Assembly: GCF_004210375.1 (NCBI RefSeq)
Contig: NC_134830.1
Location: forward strand, 44,521,094-44,585,093
Reading direction: 5' to 3'
Source of the DNA: Tachypleus tridentatus
Lineage: Eukaryota > Arthropoda > Merostomata > Xiphosura > Limulidae
Length of the DNA: 64,000 bases
Below are positions 1-64,000 of the stretch, piece by piece. Under the pieces are notes generated by a model, which saw only the letters and a list, made by a program, of their open reading frames with translations, searched no databases and had not been told where the DNA came from. The translations under genes and the position numbers were made by a program. Numbering within the stretch: position 1 is the first letter of the stretch; every line of letters begins with the position of its first letter.

Positions 1-205
1 ATATAATAGTACTGTATGGTATATGTTATCAATATAAATATAATAGTAATTACGTTGTATGTTATCTGTATAAATATAATAGTACTTATGTTGCACGTTA
101 TCTATATAAATATAATAGTAATTACGTTGTATGTTATCTATATAAATATTATAGTACTTATGTTGTTCGTTATCTATATAAATATAATAGTACTATATAT
201 TTATA
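1..205 (+). repeat. 36-bp tandem array at the left edge
   Basis: About five copies of an AT-rich unit containing TTATCTATATAAATATAATA, alternating AATTACG and ACTTATG. A unit length divisible by 3 keeps a spurious frame open. The array may extend beyond the window. Confidence 0.85.
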
Positions 206-214
206 TAATTACTT

Positions 215-440
215 CGCAGGATGTAGATGGATCTTCACCAAAACTGGTATGGATGCTCATGAAGTGCATGCTGGGATACATGGACATTTTCAGTTTTGCA
301 GTTTTAATGAGCTTTTATTTTTTTACCCCTATTTAACTCCCCATAGATAGATCGTCACCCAAGTTGATATGAAGGTTTCTTGGGTTTTAAATTTTTTTAA
401 TTTTACATTTTGCAGGGTTTATGAGCAGTTTTCAAGGTTT
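215..440 (+). repeat. Dispersed repeat D, two tandem units
   Basis: It holds GATGGATCTTCACCAAAACT and later GATCGTCACCCAAGTTGATA, each followed by a TTTTGCAG block. The same arrangement occurs at 21400-21730. I could not classify it. Confidence 0.55.
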
Positions 441-1306
441 TTTTTATCAGTACTTCGCCTTCGTACTTTTTTTTTTTTTAACAATCACAACTTTTCATGT
501 TCTAAAATAACCTTTCGTTAATCATGAATATATATAAATTCCATCCCACGGACGGGTATTCCAGTTATAAAATATAATAAAAATAGTCATGGTTATTTCT
601 TGGCTTTTGATTGCATTATTTAACAAAGACAGGAAGTAGTTAATAATACTACGAAGTTCACCTGGTTGAGTACAAAGAATTTTCTATGTCATAGAGGTGT
701 TTTTCATTGCTATAAAAATAACATACTTTGATAGCTTTTGGTAAACAGTGAAAAGTGACAGTTTTTCGAGGTGCTTCTTGCTTTCAAAAGGCCTAAACTT
801 AATCCCGCTTTATGCCTTCTCTGCCCTAAATGTCTTAATCAAACACACACATACAACTGGGTGGGAAGAACACCTGTGCCTACGTTAACCCATGAAACTT
901 TACAACCCTTTCAAATGCTTCGGACGTGACTGACAATATCGGTGACTCCTGCTGTGGGTACACCATCACTGAAATGGAGCGTGGAATGTGTTGCATTGAT
1001 ATAGGTGTCAGCAGCACAGTCATATCACGTGACACGTGCCTAACTATTTCTACATGACTGAAACCTGAGAATAATATAATTGTGTTCGAGGAATGTTGGC
1101 GCAAGGGAACAGCTCAGTAGATATTGTGAAGAACGAAATTATCATAAAAACATAATAATGAAATAATGTCAGACCTACTTCTTTACGTAACTAAAAGCTG
1201 GTAACGTTCGATAGTTTTGTTTGCCAGGAAATTTGTATTAATACTTACAAAATAGTTTGAAATAAAACAGTTCTGAAAAGAATTCTATTGAAACGCTTGT
1301 AAGGGA
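440..1306. other. No recognised feature
   Basis: AT-rich. A 74-codon minus-strand frame (880-1104) has no family features that I recognise, though the block 840-1130 is GC-richer than its flanks. Confidence 0.4.
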
Positions 1307-1570
1307 TTGTTTGTTTTTGCATTTCGCGCAAATCTACTCGAGGGCTATCTGCGCTAGCCGTCCCTAATTTAGCAATATAAGACTAGAGCTAATCATCACC
1401 TCCCACCACCAACTCTTGGACTACTCTTTTACCATTGAATACTAGGATTGACCGTAACTTTATAACGACCCCACGGCTGAAAAGGCGAACATGTTTGGTG
1501 CGACGGGGATGCGAACCAGCGAACCTCAAATTACGAGTCGCACGCCTTAACCCACCTGGCTACTCGTAAG
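1307..1570 (-). repeat. SINE family A
   Basis: Nearly full-length: from TTTCGCGCAAATCTACTCG to GATGCGAACCAGCGAACCTC and the head CACCTGGCTAC. Family A has a tRNA-like head with A and B boxes (GGTTCGAATCCCC), then a body with GTAAAAGAGTAGCCCAAGAG and a CAAA-rich tail. Confidence 0.85.
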
Positions 1571-1635
1571 GAAAAAGTTCATTCGAATTGTAAAAAAATT
1601 TCTAGGTACAACTGTACTTTTAAATATTCACTCCC

Positions 1636-1712
1636 AAGAGGCTCAGTAGTAAGGTTGTGGGTTTACAACACTAAAAACCTGGTTTCGATACCCATTGTGT
1701 ACATTTCAATTG
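1636..1712 (+). repeat. SINE family C, head only
   Basis: Family C reads (forward) CAGTGGCTCAGCGGTATGTC, GGGTTTCGATACCCGTGGTG, GCAGAGCACAGATAGCCCAT and a tail TTTGTGCTTAA. Here GAGGCTCAGTAGTAAGGTTG and GGTTTCGATACCCATTG remain. Confidence 0.6.
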
Positions 1713-1782
1713 ACAATAATTTTTCACAGCTTTTGTCAAATACAACTTTTGTAGTTTAATTTACTTTAAAATATGAACGCTC

Positions 1783-1850
1783 CCAGTGGCCCAGCGGGAA
1801 ACCGGGTTTCGATACCATGAATCGTGCTCCGCGCTTTGGGGCTGTGTTAA
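1783..1850 (+). repeat. SINE family C, head fragment
   Basis: CCCAGTGGCCCAGCGGGAAA, then GGGTTTCGATACCATGAAT; the middle of the head is deleted. Confidence 0.55.
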
Positions 1851-2740
1851 GAGTGACAGTCAAATACAACTATTCAATCAGAGAAGCCCAACAAATTGTG
1901 GTTGGTACTGTTCGCTACTTGGTATGTTACATCAAAATTATTGACGCGTTGCGAAGATAGCCGTTATGTAGCTTTGTCCAAATGTTCAAAACAAAGTAAC
2001 CGTAAAATCTTATTATAATTAACAATTAATAATTTGTCAGCACTTTTTAATCCGCAGCTGTGCTCAGCTACTCATGTTTAGTTGTACTTATTGAGTTTCC
2101 CATAATTATGTTTCATAATAAAAACTTTTAATAAAGAATTTGAGAGGAAGATATTCGTAAAGAAAGTTTTTATCTTTCTTTTCTAACACATCCAGTTTCA
2201 AGTTTCATTCAGTAATCTAAAATGGCGGACGTCGATTCAGTTTCTTGGACAAGACACGTGCCATCATAGAACATGCACGTGACCAAAGCTCGCGGCCTCA
2301 TAATAATCAAGTATTGTCAACAGCAGAGATCGTTTTTCATGTAAATGGTAGCGCCACCTGTGAAGTTTAATACTTCGTAACCCTTATGAGAGTCCGTTAA
2401 ATTCCCATTTGTCAAGCTTGCCAGTCACATCTTTTTATCCTTTCCTTTGTACTTTACACAATAATATGAAGGTCGTTCATTCGTGGGCAACATTTGTTTG
2501 TTGACTGAAATGTGAGCTATTTGTAGGTTTCAGTTTATAAATTCCAAGTCACAGGCGATTTACTGAACGAAAATAAACAATAAATCTTAATCTTCAAATG
2601 ACAACGAGAATTTTGTACTCAACACAAAACCTTCTGAAGCCAACTTCAGAGACGTTTGCAACTGTTGCTTCTTGTTTGAAAGTATCTGAATTGGTTCTAG
2701 TAGTATATTTCAATATTAAAGCAATATTTCTATTCTAAAG
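1850..2740. other. No recognised feature
   Basis: Unique-looking sequence without long frames. ATGGCGGACG at 2221 starts nothing beyond a short frame. Confidence 0.4.
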
Positions 2741-2960
2741 AGGGCTAGTATTGAAACGTTAATTACAATAAAATACAGAACAATTTCGACCTTCTTAGAT
2801 CATCTTCAGGTTGAAAAAGACTTTGCAAATTCTCTTTATTAATTTGAAGATGGTTTAAGGTCGAAACGTTGTTCTGTACTTTATTTTAATAACCCATACC
2901 AGCCGTTTTTAGAATACATTTTTACTTCAAGTGGGTTTCTCATCATCATATAAACAATAT
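2740..2960. repeat. Penelope-type terminal repeat, head-to-head pair
   Basis: The motif GGTCGAAACGTTGTTCTGTA (plus strand, 2859-2878) and its diverged complement (minus strand, about 2760-2816) form a foldback of about 50 bases per arm. To the right follow the block CCATACCAGCCGTTTTTAGA and CACTTG-type ends also seen at 44370 and 52120. No coding part is attached. Confidence 0.65.
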
Positions 2961-3317
2961 TTATTTCTTCTAATTGAAATTCCATTATATCACTATCTTT
3001 AACTTAACTGTACCAGTAACTACTTGATGAACACTCTATATTGTTTTTATATCCTACGTATTCTTTGAATACTTATCTTTACTAATAACTATTTACTAGA
3101 AAATGTATTGCATAGCAATGGTTGTATGGTTGTAGGACTTTTTTCAGTAAAACAAACAAACTACGTAAGTGTATTTAATCTTTTAGCTCTAACTTGAAAG
3201 ATTATATTTTCTAACGTTGGTGGTGTTCATGAAAATACAAATATTAGATAAAGAATTAGAAAAAATAAGCGTGACAGACGCAGACGTGCAGTTGCAACCG
3301 ATTCAATAAAAAAAAAA

Positions 3318-3580
3318 AGTTTGTTTTGGAATTTCGCGCAAAGTTACACTTGTGCTATCTGCGCTAGCCGTCCATACTTTAGTAGAGTAAGGCCAGAGGG
3401 AAGGCAGCTAGTCATCATCACACACCAGCAACTCTTGGGCTACTCTTTTACCAACAAATAGTGGGATATACCGTCATATTATAACGTCCCAATGGCTGCA
3501 AGGGCGAAAATTTTGGTGCGACGGGGATTCAATCCGCGACCCTCAGCTTAACGCCTTAACCCACCTGGCCATACCGGGCC
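3318..3580 (-). repeat. SINE family A
   Basis: Complete to the head CCATACCGGGCC; flanked by A-runs on both sides. The B-box region reads GGGGATTCAATCCGCGACC. Confidence 0.85.
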
Positions 3581-3824
3581 AAAAAAAAAAAATGAAATGC
3601 ACATTCATAAACCTTCCAATAACATATTATGATGTAACTCGGATCAGTATATGAGAAAATGTGGAGGTAATTCTATAAAAGGTAAAAATAAATTCATTAA
3701 AATATAAAGTGATATACTTGGCTTGAATAAATTTTCAATAAAAACAAAATTGCGTCATATATTAAAATTTTAGTAAAAACACAAAAGATATCTACTAAAC
3801 TAACCAGGGTTTCGTGTATATTTG

Positions 3825-3946
3825 TTGTTGTTTTGAATCAAGTACAAAGCTACACAATGGGCTATCTGTGCTCTGCCCACCATGGGTATCGAAACCCGGT
3901 TTTCCGCGTTGTAAGTCCGCAGACATACCGCTGAGCCACTGAGAGG
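3825..3946 (-). repeat. SINE family C
   Basis: AAGTACAAAGCTACACAATG to CATACCGCTGAGCCACTGAG, complete, with GTATCGAAACCCGG. Confidence 0.85.
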
Positions 3947-4139
3947 TTTTTGTATATGAATATAAAATGCACTGAACCAAAAAAGTTCGTGATAATAGTT
4001 TATGTGATGCCTACAAAATATGCTTCACTTGATATAAGCTACTTAATAAAGAAACGCGCACGTGGTTTTTATTCGCAATCTAGTGCTTTCAATAATTCTT
4101 ACAGAAGACCAGCGTTTCGTAGTTTAAAGTCTTATAGAG

Positions 4140-4258
4140 TGTGTGTGTGTTTTCTTTTAGCAAACCCACATCGGGCTATCTACTGAGCCCAACGAGGGAA
4201 ATTGAACCGCTGATTTTAGCGTTGTAAATGCTTAGACTTACCCTGTACTAGCGGGGGG
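4140..4258 (-). repeat. SINE family B
   Basis: Family B reads (forward) CCGCTAGTACAGCGGTAAGT, a B box GGTTCGATTCCCCTCGGTGG and a tail CTTTGCTATAAG plus CACACA. Here the reverse copy runs AGCAAACCCACATCGGGCTA to CTGTACTAGCGGGGGG. Confidence 0.75.
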
Positions 4259-4259
4259 C

Positions 4260-5096
4260 AAAAATTCTTATAGAAGGCAAATGTTTCTTATTATACAGTC
4301 GTTGATCTTTTCTCTGTAACTAACATCTTTAATTAAAGCTGTTTCTTATTATTTTAAATATTATTATAATAAAAAAGAATTCTGTACATTTTCAGGTATC
4401 ACAAATTTAGTTCTACGTCATAAGTTAAGTTATATTTCACCACGGCCAGAACTATCGTGTGTCCACGGTAATGTACAACTCAGATATCGTGTAAGTTTAA
4501 AGGCAGAACAGTTCTGCTAAACTCACTTATCACATTCCACGCACAATTAAACCCAAAGCTCAACTTTCCCATAAAAACCTACTGATTTCAAAATGGACAG
4601 GTGAGTCGTACCTACTTCAAGCCAAACTTGTATAAGTAGGCGTGCCAAGATACCCGCCTCTTGTATTTAGACAGTGGAAGAGGGAGTAAAGACGGGAAGC
4701 CTTTTCATATTACTAACATACACTTCTTAGCCTCCTCTGGACAGATTATTGTCATAGAATTTATTTTCTTTCTACGCTGTCTTTGAGAATACTATCAATT
4801 CGTTTCAGCCAACTAAGCCTATTTTTGACCCTGACATCTGTAGTGGAATGTCTCCGCAACGCACATTTCATTTTGACAGATGTGAACATAAAGAGCGCTT
4901 CTAGACTTAGTAACTAGTCTTACGGTAAAAGAACACGTTTTGAAGATGCATCTCATTCGGAAACAAATCTTAGAAGATCTAAGCATGCTGGGAAAACCGC
5001 CTTAACTTGTCATGAAGTTAATATTTCCACTTAAAGATATTTATGGATTTAAAAAATAATCAAAGTTTATTCAAATACATGACATGAAGTAACTGA
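4260..5096. other. No recognised feature
   Basis: Non-repetitive by eye; no splice-flanked frame was recognised. Confidence 0.4.
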
Positions 5097-5892
5097 GTAC
5101 AGCCATTCATTAAACTTTATATACTTTTCTTATATGATACAGCCATTCATTAAACTTTATATACTTTTCTTATATGATACAGCCATTCATTAAACTTTAT
5201 ATACTTCTTTTATATGATACAGCCATTCATTGAACTTTATATATCTCCTTATATTATACAAGCATCCATTAAACTTTATACACTTCTTTTATATGATACA
5301 GCCATTCATTGAACTTTATATATCTCCTTATATTACACAGGCATCCATTAAACTTTATATACTTCTCTTATATGATACAGTCATTCATTAAACTTTATAT
5401 ACTTTTCTTATATGATACAGCCGTTCATTAAACTTTATATATTTCCGTTTTCTAGTACAGCCATTTATTAAAATTTATATATTTCCCTTATATAGTACAG
5501 CCATTCATTAAAATTTATATATTTCCCTTATAAAGTATAGCCAGTTATTAAACTTTATATATTTCTGTTTTCTAGTACAGCCATTTATTAAAATTTATAT
5601 ATTTCCCTTATAAATTACAGCCATTTATTAAACTTTATATATTTCTGTTTTCTAGTACAGCCATTCATTAAAATTTATATATTTCCCTTATATAGTACAG
5701 CCATTCATAAAAAATTATATATTTCCCTTATATAATACAGCCATTCATTAAACTTTATATATCTCCTTATGTGATACAGCCATTCATTAAACTTTATATA
5801 TTTCCCTTATATATAGTACAACCACTCATTAAACTGTATACATATTTCCTTTATATGTACAGCCATTCCTTAAGCTTTATATATTTTCCTTA
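5097..5892 (+). repeat. 40-bp tandem array, about 20 copies
   Basis: Unit type GATACAGCCATTCATTAAAC followed by TTTATATACTTTTCTTATAT. Copies drift left to right: ACTTTTC units first, then units with CTAGTACAGCC and ATTTCCC, suggesting sub-block amplification. Confidence 0.95.
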
Positions 5893-5949
5893 TATGTTTT
5901 TGTTGCTTGTTTGATGAGTTGTTCTTATCATTTAAAAGCAAACTTTATC

Positions 5950-6160
5950 TAAACATAAGCCAAAGGGAATTCTCAGCAGCCGCGGCGCTTGAAATTATTT
6001 TAGGCAGGATAAGACTAAATCAATCTATGAGACCTTGAACATGGTTAAATACATTAATCGGAAGAGATCGGCCTCTCTAGTCCCAAACTGTAATTATATC
6101 TCAAATCGGTCAAGTGCTGAAGGAGCTTTGAGATAAAAGTTTGTACTTAAACAACAAAAA
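5950..6160 (+). repeat. Dispersed repeat E, copy 1
   Basis: TTGAACATGGTTAAATACAT, AATCGGAAGAGATCGGCCTC and AAACTGTAATTATATCTCAA match, with changes, 29640-29800 in the same orientation. An A-rich end at 6157 suggests a retroposed sequence. Confidence 0.5.
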
Positions 6161-7324
6161 AAAATACTCAGCCGTTTAATGAGTCATTATACCGCAACTA
6201 CAGAATGGTAAATCTGTATGGTAAATTTCTTTAAAATTTAAAGAAACTCCGCACTATAATAATAAACATAAAAGTTAAACTTATAATAAATTAATAAAGT
6301 GTTAAAGTAGCCACCTTATAAAGACAGTGCTCATAATAGTTCTCTTATTTCTATATCTCTTCCATCCTGTAAGATGATAAGGCAAAAATTATCGTGCTGA
6401 CATCTTTTCTGTATATGTACATATATGCGTATCTTTTTTCCTACTAGGTATAAAATAGCAATTAGTCTAAAACAAACCTGCAAATGTTATCTTATTAATA
6501 ACTTTATACTCATATTTCTGATTTTTAAATACATTTCACTTCTTCTTAAACAAGTATTTCACTCAGCTAAACAATCACACTTCTGTCATTTGAAATTCGG
6601 AGCTAAATTTATTTTTACACTTGCACAAACTGACTGGTTATTTGATTGTGACTTTCACCTAATATTGGATTGGATAGTCTTTTACCCATATCACTTATAG
6701 TAGCATAAAGTTCATAAGATATCGGAAAGGGTCTTGTTTAATTACAGCCATTTCGTCAAGAAATAAGAACTACGATTATTCCACACACAGTGGCAAAAGG
6801 TCACAGTGGAGAAAACGGCGTTTCAAAGATGTTTACCCCCCCCAAAAAAAAAAAAAACAGCAATTCGTCTAACCAAGAAAGAAGACTGAAGTTTATTGTA
6901 AAGGTAAGACGTTTAAGTTCATTTCCAATTATACTTGCCAAGATCAAAACCCAGCGATTCTTCTTTCCAAAAGATATAATAAAAACCACCTAGTTGCTCT
7001 TCGAACTAATTTAAGGCAAGACGAGTGTGATGTGTTGATAGATTATACATTATGAGAAGCTTTTGCCATAAATCATTGCAGTATGTACATGACAGTCAAT
7101 TCAGGTTCTAATTGTTATTCACCTTATTATAGAAATCAAGGGATCCTAACCCTGCTGCGAGAGCGTATCATACACCATTACACCACTTCCAGCAGCAGTG
7201 TAAACTGTCAGGGCAACACAGACAGAATCACATTCCTGTCTTTAATTCTTATTTTATTTTGCTGCTTGTATAGAAACGAATGAAACTCGGCTTATTAAAC
7301 CATGTTTCCAATAATTTAATGTGC
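6160..7324. other. No recognised gene
   Basis: Short frames at 6425-6700 and 6790-6993 have the AT-driven composition (F, L, I, K, N) of chance ORFs. Confidence 0.4.
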
Positions 7325-7887
7325 ACAGTTTGTGCTCCAAGAACCACTAAAATCATGCTTCCCGCCATTTAATAATCACAGTTTCTGCTCCAAACAACAC
7401 TAAAATCATGCTTTCAGCCATTTAATAATCACAGTTTCTGCTCTAAACAACACTAAAATCATACTTTCAGCCATTTAATAATCACAATTTCTGCTCTAAG
7501 CACCACTAAAATCATGCTTCCAGTCATTTAATAATCACAGTTTCTGCTCCAAACAACACTAAAATCATGCTTCCAGCCATTTAATAATCACAGTTTCTGC
7601 TCCAAGCACCACTTAAACCATGCTTCCAGCCATTTAATATTCACAGTTTGTACTCCGAGCACCACTAAAATCATGCTTCCAGCCATTTAATAATCACAGT
7701 TTGTACTCCAAGCACCACTAATATCATGCTTCCAGCCATTTAATAATCACAGTTTGTACTCCAAGCACCACTAATATCATGCTTCCAGCCATTTAATAAT
7801 TACAGTTTGTACTCCAAGTACCATTAAAATCATGCTTCCAGCCATTTAATAATCACAGTTTGTACTCTAAGCACCACTAAAATCAGG
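7325..7887 (+). repeat. 53-bp tandem array, about 10-11 copies
   Basis: Unit: CATGCTTCCAGCCATTTAAT, AATCACAGTTTGTACTCCAA, GCACCACTAAAAT. A CTGCTCCAAACAA variant fills the left third and GTACTCCAAGCAC the right. Confidence 0.95.
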
Positions 7888-8431
7888 TTTTTCCTATTTT
7901 TTATCTGAGATGAGACGTTTTCAGAATTGTTGCCGTTTTTTAAATTACAGTTTTTGTGTAAGTTTATGGTATTTAGTGAGTAGGGAAGCACTGTTGTGTT
8001 TATTACAGTCGACTGATGACATAATTATCTTTCCCCTTGATCAACCATCATCGGTGCATGGTCTTGGACGTACATAGCGGTAGCAGTGAAAGACTTAGTG
8101 AGTGTCTTTGAACAACTAGTCAGCGAAACGTTATTTCATAGAAACTCTTATTACTTGAATACTTACTGTTATGGTCCTTTGAAACTTTTATAGATCGTTA
8201 TGGAGACTAAAGAAAATATGTGGGTTTTAATTCATGTGAATAGTATGAGCCACAATAGTTGTTTACGTAGTACGTCTCTAAGTTCAGATTTGAGATTTTT
8301 GCCAGTATTCGAGCGATTTGTTTTTATTATTTGTAATCAACTCGTGTATACATTTTAATTTCACCTTACGCTTCAAAAATTAGAACTTTTCTTTTTGTTA
8401 TCTTTTTGTCATTGGCAACAAAAGTTATGTT

Positions 8432-8548
8432 TGTTTGTTTGTTTAAAAATAACCACAAAAGTACACAATAGGCTCTGTTTACCACGGGTATCGAAATCCG
8501 GTTTCTAGCGGTGTGAGTCTACAGATATACCGTTATATTACTGGGAGA
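8432..8548 (-). repeat. SINE family C
   Basis: ACCACAAAAGTACACAATAG, GGGTATCGAAATCCGGTTTC and ATACCGTTATATTACTGGGA. Confidence 0.75.
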
Positions 8549-8581
8549 CACGAAATTTGTGTTAAATAACAAATTGTTTTG

Positions 8582-8697
8582 TTTGAAATTAGGCACAAAG
8601 CTGTACAGTGGGTTATCTGTACTTTGCCCACCACGGGTATGGAAACCCAGTTTCTATCGTTGTAAGTCCATAGACATACAGTTATTTCACTAGGGGG
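8582..8697 (-). repeat. SINE family C
   Basis: AATTAGGCACAAAGCTGTAC, CCACCACGGGTATGGAAACC and CATACAGTTATTTCACTAGG. A second copy in the same orientation 35 bases after the last. Confidence 0.8.
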
Positions 8698-9446
8698 TTA
8701 AATGGCAAATATACGAAGGATAAGACTAAAACTAAAATAAGAAAGAGGTTATATCTTAAATTAGAAAATAAAAAATATATTTCCATGCATAATTAATATT
8801 CCAATGTAAATTGGTTGATTCGTTCAATTTGATGACTAAGCCTAACATTTTATATGATATTAAAGAATCTGTGTATTGTTAGTAATTACCTCTAACGTTT
8901 TTCTACCTGGACGCACGTGCTTTCTGTAAAACCCACCTCTCTCTTTTTTCAGTGACAAACTGTACCATCTCAGGTAACCATGAATTAAACTGAATTTAAC
9001 AAAAAACAACATTAATTCCAATAGAAGGATTTCCATGTTTTTATTTAAATTCCTGTATATTTAACTGGAGAAAGTATTGCACTTCTTGTCTTATTTCATA
9101 TACTAATGCTATTATTCAATGTCTTATTAACTTCATGCATTATTTTTGTGTATTTCTTATTAACTCAGGTAAAGCTCTCTTACAAATAATACTTGATTTA
9201 TTTATGTTTTATTAATGAGTTGTTCAAAGGTAGTTCACTTGTTCCAGTGTTTGAAAGTATTTCTTATAGTTTGCTTTGTTTTGTTTTCCAGAGAAGAAAT
9301 GTTTAGTTTTGATAACTAACTACTGAAACATTTTAATAACTTCATGAGTATAATTCTATACATTGACAATCTTTGTCTAGCTCTTTGTAATATATCGTGT
9401 TTGTGAGAATGATACTTTTGTTTGTAATATACCTATTTCAAAACCC

Positions 9447-9690
9447 TTGTTTGTTCGTTTCTATTTGCATTTCGAGCAAAGCTACACGAAGGCAATCTGT
9501 GCTAACCATCGATAATTTAGCTGTAACGACTAAAGTGAAGACAGCTAGTCATCACCACCCACCGCCAACTATTGTGCTACGTTTATTTTTAAATAAATAA
9601 TAGTGGAATTGACCGGAAAATAATAACGCCTCCATGCTTGAAAGGACGAGCATGCTTGGGAAACGAGAATTCGAACCCGATTTCTAAACA
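9447..9690 (-). repeat. SINE family A, head truncated
   Basis: Diverged copy: TTTCGAGCAAAGCTACACGA to GAATTCGAACCCGATTTC; the A-box part of the head is lost. Confidence 0.75.
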
Positions 9691-9755
9691 CATTATCATT
9701 AAAAAATATCCAGCGCATGTTTAGTCATCAAACTAAAGATTTACACAGAATAAAA

Positions 9756-10032
9756 GGCCTCGACATGGCCACGTGGTTAGGGCGCTCGACTCGTAACATG
9801 GGGGTCGCGAGTTCGCATCCCCGTTGTATGAAACAGGCTCGCATTTTCAACCGTGGGAGTGTAATAATGTGAAGCTCAATCACACTATTCGTGAGTAAAA
9901 GAATAGTCTAAAAGTTGGCGGCGAGTGATGATGACTGGTTACCTTCTCTCTAATCTTACACTGCTAAATTAGGAACGGCTAGAGCAGATAGCCCTCGTGT
10001 AGTTTTAAGCGAAATTCAGAAAACAAACAAAC
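9756..10032 (+). repeat. SINE family A
   Basis: Complete from GGCCTCGACATGGCCACG through GGGGTCGCGAGTTCGCATCC to a CAAACAAACA tail. Confidence 0.85.
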
Positions 10033-10182
10033 ACGAAATGAACAAACTAAGTAAATCATCAATGTTGGTTTCAGAATTTATGCGTCGAACTACATGAAGA
10101 GCTCTATGCGCAGAACTCTCTCTAATTTTGAGCTGTGGTATCCTTACGTAACAGAGGAGTGACGCTTGTTTGTCTTTCTCTC

Positions 10183-10240
10183 GGATATTCGCGGAAAGCT
10201 ACTCGCGGGCTATCTGCGCTAGTCATCTTAATTACGAGGT
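10183..10240 (-). repeat. SINE family A, short fragment
   Basis: Only the tail-proximal end, GCGGAAAGCTACTCGCGGGC and TATCTGCGCTAGTCATC, is kept. Confidence 0.6.
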
Positions 10241-10456
10241 GATGTAGTGGGTAGAGGGGGAGATAGTCAAAAACAATCACTGCCATCTCTGTAGCTACCG
10301 AGTAGCAAAAAATCACCCTCACCCCTCCTCCTGCTTCATCATATGTAATACAATACTGTGTGTAACAGTTCGAGAACCTCATAATAAACTAACACGTTAC
10401 CGTATGTAATTGTTAAAAAATATCATAATAAAATAACTCAGTAAACGGAACAAACA

Positions 10457-10590
10457 ACCAGAAGTCCTACTATTGGAGAAACTAGGTTCGACACTCTTGT
10501 CTGTCTTCCACAGTCTCAGAAGACAACGCAAGACTCAAGAGGACATATGAATGTGTCGAAACTAGTTTGTCCAATACCATGACTTCTGGT
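10457..10590. repeat. Imperfect foldback of 38-bp arms
   Basis: Arms 10457-10494 (ACCAGAAGTC to TTCGACAC) and 10553-10590 are inverted copies with several mismatches. The right arm contains GTGTCGAAACTAGTTTGTCC, resembling the GGTCGAAACGTTGTTC motif of the Penelope terminal repeats, so it may be a diverged member. Confidence 0.6.
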
Positions 10591-10826
10591 AGCTTGTTCC
10601 AGTTACCTTACTTTTGTATTTTCTCTTCATGCTGGTTGTCTTTCAGAAACTTCAGTGAAGACGATAAAACAGATTTAAATTTCAGATAATGATGTCACAC
10701 ACAGAGGTCTGGCAAGGTTAGGTCATCCATTGTGTGAGACAATAGTTCTCTTAACTTTCCAGGGTATCGAACATCTCATATTGTTTATTGATGTTTCAAT
10801 AAATGCTGGATCATGGTGCTAACAGA

Positions 10827-10992
10827 CAACCCCGGATTAAGACATGGGCTTACCGGGCTGAAACGCAGGGCATCACACTAATTAGAGGGCCTTAAGCTGT
10901 GACTATGAATGTATTGCACGTAGAGGTTCTGTCTGGAGGGGGCACTGTAAGTCGAAAAGCCTAGGGCCAATAAAATCCTTAATCCGGCCTTG
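10827..10992. mobile_element. hAT-like non-autonomous element (166 bp)
   Basis: Ends CAACCCCGGATTAAG and CTTAATCCGGCCTTG are inverted repeats with two mismatches. The 8-bp flanks CTAACAGA (10819-10826) and TTAACAGA (10993-11000) match at 7 of 8 positions, the target duplication size of the hAT superfamily. There is no coding content. Confidence 0.75.
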
Positions 10993-11235
10993 TTAACAGA
11001 CATATAGTTCAGCTGCGTAGACATTGCCATCACAAATGAACGAAGCACACCAACAATATGCAGAAAATACGGTTACTTTAAGAATATTTTTTCCCATGTT
11101 AACATTTTTCCTAAATCACAAAATTTGATGGTGCCGGTACAACCGGTAATTGATTGAAATGCAAGAGTACCATCCGCGACATTCCCTGAAAGTTTAGTAT
11201 CGTAGATGGCTATTTTGCATGGTCTTTTAGTTGTT

Positions 11236-11510
11236 CCGGACCGGCATAACCAGGTGGTTAAGACACTCGACTCGAAATCCGAGGGTCGCGGGTTTGAATT
11301 CCCGTCACAACAAACATGTTCGCCCTTTCAGCCGTGGGGGCATTATAATTTGACGGGCAGTCCCAGTATTAGTGGTAAAAGAGTAGCTCAAGAGTTGGCG
11401 GTGGGTGGTGATGGCTAACTGCCTTCCCTCTAGCCTTACATTTCTAAATTAGGAACGACTAGCGCAGATAGCCCTCGAGTACCTTTGCACGAAATTCAAA
11501 ACAAAACAAA
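11236..11510 (+). repeat. SINE family A
   Basis: Complete: CCGGACCGGCATAACCAGG head, GGGTTTGAATTCCCGTC B box and tail AAACAAAACAAA. An ORF through it (11206-11418) is repeat-derived. Confidence 0.88.
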
Positions 11511-11720
11511 TTTTTTTTTATCGTTCCACATTGTACCAAATATCTTGGCAAGAATACATAGTGAACACAGTATGACAATAAGGTCTGTATCCCGACAACA
11601 ATTTATCATACGCCTTTCTCAAAACTTGCTACAAAAAATACATTAAACTCGTACTGGTGGTACAACTAACCACATTCACAACGAGGTTTCCACAGTTTCC
11701 TACACTATACCGTTTCGCCT

Positions 11721-11998
11721 GGCTCGGCATGGCCAAATGTGTTGAGGCGTTCGACTCGTAATCCGAGGGTCGCGGGTTCAAATCCCGGTCGTACCAAACA
11801 TGCTCGCCCTTTCAGCCGTGAGGGTGTTATAATGTGAAGGTCAATCCCACTATTCGTTGGTAAAGGAGTAGCCCAAGAGTTGGCGGTGGGTGGTGATGAC
11901 TAGCTACCTTCCCTCTAGTCTTACACTGCTAAATTAAGGACGGCTAGCGCAGATAGTCCTCGAGTAGCTTTGCGCGAAATTAAAAAACAAACAAACAA
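11721..11998 (+). repeat. SINE family A with 11-12 bp target duplication
   Basis: CCGTTTCGCCT occurs directly left (11710-11720) and right (12000-12010). The copy is complete, from GGCTCGGCATGGCC to the AAACAAACAAAC tail, and looks fairly young. Confidence 0.92.
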
Positions 11999-12336
11999 AC
12001 CGTTTCGCCTACTATAAACTAGTACTATATATAGTAATATATGAAATGGATATAAGTCTAAAGACAACCTAAATTTCTTCTTAAAGAAATTTCAATGTTA
12101 CCTCCAGTTGTTCTAAGTATTACGTTAACACTTCTCTCCAGATTGCGATGAAAATACTTTCTTTTCTTTCCAGTTTATCATCCTGACTGTTCACCATTCA
12201 GCGACTTACTCTAGTCCCCCAAATAGAATCTCAATAACCAGAGAGATTTCACGAAGTAAACATCGAGATATATCAAATATCCACTGACTGAGAATTTATC
12301 GCCTATCGAAATACTCGCATTTCTAGTTCTTATATA

Positions 12337-12530
12337 CAGGGTGTCCGAAAAATTTGGAACCAGTGGTACTTTGATGAATTGTACTTGGTGTTTTTGTAAT
12401 TCAAAACAAGTTTGGATTAACAGCAAGATTAACTCGGCCTTCTCATACTTTGACAGCATCAGAATGAGTCACGAATCTGAAATTAAGAAAAGCTGTTAAT
12501 AATCGGCAGTTCTAGACTTTCGGACACCCA
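12337..12530. mobile_element. Short TA-flanked element (194 bp), Tc1/mariner-like MITE
   Basis: Ends CAGGGTGTCCGAAAAA and TTTCGGACACCCA (inverted) are flanked by TA. It contains a minus-strand fragment MLSKYEKAELILL that may be a remnant of a transposase start. Size and TSD fit a non-autonomous Tc1/mariner derivative. Confidence 0.7.
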
Positions 12531-12689
12531 TATGTTAATATAATATATTAGTTTTTAATTGCATGGAATTGTTTTTCACGTTACATAAATGAATCGCCTT
12601 TATTTTACACTAATTGAAAACAATTCGTCATGAACAATTATGTATTTTTGTCATGTTTTTTCTGTTTTATTTTAATGATTTTTTTGTTT

Positions 12690-12798
12690 CTTTGTAATTA
12701 AGCACAAAGCTACACAATGCTCTCTCCACCATGAGTATCGAAACCCTGTTTCTATTTTAGTGAATCCACTTGTACTAATACGAAACTGCCAATTTACT
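12690..12798 (-). repeat. SINE family C, shortened
   Basis: TAATTAAGCACAAAGCTACA then directly CTCTCCACCATGAGTATCGA: the GGGCTATCTGTG part is lost. Confidence 0.65.
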
Positions 12799-12799
12799 A

Positions 12800-13738
12800 G
12801 TGTTCTTACCATTATTCTGGTGTTATATTTTAGTAACACCCAATCATCTTGAACACACCGTCAAAGCTTTAGATGTTAAATAGGATAATTTTTTAACAAT
12901 TTAATTGGTTATCTATTGCATTATAACCTACGTGAGCTGTGTATTTTTGTTGTTATTACCAAACGTGAAGTTTGAATGTACCCTGACATTTTTAGCCGCG
13001 GCATAACGACTCATAGAACAGCTACAAGTTTTCAAGTACAAACGTTTATCTTATAGCTCCTTCATCTGTTGACCTATTTGATATTTAGTTACAGTTTTGG
13101 ACTCAGAAGGTCAAACCTCTTTTGATTTATTATTTGACCATGCCCAAGGTTTCCCTGATTAATTCACTCTACTCTCGCTTGAAAGAATAACAATTTGAAG
13201 ATAGGTAGAAATCTTCATGAGGAATATAATCCAATCTGATGTAACTAGAAAAGAGAAGAAGAAAAAGAGCTCATACATCAATTTATTCTAATCCTGCCTA
13301 AAGTAATTTCAAATGCCCCGGCTAATGAGGATTCCCTCTTGCTTTTGTATCAACTTAAGTAAACCTGTATATTTATAAATAAACAAATTCTACCTTGATA
13401 AAAACTATGACATTTATGGTTTAGTTATTACATAATCTTTCAATAACTTGTATTATTTTTAACGATATATTTTTGACCCGTGAAAACTTGACTAAATTCT
13501 GTAACATAAAAATCTTATAATTACTTCAGTACTTTATTTACGTGAGCTTTGTGTATTGTGTCACCTATAATTAAGTTCAGCAGAGTGTGTTTAAGTACTA
13601 AAACAATCAATATAGTTATGTTCTTGATTCCTTAACAATGTCAACATTAGACGCACTGATGGTAGTGCGATCAATGCTGTTTCCAAATCTGCCATCATTA
13701 GTTGTGTTATCTAACGCAACACGAATAACCTACATATG
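12800..13738. other. No recognised feature
   Basis: AT-rich intergenic sequence between two family-C SINEs. Confidence 0.4.
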
Positions 13739-13862
13739 ACCCTCAGTGGGACAGCAGTATGTCTGTGGACATACAAAGCTAGGACTAGGGTTTCGATACC
13801 ACTGGTGGGTAGAGTACAAATAGCCCATTGTGTAACTTTGGTTTTAACTACAACCAAACAAA
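13739..13862 (+). repeat. SINE family C
   Basis: CCCTCAGTGGGACAGCAGTA, AGGGTTTCGATACCACTGGT and CAAATAGCCCATTGTGTAAC. Confidence 0.8.
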
Positions 13863-14202
13863 TATATATTACTTTGTGGAAGTTATTTTAGTTTACAACA
13901 ATAACATCAATGTTAACACTTGCATCATGTGTTATTCCTCTATTTCATGAACTCAAAAACTATATACTCGAAGTAACTATTCAAACAAATAGAAAACAAG
14001 CTCGGATCAATATTATAGACAAAACTAGACATGTGGTTACCTTACTATTTCCATGTTTGTTTTTTTCAATTCAAAGTTAAACATTTATTCGCTATTTCGA
14101 AACAAATCTATAAAATTTATGACAAAATAATCATGAACAGATTGTTGTAACTTTTTCCTAACATTAATTCTCAGTAAACATTATCTCACGATAATATTTT
14201 TG

Positions 14203-14328
14203 ATTGCTTGGTATCGAGCACAAAACTACAAAATAGACTGTATGAGGTCTATCCAACATTGGTATCAGCAGTCGGTTGTTGCAGTCCTTCAGACTTATCG
14301 CTGTGCCACTGGAGTGAAAAGATACAAA
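14203..14328 (-). repeat. SINE family C, diverged
   Basis: TCGAGCACAAAACTACAAAA, CATTGGTATCAGCAGTCGGT and CTTATCGCTGTGCCACTGGA. Confidence 0.65.
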
Positions 14329-14924
14329 AAAAGGAATACTAGCTTTCATATATACATATATAAATTACACGTTAGATTTATTTTCTTTTTCATCTAAGGT
14401 AAACCCGAAAGACAACCTGTGACGTAGATGCTGTGGACAATAGTTTCGACAATTCAAGCCTCACCAGCGAAGTTTGGGTCAGCGTATCAAAGAAATACAG
14501 TTAGGTTTCTCGTAAAGGTGATGGGTATATACGAATTATGGGTTTTTAAAGCCATTTTCTAATCACCAATAACGTAACCTCAAAGAATTTAGGTGTGTGA
14601 ATAATGTTATAACTTGTGCCTAAATAACTGTAATTTATTTATCAAAGAGTAAATTAGCCTTCTACGTCACAGACCTTCTTTTAAATTTTAACTTTGGCCA
14701 GAAAGAAAATAAATCTAAAACATATAATAATTAAACAGTTTCTTTGGTATATAATATGAAATTATGGCACACCTAAATTATTTTAGGTTATAAAATTAAT
14801 GATTGTAAAGAATTTTTAAACTCTATAAATACTAGTGATCGTTTGGCAAAAGTTTTGAACACAGTTTGGTCACTTTGTAAATATGTACAACAATGCTTGT
14901 GAAAAATTTGTAACAACTTCACAT

Positions 14925-15205
14925 TGTTTTGTGATGATTAAAATAACTATAGTTGTAATTTCACGTTGTACTCTTGTTTTGTAATTATTACAATAAATAT
15001 TGTTGAAACTTCACGTTGTACTCTTGTTTTGTAATTATTACAATAACTATAGTTGTAACTTCACTTTATATTCTTGTTTTGTAATTATTACAATATTGTT
15101 GTAACTTCACGTTGTGTTCTTGTTTTGTAATTATTACAATATTGTTGTAACTTCACGTTGTATTCTTGTTTTGTAATTATTACAATAACTACAGTTGTAG
15201 CATCA
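14925..15205 (+). repeat. Tandem array of about 46-60 bp units, five copies
   Basis: Each unit has AACTTCACGTTGTATTCTTG and TTTTGTAATTATTACAATA; length differs through presence or loss of AACTATAGTTG. Confidence 0.85.
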
Positions 15206-15388
15206 CGTTTCTTTTGCGATATCTTATCCCAATTGCTTTAGTTTGCCTTGCTTTATAATGGGTGCCAGGAGGTGGGTGAGTGGGTGGACTAAAAGGCTGT
15301 GCCATCATTCTCATTTCCTTCTACCATAAGAAACGAGAGCTAAACACTGACCTTATTTTTCAACAGTTTGTATGTTAGCTTAATTTGA

Positions 15389-15770
15389 TATTGTTTAACA
15401 GCGTACTATATGTTACACAATGTGTAATTTATCATATATTGTTTAACAGCGTAATATATGTTACACAATGTGTAATTTATCATATATTGTTTAACAGCGT
15501 AATATATGCTACACAATGTGTAATTTATCATATATTGTTTAACAGCGTAATATATGCTACACAATGTGTAATTTATCATATATTGTTTAACAGCGTACTA
15601 TATGTTACACAATGTGTAATTTATCATATATTGTTTAACAGCGTAATATATGTTACACAATGTGTAATTTATCATATATTGTTTAACAGCGTAATATATG
15701 TTACACAATGTGTAATTTATCATATATTGTTTAACAGCGTAATATATGTTACACAATGTGTAATTTATCC
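15389..15770 (+). repeat. 48-bp tandem array with a palindrome in each unit, eight copies
   Basis: Nearly identical 48-bp units contain the palindrome TTACACAATGTGTAA. Since 48 is a multiple of 3, an open frame of 138 residues runs through the array (repeat YHILFNSVIYVTQCVI); I regard it as a by-product. Confidence 0.95.
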
Positions 15771-15774
15771 AAAC

Positions 15775-16776
15775 AGAAGAAAACTTTATAAAATATTCTA
15801 ATCAAAAAGTGAGAATTGAACCCTAAACACCAGGATATGCATGTATTTTCACCGATTTACAAAGAAATAAAATACCAACGTACTTTAAAACTCCAAGAAC
15901 GATATATACATATATAAAATGAACTTACTAACCGATGAATCTAACACATACCAAACATTTTATGAAAGTTACTTTGTAAATAACGCAAGACATAATTCAC
16001 TTAATACTAATGATTGCTTTTAATATATATTCATAACTGTGTTTTTCTTACAGCATAGCCACATCAGGCTATCTGCTGTGTCCACCGAGTGGAATCGAAC
16101 CGCTGATTTTAGCGTTGTAAATCCGAAGAGTTACAACTATCCTACCGGGGAATCTTAAAGAAATGTAACTAATGGACAACGATATAAGGATAAACAACGA
16201 TTTATTAACGTTTAGCAATAAAGCCAAATGATAATGTCAAGTTATATCCGAAATAAACAGAATAATATTAACGCACAATAATGTACCAATACACCCCCCT
16301 CCGATTCTGGAACAACTCAACTTGGATGACATTTCAAATCATTTCTTGAGGTACAGAGAACTTCAAAGTAGTGATAATTTGCTTTTATTTATCTTTTATC
16401 ATCATAGTATTTTTTGAAGATCAGAATAGCTAAACTTTACACTTCAACACAGCGACATACAAATCAATTTTAGGGCAGTGATAATTGGCTGTTCTTTTAT
16501 TAAGTGCCGAAATACTTCACAAAGAAAGCTTGTTTTCAGAGGCACATAACAATCAACACTCAAGAACGTACAGCGTTGGTTTACCGAATAATATAAAATT
16601 AATTAAAGAGTGATATAGTGTTGTGATAAAGTATTAGAAAAACTGGGAATTTATGATCTGAATATAACGAGTAACAGTTTCGACCAATGAGAAATAACCG
16701 TAAATAACATTAGTACAAGAACTAGTAGAGTTAACCAGTGCAATAATGAAACGGATATTTCTCATCTAATGAAAAA
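15775..16776. other. No recognised feature apart from the SINE at 16046
   Basis: No frame above 60 codons and no evident repeats. Confidence 0.35.
16046..16156 (-). repeat. SINE family B
   Basis: TTTTCTTACAGCATAGCCAC to CCGAAGAGTTACAACTATCC, with GGAATCGAACCGCTG as the B-box complement. Confidence 0.75.
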
Positions 16777-17050
16777 CCCGGCATGGCCAGGTGGGTTCAG
16801 GCGTTAGACTCGTGTATCTGAGGGTCGCTGGTTCGAATCCCCGTCACACCAAACATGCTCGCCCTTTCAGCCGTGGGAGCGTTATAATGTGACGGTCAAT
16901 CCCACTATTCATTGATAAAAGAGTAGTCCAGGAGTTGGCGGTGGGTGATGATGACTAGCTGCCTTCCCTCCAGTCTTACACTGCTAAATTAGGGATAGCT
17001 AGCGCAGATAGCCCTCGTGCACCTCTAGACGAAATTCAAAAAGCAAACAA
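16777..17050 (+). repeat. SINE family A
   Basis: Complete: CCCGGCATGGCCAGG head, CTGGTTCGAATCCCCGTC B box. TCTAATGA near both ends (16765 and 17053) may be the target duplication. Confidence 0.88.
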
Positions 17051-17204
17051 AGTCTAATGAATGATTTGTTCAGTTGTATTTAGCTTACACTGAGTCACGG
17101 AACTGTACAAATTTGATACCATATTTTATAAATCTTTTTTTCTTGCTGGGAGATTCTCCCTTCCGACAAAAAATCAATTTTCCCGCTTCTTGACTAAGTT
17201 TTTT

Positions 17205-17460
17205 GTTTGATTTGTTCTGAAGGCTATCTGCGCTAGCCGTCCCTAATTTAGCAGTGGAAGACTAGAGGGAAGGCAGCTAGTCACCACCTCCCACCGACAA
17301 CTCTTGGGCTACTCTTTTATCAACGAATAGTGGGATTGACCGTCACATTATAACGCTCCCACGGCTGAAAGGGCGAGCATGTTTGGTGTGACGGGGATTT
17401 GAACCAGCGACCCTCAGATTACGAGTTTAACGCCTGAACCATCTGGCTATGACGAGCCTC
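17205..17460 (-). repeat. SINE family A
   Basis: Complete apart from loss of the GAATTTCGCGCAAAGC part near the tail; head ends CTATGACGAGCC. Confidence 0.85.
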
Positions 17461-17662
17461 CTAAGTGAGAATGTAGTTTTATCGTAACGGTTACGTAAGC
17501 TTAAGTTAAAATTAATTTAGTTCTTGCCTCCTCAGAAAGTCCGTAAAAGTTATGAGATCCTTCGTATTTATACAAACGCAACAAATATTTTTACCAGTTA
17601 CGAACAAGTTACGCATATGAAAATATTACTTTTCCCTATATCACCCCCGGAAATGTTTTGCG

Positions 17663-17768
17663 TACGGTATGTCTACAGACTCACACCGCTAGAAACCGAG
17701 TTTTGATACCCGTGGTGGGCAGAATACAGATATCCCACTATATAGCCTTATTCTTAGTTCCAAACAAA
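17663..17768 (+). repeat. SINE family C, head truncated
   Basis: CGGTATGTCTACAGACTCAC, GAGTTTTGATACCCGTGGTG and TTAGTTCCAAACAAA tail. Confidence 0.75.
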
Positions 17769-17777
17769 TAAAAAATC

Positions 17778-18085
17778 GTTTAGCACAAATTAATAATCTC
17801 ATAAAAACAATGTAAAATAGAGGGAAGAAACACGAAAGAATGTGTTAAAGTACACTGTTTACAGCGGTAAGGCATGTTAAAACATAAAACGTACCAGAAA
17901 ACAGGAGTAAAAACTTCACATTACATCTGTTGGAAGTTTACGTTAACACAAATTAGTGATCTTACAAACAAGATACGAAAAAAGAGAGGTAATAAATGTA
18001 AAGAATGTTAAAAGTACACTGTTTACAGCGGTAAGACATGTTAACACATAAAACCTAATTTCTAACATTACAACTGTTGGCAATG
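17778..18085 (+). repeat. Imperfect tandem duplication, about 150-165 bp
   Basis: Blocks at 17778-17945 and 17946-18085 share CACAAATTA, AGAATGT-GTTAAA, AAGTACACTGTTTACAGCGG, TAAG-CATGTTAA and TTACATCTGTTGG or a close variant. No coding sense. Confidence 0.7.
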
Positions 18086-18419
18086 TGAATGAACCTGAAA
18101 AACTGTTTTATAGAAGTTATACAACTGAACAAACGTCTGTTTCTTTCTTTTAAAGGTGATCGATCTAAACTATTTTATTTCAAGGGGAAAAATTTTGTAA
18201 TACATAAGAAAATAAAATTTCTGGATTTGATTTACTCAAATATAAATAGGTATGCAAGGCCCACGTCTGTTGCTATTGTGGAAACAAACCCATCAGCTTC
18301 TTTTAATATTGATGTATTAGATATTTTAAGTAAACTTATGTCAACTCCAAATTTGACATATTTACTTTAAGACATCACAAAAAATTAGTTTTATTAAAAA
18401 CAGAAAATTTAATGACAGT

Positions 18420-19480
18420 CTGACATTTCAGATATGCCACTGTCGGGTTAATATATAACTGAGCAGATGTTTAAGCATCCAAGTTTCCCAAAGTAGCCAC
18501 CAGGAGGTGCGTTTGGAGTGTTTATATATACCGAACCCATCCACTTGACCGGCAGGGATGTTAACAGAGAACACGAACCTATTCTACCCTGCTCAGACCT
18601 CTTTCCGTATCCCAGCCATACTTTCGAGTGTTTACGTTCACCTTCTAGGGCAGGGACCGATCAGAGTTGTGGATTCCCAGTGTATCCAGCGCGTCATTCT
18701 TAGTCAATGCTGGTTTTACTTATGCTTGTCACGAGTCTTTTGTCCGGTGTAAATTCATATATATATGTTCGTGGTAGCTGCCCTTCTATCCTGCTTATAC
18801 AGCAGGATAGATATCAACTCTGCAACTACGTCCCCCTCCGCCTTCTACTCCTTTTGAAGATCCCCAAACACAATCAGACTCTGTACTTGAAACTTACCAT
18901 ATAACACAGCGCTTAGCAGAACTAAGAGCGAACAGAATTAGACTGGAATGAATGGTTAAAAAAATCGTGTGTATAGGCGATTATTTACTCAATACAGTGT
19001 ATGACACCCATACTAGGTTAGCGGGGGGTGTCCGTATAAAGTAGTAGGTTGGGTACCCCACAATCAATTGTTTTGGGTCAAGCGTTAATCGTACCAAATA
19101 CATGCGGTTTTGTGCAGAGGAGTGACCCTCTTGTGATGGTTTCCAAAGTTTTTCCCCTTCGGGGAATACATGCGAACTAGCTTAACCGTCTTTACATTGG
19201 TTATATCCTTTGATCCGATTAGAATGAAGCCATCTGTATAGAATCACAGGACCTTTAACACCTTTCAAAGTAAGTGTACGAGAATGAAAAAAAAAAAGCA
19301 TTTGAAACGCCACAACGTGAAAGAAGGGTGACACAGAAAAGGAATTCCAAATGCCATGCTTGGTGTTTTGTTAAGGGTATGAAGATAACTAGGGTCTCCT
19401 CGTTCTAATCTCTGTCTTTTTGTTGTATTAGAGTAAATTTCTCCCTAACACTGTCTCCTCTTTGTTGTACTGAGATGAGA
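18420..19480. other. GC-richer, structured block of unknown nature
   Basis: Composition differs from the flanks. It includes a 10-bp perfect hairpin at 18786-18810 (CTATCCTGCT / AGCAGGATAG, loop TATAC) and TTCCCCTTCGGGGAA at 19152-19166. Overlapping short ORFs (18518-18904) have no recognisable motif. It could be an LTR or other retroelement end, or a structured RNA. Confidence 0.3.
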
Positions 19481-19664
19481 CAAGAAGAAAAAAATCGACT
19501 GCTACTCTGTTTGTTTGACTAACTTAAGAAGTAATCGTTAAAAACCAAAACGGACACACCGTCCGATAGAATTGTTTAATTGTCCAAGACAATCATTATA
19601 AAATTCATGGGCCTCTGTAATTTCAAAATACGGTTGTGTGAGCTGGAAACATTACAGAAAATTT

Positions 19665-19778
19665 GTTTTGTTTCTGAAAGCACGGTGGGCTATCTGCGCT
19701 GTATCCACCGTAGGGATTGAATCCCGAATTTATTGTTATAAACCCTCGTACTTACTGCCGACCCATCGTGAAGTTCGT
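19665..19778 (-). repeat. SINE family B, diverged
   Basis: GGGCTATCTGCGCTGTATCC and GGGATTGAATCCCGAATTTA keep the arrangement of the family; the head is degenerate. Confidence 0.6.
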
Positions 19779-20044
19779 AGTTGTCAACGAAGGACAAAAT
19801 ATTTTTATAACTTATTTAAATAATTATAATTGTAGAACTAACAATTGCAACCTTCTTAATATAACTAGATCTGTGCTCATTGTCATAAAATAGTTAACAC
19901 AAATATCTAAGATAAAAACGATTACATTTCATGAACATTACATAATAAATGCATAGCAATTAAAGTTTTTCTCTATAAATAATGAAGAAACTTCTCTATC
20001 ATCTTGAATATTGTCTTTAATATCACTTGTGTAGCATTTTATCA

Positions 20045-20152
20045 ATAGTTGTTTAGCGTCAAAGTTACACAGTTGGTCCATCGTAGTAACTCAAGCCCCA
20101 TATTTTAACATTGTAAATCTGGAAACTTACTGCTGATCTACTGGGAGATTTT
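20045..20152 (-). repeat. tRNA-headed SINE, family B or C, diverged
   Basis: AAAGTTACACAGTTGGTCCA, AACATTGTAAATCTGGAAAC and CTGCTGATCTACTGGGAG follow the common order of the families; too diverged to place. Confidence 0.5.
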
Positions 20153-20649
20153 ATCCATTGATTTTTTATTAGTTGAAAACGAACTCTTTGATTTGTTAAT
20201 ATATGTTTATACATCTAGATTGTCTAAGCAGTAAAAGTCCAATGATAACAAACCTGTAATTTTAAATAACAAAAAGTATCTGGTGATTCAAGAAAATGCA
20301 TCTTTGGCCCAAAACAGCGGCTGTGACGTCGTGTGTTGATGTCATAACTTCCCTCCCTCACCTCTAAACGTGACATCCAAGTGAATGCTTGTTTAAAACT
20401 AAACATTACGTCTGATGACAACAATAAGTTAAAGAATCTAGCTGAGACAGGTATCCATAACAGTTAAAAACTGACCTTATAAATAGGAAATAAATGCTTC
20501 ATTAAAAGCTTCATCTGATCTAAAGCATAATATAATTAAATGCTCAATACAACCACCTTTATGAAAATAATTATAGTACTTGCTCTAAGACGTGCAGAAT
20601 ATGAACATGCGGTATCATACATATTACTATTCTCATGCCATGAAAAGGT

Positions 20650-20875
20650 ATTTTCTAAGTGTACAGATACTTGGCAATACCTTTAACGTCAAGTCAACAA
20701 CAGATTGTAGTTACAAACTTAAATAACATAATAGAATCGAATATACTAATATTATAATTTACTTAACCTCCAAAAATGGCATGTTCTAAAATGTAGAATG
20801 CTTGGCAACACCTTTAACGTCTAGAGGTAAACAGAGTACGCTTACAAAATCAAGTATCTTAATACTACAGAGGTA
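20650..20875 (+). repeat. Imperfect tandem duplication, about 125 bp
   Basis: TTCTAAGTGTACAGATACTT then GGCAATACCTTTAACGTC, followed by AGTTACAAA, recurs as TTCTAAAATGTAGAATGCTT then GGCAACACCTTTAACGTC. Both end with AATACTA-type sequence. Confidence 0.6.
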
Positions 20876-21394
20876 GGATAGTAGTGGGGTTTACCAACGA
20901 AACACTCGCCAACCGTCCAGGTGTGACTACAAACTGTTCTACAGCAAACACGATTGCGTCATTATGCAAATACACTTGTCAAAATATAAGTAAATGATAA
21001 CGTCTGATTGTTTGCAAGAACATCGGAGCCACGTATATAAAACAAAACGGAATCCCATGTATAAAGTAAAGAATCAACAATGGTAAAAAAACTTATTCCA
21101 GACTGCCTAATTTTGCGAAAACTATTATGTGAAACTGGTTTACTTTCCAAAAGCTAACGTTTACTTAAGCTCTAGTCGTGAGCGTCTCGTAAAAAAAGGA
21201 AAACATGGTAAAATACTTCATCTGGATGGATAGTTTTGAAATGCTTAGACATATCCACCTTATCTAAAACACTGATAACAAAATATATTCATATTCGCTA
21301 ATTATAACTTAGCTATCTATGTAAATTGGTGGGACATAACTATATAAATATTAACTATTGTATCTAACCTGTTTTACGTCCATGAAACCACTTT

Positions 21395-21735
21395 GTAGGG
21401 TGAGGATGGATCTTCACCAAAATTGGAAGTTCATACAAATTTTCAATTTTGTATTTTCGTTTTGCTCTCTTTCTTAGAGCGTTTCTGCATTTGCTAACCA
21501 CTAGTTCACCCCTGTCGATGCATTTTCACCAAATCCTCGCTAGTGCAGCGGTAAGTCTACGGATTTACAACGTTAACATCAGTGGTTCGATTCCCCTCGG
21601 TGGGCTCAGCAGATAACCTGATGTAACTTTGCTATAAAACAAACACATGCATCTTCACCAAACTTACCGTGAAGGTTTGCTAGATACATGCATATTTGGA
21701 GTTTTGCAGTTTGTATGGGCGATTTTTTTAATTAC
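21395..21735 (+). repeat. Dispersed repeat D, second site, holding a SINE
   Basis: GATGGATCTTCACCAAAATT (21408) and GCATCTTCACCAAACTTACC (21650) each precede a TTTTGCAG or TTTTGTATT block, as at 215-440. A family-B SINE lies between the two at 21538-21650. Confidence 0.55.
21538..21650 (+). repeat. SINE family B
   Basis: CTCGCTAGTGCAGCGGTAAG, GGTTCGATTCCCCTCGGTGG and CTTTGCTATAAAACAAACAC: the clearest forward copy. It sits within dispersed repeat D. Confidence 0.85.
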
Positions 21736-22148
21736 AGTAGTCGGAATTCACTGACTTCCAACTGTGCAATGCAAAGAACTTTATAAGGACTGTGGTACTC
21801 CAGCCGATCAGTCATTCTATTAAAAACTTTATATCCAATGCAGATAATAAAGCGCCTTAACAGTGTATGTGAGTGAAAGTTTAGAGAGAAACACGTGAAG
21901 TACAAGATTATTCTTGTTTTACTCCAACAGTGCGAGTTCCTGGGAACGTTTTATTTTCACGGCAGGTATGAAGTTCTTTAATTATTTCAAGAGAACCAAT
22001 AAAATGCCAACAATCTAAACTGTTTTTATTGTTAACAGTTACTCAACAGAGCATTACAGTTATTTTAGTTATCTGTCACAACCAGCGCAATCACTTAATC
22101 TCAAGCCTTCAACTGAATATCTTCAGGGTAAGCTATAAAACCATTGTA

Positions 22149-23427
22149 TCAGGTCATCCCATAAGTAATGTCCGAAAATTTAATACAGAAAGTGCATCAT
22201 CATTTCTGTCTTTGTAGAAGGTTTTAATGACTAAAATATGTAGTAGGACGTGCATAAAAATGTTCAGACAAATAACAGAAACTAACCCAACTCCACGTTT
22301 TCAGATCATTAATCAAATAAACCCCTATGAAGATGGATGTGTCTAAGGACCACATTAGGCATATAATGATTTATGAGTTTAAAAAAGGCAACAGTGCAGC
22401 AAAAACCACACGAAACATTCAAGGTGTTTATGGTGCGGAGTCTCTTAATGAAAAAAAATGTCGAAGGTGGTTTCAGAAGTTCAAATCACGTCACTACAGC
22501 TTAAGTGATGTGCCACGTTCAGGTCGTCCTGTTGAGTTTAATGATGACTTGCTGCTGGCTGGACTTGATGAAGATTGTGCTGTAACAGTTGAAGAACTAG
22601 CACAAAAGCTTAATCCAACTCATTCAACAGTTCACCGTCATCTGCAACAGCTTGGAAAATGGGTTCCCCATGATTTGACACAAGCCAACCTTAGAGCAAG
22701 AGTGAACATTTGCATTTCTCTGCACTCTCGTGAACGTAACTCACCTTTTTTTGGACACGTTAGTGACTAGAGATGAAAAATGGATATATTATAAAAAATT
22801 TAAGCGCTGCAGACAATGCCTCAGTACAGGTAAACTGGCTAAACACAGCCAAAAATGGACCTCCACCATAGGAAAGTCTTGTTAAACGTTTGGTGGAATA
22901 TTGTTGGTGTGATCCACTTTGAGTTGCTGCCACTCAATGTTACGATTACATTAGATTTCTATTGTCAACAGTTATAGTACTTGAATGTTACAGTGAAAGA
23001 AGAGAGGCCTGCTTTGCTCAATCGTAAAGGTGTAGTGTTACACCAGGATAATGCACGGCCCCATACAGTAAAGATCACATTTGCAAAGATTAAAGAACTA
23101 TACTGGGAAAAACTTCCACATCCTCCTTATTCTCCAGACCTTTCCCCATCTGATTATCATATATTCCGAAGTTTTCAGAATTATTTTGATGGATAAAGAG
23201 CTCAGAACACATAAAGATGTCAAAACTACCCTCTCTACATTCTTTTCCTCCAAACCCCAAGAATTTTACAGAAGTGGCATTCAGAAGCTTGTGGATCGTT
23301 AGTAGAAAAAAATTAATAATAATGGAACATACATTACTGAGTAAATAACATTAAAAGTGTTTGAAATTCTTTCTATTTTTCTGAACCTGTCGGTTCAGAA
23401 TCGGACATTAATTAAAGGATGGCCTGA
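22149..23427 (+). mobile_element. Complete mariner element, inactive
   Basis: The element is 1279 bp, the usual mariner size. It is bounded by TA target duplications (22147-22148 and 23428-23429) and by terminal inverted repeats. The left end reads TCAGGTCATCCCATAAGTAA; the right end, reversed, reads TCAGGCCATCCTTTAATTAA. Both continue into TGTCCGA. The transposase inside is frameshifted. The N-terminal sequence resembles the Hsmar1/SETMAR type of mariner. Confidence 0.93.
22327..23302 (+). pseudogene. Mariner transposase (D,D34D), frameshifted
   Basis: The reading frame begins MKMDVSKDHIRHIM and includes the paired helix-turn-helix region (NEKKCRRWFQKF, SGRPVEF, THSTVHRHLQQLGKWVPHDL). It shifts frame in a T-run near 22750. 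All three catalytic aspartates remain: RDEKW (codon at 22772), HQDNARPHT (23047) and PSDYHIF (23152). The last two are separated by exactly 34 residues. A stop lies near 22815, the frame breaks again around 22870-22980, and a frameshift near 23190 puts the C-terminus (ELRTHKDVK to QKLVDR) in another frame. It cannot make a full transposase. Confidence 0.92.
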
Positions 23428-23801
23428 TACTTCCTGGACACCTAGTAGAGTCTGTGTTACACAAAGTCTAGGATGTCACTGCAGCAAAAAATGGCGCAAC
23501 CCCATAACCAATTATATTATTTAAATTTAGAAACATAACGGTCAACTTTGTTACAAAACACTTTTCGAATACGTTATTCGAAAAGCAAAACATTTCTTTG
23601 CAACAAATATTTGAAAGATAATTTTGAATATTTCATTCATGTACAACAATAGCCAGTAGAAAAATCACTCTTAGCCATTTTTTCAGTTCCCTTAATTTTC
23701 CTCAAATCTTTCGTGGCATAAGAACTTCATCCTCTTGACCACTGTTGTCCAGGAATTCTGCAGTTGGTTTTAAACATCTCAACTGAACTGTGATAGTTAT
23801 A

Positions 23802-24077
23802 TTGTTTGTTTGTTTATTTTGAATTTCGCGCAAAGCTACTCGAGGGCTATCTGCGCTAACCGTCCCTAATTTAGCAGTGTAAGACAGCTAGGGAAGGCAG
23901 CTAGTCATCACCACCCACCGCCAACTCTTGGGCTACTCTTTTACCAACGACTAGTGGGCTTGACCGTCACATTATAACGCTCCCACAGCTAAAAGGGCTA
24001 GTATGTTTGGTGTGACGGGGATTCAAACCCGCGACCCTCAGATTACGAGTCGGATGCCCTGGCCATGCCGGGACCCT
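23802..24077 (-). repeat. SINE family A
   Basis: Complete, from a TTGTTTGTTTGTTT tail complement to GCCATGCCGGGACCC, 0.4 kb right of the mariner element. Confidence 0.88.
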
Positions 24078-24323
24078 TAACAACTGTTAATCCACCACAT
24101 AGATTACTGGCAACATTGGTGAAGCCACAACTTAGGTTATTGGCACAAATTACCCACCGTCACATCTCAATCAATAATGACAAAATGCATTCGAGTGTTG
24201 CTTAAATGTGTTGTTATTTTATTCTGTTGAAATATGATATAACAGCTAACACTCTGGAAAGAGTCACGTCAAATGGCTCTCAATGACAACAATATTAGTA
24301 AATGTTTATCATGTTTCTCCTTC

Positions 24324-24440
24324 CCCAGTAGATCATCGGTAAATCCGAATGCTTATAACGCCAAGTATTGGGTTTCGATACCTGTAATGAACATAGCACA
24401 GATAGCCTATTGTATAGCTCCGTGCTTAACAATAAACAAA
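24324..24440 (+). repeat. SINE family C
   Basis: CCCCAGTAGATCATCGGTAA, GGGTTTCGATACCTGTAATG and CCGTGCTTAACAATAAACAA. Confidence 0.75.
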
Positions 24441-24885
24441 GAGAGTCAGGTTGGATTTTTTTCTCAATAAATATATTGCGTAAAAACCAGCGTATTTCTT
24501 GAATCGAAACCAATAAAAACCACACACATATAGTAAGTTGATATCACGAAAATAATTTGCTGGCGTCACTAACTAATATCAGTATATGCAGATAAATAAA
24601 TCGTCTTGCGTTAACTTAGTCACGTGTGCAAGGATATCTAAAACAAGCTGCTTCGTGGATATAGAAGGGAAAGTCGATGTTTGCCAAGAAATTACTAATT
24701 AAAACTCGTACTGTATTGTCCCAGTCCACAGCCATGATAATAATAAACAGTTAAACTCTTTAAACTCGGATAATATTACCTGTTTTGTTTGATATACATT
24801 TAAAACGTTAATAATTTTGTTTTTCGATAAGTATAGACCAGGGGTCGGCAAAGTGCAGCTCGCGAGTAACGTATATGTGTGTGTG

Positions 24886-24984
24886 TGTTTTTTATAGCAA
24901 ACCCACATCCGACTGTCTGCTGTGTCCACCGAGGAGAATCGAATTTATGATTCTAGCATTGTAAAACCGAAAACTTATTCTTGT
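24886..24984 (-). repeat. SINE family B, partial
   Basis: TTTTTTATAGCAAACCCACA to GCATTGTAAAACCG; the head is cut by the next copy. It lies inside the hAT terminus. Confidence 0.75.
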
Positions 24985-25098
24985 GTGTTTTCTTATAGCA
25001 AAGCCACATCGGGCTATCTGCTGAGCCCACCGAAGGGAATCGAACCCCTGATTTTAGCGTTGTAAATCCGTAGACTTACCGCTGTACTAGCGGGGGGC
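24985..25098 (-). repeat. SINE family B
   Basis: TGTGTTTTCTTATAGCAAAG to CCGCTGTACTAGCGGGGG, complete. It follows directly on the previous copy, also inside the hAT terminus. Confidence 0.85.
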
Positions 25099-25199
25099 AA
25101 ACTTATTCTTGTCCCATCGAGGACGTTTTGTTTTTATATTTAGATTCCATACTTATGCATACTGCGGCTCTCTAAATGTTTTTTTTGTCTTAGAAAAAA

Positions 25200-27090
25200 A
25201 TATGTCTTCTTCTTTGAAAGGTTTCCTGCTCCTGGTAGAGACAAACATACCAAATAACTTGGTTCAATGACTTACGCCAAAACAGCACTCAGGGACCAAA
25301 AGAATGCCTTTGCTAGTCTAACACTAAGCTAAAATTACTTTACATAGATGCACGAGAAACGTATCTTAAACATAATAAACAAAATTCATTTGATATTATG
25401 TTAAACACATCATCCAGATAACACATATAGTTGTGCTTTAGAGCGGCAAACGTCTTCAGATTTCTGTCACCTCAGAAACCTTTTTAAGGAAAACCCCAAA
25501 AAATCTTATAACAATGATTTCTTCATATCTTCCCACGGTCTTCAATGTGATGTATATGCATTTGGCCAAACTGGTGTGTGTTTTTTCATTCTTGCTACTA
25601 TAGTATACAACCATTACATAATAATTTCCCGTGTATATCTATGCAGCCGTATCCGCCTGCTCTTCTTAGGTTGAAATCAACCATGTGATATGAACTGTAT
25701 CGTACTAATGCACGTACAAAACACGTTTTTTTTCTGTAGCACATTCAGTGGCGCCACGTCCTAGCCCGACTAGATACACTGGACACAATAACGTAATAGT
25801 CCTCAGGAAAGATTAATAATGGACGAGTGCCCAAGAAAGCCACGTGCTATAACAGGTTTCTAAGAAGATGAAAAAGATAAAAGTGGATTATTGTGTCAGT
25901 TTCCCATATACATAATTTTTTAAACATATGTTTCCTTCGACTCAGTGTGTCCAGCTCTACTTCCTCTAAGTGGAAAGAGACGTTGTTCCTCGGACTCATT
26001 GTTACATTTTTAACCTTATTTACAAGGTTGTAGCGCCAAGTGAAACACTGGACTCGGAAGTAGTTTAACAATAATTTATCTGTGCACTTCATTATTAAAC
26101 TACTTACATGTACGTTTCAAACGTATTTAAAAATATACAAACTAAACTAGAGCTGTATTTGTCAAAGTTGCGAAATGAGATATTAACAATGGCTTCGCTC
26201 CATTTTGACAATAATTGCAACTCGTGATGACGAGAAACCCACTTGAAGTAAAAACGTGTAATACAATAATCGCAACTTATTAAGTATAATATTCGTGTTC
26301 ATTAATTAAACACAACTGAAGTAACAGCAGTAAAAGTTCACAAGATAAAACTCAAAATATAAAACATAAGTGAAACATTATTAGCCGATATCTAATTAAC
26401 TGTTCGAAATGTGTTTTCATTTTCAATATTACGAAAGTACCCTTCGTTATTGTTCATTAACGGCCGAAGAAGTTCACATTGTATTCACTGGATTACATTT
26501 TGCTATCATATTTTAAGTTTCTTCAGGTAAACTCTTTTAATCACTCACGATCAAGAACAAAAGCAAACTTTCACTCGTTAACTTCAGTTAAGCATGAAAT
26601 GAAAATAGTTCAAGTAAATAACGTATAACAACTGATTTATGCAATTCATTCTTTTGCAAAATTCAAATATATATAAAACAATCGTGTAATATATACCATA
26701 ATATATATATGTATTAGCAATGTAGCTTCTACGTGCAGAACGTAAATAAAAAAAAAATATTATGGGCAAAGATGGTAAATTTCGTAAATATAAAAGCCAA
26801 CTTTTTTTCACTATTGACAATAAATTTAAAGCTAGAAACCTTTTCATAATTACAAAATAAGCAAACATACAAGTACTTATATATACTTTTTATCTACCCG
26901 AGTTACAATCGCGTTAAAACTAAATAAATAAATTATTAACAAAAACATTCCGACAATGAAAACAAGCCTTTATGTGATTCCTTAACGGTTAAATATTATT
27001 ATACAGCTAACAACAACTGTATGTGATGAAGGAAGACCGCGTGGTGATAACTGAATGACAAACCAAAACATTTTCATCTTAATCACGAGT
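25200..27090. other. No recognised gene
   Basis: Apart from the short fragment at 26224, AT-rich. Minus-strand frames 25847-26092 and 26584-26868 look like chance frames. Confidence 0.4.
26224..26265 (+). repeat. Short Penelope-type terminal fragment
   Basis: GATGACGAGAAACCCACTTG plus AAGTAAAAAC matches the reverse of 2920-2955 and the start of the 52084 copy. Confidence 0.45.
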
Positions 27091-27215
27091 CCCCTAGCGA
27101 TTCAGTGATAAGTTTGTCGGCTTATAACGCCAAAAACAGGGTTTCGATACCCGTGGTGAGCAGAGTAAATAGATTATTGTGTAGTTTTGTGCTTAAATAC
27201 AGCCAAATCAAACAT
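27090..27215 (+). repeat. SINE family C
   Basis: CCCCTAGCGATTCAGTGATA, GGGTTTCGATACCCGTGGTG and GTTTTGTGCTTAAATACAGC. Confidence 0.8.
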
Positions 27216-27300
27216 AAATACGAAGGAAGCAAATATCTATATTTATCTTATTTTGATTATTTCAGAATCCATCGGTTTGATTTTCATATCCTTTTTCAGT

Positions 27301-27530
27301 TAGCCTGGTGGGGGCTTTCAATTCCCAGTCTGAGGGTCACGGATTCGAACCCCCGTCGCCAAATATGCTCAATTTTTCAGTCGTGAGGGTGTTATTCTTT
27401 GGTAAAAGAGTAGCCCAAGAGTTGGTGGTGGGTAGTGTTGACTAGCTTCCTTTCCCTCCAGTTTATCACTGCTAAATTAGGGGAGGCTAGTGCAAATAGC
27501 TCTCCTATAGCTTAGAGCGAAATTCAAAAC
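27301..27530 (+). repeat. SINE family A, degenerate
   Basis: GGATTCGAACCCCCGTC, GGTAAAAGAGTAGCCCAAGA and AGCGAAATTCAAAACC are kept; internal bases around the AATCCCACTATTC block are lost. Confidence 0.75.
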
Positions 27531-27879
27531 CAGCCGAAACTTTTTCAGTTCATATTCGGGACAAACAAACACAAGTTACCACATGTTTGTTCTAGGTTTC
27601 TCAATAAAATACATAGAATTCGCCTTTAACGATTTAACAACGAGAAACTAACATAAATTTCCGAACTTTATTTAATTAAAAACAAACAAACTCGTTTTAT
27701 TTAGACCGAAAATTTCAATCTTGTATTTAGTCATTCTTATTCATAATAAATATTACTGAAACTTAGGTTACAACCTGCAAGTAATCTGAATAAACACAAT
27801 TTCAAAAATAAAATAGTGGTTTATATTGAACATTATTCTTTTGTAACTAACACTTGTGAACTGTTTTAATAAAACAAGC

Positions 27880-28130
27880 GTGCGACTCGTAATCCGTGGG
27901 TCGCGGGTTCGCGCCCGCGTCGCGCTAAACATGCTCGCCCTCCTAGCCGTGGGGGTGTATAATGTTACGGTCAATCCCACTATTCGTTGGTAAAAGAGTA
28001 GCCCAAGAGTTGGCGGTGGGTGGTGATGACTAGCTGCCTTCCCTCTAGTCTTACACTGCTAAATTAGGGACGACTAGCACAGATAGCCCTCGAGTAGCTT
28101 TGTGCGAAATTCCCAAACAAACAAACAAAA
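27880..28130 (+). repeat. SINE family A, 5'-truncated with 12-bp target duplication
   Basis: AATAAAACAAGC flanks it on both sides (27868-27879 and 28131-28142). The copy starts inside the head at GTGCGACTCG, so it was truncated at insertion, as in LINE-type reverse transcription. Confidence 0.88.
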
Positions 28131-29124
28131 AATAAAACAAGCATTTGTCGTCTACTAAATAAAGATTGATACATGATACATGGAACCAAGTCAAAAATAC
28201 CATTCAATAGAAAGCTCTATTCAACCTGTCTACATGCGCCTCGTATTACCGTAAATTATAAAATAATTAAATTAAAGTTTATTAAGTTTCATGAAATATT
28301 TCTCTTTGTTATGAATTTATCTGACAAACTTCAAATACTATCCAATTGTAAAGTATTTAAACATAAATAAACCACAAAGTAACAGGCTCAATAGTATTTA
28401 CAAACGTCAATATTTCTTGGTTATTTTGTGTATTGTTGCCTGAGGTATTTCATTTGATCATACGTAGACCACTAAACAAGAGATTCAGGAACGTGATCAC
28501 TTTCAAGAGGTAAACTTCCTTTTACAGGAATGAACTTGTGATTCATCTAATTTTGTGATCCTACATGAAGTTCTTTGTGTTAATGACAGTACATAAGAGT
28601 ATTCACTTACATTTTCTGTCTCACATTAGTATTATTTTGAATTAAATTAACATGTGAAATAAACCTAATCAGTTACAAGCTCTGCCTGAATACACACACA
28701 TGTATACCTAAGCTCTAAAGTTTATCCCGTTTATCCAATAAAAAATGTGTATACATCTGTATACGAGTATACATCATAAAGCATCGTAATATTAGCCTAA
28801 CTGAATGTGTAATTTCCTTAAATAATAATAAATTTATTTATAGTGAATGTGCAAACTTTACCGTGTTTATCCGTATACATACTTTTATGTTTGGCTACAT
28901 ATTAATTTTTAGTATACTAAACAGATTTTCTTGTAAATAATACAGAATAAAAAATTAGTATCGTTCAGGTTATACGTTTTTCAAATCCTTTATGAAAACA
29001 GCTTTACTGTGGTAAGTAAAAAACAACTCAAAATACCATATATTTATAAACACGACACCTTCGTACGAAATCTAGCGATGAAAGGAAAATTACCCCAAAC
29101 GATGTAACACTGAAATAAGATGCA

Positions 29125-29195
29125 GACTATGATGACAAGAAATCCACTTGAAGTGAAACTGTATTTCAGGACGGCTGAGGTGGGCTTTATTAGTA
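29125..29195 (+). repeat. Short Penelope-type terminal fragment
   Basis: GATGACAAGAAATCCACTTG followed by AGGACGGCTGAGGTGGGC resembles the 52084-52140 stretch. Confidence 0.4.
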
Positions 29196-29629
29196 AAAGA
29201 TGGGAACAGAGTGTTAAGTTGGTTTAAAGTATATTTTTAGGAAATGCTTGTAGAAACAACATTTAGTAGCGACATCTAGTGCGTTATCAAGTAAACATAA
29301 TCTGCATCTTATTAATTTGAGATAACACTCGGAAGTGTTATATTATGCAGAGTACTGCATAATAGATAACAAACAAGAATAATTTGTTAGAGTACTTAAA
29401 ATCCATATACTCAGGTACGTTTAAATCATAAAGCAAGAGGGAGTCCTTGATAGCAGCTACACTTCAAATTCTTTTAGGTAGAATTACAGTAAATAATCTT
29501 TAAGACCTTTGTTTCCTTTCTTTTTATAAGCTATATTTTTATGCGTCTGCTGTTGCATCGTGGGGCGCACGAACACGCGATTCGATTTTATTACTCATCA
29601 GGTTTTTTACCAGTCTACCCTCAATTTAA

Positions 29630-29800
29630 AAGTCCTTTAGGTTGGGTTACAGTAAATTAATATATATGAGATTTTGGGCGTGATGAAATACATCAATCGA
29701 AAGGGTTTGACCGTCCGAATCAAAAACTGTAATTAAATCTTAAATAGACCAATAGATGATGAATATATCGGTTAAAAGTTTACAGTTAAAAAATTTAGAA
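29630..29800 (+). repeat. Dispersed repeat E, copy 2
   Basis: GATGAAATACATCAATCGAA, TTTGACCGTCCGAATCAAAA and ACTGTAATTAAATCTTAAAT follow the same order as copy 1 at 5950-6160, ending in an A-rich tail. Class unknown. Confidence 0.5.
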
Positions 29801-30099
29801 CAGTTCAATGAACCATGCTAAAAACAAACAGTGAATGATTCAGTTCTTCCCACAATGAAAAATAGCCTCTAGATCAATCGTGTAATAACTTCCACCATAA
29901 ATAAGTTTATATATTGCTCAGGAAACCAATAAATGAATAGCGAAAAACACTGTCAACGGTATTATTTTTTACCAAACAAATTATGTATTTTGAAAACAAC
30001 AACATTAAGTTATATATTTATCTATAATAATTATGTGCAATCAGTTTCACAACAGAAATGTGTATAAAAACAATTGAAAAAAAAAAAAGATTACCGTAT

Positions 30100-30150
30100 T
30101 TTTTTTTGGTCAACTTTGCGCAAAGCTGCACAAGGGCTATCTGCGCTAGC
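30100..30150 (-). repeat. SINE family A fragment next to another copy
   Basis: Only the tail-proximal 50 bases (TTTGCGCAAAGCTGCACAAG to CTGCGCTAGC), cut off by the neighbouring copy that starts at 30151. Confidence 0.7.
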
Positions 30151-30402
30151 TTGTTTGTTTTTTGTTGTTGTTTTTAATTTCGCGCAAAGCTACTCAAGGG
30201 CTATGAGCGCTAGCCGTTCCTAATTTAGCAGTGTTAGACAAGAGGAAAGGCAGCTAGCTAGTCATCACCACCCACCTCCAACTCTTAGGCTACTCTTTTA
30301 CAAACGAATAATAGAATTGACCGTCACATTATAATGCCCTCACAGCTGAAAGGGCGAGCATTTGTAGTTGGACCGGAATTCGAACCCGCAACCCTCGGGC
30401 CA
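30151..30402 (-). repeat. SINE family A, head truncated
   Basis: TTTCGCGCAAAGCTACTCAA to GGAATTCGAACCCGCAACC; the A box is missing. Its tail abuts the fragment 30100-30150, suggesting insertion into it. Confidence 0.8.
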
Positions 30403-30557
30403 AAACATTTATTAAAGAGTGTAATTTGATACTACAAGAAAGTTTCTAAAATCATATTTTTGCAGAACGACATGAGATAATTGTATTTAAAAAGGTAGTA
30501 TATTATTATGTGTTCTTTTTTTTTATTATAACGTTCTGCGTTTATTATAGAGAAGTT

Positions 30558-30830
30558 GGCTCGGCATGGCCGGATGGTTAAGGTATTCGACTCGCAATGT
30601 GAGAGGCGTGGGTTTGAACACCCGTCATACCAAATATGCCTGCCCTTTCAGCCGTGGGGTAGGGGAGCGTTACAATGTAACGGTCAATCTTACTGTTTAC
30701 TGGTAAAAGAGTACCTTAAGAGTTGGCGGTGAATATTGACGACTAGTTGCTTTTCCTATAGCAATAGTTTTACATTGCTATATTAAAGCAGCGTAGCCCC
30801 GTGAAGTTTTGTGAGAAATTCTAAAAGAAA
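30558..30830 (+). repeat. SINE family A, diverged
   Basis: TGGCTCGGCATGGCCGGATG head, GTGGGTTTGAACACCCGTC B box; the distal body is badly mutated. Confidence 0.8.
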
Positions 30831-31045
30831 CCAACAAGTCTTGGGAAGTATTCATAGTATATTTAAAAATAAATTATCTGTTGTTTTTTTTAAAGTACCT
30901 TTTATGTATTGTAAAGCCAGATACTAATAAGTTATGCATTATATATGTAAAATCGGCTCGTTTGTGTTGAGAAAATATTTTACGTAGAGAAGCGAACAAC
31001 ATTTCGACCTAATCAGTGATGTGGAGAAACCCACTTGTTGAGAAA

Positions 31046-31182
31046 TTTATGTGCAAAAACGGCTCGTTTGGGTTGAGAAAATATTTGACATAGAAGAGCG
31101 AACAACGTTTCGACCTTCTTCGATGACCGCTCTTCTATGTCAAATATTTTCTCAACCCAAACGAGCCGTTTTTGCACATAAA
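31046..31182. repeat. Perfect 55-bp inverted repeat at the Penelope-like 3' end
   Basis: Arms 31046-31100 and 31128-31182 are exact reverse complements with a 27-base spacer (contains ACGTTTCGACCTTCTTCGAT). A related single unit lies just left at 30953-31045. Head-to-head terminal repeats are known for Penelope-like elements. Confidence 0.9.
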
Positions 31183-31267
31183 CGTTTCGACCTTCTTCGG
31201 TCATCGTCAGGCTCACAAAGAAAGAAAGAGGTAACTGACCGGAAGCTGACCACATATTTGGAAGGTG

Positions 31268-32372
31268 TTATGTAATGAGTGTCGGAATGTAGAGGGCAGT
31301 GTTAGATGTTTGAATATATAATTTTATATTATTTATTTTATTATTTTTATATAGATATAAAGGTGTTCCTTTGTATTGGTTTATTTTGGGCCTAAGTTGT
31401 TGTGTAAGTGAGGCTTCTTTAATTTTGAGTTTGTTTATGTTTGTTTCTTTATTTAGTATTTGAGTGTTTTCTATGGTTATGTTGTGTTTATTTGACTTGC
31501 AGTGTTCGAAAACGTGTGAAGGTGACTTTTTATGTTCTTTGAATCTGGTTTCCATTTTTCTACTTGTTTCTCTAATATAGAAGTCGTGGCAGTTATCACA
31601 TTGCATTTTATAAATAATGTTGGTGTGGTGTTTGTCAGTGTAGTTTTTACATAGTATAGACCTCAGTTTTGTGCCTGGTTTTTGAATAAATTTGGTATTA
31701 ACTGGAATGTTATATTTTGTTACTAGTTTTTTGCCAAATGTTGGTTATTTTTCTGCTGATGTCGGGAACATATGGTATGCAGCAGTATATGGTTTCGTGA
31801 TTTTTTGATTCGTGAGATATATTTACTTTTGTTGGTTGTTTTTCCTTTATGTCTAGGTGTGTGCGTGTAATGTTTTCTACGGTTTGTGGAGGAAACTTCT
31901 TGATGTTGATGAAGTATTGAATTATTTTGTCTAATTCATCGTTAATTTTATCTGGTGAGCATAGCTTTATGGCTGTGTTTATTTGGTTTCTTAGTATGTT
32001 GAGTTTTTGTTTTGTTTCATGTGCTGAGTCCCAAGGAATGTATAGTCCAGTATGTGTGATTTTTCGGTGGATTTCTGTTTTAAATTGTATGTCGGTTCTT
32101 GTAATTTTGAAGTTAAAAAATGATATTTGATTGCTTTCTTCCTGTTCACATGTGAAGTTAATGTTGGGATATATAGAGTTAATGTAATTGAAAAAATTAA
32201 GTGTGTGTTCTGTAGATCTGAATCCCGAAATCGTGTCGTCTACATATCTGTACCAGTATAGTGGTGGATGTAATGCTGTGTTAATTGCTTGTGTTTCAAC
32301 TTGTGTCATAAAAGTATTAGCTAGAACTGGTGATACTGGGTTGCCCATGCTTCCATGGGTATTCAACCACTA
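31268..32372 (-). mobile_element. Penelope-like retroelement, 5'-truncated (RT + GIY-YIG)
   Basis: The minus strand codes for the C-terminal half of a Penelope-like polyprotein. An open frame at 32366-31710 has GSMGNPVSPVLANTFM (RT motif B) and YRYVDDTISGF (catalytic YVDD), then the connector. After a frame change, 31606-31268 holds the GIY-YIG endonuclease region (CDNCHDFYIRETSRKMETRFKEHKK). The usual GIG is changed to IRE here, while the other copy keeps IGETSR. Sequence upstream of RT motif B is missing: the similarity ends near 32372, as expected of 5' truncation. The 3' side runs into the inverted repeats at 30950-31215. Confidence 0.88.
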
Positions 32373-32631
32373 GTTGCCATTTGCTCTACCTATTCAGACT
32401 GGTGAGCGCCCTAGAGATGTTAGATGACCAAGATCTATGTAAAAGAATGGTAATTTTTGGTATATTTCAATAATTCTTTTCACTCAAAAATATTTTAGAA
32501 TTGGCATAATTTGTCATTTCGAAATATTTATTTAGTATTAGTTTTAGAAAAGGTAAAATATATTGTTCAAGCTTACATTTTTGAACAGTTCTTTGAAGTC
32601 TCGACTTTAAACAATACACTTATTAATTTTC

Positions 32632-32866
32632 TGAGGTCGCCAGTTCGAATCCACGTCACACCAGACATGTTCGTCCTTTCAGCCTTTCAGTGTGGGCGTT
32701 ATAATGTTATGGTCAATCCCACTATTCGTTGGTAAAAAAGTAGTCCAAGAGTTAACGGTGAGGACTTGCTGCCTTCCATCTAGTCTTACACCACTAAATT
32801 AGGAACGGCCGGCGCAGATAGCCCTGTTGTAGCTTTGAGCGAAATTAAAAAAACAAACAAACACTC
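32632..32866 (+). repeat. SINE family A, 5'-truncated
   Basis: Begins GAGGTCGCCAGTTCGAATCC and runs to the CAAACAAACA tail; the A box is missing. Confidence 0.8.
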
Positions 32867-33244
32867 TATTATTGTATTAGTACAGCGTCCCCTTATACTC
32901 TTTTTACGTGTTATGATTTGTCTCTGACGAGTATCCGCTTTATTATATTACGTATTACGATTTGACATAGTCTGAAATTTTAATTTAGAAGTTAATTGAA
33001 TGTCGAGAGGTATCAAATTTATGATTTTATTGATGGTTCACGATAAGCGAATGAATTACATGTTAATACACAAGTACACTTCACTTGACGAGAAACTGTC
33101 TAATATCCTTAGAGAAATACTAACGTCCGATGTTAATTAACTGAAGTTAAACGCTTTGTAATGTTCGAAATCTATAAATGTTCCTAGTCAGTATCGGTAG
33201 TTTTCCCGATTAGTAAGCGTTTATCACAGTTACAACCTCCGAGG

Positions 33245-33496
33245 TTTGTTTGTTTTTTAAGTTCGCGCACAGCTACACGAGGACTATCTGCGCTAGTCGT
33301 CCCTAATTTAGCAGTGTAAGACTAGAGGGAAGGCAGCTAGTCATTACCACACACCGCCAGCGAATAGTGGGATTGACAGTCACATTATAACGCCCCCACA
33401 GCTGAAAGGGCGAGCATGTTTGGTGCGACCGGGATTCGAACCCGCGACCCTCGGATTACGAATCGAGTACCTTAACAACCTGGCCATGCCGAGCCA
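33245..33496 (-). repeat. SINE family A with internal deletion
   Basis: About 25 bases between CACCGCCA and GCGAATAGTGGGATTG are missing; otherwise complete to CATGCCGAGCC. Confidence 0.85.
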
Positions 33497-34051
33497 GTGT
33501 ACTCATTATACCAAACAAACAATATAAAAAGTGTTTCTCCGTGTGTCGGTTTATGAACGTTAAGACGAGGTTCTAGAAATTTCAGTTGGCAACAAGCTAC
33601 AACATATATTGTCGACTTTTACACTCGAGAATCTTCTACAAATTCCAGAGAAGGGGCAGACATTTCACCAACAAATATTTAATAGTATAAGTTATATGCA
33701 TTTCTAAATACATATTTAACTAAAACAAACATCGATATTTTTAAAAAAAACGTAACACTAAATCAGTAACAAAACTTACAGTATGCCACTAATAACAACC
33801 ACTAATGAAGCTCAGCTCTAAAAATAGAATAGGAAAGGTTAAATATCATTGTTTATGTTAATATAAAGAGGTGTAAGTTATGAATTCACAAGACAATTAT
33901 AAGACCCAGCAAACACGAAGAATGGAATCGAATAGAAAGTTTATAATACTTAAGAAGAACTCACAGACCTGGGAATTCCTTATAGCTATTTAGACAACTT
34001 AAAGTACTAGAAAATGTTTCCTTGTTGAATTGTATCTCTTTAAAAACTTGT

Positions 34052-34164
34052 TCATTGTCAAGTACAAAGCTAATCAATGGGCTGTCCATGCTATGTCTCC
34101 CACGAGTACCAAAACCGGTTTTTTAGCGGCATGAGCCATCAACATACTGCTGAGCCACTAGAGG
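34052..34164 (-). repeat. SINE family C
   Basis: CAAGTACAAAGCTAATCAAT, CACGAGTACCAAAACCGG and ATACTGCTGAGCCACTAGAG. Confidence 0.75.
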
Positions 34165-34271
34165 GCTGTTTAAAAACTACGGAAATTTAATGAATATTAT
34201 TGTTAGATTTTTCTTATTTAAGCAACCTAGGTAAGAAAAAAAAATATTATATATTAGATATAAATTGACAT

Positions 34272-34379
34272 TCACCAACATTGTTGTTCGCAAAAAGTTT
34301 TGTTACTTAGTCTGACTTGATGCCATTGCGAAAGAGCAGATAAATCTTCATCAGGTTTTGCTTCGGATGACCATTGCAA
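34272..34379 (-). other. Exon-like open segment
   Basis: On the minus strand an acceptor (TTTATTTTGCAG) is followed by 35 codons, starting LQWSSEAKPDEDLSALSQWH and then QVRLSNKTF, up to a TGA. It looks coding but is unrecognised and has no visible partner exon. Confidence 0.2.
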
Positions 34380-34907
34380 CTGCAAAATAAAGTAACAAAT
34401 ATATATGTATATCAAATTTGTAAAAAAAAAATTGTATGCGGGGCGATTACAAAGAAAGACTTACATCTCTGTCACCAGTACAAGAAGGCGAAATTATACA
34501 AGAGTGTTAAGTTTATCATGAGGATGGAAATGCTATAATAGTCACATATTATCACTAGGGGCGCCACAGTGTTTCATTTTGTGTATTTCTTGCGTGTATC
34601 GCAGTGCAGCTCAATCAGCCATCATGAAACTGATAAAGTGTACAAGGAGGCTATGCTATTATACCTAAGGATACAATGCAGAGGCGAGTTTCAGGGATAT
34701 TGTAAAATGCATGGGATCCACTGAGGGCCTTGTTTTAGTTGTAGTGTATGCAAGTTCAGACAAATATTTAAGAAGACTAGTTAGACTTGTGATTAACCAC
34801 GTACATGCTTACCAAGCATAGGGTCTTGGAATGCCTCTGGAACAGCATGTTGTACATCCAACTCCAAGATATTTCAGCATGTTCATGACTGTTTATTTCC
34901 CCTCTCC

Positions 34908-35010
34908 CCCAGTGGCTTAACAGTAAGTCTGAAAAATGAGTTTCAATACCTGTGGTGAACATAGTACAAAGAGCTCATTGTGTAACTTTGTGCTTAACGA
35001 CAAACTAACA
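34908..35010 (+). repeat. SINE family C, internal deletion
   Basis: CCCAGTGGCTTAACAGTAAG runs straight into GAGTTTCAATACCTGTGGTG; tail TTTGTGCTTAACGAC. Confidence 0.7.
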
Positions 35011-35811
35011 TATTATTCTTTCATCGCAGCTTACCGCCAGTGTTTTTAGGCTTAACTTATTTGATACTGTCTTAAACCCTAGAAGAACCAGGTCACAGTC
35101 CAGTCACTTTGCTGAATCATTAAAGAATAAAGTTTTAGAGTACTTATCATGAAACTAGAGACTAGTTAATATCCAACAGCGAAATGCCTCTTTATGTATC
35201 TATATGGTGTAAAGAAAGAAATTACACAGGTAACATCCTTATGATTTTAATTATAACTTTGCATTTCTTCCAACGTCTGGAATACTTTAATATTAGTGTA
35301 AATTCACTATGTAACACACAAGTAGTGCTAAAATATTCTGTTTTTTATTTGTTTGTTTCAGAGGTGAAGACATTGAACTTGCGATTTTTTTAACAACGAC
35401 TTTTCATACTCTTATTCCAACATAGGTAGTTTACTTGCTGTATAGACAAGCAGAGGGAAAGAATGGTTTATATGTACAATTGAAAACCAAAACGAAATAT
35501 CTGCTAGAGAAATATTATGGAGGACAAAAATGATGCGGTAACTTATCCAATGATGTAATATCATACGAATCGCCAGATGAAAGAGACATAACTTACAGGT
35601 TGAACTAGTCGAGATAGTTTCTACAGTGAAAAAACTTGATTGTAGTATTACTTGTCACTCTACAACTAGCGATGGATGTATTTAACAGCACTTACCGCCA
35701 TCTATCGGGTAATTCCTGTCTATACCATTTATAACGTTTCGTACTATTCTACGTTACATCAGGCAACGCCTGGTACTCTGTTATTCCGTGTAGGATTGTT
35801 TGTTTGTCTAT

Positions 35812-35912
35812 TTGGTTCATGGACTAATGGTGGCACAAACTAAACAACAGGCTATATGTATTCTGCCCGCCGTAGGTACCGAAATCCGATTTTTAGCATG
35901 ATGAACCACTCA
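35812..35912 (-). repeat. SINE family C, diverged
   Basis: GTGGCACAAACTAAACAACA, CGTAGGTACCGAAATCCG and GATGAACCACTCACTATAGG. Confidence 0.6.
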
Positions 35913-35940
35913 CTATAGGGATCCATATAAGAATTCAGTG

Positions 35941-36085
35941 ATGTCGAGAAACCCACTTGTTGAGATATTTATATGCAAAAACGTCTCGTTTGGGTTGAGA
36001 AAATATTTTACATAGAAGAGCGAACAAAGTTTCGACCTTCTATGTAAAATATTTTCTCAACCCAAACGAGCCGTTTTTCCCATAT
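35941..36085. repeat. Solo Penelope-type foldback
   Basis: Arms 35977-36018 and 36037-36078 (42 bases, one mismatch) repeat the hairpin at 31046-31182 with a shorter spacer containing GTTTCGACC. The left flank GAGAAACCCACTTGTTGAGA also matches 31023 onward. No RT or endonuclease is next to it. Confidence 0.8.
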
Positions 36086-36229
36086 AAGAATTCATTTGTA
36101 ACTAGTTTTTAGGAAAGAAAGAAAAACAGAATATAAACAATGTGCATATTAAATATTTCTCATTGAATCTAATTTTGAAATTGCTCCATTTTTTGGCGAA
36201 TTGTGCCAATTTTCCTCAAATTAATTGTT

Positions 36230-36350
36230 CGAATCAAAGCAAAAAGCTATACAATGAGTTGGCTATATGTGCTCTGCTTACAATGGTTATCTAAACCCAG
36301 TTTCTAGAGTTGTGAGTCTGAAAACATACCGTTGTGCCACTGGAAGGATT
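36230..36350 (-). repeat. SINE family C
   Basis: AAGCAAAAAGCTATACAATG, TGGTTATCTAAACCCAGTTT and ATACCGTTGTGCCACTGGAA. Confidence 0.7.
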
Positions 36351-37034
36351 CCTAAAATACCATAGAATCTGAAACCAAAATTTAAAAAAAAAATGTAAAT
36401 AAATATGTAACTTTTTTTTTTAATTATAGTCCCTAGTCATATTAACGTTAGATGCTGAGCTAACGCAAATAATACATTATATTAATGTTATAATTATTAC
36501 AGAATAAGTAATAAAATTATTATTACTCGCGAATTCTAAAAACATGTGAATAATAATTTAATATAATATTTATATATTCTCACCACTAATTGCACAAGCC
36601 TGTGATGGGTTTATTGTCTTGAAATATTTACATATTCTGCATTAATTCCTGTACTCTGAATGTAAAAATTATATCGATTTTTCTCCATCAAGTATTTTAT
36701 AAGACGAAATAAGTACTTTTACGTTATCGAATCATTTTCTTTGAAAACGGATCACGTTTTATAATGCTTAAAATGTTGACAACCATTGACTATAGATTTC
36801 TGTAAACAAATCGCGATGTGAGAGTCTTATCGATTGTTCTAGAACCCAAACATAACAAAACGAAATGTTTATTATAGTAAACGAAACAATAATTTGATCT
36901 CGATAAGACTGATTTTCTTATCACTTTATAAAAGAATCCTTATATGATAAAAAAAGGATTATTATTTTCGAAATCTCCATAGCTGAATGATATACATGGC
37001 TGGCCAAAATCTTAAGATCAATGAACATAAAGAA

Positions 37035-37311
37035 TTTGTTTGTTTGTTTTTGAATTTCGCATAAAGCTACTCGAGGGCTATCAGTGCTAGCCGTCCCTAA
37101 TTTTGCAGTGTAAGACTAGAGGGAAGGCAGCTAGTCATCACCACCCACCGCCAACTCTTGGGCTACTCTTTTACCAACGAATAGTGGGATTGACCGTCAC
37201 ATTATACGCCCGCACAGCTGGGAGGGCGAGCATGTTTAGCGCGACGCGGGCGGGAACCCGCGACCCTCGGATTACGAGTCGCACGCCTTACGCGCTTGGC
37301 CATGCCGGGCC
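37035..37311 (-). repeat. SINE family A, full length, with 13-bp target duplication
   Basis: TGAACATAAAGAA occurs immediately on both sides (37022-37034 and 37312-37324), a perfect target site duplication. The SINE reads on the minus strand from GGCCCGGCATGGCC at 37311 to a TTTGTTTG tail (AAAC on the minus strand). It is inserted in the left arm of the Tc1 element and is therefore younger than it. Confidence 0.9.
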
Positions 37312-37460
37312 TGAACATAAAGAAAAAATATGCATTTTGCGTTGTTAGACTTAACCACTTCTTTGAGTAGAGCTTCAAAAGAAGAAAATAAGAATAGGGA
37401 ATTTTTTTTTTTTTCGCATTTAATAGGAAAAATGTGAACACTACGAAATTAGCCTAAATA

Positions 37461-38536
37461 CTAGCTGGTCAAAAGTTTAAGACCATACCAAAAAGAATTC
37501 CTAAACAGAGTATGAAATGCCCAACAAGAGGTTTCACTAGTGAGTTTCACGGCCGTCATTGCGAATAACTTCAAACATTCGCTTTCACATGGTCGATATA
37601 AGCGTTTGCAGAAGGCTGGCTGGAAAGTTATTCCAAATGGTAAAGATGACTTCACAAAGATCATGCACTGTTTGGAATTGGCATCAGTTTCTATAGACTT
37701 CCCTTGCCATCCACCCCCAAATAGTTTAAGTTGAGTTCAGTTCGGGCGAACACGCTGGATGATCTAAAAGAATCACGTTATTCACCATAAAACAGTCCTT
37801 TGTCCTTCCGGCATTGTGGATTGCAGTGTTGTCCTGCTGAAAGATCCAGTCATTTCCACACAAGCGAGGTTCTTCAGTCAATAAGGATGCTCACTCCAAC
37901 ATGCCAATGTAGCCAGCTGCTGTTTGACGTCTTTGTATTACCTGAAGCTCCATTGCTCCATGGGAGGAGAAAGCAACCCAGATCATGATGGAAGCTCCTC
38001 CACTGTGTTGTGTAGAAAATGTTTCTAGTGGGATATCCTTATCGTGCCAATAACGTTGGAAGCCATCTGGACCATACAGATTATTTTTTTTTCTCATCAG
38101 AGAACAAAACCTTCTTCCACTTTTCTACGTCCCATGTTTGGTGCTTCTCAGTAAAGTTTAACCGAGCTGTTTCGTGGTGTGGAAGAAGGCGTGGCCTTTA
38201 AAGACGTTTACGGTTTTTAAAGCTTTTCTCTCGTAGATGCCGTCTTATTGTTCTTGAGCTGCATTCTGCGTCCGTAAGGGCCTTAATCTTGTTCGACGAT
38301 CGGCTGGTGTCTTGTCGGACAACACGTCGAATCCTCCTGCTTGACGCCGGCGAAATTTTCTTGGGCCGACCACTTGAAATTCTCGTTCCGTATCCCTCAG
38401 GATCTTTTAAGAAATTTGCAACAGCAGTTTTACTACACCCAATCTCACCAGTGATGGCACGTTGAAAGAGACCTTGCTTTTGCAGCTTGACAATTCTGCC
38501 ACGTTCAAACTCTATCAACTTTTTAGCCTTTGCCAT
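37461..38536 (-). pseudogene. Tc1-type transposase, broken
   Basis: The minus-strand reading starts MAKAKKLIEFERGRIVKLQ at 38536 and holds an intact 112-residue DNA-binding part (HTH, SGRPKKISP linker, TSRSSNKIKALT) down to 38198. The catalytic part continues in another frame ([37 protein letters not shown]). Past further frame changes it keeps IFQQDN and HPACSPELN near 37700-37850. The ends of the catalytic core are scattered over frames, so the element is dead. The order agrees with Tc1/Tc3 transposases of about 340 residues. Confidence 0.85.
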
Positions 38537-39261
38537 GTTTTACCCAACGTAACACAGGAAATGTCAGTGAAGGATGTTGACAACGCTAACGCTTGAACAC
38601 AAATGACTAAATTTCGTTACGTATTTACCGATTAACGCTTCGTTTCAGTATGGTCTTATACTTTTGACCAACTAGTATTTAGGCTAATTTCATAGTGTTC
38701 GCATTTTCTTCTTTGTTTTTGTTTTGTTTTCTCAGTGACCACTTTGATTATAACACTGAGCAAAGTGATGAGGAAACAATTTTCGGTTTATTTTCATGGC
38801 TAACTCTTCTTTTATAAGTAATTATTATGTGATCAATGCTGTTGTCGCACTGTTAGTTAAAATACTATAAATACGTGATGTACAATTAACACGCCTACTT
38901 TATAACCAGCCACAAAAAAGTTTCTGCAACACTTCTAAAACAAATATACAACCTAAACATCAGCATTATAGTTAAGTTTTAAACACATGTTGCATTAATA
39001 CTCCCTTTATCATCATGTCGATGTTACTGTGCCCTTATACCACCTCCGTGTCAAGAATAGTAGAAAGATGTGTCCAAAACACTGTTCCGAGTCACTTTAT
39101 TGCCATACACATTTTTGGTGATGAATAAAACATGACTCTGAATTAAATTTAACTGAGTAAAAGAGACATTACTTGAAGAACTGGATAAACAATAACTACT
39201 TTTTAACATAACATATTTTAATGGTAATTACAAAACTTGTACTTTTCGTCGGTGTTACAGG

Positions 39262-39352
39262 ATGACCACATTGCGCTAAAAACTGTCCACCGTGGAATAT
39301 CGAACTCAGAACTTTTACACTGTGAGTCTGAAGGTTTACCCGTGCCATGCAT
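39262..39352 (-). repeat. SINE family C, degenerate fragment
   Basis: CTGTCCACCGTGGAATATCG, CTGTGAGTCTGAAGGTTTAC and CCGTGCCATG. Confidence 0.5.
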
Positions 39353-39940
39353 GTAGACAACTTGTACTTTCTTCATTTCTAATTCGTAAAATGTTTATTA
39401 CATACAACTGCGTGCACATACACAAATATGATTATGCAACGTTTTGAATTTTTAGTTAGGTCATCCTCAGACATAAGAAAATAACAAACTATTAGGAACA
39501 ATGGTAAGCACAAAATCAAAATAATGTTCCAATTGTTTGAAAGAAGAACGACAATAGGACTAACCAACAGTATTATTGACTATCTAGAAACAATATAGGA
39601 AAAAAATTACATTTAATTGTTTAAAATTAAATAACTATTCCAAGATCATTTTATCGAAATGCTGCTTTAAAAATTAAGTGTAGAAGAAGACTCTATTGTT
39701 TGTAAAATAGAAATGATTTGTCTTCCAGTTAGAGTGGATTAACAATTTAAGGTCGCAGTTACCATACATTTGACAGGTCTCATCATTATAAATAACACTT
39801 CCATGAGCTCGCTGATTGCAGATAGGAAAACGTGGTTTAGCTTTTCCAATATATGTGCTCTTGCAGTAACCACATGAATATTTGTGGGGAGTCCATCAGC
39901 GAAAAGAGATAAGTAACTAACCCTTTGTTTGTAAGAAATA

Positions 39941-41153
39941 CACTACATGGCCAATGTATGTGGATATCCCTTCTAATTAGTGGGTTTAGCTATTTCAGCC
40001 ACACCTATTGCTAACAGGTGCAAAAAATCGCGCATACAGCCATGTAATCTCCATATAAAATTTTGGCAGTAGAATTGGTAGTACTAAAGAGCTCAGTGAC
40101 TTTCAACGTGGCATTGTCATAGAATACCACCTTTCCAACAAGTCAGTTCGTCAATTTTTTTTCCTGCTAGAGCTGCCCCGGTCAACTGTAAGTGCTGTTA
40201 TTGTAAAGTGGAAACGTCTAAGAACAACAACAGCTCAGCCACGAAGCGGTAGGCCACACAAGCTCATAGAACGGAACTGCCGAGTGCTATAGCAGCTAAA
40301 AATCATCAGTTGCAACACTCACTACCGCGTTCCAAACTGCCTCTGGAAGCAACGTCAGCATAAGAACTGTTCATCGGGAACTTCATGAAATGGAGTTCCA
40401 TGGCCAAACAGCCACACACAAGCCTAAGATCACCATGCACAATGCCAAGCATCGGCTGGAGTTGTGAAAAGCACTACGGTATTGGACTTTGGAGCAGTGA
40501 AAACGCATTCTCTAGAGTGACGAACCACGCTTCACTATCTGGCAGTCTAACGGACAAATCTGGGTTTGACGGAACTCGGGAAAACACTACCTGCCTGAAT
40601 GCATAGTCCCAACTGTGAAATTTCTTGGAGGAGGCATGATGGTCTGGAACTGTTTTTCATAGTTTTGGCTAGGCTCTTTAGTTCCAGTTAAGGGAGATCT
40701 CAATGCTACAGCATACAATGACATTCAAGAGGATTGTGTGCTTCCAACTTTGCGGTAACAGTTTGAGAAGGCCCTTTTTTTGTTTCAGCAAGACAATGAC
40801 CCCGTACACAAAACGAGATCCATAAAGATATGGTTTGCCGAAGTTGGTGTGGAAGAACTTGACTGGCCTGTACAGAGCGCTGACTTCAACCCCATCGAAC
40901 ACCATTGGGATGAATTGGAACGTAGACTGCGAGCCAGGCGTTCTCGCCTGACATCACTGCCCAACCTTTCTAACGCTCTTGTGGCTGAATATGGGCAAAT
41001 ACCTGCAGCCATGTTCTAAAATTTACTGAAAAGCCTTCCCAGAAGCGTGGAGACTGTTCTAACAATAAAGTGGGTACCACCTTTATATTAAAGCCTATGG
41101 TTTTGGAATGAGATGTTCAACGAGCACATATAGGTGTGATTGGCCATGTAGTG
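39941..41153 (+). mobile_element. Complete Tc1-type element, inactive
   Basis: The 1213-bp element has TA target duplications (39939-39940 and 41154-41155) and inverted ends CACTACATGGCCAA / TTGGCCATGTAGTG. The interior is a degenerate transposase. It is inserted in an older Penelope-like relic, whose minus-strand reading resumes on the other side. Confidence 0.9.
40089..41019 (+). pseudogene. Tc1-type transposase, heavily mutated
   Basis: Fragments in all three forward frames follow the Tc1 order. They are LSDFQRGIVIEYHLSNKS, LPRSTVSAVIVKWKRL and SGRPHKLIERNC (DNA-binding part); then the catalytic end MFQQDNDPVHKTRS and WPVQSADFNPIEHHWDELER, holding the second D and the E of a DD34E triad. 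Numerous stops and frameshifts break the rest. Full-length relatives have about 340 residues. Confidence 0.85.
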
Positions 41154-41629
41154 TATTTTAATCTTACCAATGTTTTGATAATGGTGGTTTGCCGTGTGGG
41201 TTGAACTTTATTATTGAAGACGTAAATTGTTTAGAAAGTACAATAGTTTGTTGTCTAAGGTAAGAGATGTCAATGAAATTGGTATTTATCAACTGTGAAA
41301 ATTGTTATGGTAATTTTAAATATTTTGTTTAGAAATACATCTAGTTAAGCTTTCAAACATTTTCTTAGCCTATTCACTAGTCAATAGTATTACATGGGAA
41401 AAAAACAAAAACTATCAGAAATAAGAATATCCAGTAAAATAAGTTGAACAGCTCTTAAAGTCTCGAATTAACGGACATGTTTTTAGGTTGATTTAATATC
41501 CAAGAGAAATAAAAACACCAAACGGGGTAAGCTGTCCTAAGAAAATTTTCTTTCACTACACTGACGTTCAAAAAATTTGAGTATTTTGAGCAATCAATAG
41601 AAAAGGTGGCGTTTTTGTATAAGTTGTGT

Positions 41630-41735
41630 TTTTTTCTGAAAGCAAAACTACATTGTGCTATCCACTGTATCCACCGAGGGGAATCGAAACGCTGATTTTA
41701 ACGTTGTAAATCCATAGACTTACCGCTGTCCTAAT
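41630..41735 (-). repeat. SINE family B
   Basis: CTGAAAGCAAAACTACATTG, GGGGAATCGAAACGCTG and AGACTTACCGCTGTCC. Confidence 0.75.
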
Positions 41736-41739
41736 GAAA

Positions 41740-42184
41740 AACTTGTATAAAATATATTTTAAATGTTTTAATTTAGATGTTAGTCAGAAGTCTAAGATCT
41801 AGAAATTTAAACTAATATAAAGGCATGGGTACATTAATCAAAAATATGAGTTAGTTAATGGTTTATTTAAGTAATTAATGAAATAAATAATGAAACATGT
41901 AATGAGAAGTTATTGGTAGTGATTAATCATTTTGTATGTAAAGGGTACAGTAGTTGTTGATCGAGTAAAATTAAGTTAGGTGTTCAATAATGTAAATTTC
42001 TGTTGAATATTGTTAATGTATTAGGCCTAAAAGATGTTTCAGTTCTTATATTGAAAAGTTTATGGATTTAGGCCTACAACTTGGTTCAACTAGGTGAAGT
42101 GAAGATTAAGAAGTTTGTTTGCCTGATTGTTGTTTTTAATCAGCGAGATGAATTGTCGTTGTCAGCGGCTCATATTATAATTAT
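41740..42184. other. No recognised feature upstream of CHAC2
   Basis: AT-rich sequence. The CHAC2 promoter should lie between here and 43000, a space partly filled by two SINE copies; no clear TATA or initiator was chosen. Confidence 0.35.
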
Positions 42185-42447
42185 GAGTGGCCAGGTGGTT
42201 AAGACAGTAGATTCGTAATCTGAGGGTCGTGAGTTCGAATCCCCGTCGCACCAAACATGCTTGCCCTTTCACCCGTGGGGGCGTTATAATGTGACGGTCA
42301 ATTCCACTATTCGTTGGTAAAAGAGTAGTCCAAGATTTGGCGGTGGGTAGTGATGACTAGCTGCCTTTCTTCTAGTCTTACAATGCATAATTAGGGACGG
42401 ACAGCGCAGATAGCCCTCATGTAGCTTTGCACGAAATTCGAACTAAA
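42185..42447 (+). repeat. SINE family A
   Basis: AGTGGCCAGGTGGTTAAG head, GAGTTCGAATCCCCGTC B box, tail CACGAAATTCGAAC. It lies 0.55 kb upstream of the CHAC2 start. Confidence 0.85.
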
Positions 42448-42665
42448 CCTTGAGAAGCTATATTATCAGTAAAGATATACTGATATAAAAATAACTGTTT
42501 GAATAATTATTAGTAATATTTTTTTTTTAAGTTTCTGAGGTAGCTTTGTAAATTTTCTCCTCTTTGAATAGTGTGAGAAGTATGAATATTTGGATTAAAG
42601 GGTTTGAATTTTGTAGTGTTGAGAATAACCAAAGAGCCGAAACTTCGCAGGACCATATATATATA

Positions 42666-42790
42666 AAAGAGTAGCCCAAGAGTTGGCGGTGGGTGGTGAT
42701 GCCTTCCCTCTAGTCTTACACTGCTAAATTAGGGACGGCTAGCAAAGATAGCCCTCGAGTAGCTTTGTGCGAAATTCCAAAAAACAAACA
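42666..42790 (+). repeat. SINE family A, 3' half
   Basis: Starts AAAGAGTAGCCCAAGAGTTG and ends in CAAAAAACAAAC; the head and middle are missing. It lies 0.2 kb upstream of the CHAC2 ATG. Confidence 0.85.
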
Positions 42791-42999
42791 ATATATAATA
42801 TGTGTGATTATTGGTGCTCAGCATGCATTTAACTGGTATTAGTAAAATATCGCTTAGTTTAAAAAAGCGAACAACACCTAGCTATCAATATTTTTTTCTT
42901 GGCGTTGTTACATAATTTTTGGACTGCGAATTTAGAAATCACTTTAGTAGAAAAAAGGCCTAATATTTTCATGCATGAGTTGACAAGATACTGTAAAAT

Positions 43000-44991
43000 A
43001 TGTGGATATTTGGATATGGTTCACTATTGTGGAAGGTGGATTTTCCTCATGAGAGAAAAGTTGTTGGATATATTAAAGGATTCACACGCCGATTTTGGCA
43101 AGGAAGTGAAGACCATCGTGGTATTCCTGGAAAGGTTACGTAATTTTGGAGTATTGGTATTGCCAGTTATATATTTAACCAGCCATTTACTAGAAAGTAT
43201 ATATGTTACACCTTTTTTGTTTAGCCAACACTGTTAGAAACACGTAATTTTGTTCTAAGTTAACACTATTCCTTGCACTGAAACCAAAATTACTTTCAAG
43301 TGTCTTGACTTGATTGAAGTTGAAGGTTTTATGTTGCTAGAGCTAGTAACTAGAGTCAGAGTAGAAGTCCTAATTATTTCACGTGTGTTTTTTGCACTAC
43401 AAAGTACTGCTATAAGTTTATAGCTACGTTGTTGTGATGTTTAGGGTTAAAGTTTATGTTTAACGTAAATAGAGTGATCAACTTACCTTAGATTAAAAAG
43501 ACACAATCAACACGATATTATTTTAGGCAATTTTTAATGTTGAATAGTATTTTTGAAAAAAAAATATATATATCACATGTAGTTGTTCTAAACTGATATT
43601 TATCAGTCGTTCACAGGCGATGTCTTATACGATTTATATTTGTTACCTTACTGACGCCAGGCATTACGATACAGAAGTATTTCACTTGTTTTTATGGGTT
43701 AAGAAATGGATAATCTTTATAAGTTGACCCCAATGTATCAAAATGTACAAGTTTTAACTCCTTTAATTGCACAATTGATTACTTCCCATAGTAAAATATG
43801 TATTGTTTTGTTTTTTATTTCTTCTGAAATGTAATTTAGAATGAGATATTTTGTGGTTAACATTAGTTTTAATTACCATCCTTGTAAATGTTAAATTACT
43901 TGGGTAAAAGAAACTTCTCCATCTGAAATTTTAAATTTTCTTAGTTAGTGAACTGTCTTTTCCTTTTTAATGTTTTCTTTTTGTATTCATAAATTCAGAG
44001 AAAAAAACTCATGTTTCTTTGTCTTTTTCAAATTTCAGCCAGGTCGTGTTGTAACATTAGTGCCCTCTTACAAACCAGATGTAAGTTTTTGTTTTATGTC
44101 TTAATTCTAGGGGTGAAACAGAATCAATTATTTGAAATACATTATATACTAAGATTCCCTTAAAAACAGTATAGATAATTCAGAATGAATTTAAAAGATT
44201 TAAGAACTTTAAATTCCTGGATACTTTGTCTTTCTACTTCCCTTTTTTATTGTGACTATTTATAATTATGATGTAAAAAAATACTCCAAAACTATGCTTT
44301 AGAACTCATGATGACATAGGAAGGTTGAAACATTGTTCTCTGCCTGTCAATTAAAGTGTTAACACCCATGCCAGCCATTCTGAGAAGCATTTTTATGTTT
44401 TAGAACATTTACTCATGGTAACTACAATTGTATTCTGTGTATGTGAAATATTAGTTTTTCAAAATAACAATTTTTATAGCTCATCATATGTTCAGAAACT
44501 ATTATGTCATGTGGATTTAAATAACATGAATTTATATACATTGTGATTTTTATGCTTTGTTAGCTAGTAAGTTCTTACCACATTATTTGTGTTGTCATTT
44601 TTCCTAGGCGTGCGTATGGGGGGTAGCCTACAAAATTGCATCATCAGATATTGAGACTGTACGAACACATCTAGATTATCGTGAGAAAGGAGGTTACAAA
44701 AAAATCAATGTAACTTTTTATCCCAAAGAAGAAGAGATTAGTCCCATAGAACTAACTATTTATGTTGGTTACCAAGACAATCCTTTCTTTCTTGGGCCTG
44801 CACCATTAGAAACCATAGCATTACAGATCTATGAGGCAGAGGGTCCTAGTGGAAAAAATATAGATTATCTCTTAAATCTCGCCGAAGCAATGAGAAGTCT
44901 AATTCCTCATGTATATGATGAACATCTGTTTGGATTAGAAAATGAAGTGAGGAAATTGATCACAATTACTGAATCGGACAATATATGTTAA
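43000..44991 (+). CDS. CHAC2: Glutathione-specific gamma-glutamylcyclotransferase, CHAC2-like, three exons
   Basis: The family is cytosolic and cleaves glutathione to 5-oxoproline and Cys-Gly. Coding exons are 43000-43134, 44039-44080 and 44608-44991, all joined in phase 0, with introns bounded by GT and AG (donors at 43135 and 44081, acceptors ending 44038 and 44607). The joined product is 186 residues, close to the human length of 184. It starts [11 protein letters not shown], with the substrate-binding GYGSL at residues 5-9. It continues with [12 protein letters not shown] and PGRVVTLV, then has LDYREKGGY, whose Glu85 lines up with the catalytic Glu83 of human CHAC2, and later LGPAPLE and DEHLFGLE. 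The ATG is chosen because family members begin with MW(V/I)FGYGSL. No frameshift or stop is seen, so the gene looks functional. A poly(A) signal AATAAA lies at 45098. Intron 2 carries a Penelope-type repeat fragment. CHAC1 is less likely, given the short N-terminus. Confidence 0.95.
44310..44400 (+). repeat. Penelope-type terminal fragment in CHAC2 intron 2
   Basis: CATGATGACATAGGAAGGTTGAAACATTG, split by a few changes, and then ACCCATGCCAGCCATTCTGA match the diverged terminal repeat at 2840-2930 and 52120-52230. It is intronic, so it should not affect the protein. Confidence 0.55.
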
Positions 44992-45097
44992 GCAAAAATA
45001 TTTTTACAATTTTGACTTTGGTTAAGTTCTACAACTGTCAAAATGCAGAAGGGTAATTGTTCTTCAGGTTTTGGAACATGTTTAAAAATTCTGTTTA

Positions 45098-45103
45098 AAT
45101 AAA
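45098..45103 (+). promoter_or_regulatory. Candidate poly(A) signal for CHAC2
   Basis: AATAAA lies about 107 nt after the CHAC2 stop, the first canonical hexamer downstream. Other AT-rich hexamers follow, so a longer 3' UTR is possible. Confidence 0.45.
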
Positions 45104-45119
45104 CTTTTTTCATTTCCAG

Positions 45120-45260
45120 TGGCTGAAAGTTGAGAGCACAGATTTTGTCCAACATTTGCATAGTAATTGGTCAAAAGAGGAGAGTCCAATTTTTGAATTT
45201 TATGAATTGACTAAGATGTTAAGAAGCTTTGAATTTTTACACATAGATGATGATCATTAA
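45120..45260 (+). other. Exon-like open segment downstream of CHAC2
   Basis: A pyrimidine-rich acceptor (TTTTTTCATTTCCAG) ends at 45119 and is followed by 46 open codons, starting WLKVESTDFVQ and ending LHIDDDH before TAA. Amino acid use looks like protein rather than random AT-rich sequence, but I do not recognise the family, and no upstream partner exon is evident. It could be a terminal exon of another transcript, an alternative CHAC2 end, or chance. Confidence 0.25.
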
Positions 45261-47400
45261 ATTAGGCTTGTAGTATACTTAATGATAGTGCTAAACTGCA
45301 CAATATATTATCTGATGAAAATCTGCTTGAGATAGGTTTAAGAAAAAAACAAAATATTCAAGTTAATGAAATGGGTCAACTTTTTAAGTTCCTGTTAAAA
45401 ATTACATTAATTTAACAATTTTAAAATGTTGAGACTGACTAATTGAGAAGTATGAAACTAAATATTGTTGTATGAGGAAATTTTCTTTTTAATAATGTTG
45501 TTAATTTTGTACATTTAATGTTAGTATTTTTTGTATTATATTTTTAAAGTGGTAATGCATGGTATGAATTGGTCTGTTAACTTGTGTAAATTACTCTGTT
45601 AGAAACCAACTTCATTTTACAGCTTCTTAATGTAATTTTGGTGCAGTAAGTTATGTTTTTTATTCGAGCTCAAGGATAAGTCACAACATATGTGCTAGTT
45701 TAAGCTGAAGAGACGGAAGGATTTTTTATTTGATCTAATATGTTGGAGTAATTTACATACACATAGAAAGTTAGTTCATTATATTAGTGCTTTTAAATAT
45801 TACAAGGAAATACATTTAAAATTAAATTTTCTTTACATACATTATTTAAAGGTGAATTTGTGGTTTTAATTGTACAGAATTTGGGTACTTCGTTAACCTA
45901 GAAAAATGTTAGAAATAATTATAGATAAAAATTTATGTATTTGTTTTAGTTAGAAGTAACACAGACTTAAAGCAGGTAATTATCTTAGTATGCAGTGAGT
46001 GTCTCTGAGTGTTGCTTTTATGTCTATCTTGCTATTCGGAACATCCGTTGATTTCATGGGATGTTTTCTTAGTTAACAAAAAAATTAGGTAAGATACAAA
46101 TTTTTGGTATTAGCTTGAATGTTTAATTTTTTTTTACTTAGTAATTTATGTATTTTTATTCCAAATTATTTTTTCTTACAGTTCTTTTTAGGCTTTGTTG
46201 TTTCTTTTTTGTTATTTTCACATTGTATATGTACTTATTTATTTTCTATTAGTATAACATGATTCACAATTGTGTTAGCCATGATATTTGAAAGAGAGCT
46301 GCTATCTGTACAATAGCCTTGCACAAGCAATAATCTACAAACAATTATATTTCCTAAAACATCTTATTACATTACTATGTGCTTGAAATCCAGTCTAACT
46401 CTCATAAGAAATGTTTATACTGTTACAGAAGCTGATAGCAGTACTACAAGGTCAACAAACAAAGCCGACATTTTTTTATGTGTTAGTTGTACCTTTCTTA
46501 GTATTAGTGATCTTGTAATTTTTACATTCTTAAATAATAAATTATTTGATTTAAATTAAACATTTTTCTAAGCACATTAAATTGCAAATTTAATGCAATA
46601 TATTGAAGAATATTCTGAAATATAGAAATATTTCACTCATTTTTAGAAATGGATTTTGATTATCAGTTGTTGTTGTTTTTTTGAGAAAATTAATGTGATG
46701 AATAAAAAAAAAACAGTTTCATAGGTTGTAGCTCTCTCTCTCTCTCTATGTATATATACATATATCTATTTAAAGTTGTGGAACAGAAGTGTAATAAAAA
46801 AAAAAATGAATGAAACAAGTAGTTTGTCAGTTCTGCTTTCTGTTCACAAGCCTGGCATAAAAGTTTGAAATTATTTTATTAGAAAATATAAACTTTGTTT
46901 ATAATGATGTATTATATAGACTTCTTAAAAAATATAATAAAAATACATAATGCTTTTATATTTTTGTGTGTAAGATATAGTAAACATTACTGTAAAAATA
47001 AGTGTAAACCAATTACTATAGTTAATTGAATATACAAATATAAGTATACCTAAAGCTATAACATTTTTGAAAATAGCATACTTTTGTACTATTCTTAAGC
47101 AACATAAAAAAGCCCTATAAAGTTCAAATTTATTGTTAGTTTTATGAAACCAAAAAACAGATTGTCATCCTGCTAAGTTTTCAAAGTTTACATTCACCAC
47201 ACACAAGGAGAGCAAACATGAATTTAATTGTGTTTGGTACTTGGATATTAATCTCTGTTATTTTACATAATATATAAAATTTAAATAACATATGGATAAC
47301 AAGAATCTCTTTGGACCTCAATGCTACCCTTCCACACTTCACCCATTTTTCAGAAAAGTTCATTCATTTTTAAACCCAGCTTTTGTATTTTGGAAATTTC
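45260..47400. other. CHAC2 downstream region
   Basis: Very AT-rich, with T-runs and several AATAAA-type hexamers, perhaps a long 3' UTR or intergenic sequence. No gene recognised. Confidence 0.35.
46730..46770 (+). repeat. Microsatellite (TC)n with TA-rich end
   Basis: CTCTCTCTCTCTCTATG followed by TATATATACATATAT. Confidence 0.8.
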
Positions 47401-50400
47401 CTCTTAACCTACTGTAAATTGCTGGTCTTCGTTACTGCTGGTAATAAATCATTCTATAATTCAATCACTTAATGAAAAAGAAAAGTTTTAACTTGAATTT
47501 AGTCTGCCTTTTCCAAATCTTAAACTAGTGTCCTGTTATATTCAGAATATAGTATAAAGAAGTTAGAGGACTTTATCATGTTCATTTTCAGAAGTCCAAT
47601 AATATCTTCTCTTCTCCAAAAATAAGAAGTTAAGAGGTTTTTCTCTTATACCTGAAAAATAACTCATCTCTAAAATCATCCTAGTAACCCTCCACTGAAA
47701 TGCTTCCAGTAGCTTAATATCCTTTTATGAATAAGGCAACTAAAACTATACAGAAAATTCCTTGTGTGGCCTTCAATAAGGAGACTTACACTGTACAGAG
47801 AAGTTGATGTGAGGCCTTGAGTAAGGAGACTAAAACTGTAGAGAATTACTTGTGAGGCCTTGAGTAAGGAGACTAAAACTGTGCAGAGAATAATTCCTTG
47901 TGAGGCCTTGAATAGGGAGACTAAAACTGTATAGAGAATTCCTCGTGAGGCCTTTGATAAGTGCACTCATATTAACTCTTTAAGAGCAATTTTAGTGATA
48001 TATTTAAAGTTTCATTAAACAGTTTTATTTAACTTGTGTCAATAAAATTAGTATGAAAATGTAGTGTATAATTCAGATTTCATGTTATCTGTTGTAACAT
48101 CTTAATTTCAAAAATTAATATTTTCAAATTTCTGTGTTAAGTGTTACCACAGAACTCCAATTTTTCCATTTAGAAATAGGTTGCTGGTGTTTCTAACTAA
48201 TTTGAAACTCTGGGTATGCATAATTACAAGCAATAATCTTGTAATCTCCTTTCTCCTTTATGTGCTGAAAGCATAAGCATAATAAATCTGTCAAACTCAC
48301 CAGAGAAACCCTTCACCTATCATAATTGTTTTGTTAATGGACTTTTCATGGCTGAAAAAAAAAATGTTATGATTTCTAAGTGTGCCTGTTTTTCTACTTA
48401 GATCATTCATTTGTTATAATGTTTTGTTTTTTTTTGTTCCATGATTATTGTTGAGTTGGCATAATATTTTTTAAATACTCATAACTTCCATAAAAGACAG
48501 AATAGTTTTAATACATTCTTTTCTAATGACTAATATAATTTTTGTTTTCTTAATCGTGTATTTGAAAGCTACGTGAATTCATTTGTTTTTTGTTTTTTTG
48601 GAAAACCAATTTTGTTGTATCCATGAGGCTTACAGAAGTACTAATAAAGTGCAAACTGCCATAGTATGCAGTGAATAGTATGAATATTGTTTTTTCCTAT
48701 TATCTTTATTATTATATATATTTTTAACAAAAGTAAAAAAACATGTACACAGATTGTAAACTTCTCAGTTTAGCCTAACAAAACTTCAGTAAAATATCTC
48801 AAAATTACACTAGCTCAATTGCCTTGAAACATGACACGTAAAGCCTGTGCTGTTTATGTTAGAAACAGTTAACAGGGGGTCCCCACTGTGATTTATTGCT
48901 TTTATCACAAGGATTACTGTTTCAGTGAGCACAAAAAACAGCAGTAAAACCAAAGAAGTAAAGTAAAATAGATATGAAAAGGTGAGAAGTTGAAATTTTT
49001 AAGACAAGTAACTTGGAATTTTTTTTACAGTCAATACAGTGGAAAAAAGTTGTTATTCATTTTATTTCGAATTTTTAACTTCACTATATGCTGATAATTC
49101 TGACACAGTTAGTGTTAGGATAGAGGAAATAAGAAATACAGTACAAAGATTTAGTGAGAGAAAGTTTTTGGTATTCATTTAGGAGGATACACAATTAAAT
49201 ATGAAAAAATGTAAGATCAAAAGAAGTGCTTTTAGTCTTAGCAAGAAACTCATTTTTCACAAAGGCTGACCACTTAAAAGTTTCATAAAGCTTACAAACA
49301 AATTTGTGATAAAATTCTGGTTTATGTGTAGAACAGTTTTTTAATGTTAACTAAATATAAAAAAATTCAAAATTTATTAAGATTTATTTTGTAAATTCAT
49401 AATTGTAAGTATAGTTTCACAGAGACAGCTCAGTCCAGTGACTGACCGGATACTGCTCTTAAAGATTATTAAACCTTTTGCTTTCCCCCATTCAACTGCC
49501 ACATAATCCATTGAACTAATCTTTTCTTTGACCCCTACCAGTACACTTCTACTACCTGACTTTTTTTTTTCCTTGGAACTTCATCCAAAGCTTATTGAAA
49601 ATTGAAGCTCACCAAGTGCATACCTTCTGTGCCATTCAGGTAATAAGTGACATCCTTGATAAAAAGATAGAAGATTAACAAACCAAGACTTGGCTTTGGT
49701 GAATCTATGTTTGCTTTCTTTTATGAAGCCATGTTTTACTTAATGATTTTCTGTTGTTTCTTTTATTAGATCCTGTATGACTCTTCCCACTTAGAAAGTA
49801 TTATATTACTAATAGACATGCAATTTACAGGATAACACATATCACCCCTTTTTCAAAATGGGATAACATAAGCAACTTTCTAATCCTCAGACACCTGCTC
49901 ACTCTCTGTTGACCAACCAGAAATGAAACACAGAGGCTCACATATCTGACCTTTGACCTCTAGGTTTATCTTTGGATAAATCTTGTCTGACCTTGTTGAT
50001 TTATCTGTTATTAATCTTTTTGTGTACCACCAAAGGATCAATATTTACAAGACTGGTAAATTTCAGTATTTCTCATGTAATGCTCAGGGTCAGGAATATT
50101 GCTTGCATTCCCTCTTGTAAAAGCAAACTAGAACATTAAGAACCTAATCACTTCATGGTCTTTGACAAATCCTTTGCTGTTAGCATTCTTTAAAGACTCA
50201 TTTTAACATTTTTCTTACCTTTAACATGATTTAAAACATTCTTAATGTTAATTTTAACATCATCATCCAGCCATTTTTTCATACTCTTTTGGATATTCAA
50301 TTTCAGTCCAATCAACTCCATAGTTTTTGTTCTGTTTTGTAAGTTATCCAACCAGTTGGCCAATTTAACCCACTTAATAAACTCACGGTGTTTATCTTAA
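47400..50400 (-). mobile_element. Decayed LINE (CR1/L2-like reverse transcriptase)
   Basis: The minus strand reads, in order through many breaks, the hallmarks of a non-LTR retrotransposon. About 50400-50080 gives the endonuclease-RT linker (KNVLNHVKGKKNVKMSL, REGMQAI). About 50030-49590 gives the RT N-half (NKVRQDKIYPK, QVSEDWKVAYVIPFFKKGD, YPVNCMSISNI, FNFQ-ALDEVP). About 47720-47400 gives the RT C-terminal end (RVTRMILEM, LFLEKRRYYW, NRTLV-DLEKADS, VIEL-NDLLPAV). The catalytic FADD block was not found: the middle (48000-49550) is unrecognisable and may hold another insertion or be too diverged. The class, within CR1/L2-like LINEs, is by motif resemblance only. It lies about 2.4 kb downstream of the CHAC2 stop, in the opposite orientation. 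Confidence 0.6.
47750..47962 (-). repeat. 45-bp minisatellite made from LINE coding sequence
   Basis: About five copies, each about 45 bp, share AGGCCTT, GAGTAAGGAGACTAAAACTG and AGAGAATT. On the minus strand each codes for a variant of RPHKEF-VQF-SPYS, the segment known in LINE RT C-termini as RPHLEYCVQFWSPY. One 15-codon segment seems to have been amplified in tandem. Confidence 0.65.
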
Positions 50401-51556
50401 GTGAAAAGCAACTTATGTTTATAAATGTTATAAGTCTAATTATTCCAATTCACTGATGATTAAACTCACCTCAGAGTTTACTTCCTAAAGATTAAGAATT
50501 GAAATTTCATTTATCACAGAATATTAAAAACATGTCAAACTTAATTTTATGATAAGTAGTCTTCCCAAGGTATTGAAACTTCTGATATACAACCAATATA
50601 GGTTCAAACTATCCCAGCCACTACTATTTTAAAATAACTTAATTAACTTATAGCTTTGAATATCAAAGTAATTTCTATTATCAATATTCTCTACCTCCAA
50701 CCAAATTTCATTGATTCTTACTACATTTTGATAAATTCAGGTGAACTGAACATTGTTTTGAACTGTAGAATAGGATTATTAAACAAACAGAAGATTTATT
50801 CAAAACATAGGATGAATGTTTACTAAAACTCTTACTTAATAGAGTCGTTAAATGAAATAAAAGAACTGGTCATAAATTTAGAACTAAGTTCATAATCTTT
50901 ATTAGACAATCAAACATGGACACAGTGTTTGTATTTGCAGTTTTCATGCCTGATGATTGCTCTGGATAGCTCTTCTCAGACTGTTTTGGTCAAGTTTTAG
51001 ACTATCCCTTGAGATCTTGTACCAAACAACCCAAATGCCCATTTCCTTGCTTATCAAGATACCTCACATTTATCCATAGCAACATACACTACCCATGTGA
51101 TTATTCTCACTATAACATAGATTGAACTGTAATCTCTAGATAACACCTGAACAACCATTGAAGGTACTGTCATCATTGTTACATAACATTGTATTAAGTA
51201 ATATTCTTCCTGGGTCATAACAGCTATTTAGTAACTCGAGAGCAAACAGGGAACAAAAGGTACTTGAAACAGTTGTGTGAACACTGTATATACTCAGACC
51301 AAATAATGAATTCAGGATAAAAATTAGGAGACTGAAGAATAAGGAAAACACCTGGTGTGTTCACAAAACCCACTTTCTGCATCCTCTCACCCTAGGCTTG
51401 TCCAAAGACAACAGTTAACTGTAATTTTTATTCCTTACACATTTAATTCTGTACTGCTTGAGAACTGCATTAACCATTTCTGGCTTCCACAAAACACATG
51501 CAAGCTATACGGACACCACAACCTTTAACAAAGATACAACGTCTGCCTTCGAAGGT
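50400..51556. other. No recognised gene
   Basis: Follows the 5' side of the LINE. More diverged LINE sequence may be hidden here, but I could not align it. Confidence 0.3.
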
Positions 51557-51772
51557 TTGAATTTCACGTAAAGCTACACGAGGGCTATCTGCGCTATCTA
51601 TCCCTAATTTAGCAGTGTAGGACTAGAGGGAAGACAGCTAGCTAGTCACCACCACCCACTGCCAACTCTTGGGCTACTTTTTTATTAACGAATAATGGGA
51701 TTGACCGTAACTTTATCACACCCCCATGACTGAAAGAGCGAGCATGTTTGGTGAGACGGGGATTCGAACGGA
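51556..51772 (-). repeat. SINE family A, head truncated
   Basis: TTTCACGTAAAGCTACACGA to GGGGATTCGAACGG; ends in the B box. Confidence 0.8.
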
Positions 51773-52083
51773 ATCCGACGGAAATAAGTACTAACTATTT
51801 CAAGAGCAATAAGGAAAGAAAGTAACGTGACAGTGTTTGTCAATCACGTGTTATGTGAAATAAGCACATATTTAAAACAAAGGGTGAGCTTAGGAAACGT
51901 AATAACACTAAAGGAAAATAGAAACCATGATCGATTCAAATATTTTAGTTATTTTTTTGGTGAATTACTGAAAATGTTTAAATTCAAAAGATCTTCCGAC
52001 AATTTTTAATAACAGAATGGATCATTATTAATAAAACAGAATATAAATTACTTATTTAAACCAACGATAACAATGAAATTTGT

Positions 52084-52262
52084 GATTACGAGAAACCCAT
52101 TTGAAGTAAAAATATATTCTCAAGACAGCTGGTATGGTTATTAAAACTTTTAATTGAAATAAAATACAGAACAATCTTTGTACACAAGCTATGTTAAAGA
52201 TGAGCTAAGAAGGTCGAAACGTTGTAATGTACTTTATTTTAATTAAAGTTTGAATACAAATA
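52084..52262 (+). repeat. Penelope-type terminal repeat with internal inverted arms
   Basis: It starts GATTACGAGAAACCCATTTG, has CTAAGAAGGTCGAAACGTTG near 52206-52225, and its AAACTTTTAATTGAAATAAA arm is inverted at 52235-52255. It is the same repeat type as 2740-2960; no protein-coding part is seen. Confidence 0.6.
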
Positions 52263-52942
52263 TCAATCGTCTTTCATTGTTAATAATGAAACGTTTACTT
52301 TCTCTTTTAGGAAATTAACTTAATATTTTTATAAGGATAATTTATTTAAAGTGAAAAATATTTGTGATACAAAGAAAATTCTAATACAAAAATTATTTAA
52401 TAATAATATTTCGAATTTTCTAAATTCGTAGCTAGACAGTCTGGGTTGATGTTCAGACGTTGGGTGACATGGGAAGGTCAGATTCGCAACGGATCTCTTC
52501 CTTCAAGTTTTTAGTTTCAATAAACGTTGTATAAACTTCAGAATAAGCTAGCGTTATATTTTAATTTTACAATAAAACTGAAAAAAAAAACTGCACCGCC
52601 ATCTGTTAACCAAAACATTTTATTACGTTCTACGAAACTAATACTCAAGTATAACATTTAAAAACAGAAAAATGTGTTAATACTCTCCTGTAAAGCTCAT
52701 ATAGTAGATGTACTTCCGTAACGTTCTAGCTTTTTAAATTCATATGTCACGCTGTGTTATAGTCTACAGAGTGCGAAATTCTCGTGATTCATAGCATGCT
52801 CTCGTTTTACTGACGTTATGACAGTATAAAATTCAATGTTAAACGTCTTTATTTGACATAATTTTAGTGTCCCCTAACAGACAACACGTTACTGTATAAT
52901 GGTGCGAGAGGTTAAAACATGCGATCCTTCCAAAGCAGAAAA

Positions 52943-53160
52943 GGCCCAGTATGGCCAGGTGGTTAAGGCACTCGATTTGTAATCTGAGGGTCGAATCCCC
53001 GTCACACCAAACATGCTCGCTCTTTCAGCCGTACGGGCGTTATAAAGTTACTGTCAATTCATTGGTAAAAGAATAGCCCAAGAGTTGGCGGTGGATGGTG
53101 ATGACTAGCTGTCTTCTCTCTAGTTTTTTACAGCTAAATTAGGGACAAAATTCAAAACAA
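52943..53160 (+). repeat. SINE family A with internal losses
   Basis: GGCCCAGTATGGCCAGGTGG head; part of the B-box arm is lost (GAGGGTCGAATCCCCGTC), as is the TATTCG block and the CAGATAGCCCTCGAG segment before the tail. Confidence 0.8.
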
Positions 53161-53512
53161 ACCAAGACAAATCCTTCCAGATCGGTCTTAGGTCCTCGTT
53201 CGGGGAAATAAAAGTAATTTATTTGTATCAGATAGCAAAATATTCGGATAATTACAAGAATCCATATTTATTGAACACTGTTGTTACATGTATTGTATTC
53301 AGACAATGCACTTTCATGTGTATATTTACTTTAAAAAAACTGTATTTATTATATATAAATTGGTCCACGAATATTCCAATACATCATTGTTTAGGTTTCA
53401 CTATTTTTTATTTTTTACAATTTCTAACTGGAAGTAGTGATTATTGCAATCGGCAAAACAAATATATTGATTAAATTATCAGTCAAGCTAAAACTGCCTG
53501 AATATACCAAAT

Positions 53513-53572
53513 AACATACCCGTAGTGGGCAGAGCACAAATAGCCCAATGTGTATCTTTGTTCAAAACAATT
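53513..53572 (+). repeat. SINE family C, 3' fragment
   Basis: ACATACCCGTAGTGGGCAGA and GCACAAATAGCCCAATGTGT; head missing. Confidence 0.65.
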
Positions 53573-53651
53573 AACAAAATAAATTAATATTATTTAGAAG
53601 TTTTTTTTTTCTAAGTTTCATAGATTTTGTATAAATTTTTCTACTCTGTTG

Positions 53652-53768
53652 TTTTAAATTAAGCACAGAGCTACTCAATGGGCTATCTGTGCTCTGCCCA
53701 CCACGGGTATCGAAAGCTGAATTTTAGCGTTGTAAGTCCGCAGCCACACCACTGAGCCACTGGAGTGC
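53652..53768 (-). repeat. SINE family C
   Basis: AAATTAAGCACAGAGCTACT, CACCACGGGTATCGAAAGCT and CACACCACTGAGCCACTGGA. Confidence 0.85.
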
Positions 53769-53769
53769 C

Positions 53770-54860
53770 GTTTTCCACTCTGACAAGAGAAAATATTAGG
53801 ATATATCTATGACGCTCACTCAGTTTGGAGGGGGTTAGACTGAAGGCAACTAGTCAATATCAACCACCGCCTAAACCCGAGCTACCTTTGATGAGATAAT
53901 GATAGTTCACTGTAATTGTTGTAGAGCGCTCATAGTCCTTAAGTCAGGAGCATATTTTTCCAAAAACGAGACCAGAACATTTGGATTTACAATCTGATCA
54001 ACCTCGCCAGTAGGCCACGACCATTTTAAAGAATTTGTGTTTTATAACTCTAATTTTGGAGTTGTATAATTTCCAAGTTTCTTCTTGGTCACAAGTTAAC
54101 AGTTATTCCCTGTTTACTCTCACTGTGTTTGTCTTTATTACTTCATTATGATTCTGATTTTTTAAATATATTAATTGAAAAGAAACTGATTTTTGATTTA
54201 TTATTAAAATATTGACCAGAGAAAAAATTTTAGTAGGTTTTAAATATATATATACAAACTTGCAATCTTATGACTTTTTAGTAAACATGTTTTTATATAG
54301 CAAACTATCCTACTTGAAGTTTCAATAATTTATATTCCAACTATAAAATAAACACAAATAAAATATATATCTTACAACTTCTTGTTGAAGCTAAGAATAT
54401 TCTAATGCCACTTTGACTTTAATTATGAATACTTTAGTAGCAGTAACAATTAGTACCAAAAACAATATTGTAACAGTTATGTTCTTGGACGGGTCCTTTT
54501 GCATTATTCAGTAAAAAATTATGACAAGTCCACTTCGCCTAACATTAACAATTTAGTTTATTTCTTCTATAACGTTACTATAGGTTCCTTTACACGAATT
54601 ATAGGTTTAAGTTCATTCACAAAAAAACATTGCAATAGAAATTTCAAAATTGACGGTATCTATGCCTAAGTTACAAAAACTTATTTTCAGAATTTCCTTG
54701 CTAATGGTCGATTAACTGAATAGACGCAATAGCCCTCACTAATACTACTGATCTGAAATGCTCGCTTAATATTTATTAATCTTTCATATAGAATTACCTC
54801 ACTGCTTCACTGATTTATATACTTGTAATCAAACTCGTTTAATACCTACTCCAAATAGTC
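53770..54860. other. No recognised gene
   Basis: AT-rich with no long frames. Confidence 0.4.
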
Positions 54861-55366
54861 GGGCATGTATAATAGGTCTGCCTGCACCCCCCCATGATCC
54901 TCTGAAACCAACTTTTTTTGAAAGTTTTTAGGATACTTTTGAAGATTAAATATGTTTCCGGTTGCGCTTTTATGGTATAAGGGGGTTTTCTGGCTCTTTT
55001 CAAAATGGCCGCCACCGAAAATCGTAAAATTACACAATATATATGAAATGATCATTATTTGCATCCACTTGGCCTATAATATTTAAATTGTTGTTATTCA
55101 CTTATGTATAAAGCACAAATTGGACCAAAATATGGAATTTTGAAATTTTGTGACATGGCAGAAATCCAAGATGGGGGCCAAATTTTGGTGCATTTTCGCA
55201 AAATCGCTCATAACTTTTGAACCAGTTAACGTATAAAGTTGATTTTGGTGTCAAACCATATGTTTTGCCACATAAGAAACTCAATAGAACCATAATTAGA
55301 ATGATTCATCCAACCCTAGCCATATTAGCAACATAATAACTGTGCACAATGAGTGCAAAGTGATTC
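54860..55366. other. Non-coding sequence next to the TIR element
   Basis: It holds AAAATGGCCGCCACC, CCAAGATGGGGGCCAAATTT and ATCGCTCATAACTTTTGAAC, a low-complexity style that I associate with the ends of the unclassified family above. There are no convincing ORFs; short minus-strand frames read as noise. Confidence 0.35.
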
Positions 55367-55473
55367 ATGCCATTTTCCGAAAAACGCCCTATTTTTCCAC
55401 TCTATACTCAATGCTTCGTACATTTGATTTCCAACATTTTTCTGAACTAGTTACATAACAAATGACCTTATTC
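55367..55473 (+). repeat. Left 107-bp terminal inverted repeat
   Basis: It pairs with 57342-57448. Mismatches cluster near its outer third (CGCCCTATTTTT against CACCTTATTATT); the inner 70 bases carry a single change. Confidence 0.85.
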
Positions 55474-55836
55474 AGCAATTTTTAGAAATGTTTTGTACAA
55501 GCCTATACTGAATAAACACTTGTTAAAAAATATGTATTTCTGGTCACATATGGCACACACACATACTACACATCAGTAAAACATATAAAAATAACATAGT
55601 AATCAAATAAGATATATAAGTTGCAATATATACAGGTATAGTAAAAACACTATAAACATGACGAATAATGCATTGTAACATGTCATTTCAAAATATCTTT
55701 CTTTGTTATAGGTGGCATAATTACCAATCGACGGTGGTTAACAAGACTCACAGACTTAGAGCTTTCCTTATTCCTAGTGGTGTCGGTGATCTAATATTGT
55801 AGTTGTAGAGACACTTCAACATATGTCTGCATTACC

Positions 55837-57121
55837 ATGCCCAAAGCAAAATCTAAAACTTGTGGTGGTGGCACTGACTCTGGTGATGGTCCAGCTAAAA
55901 AACAATCACGCCTGCCAGTTTGTATTATACACACTGATGGCATAAAAAATGCAGGGAACCTGACTTTGATTTCCAGCCTTTCAGATCCACAAAGAAGGTA
56001 CAATGAAATTTGTAACATAAGGGACAGGCGATTGTTGCTACCAAAAAATTCAACAGAAAGAAGAAAGTCGGCATGTTCCCTCATCCCAGAAATTCTCCAA
56101 GATCACCATGGGTATCACAGAAATTGCTACCAGCAATTCACTAATCATCTGGACCAGCTTACCTTGCTTGATCCTACTAGTGTATCACAAAGCACCACAC
56201 GTCAAGACTCTGTGCAAGGCACATCAAATCCTTCTCGTAGATCCTTCACACAGGGAGATCACATTCTGTTCAAGAAAGACTATATATTCTGCAACAAAGT
56301 TGGGCGTATCAAAGTCAAGATTGCAGGAAATTGGGAACAGCATTCCACGTCAACGTTCGAGTACGGGGGCGGTCAAACTGTTATTGATATTGCCACAAGC
56401 CGCAATGATGACAGACTTCTAACACGCATATGTGGACAAGACCTCTTTGCTTGTGAAGCCCAGTATCACCCGAATTGCAGAAAGAAGTATACATCAAACC
56501 CTGCGCTATGGAACAGCAAAGACCCTGAGAACATCAAACAACAAGCAGGTCTGGAGGAGGCACACCAGAATGCCCTGCAGAAAGTTGTCGATTATGTTTC
56601 CAACACCATAATAGTGGAGCAAAATGTTGTCATGTTATCGCACCTTCGACGTTTGTATGCTACTGAATTGCAGCAAACACGCTATGACAATCCACACTAC
56701 AGAGCTGAGAAACGCAAGGACAAATTACAGAAACACCCAGAATTAGGTTCCAAACTTGAGTTCACATTGGTTGAGACAGGTCGTGGCAAACTGCAGCACC
56801 AAAACATCTAGTGCTATCGCTAAAGCTTACCAGCTTGCTTCACAAGATCCGATGAGAGATGTGGCCATGATCCTTCATGGAGCTATCTCGCAGGCATATG
56901 AGCAAGCAGACGATGCTCAAGAGAAATGGCCCCCAGACCCAATGGAATTGATTGTCCAAGATGGGGTGATTCCACATGTACTTCAACGGTTTCTGGGTCT
57001 GGTTTTGACAGGTAGCGAAACGGTTAAGACATCACGAGCTGAACGCATCATGCTCTCCATTGGCCAGGACATATGCCGAGCAGTAATTAATGGAAAGTGG
57101 AAGCTGCCTAAACACCATTGA
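55837..57121 (+). pseudogene. Unclassified Cys/His-rich protein of an invertebrate repeat family, frameshifted
   Basis: The start ATG has a good context (ACCATGCCC). Frame 1 gives 324 residues to 56811. It has a conserved HxxxC-Y motif (HGYHRNCYQQFTNHL, residues 91-105) and a second cluster ICGQDLFACEAQYHPNCRKKY (C199, C206, H211, C214), likely zinc-binding. From about 56756 the next frame continues in sense: VVANCSTKTSSAIAKAY, AMILHGAISQAYEQAD, KWPPDPMEL, RIMLSIGQDICRAV, ending GKWKLPKHH at 57121. The protein therefore needs a frame change near 56760-56800. I recognise it as the N-terminal part of a large, multicopy, unnamed family (WPP, SIAQDI and PKH motifs) in chelicerates, cnidarians and other invertebrates, usually about 1000 residues. 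The C-terminal two thirds is missing. Function is unknown. Confidence 0.7.
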
Positions 57122-57341
57122 GTTCTTCTCCTCAGACGACGACTTGGACAATGAAGTATAAAGAAACAATGTGGTTTCATGATAATGTTTTTTTTGTTTG
57201 TTCATGTTCAAATGGTTATTCTTGTAACAATGTATGTTTGATTACATTGATTAATGTTTCATGAATACTTACTTGGTTTTTTCTTTGTATGTAGTGATAT
57301 TAATACCATATAAAATAGCGATACTATCTTATACAACAGCA

Positions 57342-57448
57342 GAATAAGGTCATTTGTTATGTACCTAGTTCAGAAAAATGTTGGAAATCAAATGTACGAA
57401 GCATTGAGTATAGAGTGGAATAATAAGGTGTTTTTCGGAAAATGGCAT
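57342..57448 (-). repeat. Right 107-bp terminal inverted repeat
   Basis: It is the reverse complement of 55367-55473 apart from about four bases. Similarity ends sharply at GGAAAATGGCAT; outside it the two flanks are unrelated. Confidence 0.85.
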
Positions 57449-57754
57449 TCGGACAAATTCTTAATTTATCCTAAACTTACTCAGCTTACTGGTCTCTAAC
57501 TGACGTAATTCTAAAAATGTTAATGGTGGATGACCTTCCATTTGAACTGTCCTCTCCTCTGGATTATATATACATTTTACACGAACTTCGACGCAAATCG
57601 TAGGCCTATATTCCCAAAGAATGCTGCAACAAAAATTCTAATAACATTTATCTAAAACACTCATTGACTGCTCATTAATTTTTCATTCACAATCAACTCA
57701 TGAATCATATATTTGAAAAACGGCTGGAATGAATAGAAAAGGCACTAATAGAGG

Positions 57755-58753
57755 AGCGAACAACGTTTTGACCTTCTTCGGTCATCATCAGGTTCACAAA
57801 AAAAGTAAGGGAAACTAACTGGTAGCTGACCACATGTTTGAAGGCAATTGTGTAGTTGAGTGTAGGAATGTAGAGGGCGTGCTTAGATGTTGGATATATT
57901 TATTAATATAGGTATAAAGGTGTTCCATTTCATTTATATTGGTTTATTTTTAGCTTGAGTTGTTGTATAAGTAAGGCTTCTTTAATTTTGCATTTGTTTG
58001 TGTTTGTTTCTTTATTTAGTATTTAGGTGTTTTCTATGGTTATGTTGTGTTTATTTGATTTGCAGTGTTTGAAAACGTGTGAAGGTGACTTTTTGTGTTC
58101 TTTGAATCTGGTTTCCATTTTTTCTACTTGTTTCTCCAATATAGAAGTCGCGGCAGTTATCACATTGTATTTTATAAATAATGTTGGTGTGGTGTTTGTC
58201 AGTGTAGTTTTTACATAGTATAGACCTTAGTTTTGTGTCTGGTTTTTGAATAAATTTGGTATTAACTGGAATGCGATGTTTTGTTACTAGTTTTTGCCAA
58301 ATGTTGGTTATTTTTTTGCTGATGTCAGGAATATATGGCATGCAGCAGTATATGGTTTCGTGATTTTGTTAAATCGAGTGGTGTATTTACTTTTATTAGT
58401 TAATTTTGCTTTTTGTCTAGGTGTGTGCGTATAATGATTTTTACGGTTTGTGGAGGAAACTTGTTTATGTTGATGAAATACTTTTTATTTTGTTTAATTC
58501 ATCATTAATTTTATCTGGTAAACATAGTTTTATGGCTGTATTTATTTGGTTTTTTAGCATGTTCAGTTTTTGTTTTGTTTCAGCACAGTTTTATGGCTGT
58601 GTTTATTTGGTTTTTTAGTATGTTGAGTTTTTGTTTTGTTTCATGTGCTGAGTCCCAAGGAATGTATAGTCCAGTATGGGTGATTTTTCGGTGGATTCCT
58701 ATTTTAAATTGTGTATCGGTTCTTGTAATTTTGAGGTTAAGAAATGATATTTG
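57755..58753 (-). mobile_element. Second Penelope-like copy, 5'-truncated and frameshifted
   Basis: It is clearly the same family as 31190-32110 by nucleotide similarity. The minus strand reads MPYIPDISKKITNIWQKL and the endonuclease region CDNCRDFYIGETSRKNGN, keeping the G that is lost in the first copy. The catalytic YVDD region is absent, because similarity stops near 58753. About 56-60 bases (CAGTTTTATGGCTGT to TTTGTTTCA) are tandemly duplicated near 58523-58640. The terminal motif GCGAACAACGTTTTGACC lies at 57756. Confidence 0.85.
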
Positions 58754-58979
58754 AAGAAATACTAAATTTTTGATACATACACAAATAATGTGTTAATAAT
58801 AATTTATAATTATAAACATTTAAGCTGAACTAATAATATTTTCTTGCAGTAGCATTATATATTATTATAGAAATGTGTTAAATTACTTGATTTGCGACAA
58901 TTTGTATTGACTACAGTTCTGAGTTAAGGAGAGTTGCATATTTTCAATAATTGAAGAGGATATTAAAAGGGTGTGGTCA

Positions 58980-59257
58980 GTTTGTTTGTTTTTGTAATTT
59001 TGCGCAAAGCTACTCGAAGGCTGTCTGCGCTTGCCCTCCCTAATTTAGCAGTGTAAGACTAGAGAGAGGCTAGTTGTCATAACCACTCACCGCCAATTCT
59101 TGGACTTCCCTTTTACCAACGAATAGTGGGATTGATCGAAACATTACAACGCCCCCACGGCTGTAAGAGCAAGCATGTTTGATGCGACGGGGATTCGAAA
59201 CCGCGATCCTGAGATTACGAATCGAGCGTTGTAACCACCTGGCGATGCCGGGTCATG
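58980..59257 (-). repeat. SINE family A
   Basis: Complete, from TTTGTTTGTTTTTGTAATTT to GCGATGCCGGGTC. Confidence 0.85.
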
Positions 59258-59259
59258 GT

Positions 59260-61147
59260 TGGTCAGAAAGGTATACTGTATCCGTATTACTTGCTATCTA
59301 CATATAGCATGCTCTGTATCACTTGAACAGTTAACCAAATGAAAAAAAAAATTAGCAGAAAGCTTCTTTTCGAGAATGCATTATAGGAAAATGTTTCATT
59401 TTTTGCAATTCCTAAAATTTCATATCGATATTAACGTAACTATTTCAATTTCCATACGTGCTGAATGATCTTTCTGAGATAAAAAAATCTTATTAAGAAC
59501 GAAAGTGTTTCTTTATGTGACAGAATTTCGCAAAAAAACGGGACTTCCTCCTTTGGCTGATTGAAATAAATATTAAGAAAAATAGGATGTGAAAGAAAAA
59601 ACGCAAAGAGGGATGTGTTTGAGTTTGTTGTTGTTTGTTTATAATTATTTTTTCTTTTCATGTTTACATCACATACATGTATTATTTTATTGTACCTTGT
59701 AGAATAACTTGAATGGAATTCAACATCTCTCTTTTGACATTTCTTATGGAAATGGCAACTGAAAAAAAGCGCTCATTTCATGGCGGTCTTTTCTTTCGCT
59801 CAGTAAAATGGCAAGGAACGGTGGTATCCAGCGGAAATAATCCCCGCAGCTACTTACAAGCCTGAACCTTCTATTGCGCTGGGTGCATAAGTTGCATCGA
59901 AGCCCAAACATGTTTGCCAACAGTTCATTGCAGTCAGCCTCTTTTGTTTAAAAGCAAACACAATGGAAATTTTCTTTTGAAATAACAACGGTATAACAAA
60001 ATACGATTGCAAACAGCCTAATAAACAATAATATTGTATCAACTCTGTCTTGACTGAGGGTATCTTTCATCATAAACTGAGGAAAAACGTGAACAGTAAA
60101 GTGTGATACACCAGAAAATGAGAAATACATATGGTAAGTTAAAGCATGAAACGTACATAGTGCACTGGTTGAAATACATAGTACAAGTTGTGATCTAGTT
60201 TAAGCGTATTTTTGTTTATCACAACTTGAAGAACTACTTCAGATACACTATCTATTTTCTTAGGAAAGTTGATTGATAGCTTACATGTTCCACTTTTTAG
60301 CCAGATTGATTAAAAGTAGAGCCAAATAAGGCCTAGTGACTAGTGTTCTGGACTGTCCACTTCCCACCTCCCAACCTCCAGAAAAGAAAAACAATCATTC
60401 TTCACACCTTGGAGTCGTGGATGTCTTATAAACATACAAATTTTATGTCTAGTTTATCACTTCAAAATTAAGGCCAAATAGTATATATAGCTCTTGTGTA
60501 ACTTTGCGTTGAAACTCAACAAAAACGATTTAGAGTTTCAATTAATTTAAATATATTTAATACTTTAGTTTGGAGAAATTAGAAATATTATAATATTTGA
60601 GAAAATGTTGATCGAGTTTAAATATTGCACTGCATCTGTGTGAAGGGTTATTAAGTTTTAATTAACAAATAAAAACATACCATGGGCCCTTACATTGTGC
60701 TTACGACTCTATTACCAGTTGTGGCACACTGAGTGAATTATTAGCGTATAGCATTTGAAGGAAAAGTTCCGATTTTCGTAAAATAACTAAGAAACGTGAT
60801 TTGCACTACTTTACATATATCAAATATTGATAAAGTGGACAGGAGATACAGTATTATCATATCAACACAAAAAGTACTTGGAACTGAAAACGGAATGTTT
60901 TCCATTATTTGCTAAAGGGTTTCCTCTTAATACAGCTTGGCATATGCGAAACAGGAAGTCCGGTATAAAACTGTCGTTCCACCTACTATACAGTGTATAA
61001 ATGCTGCCGCTTTTCCTATATTTAGTGTTGTTTTTTTTGTTTTACTTTATTAGGTTTATTCTGGTATAGTAAACATAAGTGACATTTCACGTGACAAGCT
61101 CTTTTCTCCTATCTTGAGTAAAATGAAACTCTGCTTACGGAAAATAT
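59260..61147. other. No recognised gene
   Basis: On the minus strand, 59854-60042 ends in a plausible splice donor (GGCTTGTAAGTAGC), but the peptide is not recognised. The rest is AT-rich. Confidence 0.3.
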
Positions 61148-61215
61148 GTGTTGCTTCTCTTTTATTAACGAATAGGGGTAATGACCGTAACATTATAACA
61201 CCCCCAAGGTTAAAA
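61148..61215 (-). repeat. SINE family A fragment
   Basis: TATTAACGAATAGGGGTAAT and ACCCCCAAGG match only the middle of the family. Confidence 0.5.
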
Positions 61216-61424
61216 AGCGAACATATTTTCAAAAGAATAAGTGATAAGTATCAGGTGGTTTACATTTGTTGTGCGAGAAAAACAAAAAAATGTCCTAGTT
61301 ATAGATTTTATTCTGAATACTAAATAATAACTACTTGTCTTCAACAATAAACCGAATATGATGGTTATCCTTCAAGAAGGGTATGAATATTTTGTTACTG
61401 ATAACCAAGCAAAATGTTATCATT

Positions 61425-61430
61425 TTTATT
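61425..61430 (-). promoter_or_regulatory. Candidate poly(A) signal for MGAT3
   Basis: AATAAA on the minus strand lies about 47 nt beyond the MGAT3 stop codon, correctly placed for a short 3' UTR. Confidence 0.5.
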
Positions 61431-61476
61431 GTTTTAAAACAAAATATTATTTTCGCATCTATAACTATCTGAAGGT

Positions 61477-62806
61477 TTATATTGTAGCATTCTCTTTTTC
61501 CTTAACGAAAGAGTTATTTAGTAAATGCTTATAGCGCTCGGCATTTTTAAGCACATAGAAAGGTGCATCATCATAAGTGAAAACGATTCTTCCCACCACT
61601 GTCTTAGTGTTATCAAACCATAGACCATTACGTATCAATGACTTGATATAAGTTAGGTTGTATTTCTCTGGGAAGTCGCCCCATCGGATTCCGTCATCAT
61701 TTTGGGCAGAACGAAGTTTTATCTGAATGTCAGCAGGACTGAAGCACCAAGAACAATGCCAACCTGCATGGAATTCATTCGAACCTAAGAACCATGGATT
61801 GAGAGATGCATTATAGTTGTTGTTCGATGCTCTTCTATACGTTTCCCGCATATCCTGACGACGCAATTGGATTGCGTCGTTTTTCCATACTTCTTTTAAT
61901 GCTTTAATGGTACAAACAGCTCTTATAAACGTTGTCTTTTGGAGTTGCTGCCAAAAGAAACCGTACAGGAACCATTTCAAGTTAAGAAAGATTGGTTCTG
62001 AATAACCATCATATTGTCTAAGAAATTCTAAGACTTCGGCTTTTGGAATTTCATCTGCATCATTCAAAACAAATAAATCATCGCTGTTAAGACCGCTGAG
62101 CTGTGATAGACCCTGTTGTCCTAAAAATGTCCGAAGATAATCATCAGCTGCCCAACCGTTTACTCGACCATCTTCTGGAAAATGATCCAAGAAAACATAG
62201 ACAATCTTTTCTTGGAACTGCTGTAAAAAACCTTTCTGTAAGCTTTCAAATAATCGCAGAGGTTTTCCTTCACCTTTAGCAGTATAGTTGGACTCACACA
62301 CAAGAAAAATATCCACCTTGTGGTGAAGTTCCCACACACGTATCTCGAATAATTCCAACTCGTTATTAATATTGATGGCGTTAATCACTCTTCGAGGTCT
62401 AGCCCTTTGTTTAAGTTGATCTCTGATCCAAGGAAATGTAGACTCTGAGAACGACTGAGGAAAACCACAGTCCTTTCCGTTCCAACCTCGTAAACAAACA
62501 CAACTTCGATCATCGCCTTCTAGAGTCGTCTTTGTCAGATTAGTTCCCGCTATCAAACACGTTAAGTTTTGTGAAATTGTAACAAACCCACTTTTATGAA
62601 AGGTTACTAGTTTAAAATTTTCGACGTACAGTGGACTTATAAAGCTTCCAAATTTATAACTAATTTTTCTGGGTCTGGTGCTATTCTTCTGAAGAAATGA
62701 ACTTTTTGGTGCGTGTTGATGTATAAACACACCGAAGAAGGTTAAAACGAGAAATACTCCCACCAGTCTTCTTTTCAACTTTTCTTTCACGAACTGATTT
62801 TTATTC
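61477..62806 (-). CDS. MGAT3: Beta-1,4-mannosyl-glycoprotein 4-beta-N-acetylglucosaminyltransferase (GT17), last exon
   Basis: This Golgi type II membrane enzyme adds the bisecting GlcNAc to the core mannose of N-glycans. The exon encodes 442 residues to the stop; human MGAT3 has 533. A hydrophobic anchor at exon residues 13-29 follows basic KEKLKRR. An EGF-like cysteine cluster (CVCLRGWNGKDC) lies at 102-113. The GT17 core starts at PRRVINAININ (138-147), followed by VCESNYTA, YVFLDHFP, the acidic DADE at 249-252 (likely nucleotide-sugar or metal binding) and AGWHCSWCF at 347-355. Several N-glycosylation sequons are present. On the minus strand a splice acceptor (CCCTTTTACAG) precedes base 62806, and the exon starts with the third base of a codon. 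The open frame does continue to an ATG at 62931, but that part reads as intron. The start must lie in an upstream exon that I could not find. No internal damage is seen. Confidence 0.95.
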
Positions 62807-63099
62807 CTGTAAAAGGGAAAGAAACATTGGCTTGAGATATCTATTTGGAAATAATGAGACATAAAAACCACGAAGAAGTAACTTTGATAAAAATGGTTAT
62901 TTATATTTTCATTGTTCATATTAATATTCAAGAGCAGATATTTTCCAAATATTTTTTTTAGGTTATAATTGGTGGGTTAATTATCATTAAATTTTAAATA
63001 AACATCATTGTTAGAATTGAAACTACAACAATTGTTATGGTGTGGGCGTCATTTAGAAGCTGGCAAAGCGTGGTGTAATTAATCATATTTATCATAAAA

Positions 63100-63245
63100 C
63101 ACCATGTTAAGCTTATTATAGACCATTATGTATCAATAGTTTAATTTAAACTTAGTTGTATATCTTTGAAAAGTCACTCCATTAGATTCCGTGATCCTTC
63201 TGGACAGAACGAAGTTTTATCTGAATGCCAGTTAGATTGAAACGT
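63100..63245 (-). pseudogene. Decayed duplicate of part of the MGAT3 exon
   Basis: The segment aligns by eye over about 130 bases to 61605-61745, the part of the MGAT3 exon coding for about residues 357-395. It includes a long exact run around GAACGAAGTTTTATCTGAATG. On the minus strand it still reads IQIKLRSVQKDHGI, against IQIKLRSAQNDDGI in the gene, followed by stops and lost frame. It lies about 1.5 kb upstream of the matching part of the gene, in the presumed intron or 5' region. It is a same-strand partial duplication, not an exon. Confidence 0.75.
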
Positions 63246-63249
63246 TCAC

Positions 63250-64000
63250 ACCATAACAATTGTTGTTGTATCAAATAACTTATGTAAATATTATTTCGAA
63301 CAGTTTTGTGTTCGTTATATCTCAGTGAGCCTGACGAGCTTTGGATCGACAGAAACGCGTAGGCGGTAATGGATATAACCAATATACTGTGGATGAGATA
63401 TTATTATTATACACCCTCAAAGTTTTTGAAAGTCGAAGAGACCAGATTAGAAATATAGTGTTAAAACACAATAGGTCTAACGTAATACCTCATGACAAAT
63501 ATAGTTAATATTGTCGTAATTTCTTGGATATGTCGAACAGTGTGATTGGAATACTATTATTAATGGTGAACAGAGCCTCCGTTGGGGACACTGGTGAAGG
63601 ATTATTAGGGGCGCACCATTGATGACCTAATAATTTGTGAAAAATATGTCAAATTGATATCGTACTCATATATTTCAAGACTATTTTTATTTAAATACAG
63701 CCCCTAACTCTAATTTTAAAATAGGAAACACTTATGATATCAGTTCGTTCAGTGGAACATAAGACTCATGTATAAAAGTATGGTTCCTTACAAAGATATG
63801 GTGTAAATGAAAATGAATGTATACTTTATATATTAGTACGTTCCACTTCTATATGTGTATAACAAATAGATGAAATAACACACGTAAGTGTCCAATATTT
63901 ATGTGCATTAACAACAGTATATGAACATTTGAAATCAAGTTCAGCTCAAGTGCTCACATCAGTATTAATGAGCATAATGACCTCAATATGCTCAGCTGTT
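63250..64000. other. No recognised exon upstream of MGAT3
   Basis: The missing MGAT3 start exon was sought on the minus strand here. No ATG-plus-basic segment with a donor in the needed phase was convincing, so it probably lies outside the window. Confidence 0.35.

Follow-up and report, generated by a model that had tools for sequence, protein, structure and literature searches.

A deleted copy of a terminal-inverted-repeat DNA transposon, most likely of the Academ superfamily, in Tachypleus tridentatus

Structure of the element in the window

The DNA analyzed here is a stretch of 64,000 nucleotides from Tachypleus tridentatus (the window), in which the first-pass annotation had described two inverted arms around a coding region. 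These arms are real, as blastn within the window aligned 55367-55473 with 57342-57448 in inverted orientation over 107 nt without gaps and with 103/107 identical positions (E = 4e-47, which excludes chance), and a second comparison within the window extended them to 110 nt at 95%. The 107-bp arms had also been taken as the termini of the element, a reading that was ruled out by other copies, in which the repeat continues outward for ~510 bp past the arm. The terminal inverted repeats are ~620-640 bp long in well-aligned copies, some others, for example L008, L028 and L059 (inner repeat partly deleted), aligning shorter or worse across them, and the arms make up about their inner sixth. In other copies the outer end of the repeat opens with TAGTCGGGCATGTATAATAGG, and the ends read TAGTCGG. 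The left end of the window copy is located at 54856 and is flanked by AAA. Its right repeat is cut off after 57448 and lacks the outer ~510 bp, for which blastn revealed no second place in the window, the left flank matching itself alone. Since the right end is lost, the window copy's own target duplication cannot be checked. The features of the copy are as follows.

54856..55473, + strand: left terminal inverted repeat, 618 bp when counted up to the arm's last base and at most ~640 bp in well-aligned copies, starting with TAGTCGGGCATGTATAATAGG
55367..55473, + strand: left 107-bp arm, the inner part of the left terminal repeat
55837..56808, + strand: N-terminal part of the element protein, 324 codons up to the effect of the frameshift, containing Cys and His
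56756..57118, + strand: open frame carrying the same protein onward (from ~56792) after a 23-base deletion and ending at the junction (...KWKLPKH)
57117..57119, no strand: internal-deletion junction, common to L030, L036, L037 and L042
57119..57161, + strand: remnant of the C-terminal acidic tail (..EFFSSDDDLDNEV, stop), out of frame with the preceding part
57342..57448, - strand: right 107-bp arm, the inner part of the right terminal repeat, whose outer ~510 bp are missing

The single plus-strand coding region of the first-pass annotation was confirmed, with 324 codons at 55837-56808 followed by another frame to 57118. Relative to copy L013 the frame is 23 bases short, and the window copy is therefore frameshifted; this loss and the mapped internal junction bear out the description of the copy as a frameshifted, internally deleted derivative of a longer element. 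The frameshift is private to the window copy and may be a later event. In the L013/L031 copy the corresponding frame comprises 463 codons from stop to stop and 449 from the first Met.

The element protein is presumably a member of a widespread invertebrate family. Profile searches gave matches that we take as chance: all Pfam matches were below cut-off (MADF, E = 0.008; PHD_NSD, 0.044; zf_RING_Vps8, 0.067), PHROGs gave two weak matches (phrog_17926, E = 0.0066; an HNH family, 0.25), and the PDB gave none for the N-terminal part and chance-level matches for the C-terminal part (hexatoxin, 0.28; galactokinase, 1.3). No relatives of the protein were confirmed in viral contigs. An AlphaFold2 model of the window protein alone had a mean pLDDT of 35 and was left unused.

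Copies in the genome and their insertion signature

The left arm was searched against the genome (2,167,478,450 bases, 2.17 Gb, in 205 contigs). At least 40 scored matches (59 candidates) were obtained, located at 30 places by our count, and among these scored matches 10 inverted pairs with a spacing of ~1.8-2.2 kb were observed. The whole 2082-bp stretch bounded by the arms was matched by four copies at 93-95%. Alignment of the copies placed the ends ~510 bp outside the arms, and directly outside these ends an exact 3-bp target duplication was present in all 19 distinct insertions for which a single locus holds both ends, a 4-bp duplication in none (0/19). The duplicated sequences were ATA (six insertions), GTA and TAT (two each) and nine others found once each. 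A twentieth insertion, on C2, has its ends in the overlapping loci L052 and L047 and reads TCC on both sides, which brings the count to 20/20 with 3 bp; a 3-base match is expected by chance at ~1/64, somewhat more in AT-rich DNA. The flanks differ between copies, save for dispersed repeats and three probable local duplications, at C14 (L033/L027), C7 (L044/L045) and C12 (L007/L008).

The two members of the C7 pair (C7:106736056-106750060) are nearly identical, lie 10.45 kb from each other and each have a rearranged left repeat. L007 and L008 (C12:74148369 and C12:74144554), together with L024 and L028, are 1.0-1.3 kb versions holding hardly more than the ends; L008, L024 and L028 carry 3-bp duplications, while the left end of L007 is incomplete.

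In a protein search of the genome with the N-terminal part, 24 places had a stretch matching at 54% identity or more, a count that excludes a 34-residue match of 50% at C10:135662869. The 23 of these that were read (all but C19:68956771) each adjoin at least one terminal repeat, and copies of the open frame lacking the repeats were thus not seen among them; at some, such as L019, L026, L033 and L041, one end is seen alone or one end is incomplete. Conversely, the arms do not occur mostly without the frame, as 19 of the 30 places found with the arm alone hold a piece of the N-terminal frame (L026 just ~20 codons). Three more hold the C-terminal part without the N-terminal frame, four consist of ends plus no more than ~43 codons of the C-terminal tail, and four are truncated, undetermined or unread. 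Inverted repeats thus bound multi-copy units with unlike flanks and a target duplication of fixed length, the characteristics of TIR transposons. The element in the window is a copy of a TIR cut-and-paste DNA transposon, and the same ends and duplications at many places uphold the proposal that such a transposon carries the open frame.

The C-terminal half and superfamily assignment

In copies L060/L015 (C3), L059 and L063 (C11) the coding N-terminus is absent, and the C-terminal part is retained instead, between the same ends. In L015 this part comprises 481 codons between stops. The C-terminal half contains the motifs QEETDTRIVLY, VVVRSPDSDIF and FTGEDANCAFKGKGK (in short QEETDTR / SPDSDIF / FTGEDA), which are present in L060/L015 and fainter in relatives, and which, judged by eye, we take to follow the acidic-motif pattern of XPG/FEN-type nucleases. 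By these motifs the C-terminal half looks like an XPG/FEN-type nuclease, a reading for which HMMER searches of Pfam, PHROGs and the PDB gave no support.

In the diverged relative L067 (C1), a single unit of ~6.5 kb contains both N- and C-terminal matches, with an identity of 26-43% in the matches below E = 0.001; it is decayed and probably carries another insertion. At C12:38349624 and C13:23170399, a middle segment is located ~1.1 kb upstream of the C-terminal match. The arrangement N-terminus, middle, C-terminus is based on L067 and these two places. Since every close copy read has lost the middle of the protein, little weight can be put on the missing DDE motif in the window. No DDD/E triad could be named in the relatives L067-L070, which are decayed copies, no complete autonomous copy was found among the copies read, and the protein parts scanned gave no Pfam match to a helicase.

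The element had been called undescribed by the first-pass annotation. This was not established, as the 3-bp duplications and the nuclease-like part point to a known superfamily. AcademX, whose nuclease is XPG-like, is the best fit because of these two features, and membership in this lineage is probable. In one report, AcademX duplications are given as 3 or 4 bp and those of AcademH as 9 or 10 bp, the difference being ascribed to the encoded nuclease versus helicase (PMC10045372). The likeness to AcademX is one by description: it consists of the 3-bp duplications, the TIRs and a long protein with a nuclease-like part, the nuclease being seen here as motifs only and the DDD/E core being unobserved. 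The implied length of at least ~4.5 kb is compatible with the mean of 5565 bp stated for bivalve Academ elements in another report (PMC10294476). Repbase lists Academ among the DDD/E-transposase superfamilies (PMC9587614). Against the AcademX assignment stands an older account in which the enzyme named for Academ is a RecQ helicase instead of a nuclease (PMC3627910). AcademH, reported to belong to the same superfamily as AcademX, differs from the element in its 9 or 10 bp duplications, compared with 3 bp in 20/20 insertions here, and in its helicase (PMC10045372), of which the scanned parts of our protein show no Pfam match.

The strongest competing explanation, to which we give a minor but real chance, is a DNA transposon with the same life cycle that belongs to a superfamily other than Academ, either PIF/Harbinger, CACTA/EnSpm or one still undescribed. 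PIF/Harbinger elements prefer TWA as duplication, a type seen here in just 2/20 duplications (TTA and TAA), and CACTA/EnSpm elements end in CACTA/G, whereas the ends here read TAGTCGG; PIF/Harbinger was rejected on the former ground and CACTA/EnSpm on the latter. To our knowledge, a C-terminal nuclease-like part has not been described from either of them. What speaks for this explanation is that duplications of 3 bp are likewise reported for PIF/Harbinger (PMC2213677). Most likely, the element is a new family of a known kind, namely Academ. No paper describing it was recognized among titles and abstract openings on Academ and AcademH/AcademX, a result that does not imply its absence from Repbase or Dfam. 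Should the Academ assignment be correct, there is nothing unusual in the find as such.

Internal deletions, decay and origin of the copies

For mapping of the deletions, two references were used, window 54857-57118 on the left and L060 on the right, and 33 copies (32 entries, L007 and L008 being in one) were compared with both. Breakpoints to the right of 57118, where the left reference stops, are unplaceable, and all breakpoints are uncertain by a few bases. A junction was identified in 28/33 copies, and 19 of the junctions are distinct (L032 and L034 counted as the same); L018, L019, L023, L026 and L066 have none. The window junction is found in five copies, namely the window copy, L030, L036, L037 and L042. 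The latter four have duplications of their own (ATA, TAT, TTC and TAA), from which we infer that this derivative moved after it had arisen. The left breakpoint falls within 40 bp (window-equivalent 57079-57118) in 11/19 distinct junctions, those of L031, L032/L034, L033, L035, L038, L041, L043, L044, L047, L048 and the window class. In the other 8/19 it falls at 190-2173 in left-reference coordinates, and six of these breakpoints precede the start of the frame. The junction of L043 includes a filler of ~20 bases, and by eye several others show a few bases of microhomology. The clustering within 40 bp may reflect a site in the deleted part at which the polymerase stalls, or a single founder deletion that was repeatedly widened.

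Substitutions were tallied in 19 copies of the N-terminal frame, the C14 pair, a probable duplication, being counted as two copies. The majority sequence is free of stops, and the 506 differences from it comprise 344 replacing, 145 silent and 17 stop changes, compared with a neutral expectation of 67% / 27% / 5% derived from the mutation spectrum of these 506 differences. Relative to neutrality, the replacing/silent ratio is 0.96 for all changes and 0.93 for the 306 single-copy changes. In seventeen copies, 17-31 sites differ from the majority sequence across alignments of 944-1,272 bases; the C14 pair (L033/L027) differs at 45 and 43, with 28 changes in common that are found nowhere else. Of the sets of two to six copies that have a change in common, the 40 most frequent were considered; apart from the C14 pair, none appeared more than three times, and the five copies carrying the window junction were not conspicuous, so that no grouping by junction was seen. 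We read these sequences as the probable outcome of a single burst whose sources were nearly identical, with neutral decay thereafter. The window copy is a non-autonomous deletion derivative that was probably mobilized in trans during one burst; its own protein, truncated at ~codon 430, is unlikely to have moved it.

Exact duplications, conserved ends and variously lost coding parts are, as established in other families, the marks of cut-and-paste elements with incompletely repaired excision gaps. The window holds a dead non-autonomous copy of such an element, with TIRs of ~620-640 bp and 3-bp duplications, the superfamily being most likely Academ and the lineage AcademX. The two halves account for at least ~4.5 kb; with the missing middle added, the full element would have coded for one long protein with a Cys/His N-terminus, a DDD/E core in the middle and a C-terminal XPG/FEN-like nuclease. 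This protein would have excised the element at its ends and inserted it into breaks staggered by 3 bp, and interrupted repair of the excision gaps would have given rise to deletion derivatives keeping both ends. With enzyme from a longer copy, the derivatives would have moved in trans around one burst and decayed neutrally afterwards. Ds and KP are internal-deletion derivatives of Ac and P elements, respectively; they resemble the copies described here in the many internal deletions that keep the ends and are moved in trans, and differ in their transposase families.

The element might alternatively represent a transposon lineage outside the described superfamilies, combining a Cys/His N-terminus, an unrecognized core and an XPG/FEN-like nuclease, in which a strong stall or fragile site just after codon ~430 caused abortive repair to end mostly within the same 40 bp and one derivative class to dominate; we regard this as doubtful. 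Still less probable is a short element whose truncated N-terminal protein is functional, for example as a repressor, which is the role of KP of the P element, and is kept by selection. Nearly the same N-terminal ~420-435 codons are indeed retained by the 11/19 junctions with breaks within 57079-57118, and the L013/L031 frame stays open over 463 codons from one stop to the next, or 449 when counted from the first Met. However, the replacing/silent ratio is 0.93-0.96 of the neutral expectation, 17/506 changes are stops, and 8/19 junctions retain less of the N-terminus, six none of its coding part; selection for a short protein was judged unlikely on this neutral pattern of substitution. A host gene or foldback repeat merely located between inverted repeats is refuted by the protein-match places and target duplications, as identical ends, exact duplications and the same open frame recur at many places with unlike flanks, and is hardly credible.

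The preferred reading, a deletion derivative of a probable AcademX element, links an orphan protein family with a mobile element via its ends and target duplications, and genes of this family annotated as host proteins become suspect as transposon remnants. The 19 deletion junctions, in 11 of which the left break is confined to 40 bp, constitute a natural experiment on the repair of excision gaps.

Elsewhere in the window, neither tRNA genes nor Rfam families were detected. Two retroelement-like copies, ~87% alike, are located at 31181-31884 and 57762-58448, the former overlapping a reverse transcriptase open frame at 31710-32366 on the minus strand (RVT_1, E = 0.00013, below cut-off). The N-terminal part of a Mos1-type mariner transposase is encoded at 22327-22767 (HTH_48, E = 2.9e-20), and a piece of a Tc1/Tc3-like transposase, below the Pfam cut-off, lies at 38198-38536 on the minus strand. 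An open frame of 484 codons at 61477-62931, also on the minus strand, belongs to glycosyltransferase family 17 (E = 1.3e-32) and is probably a host gene.
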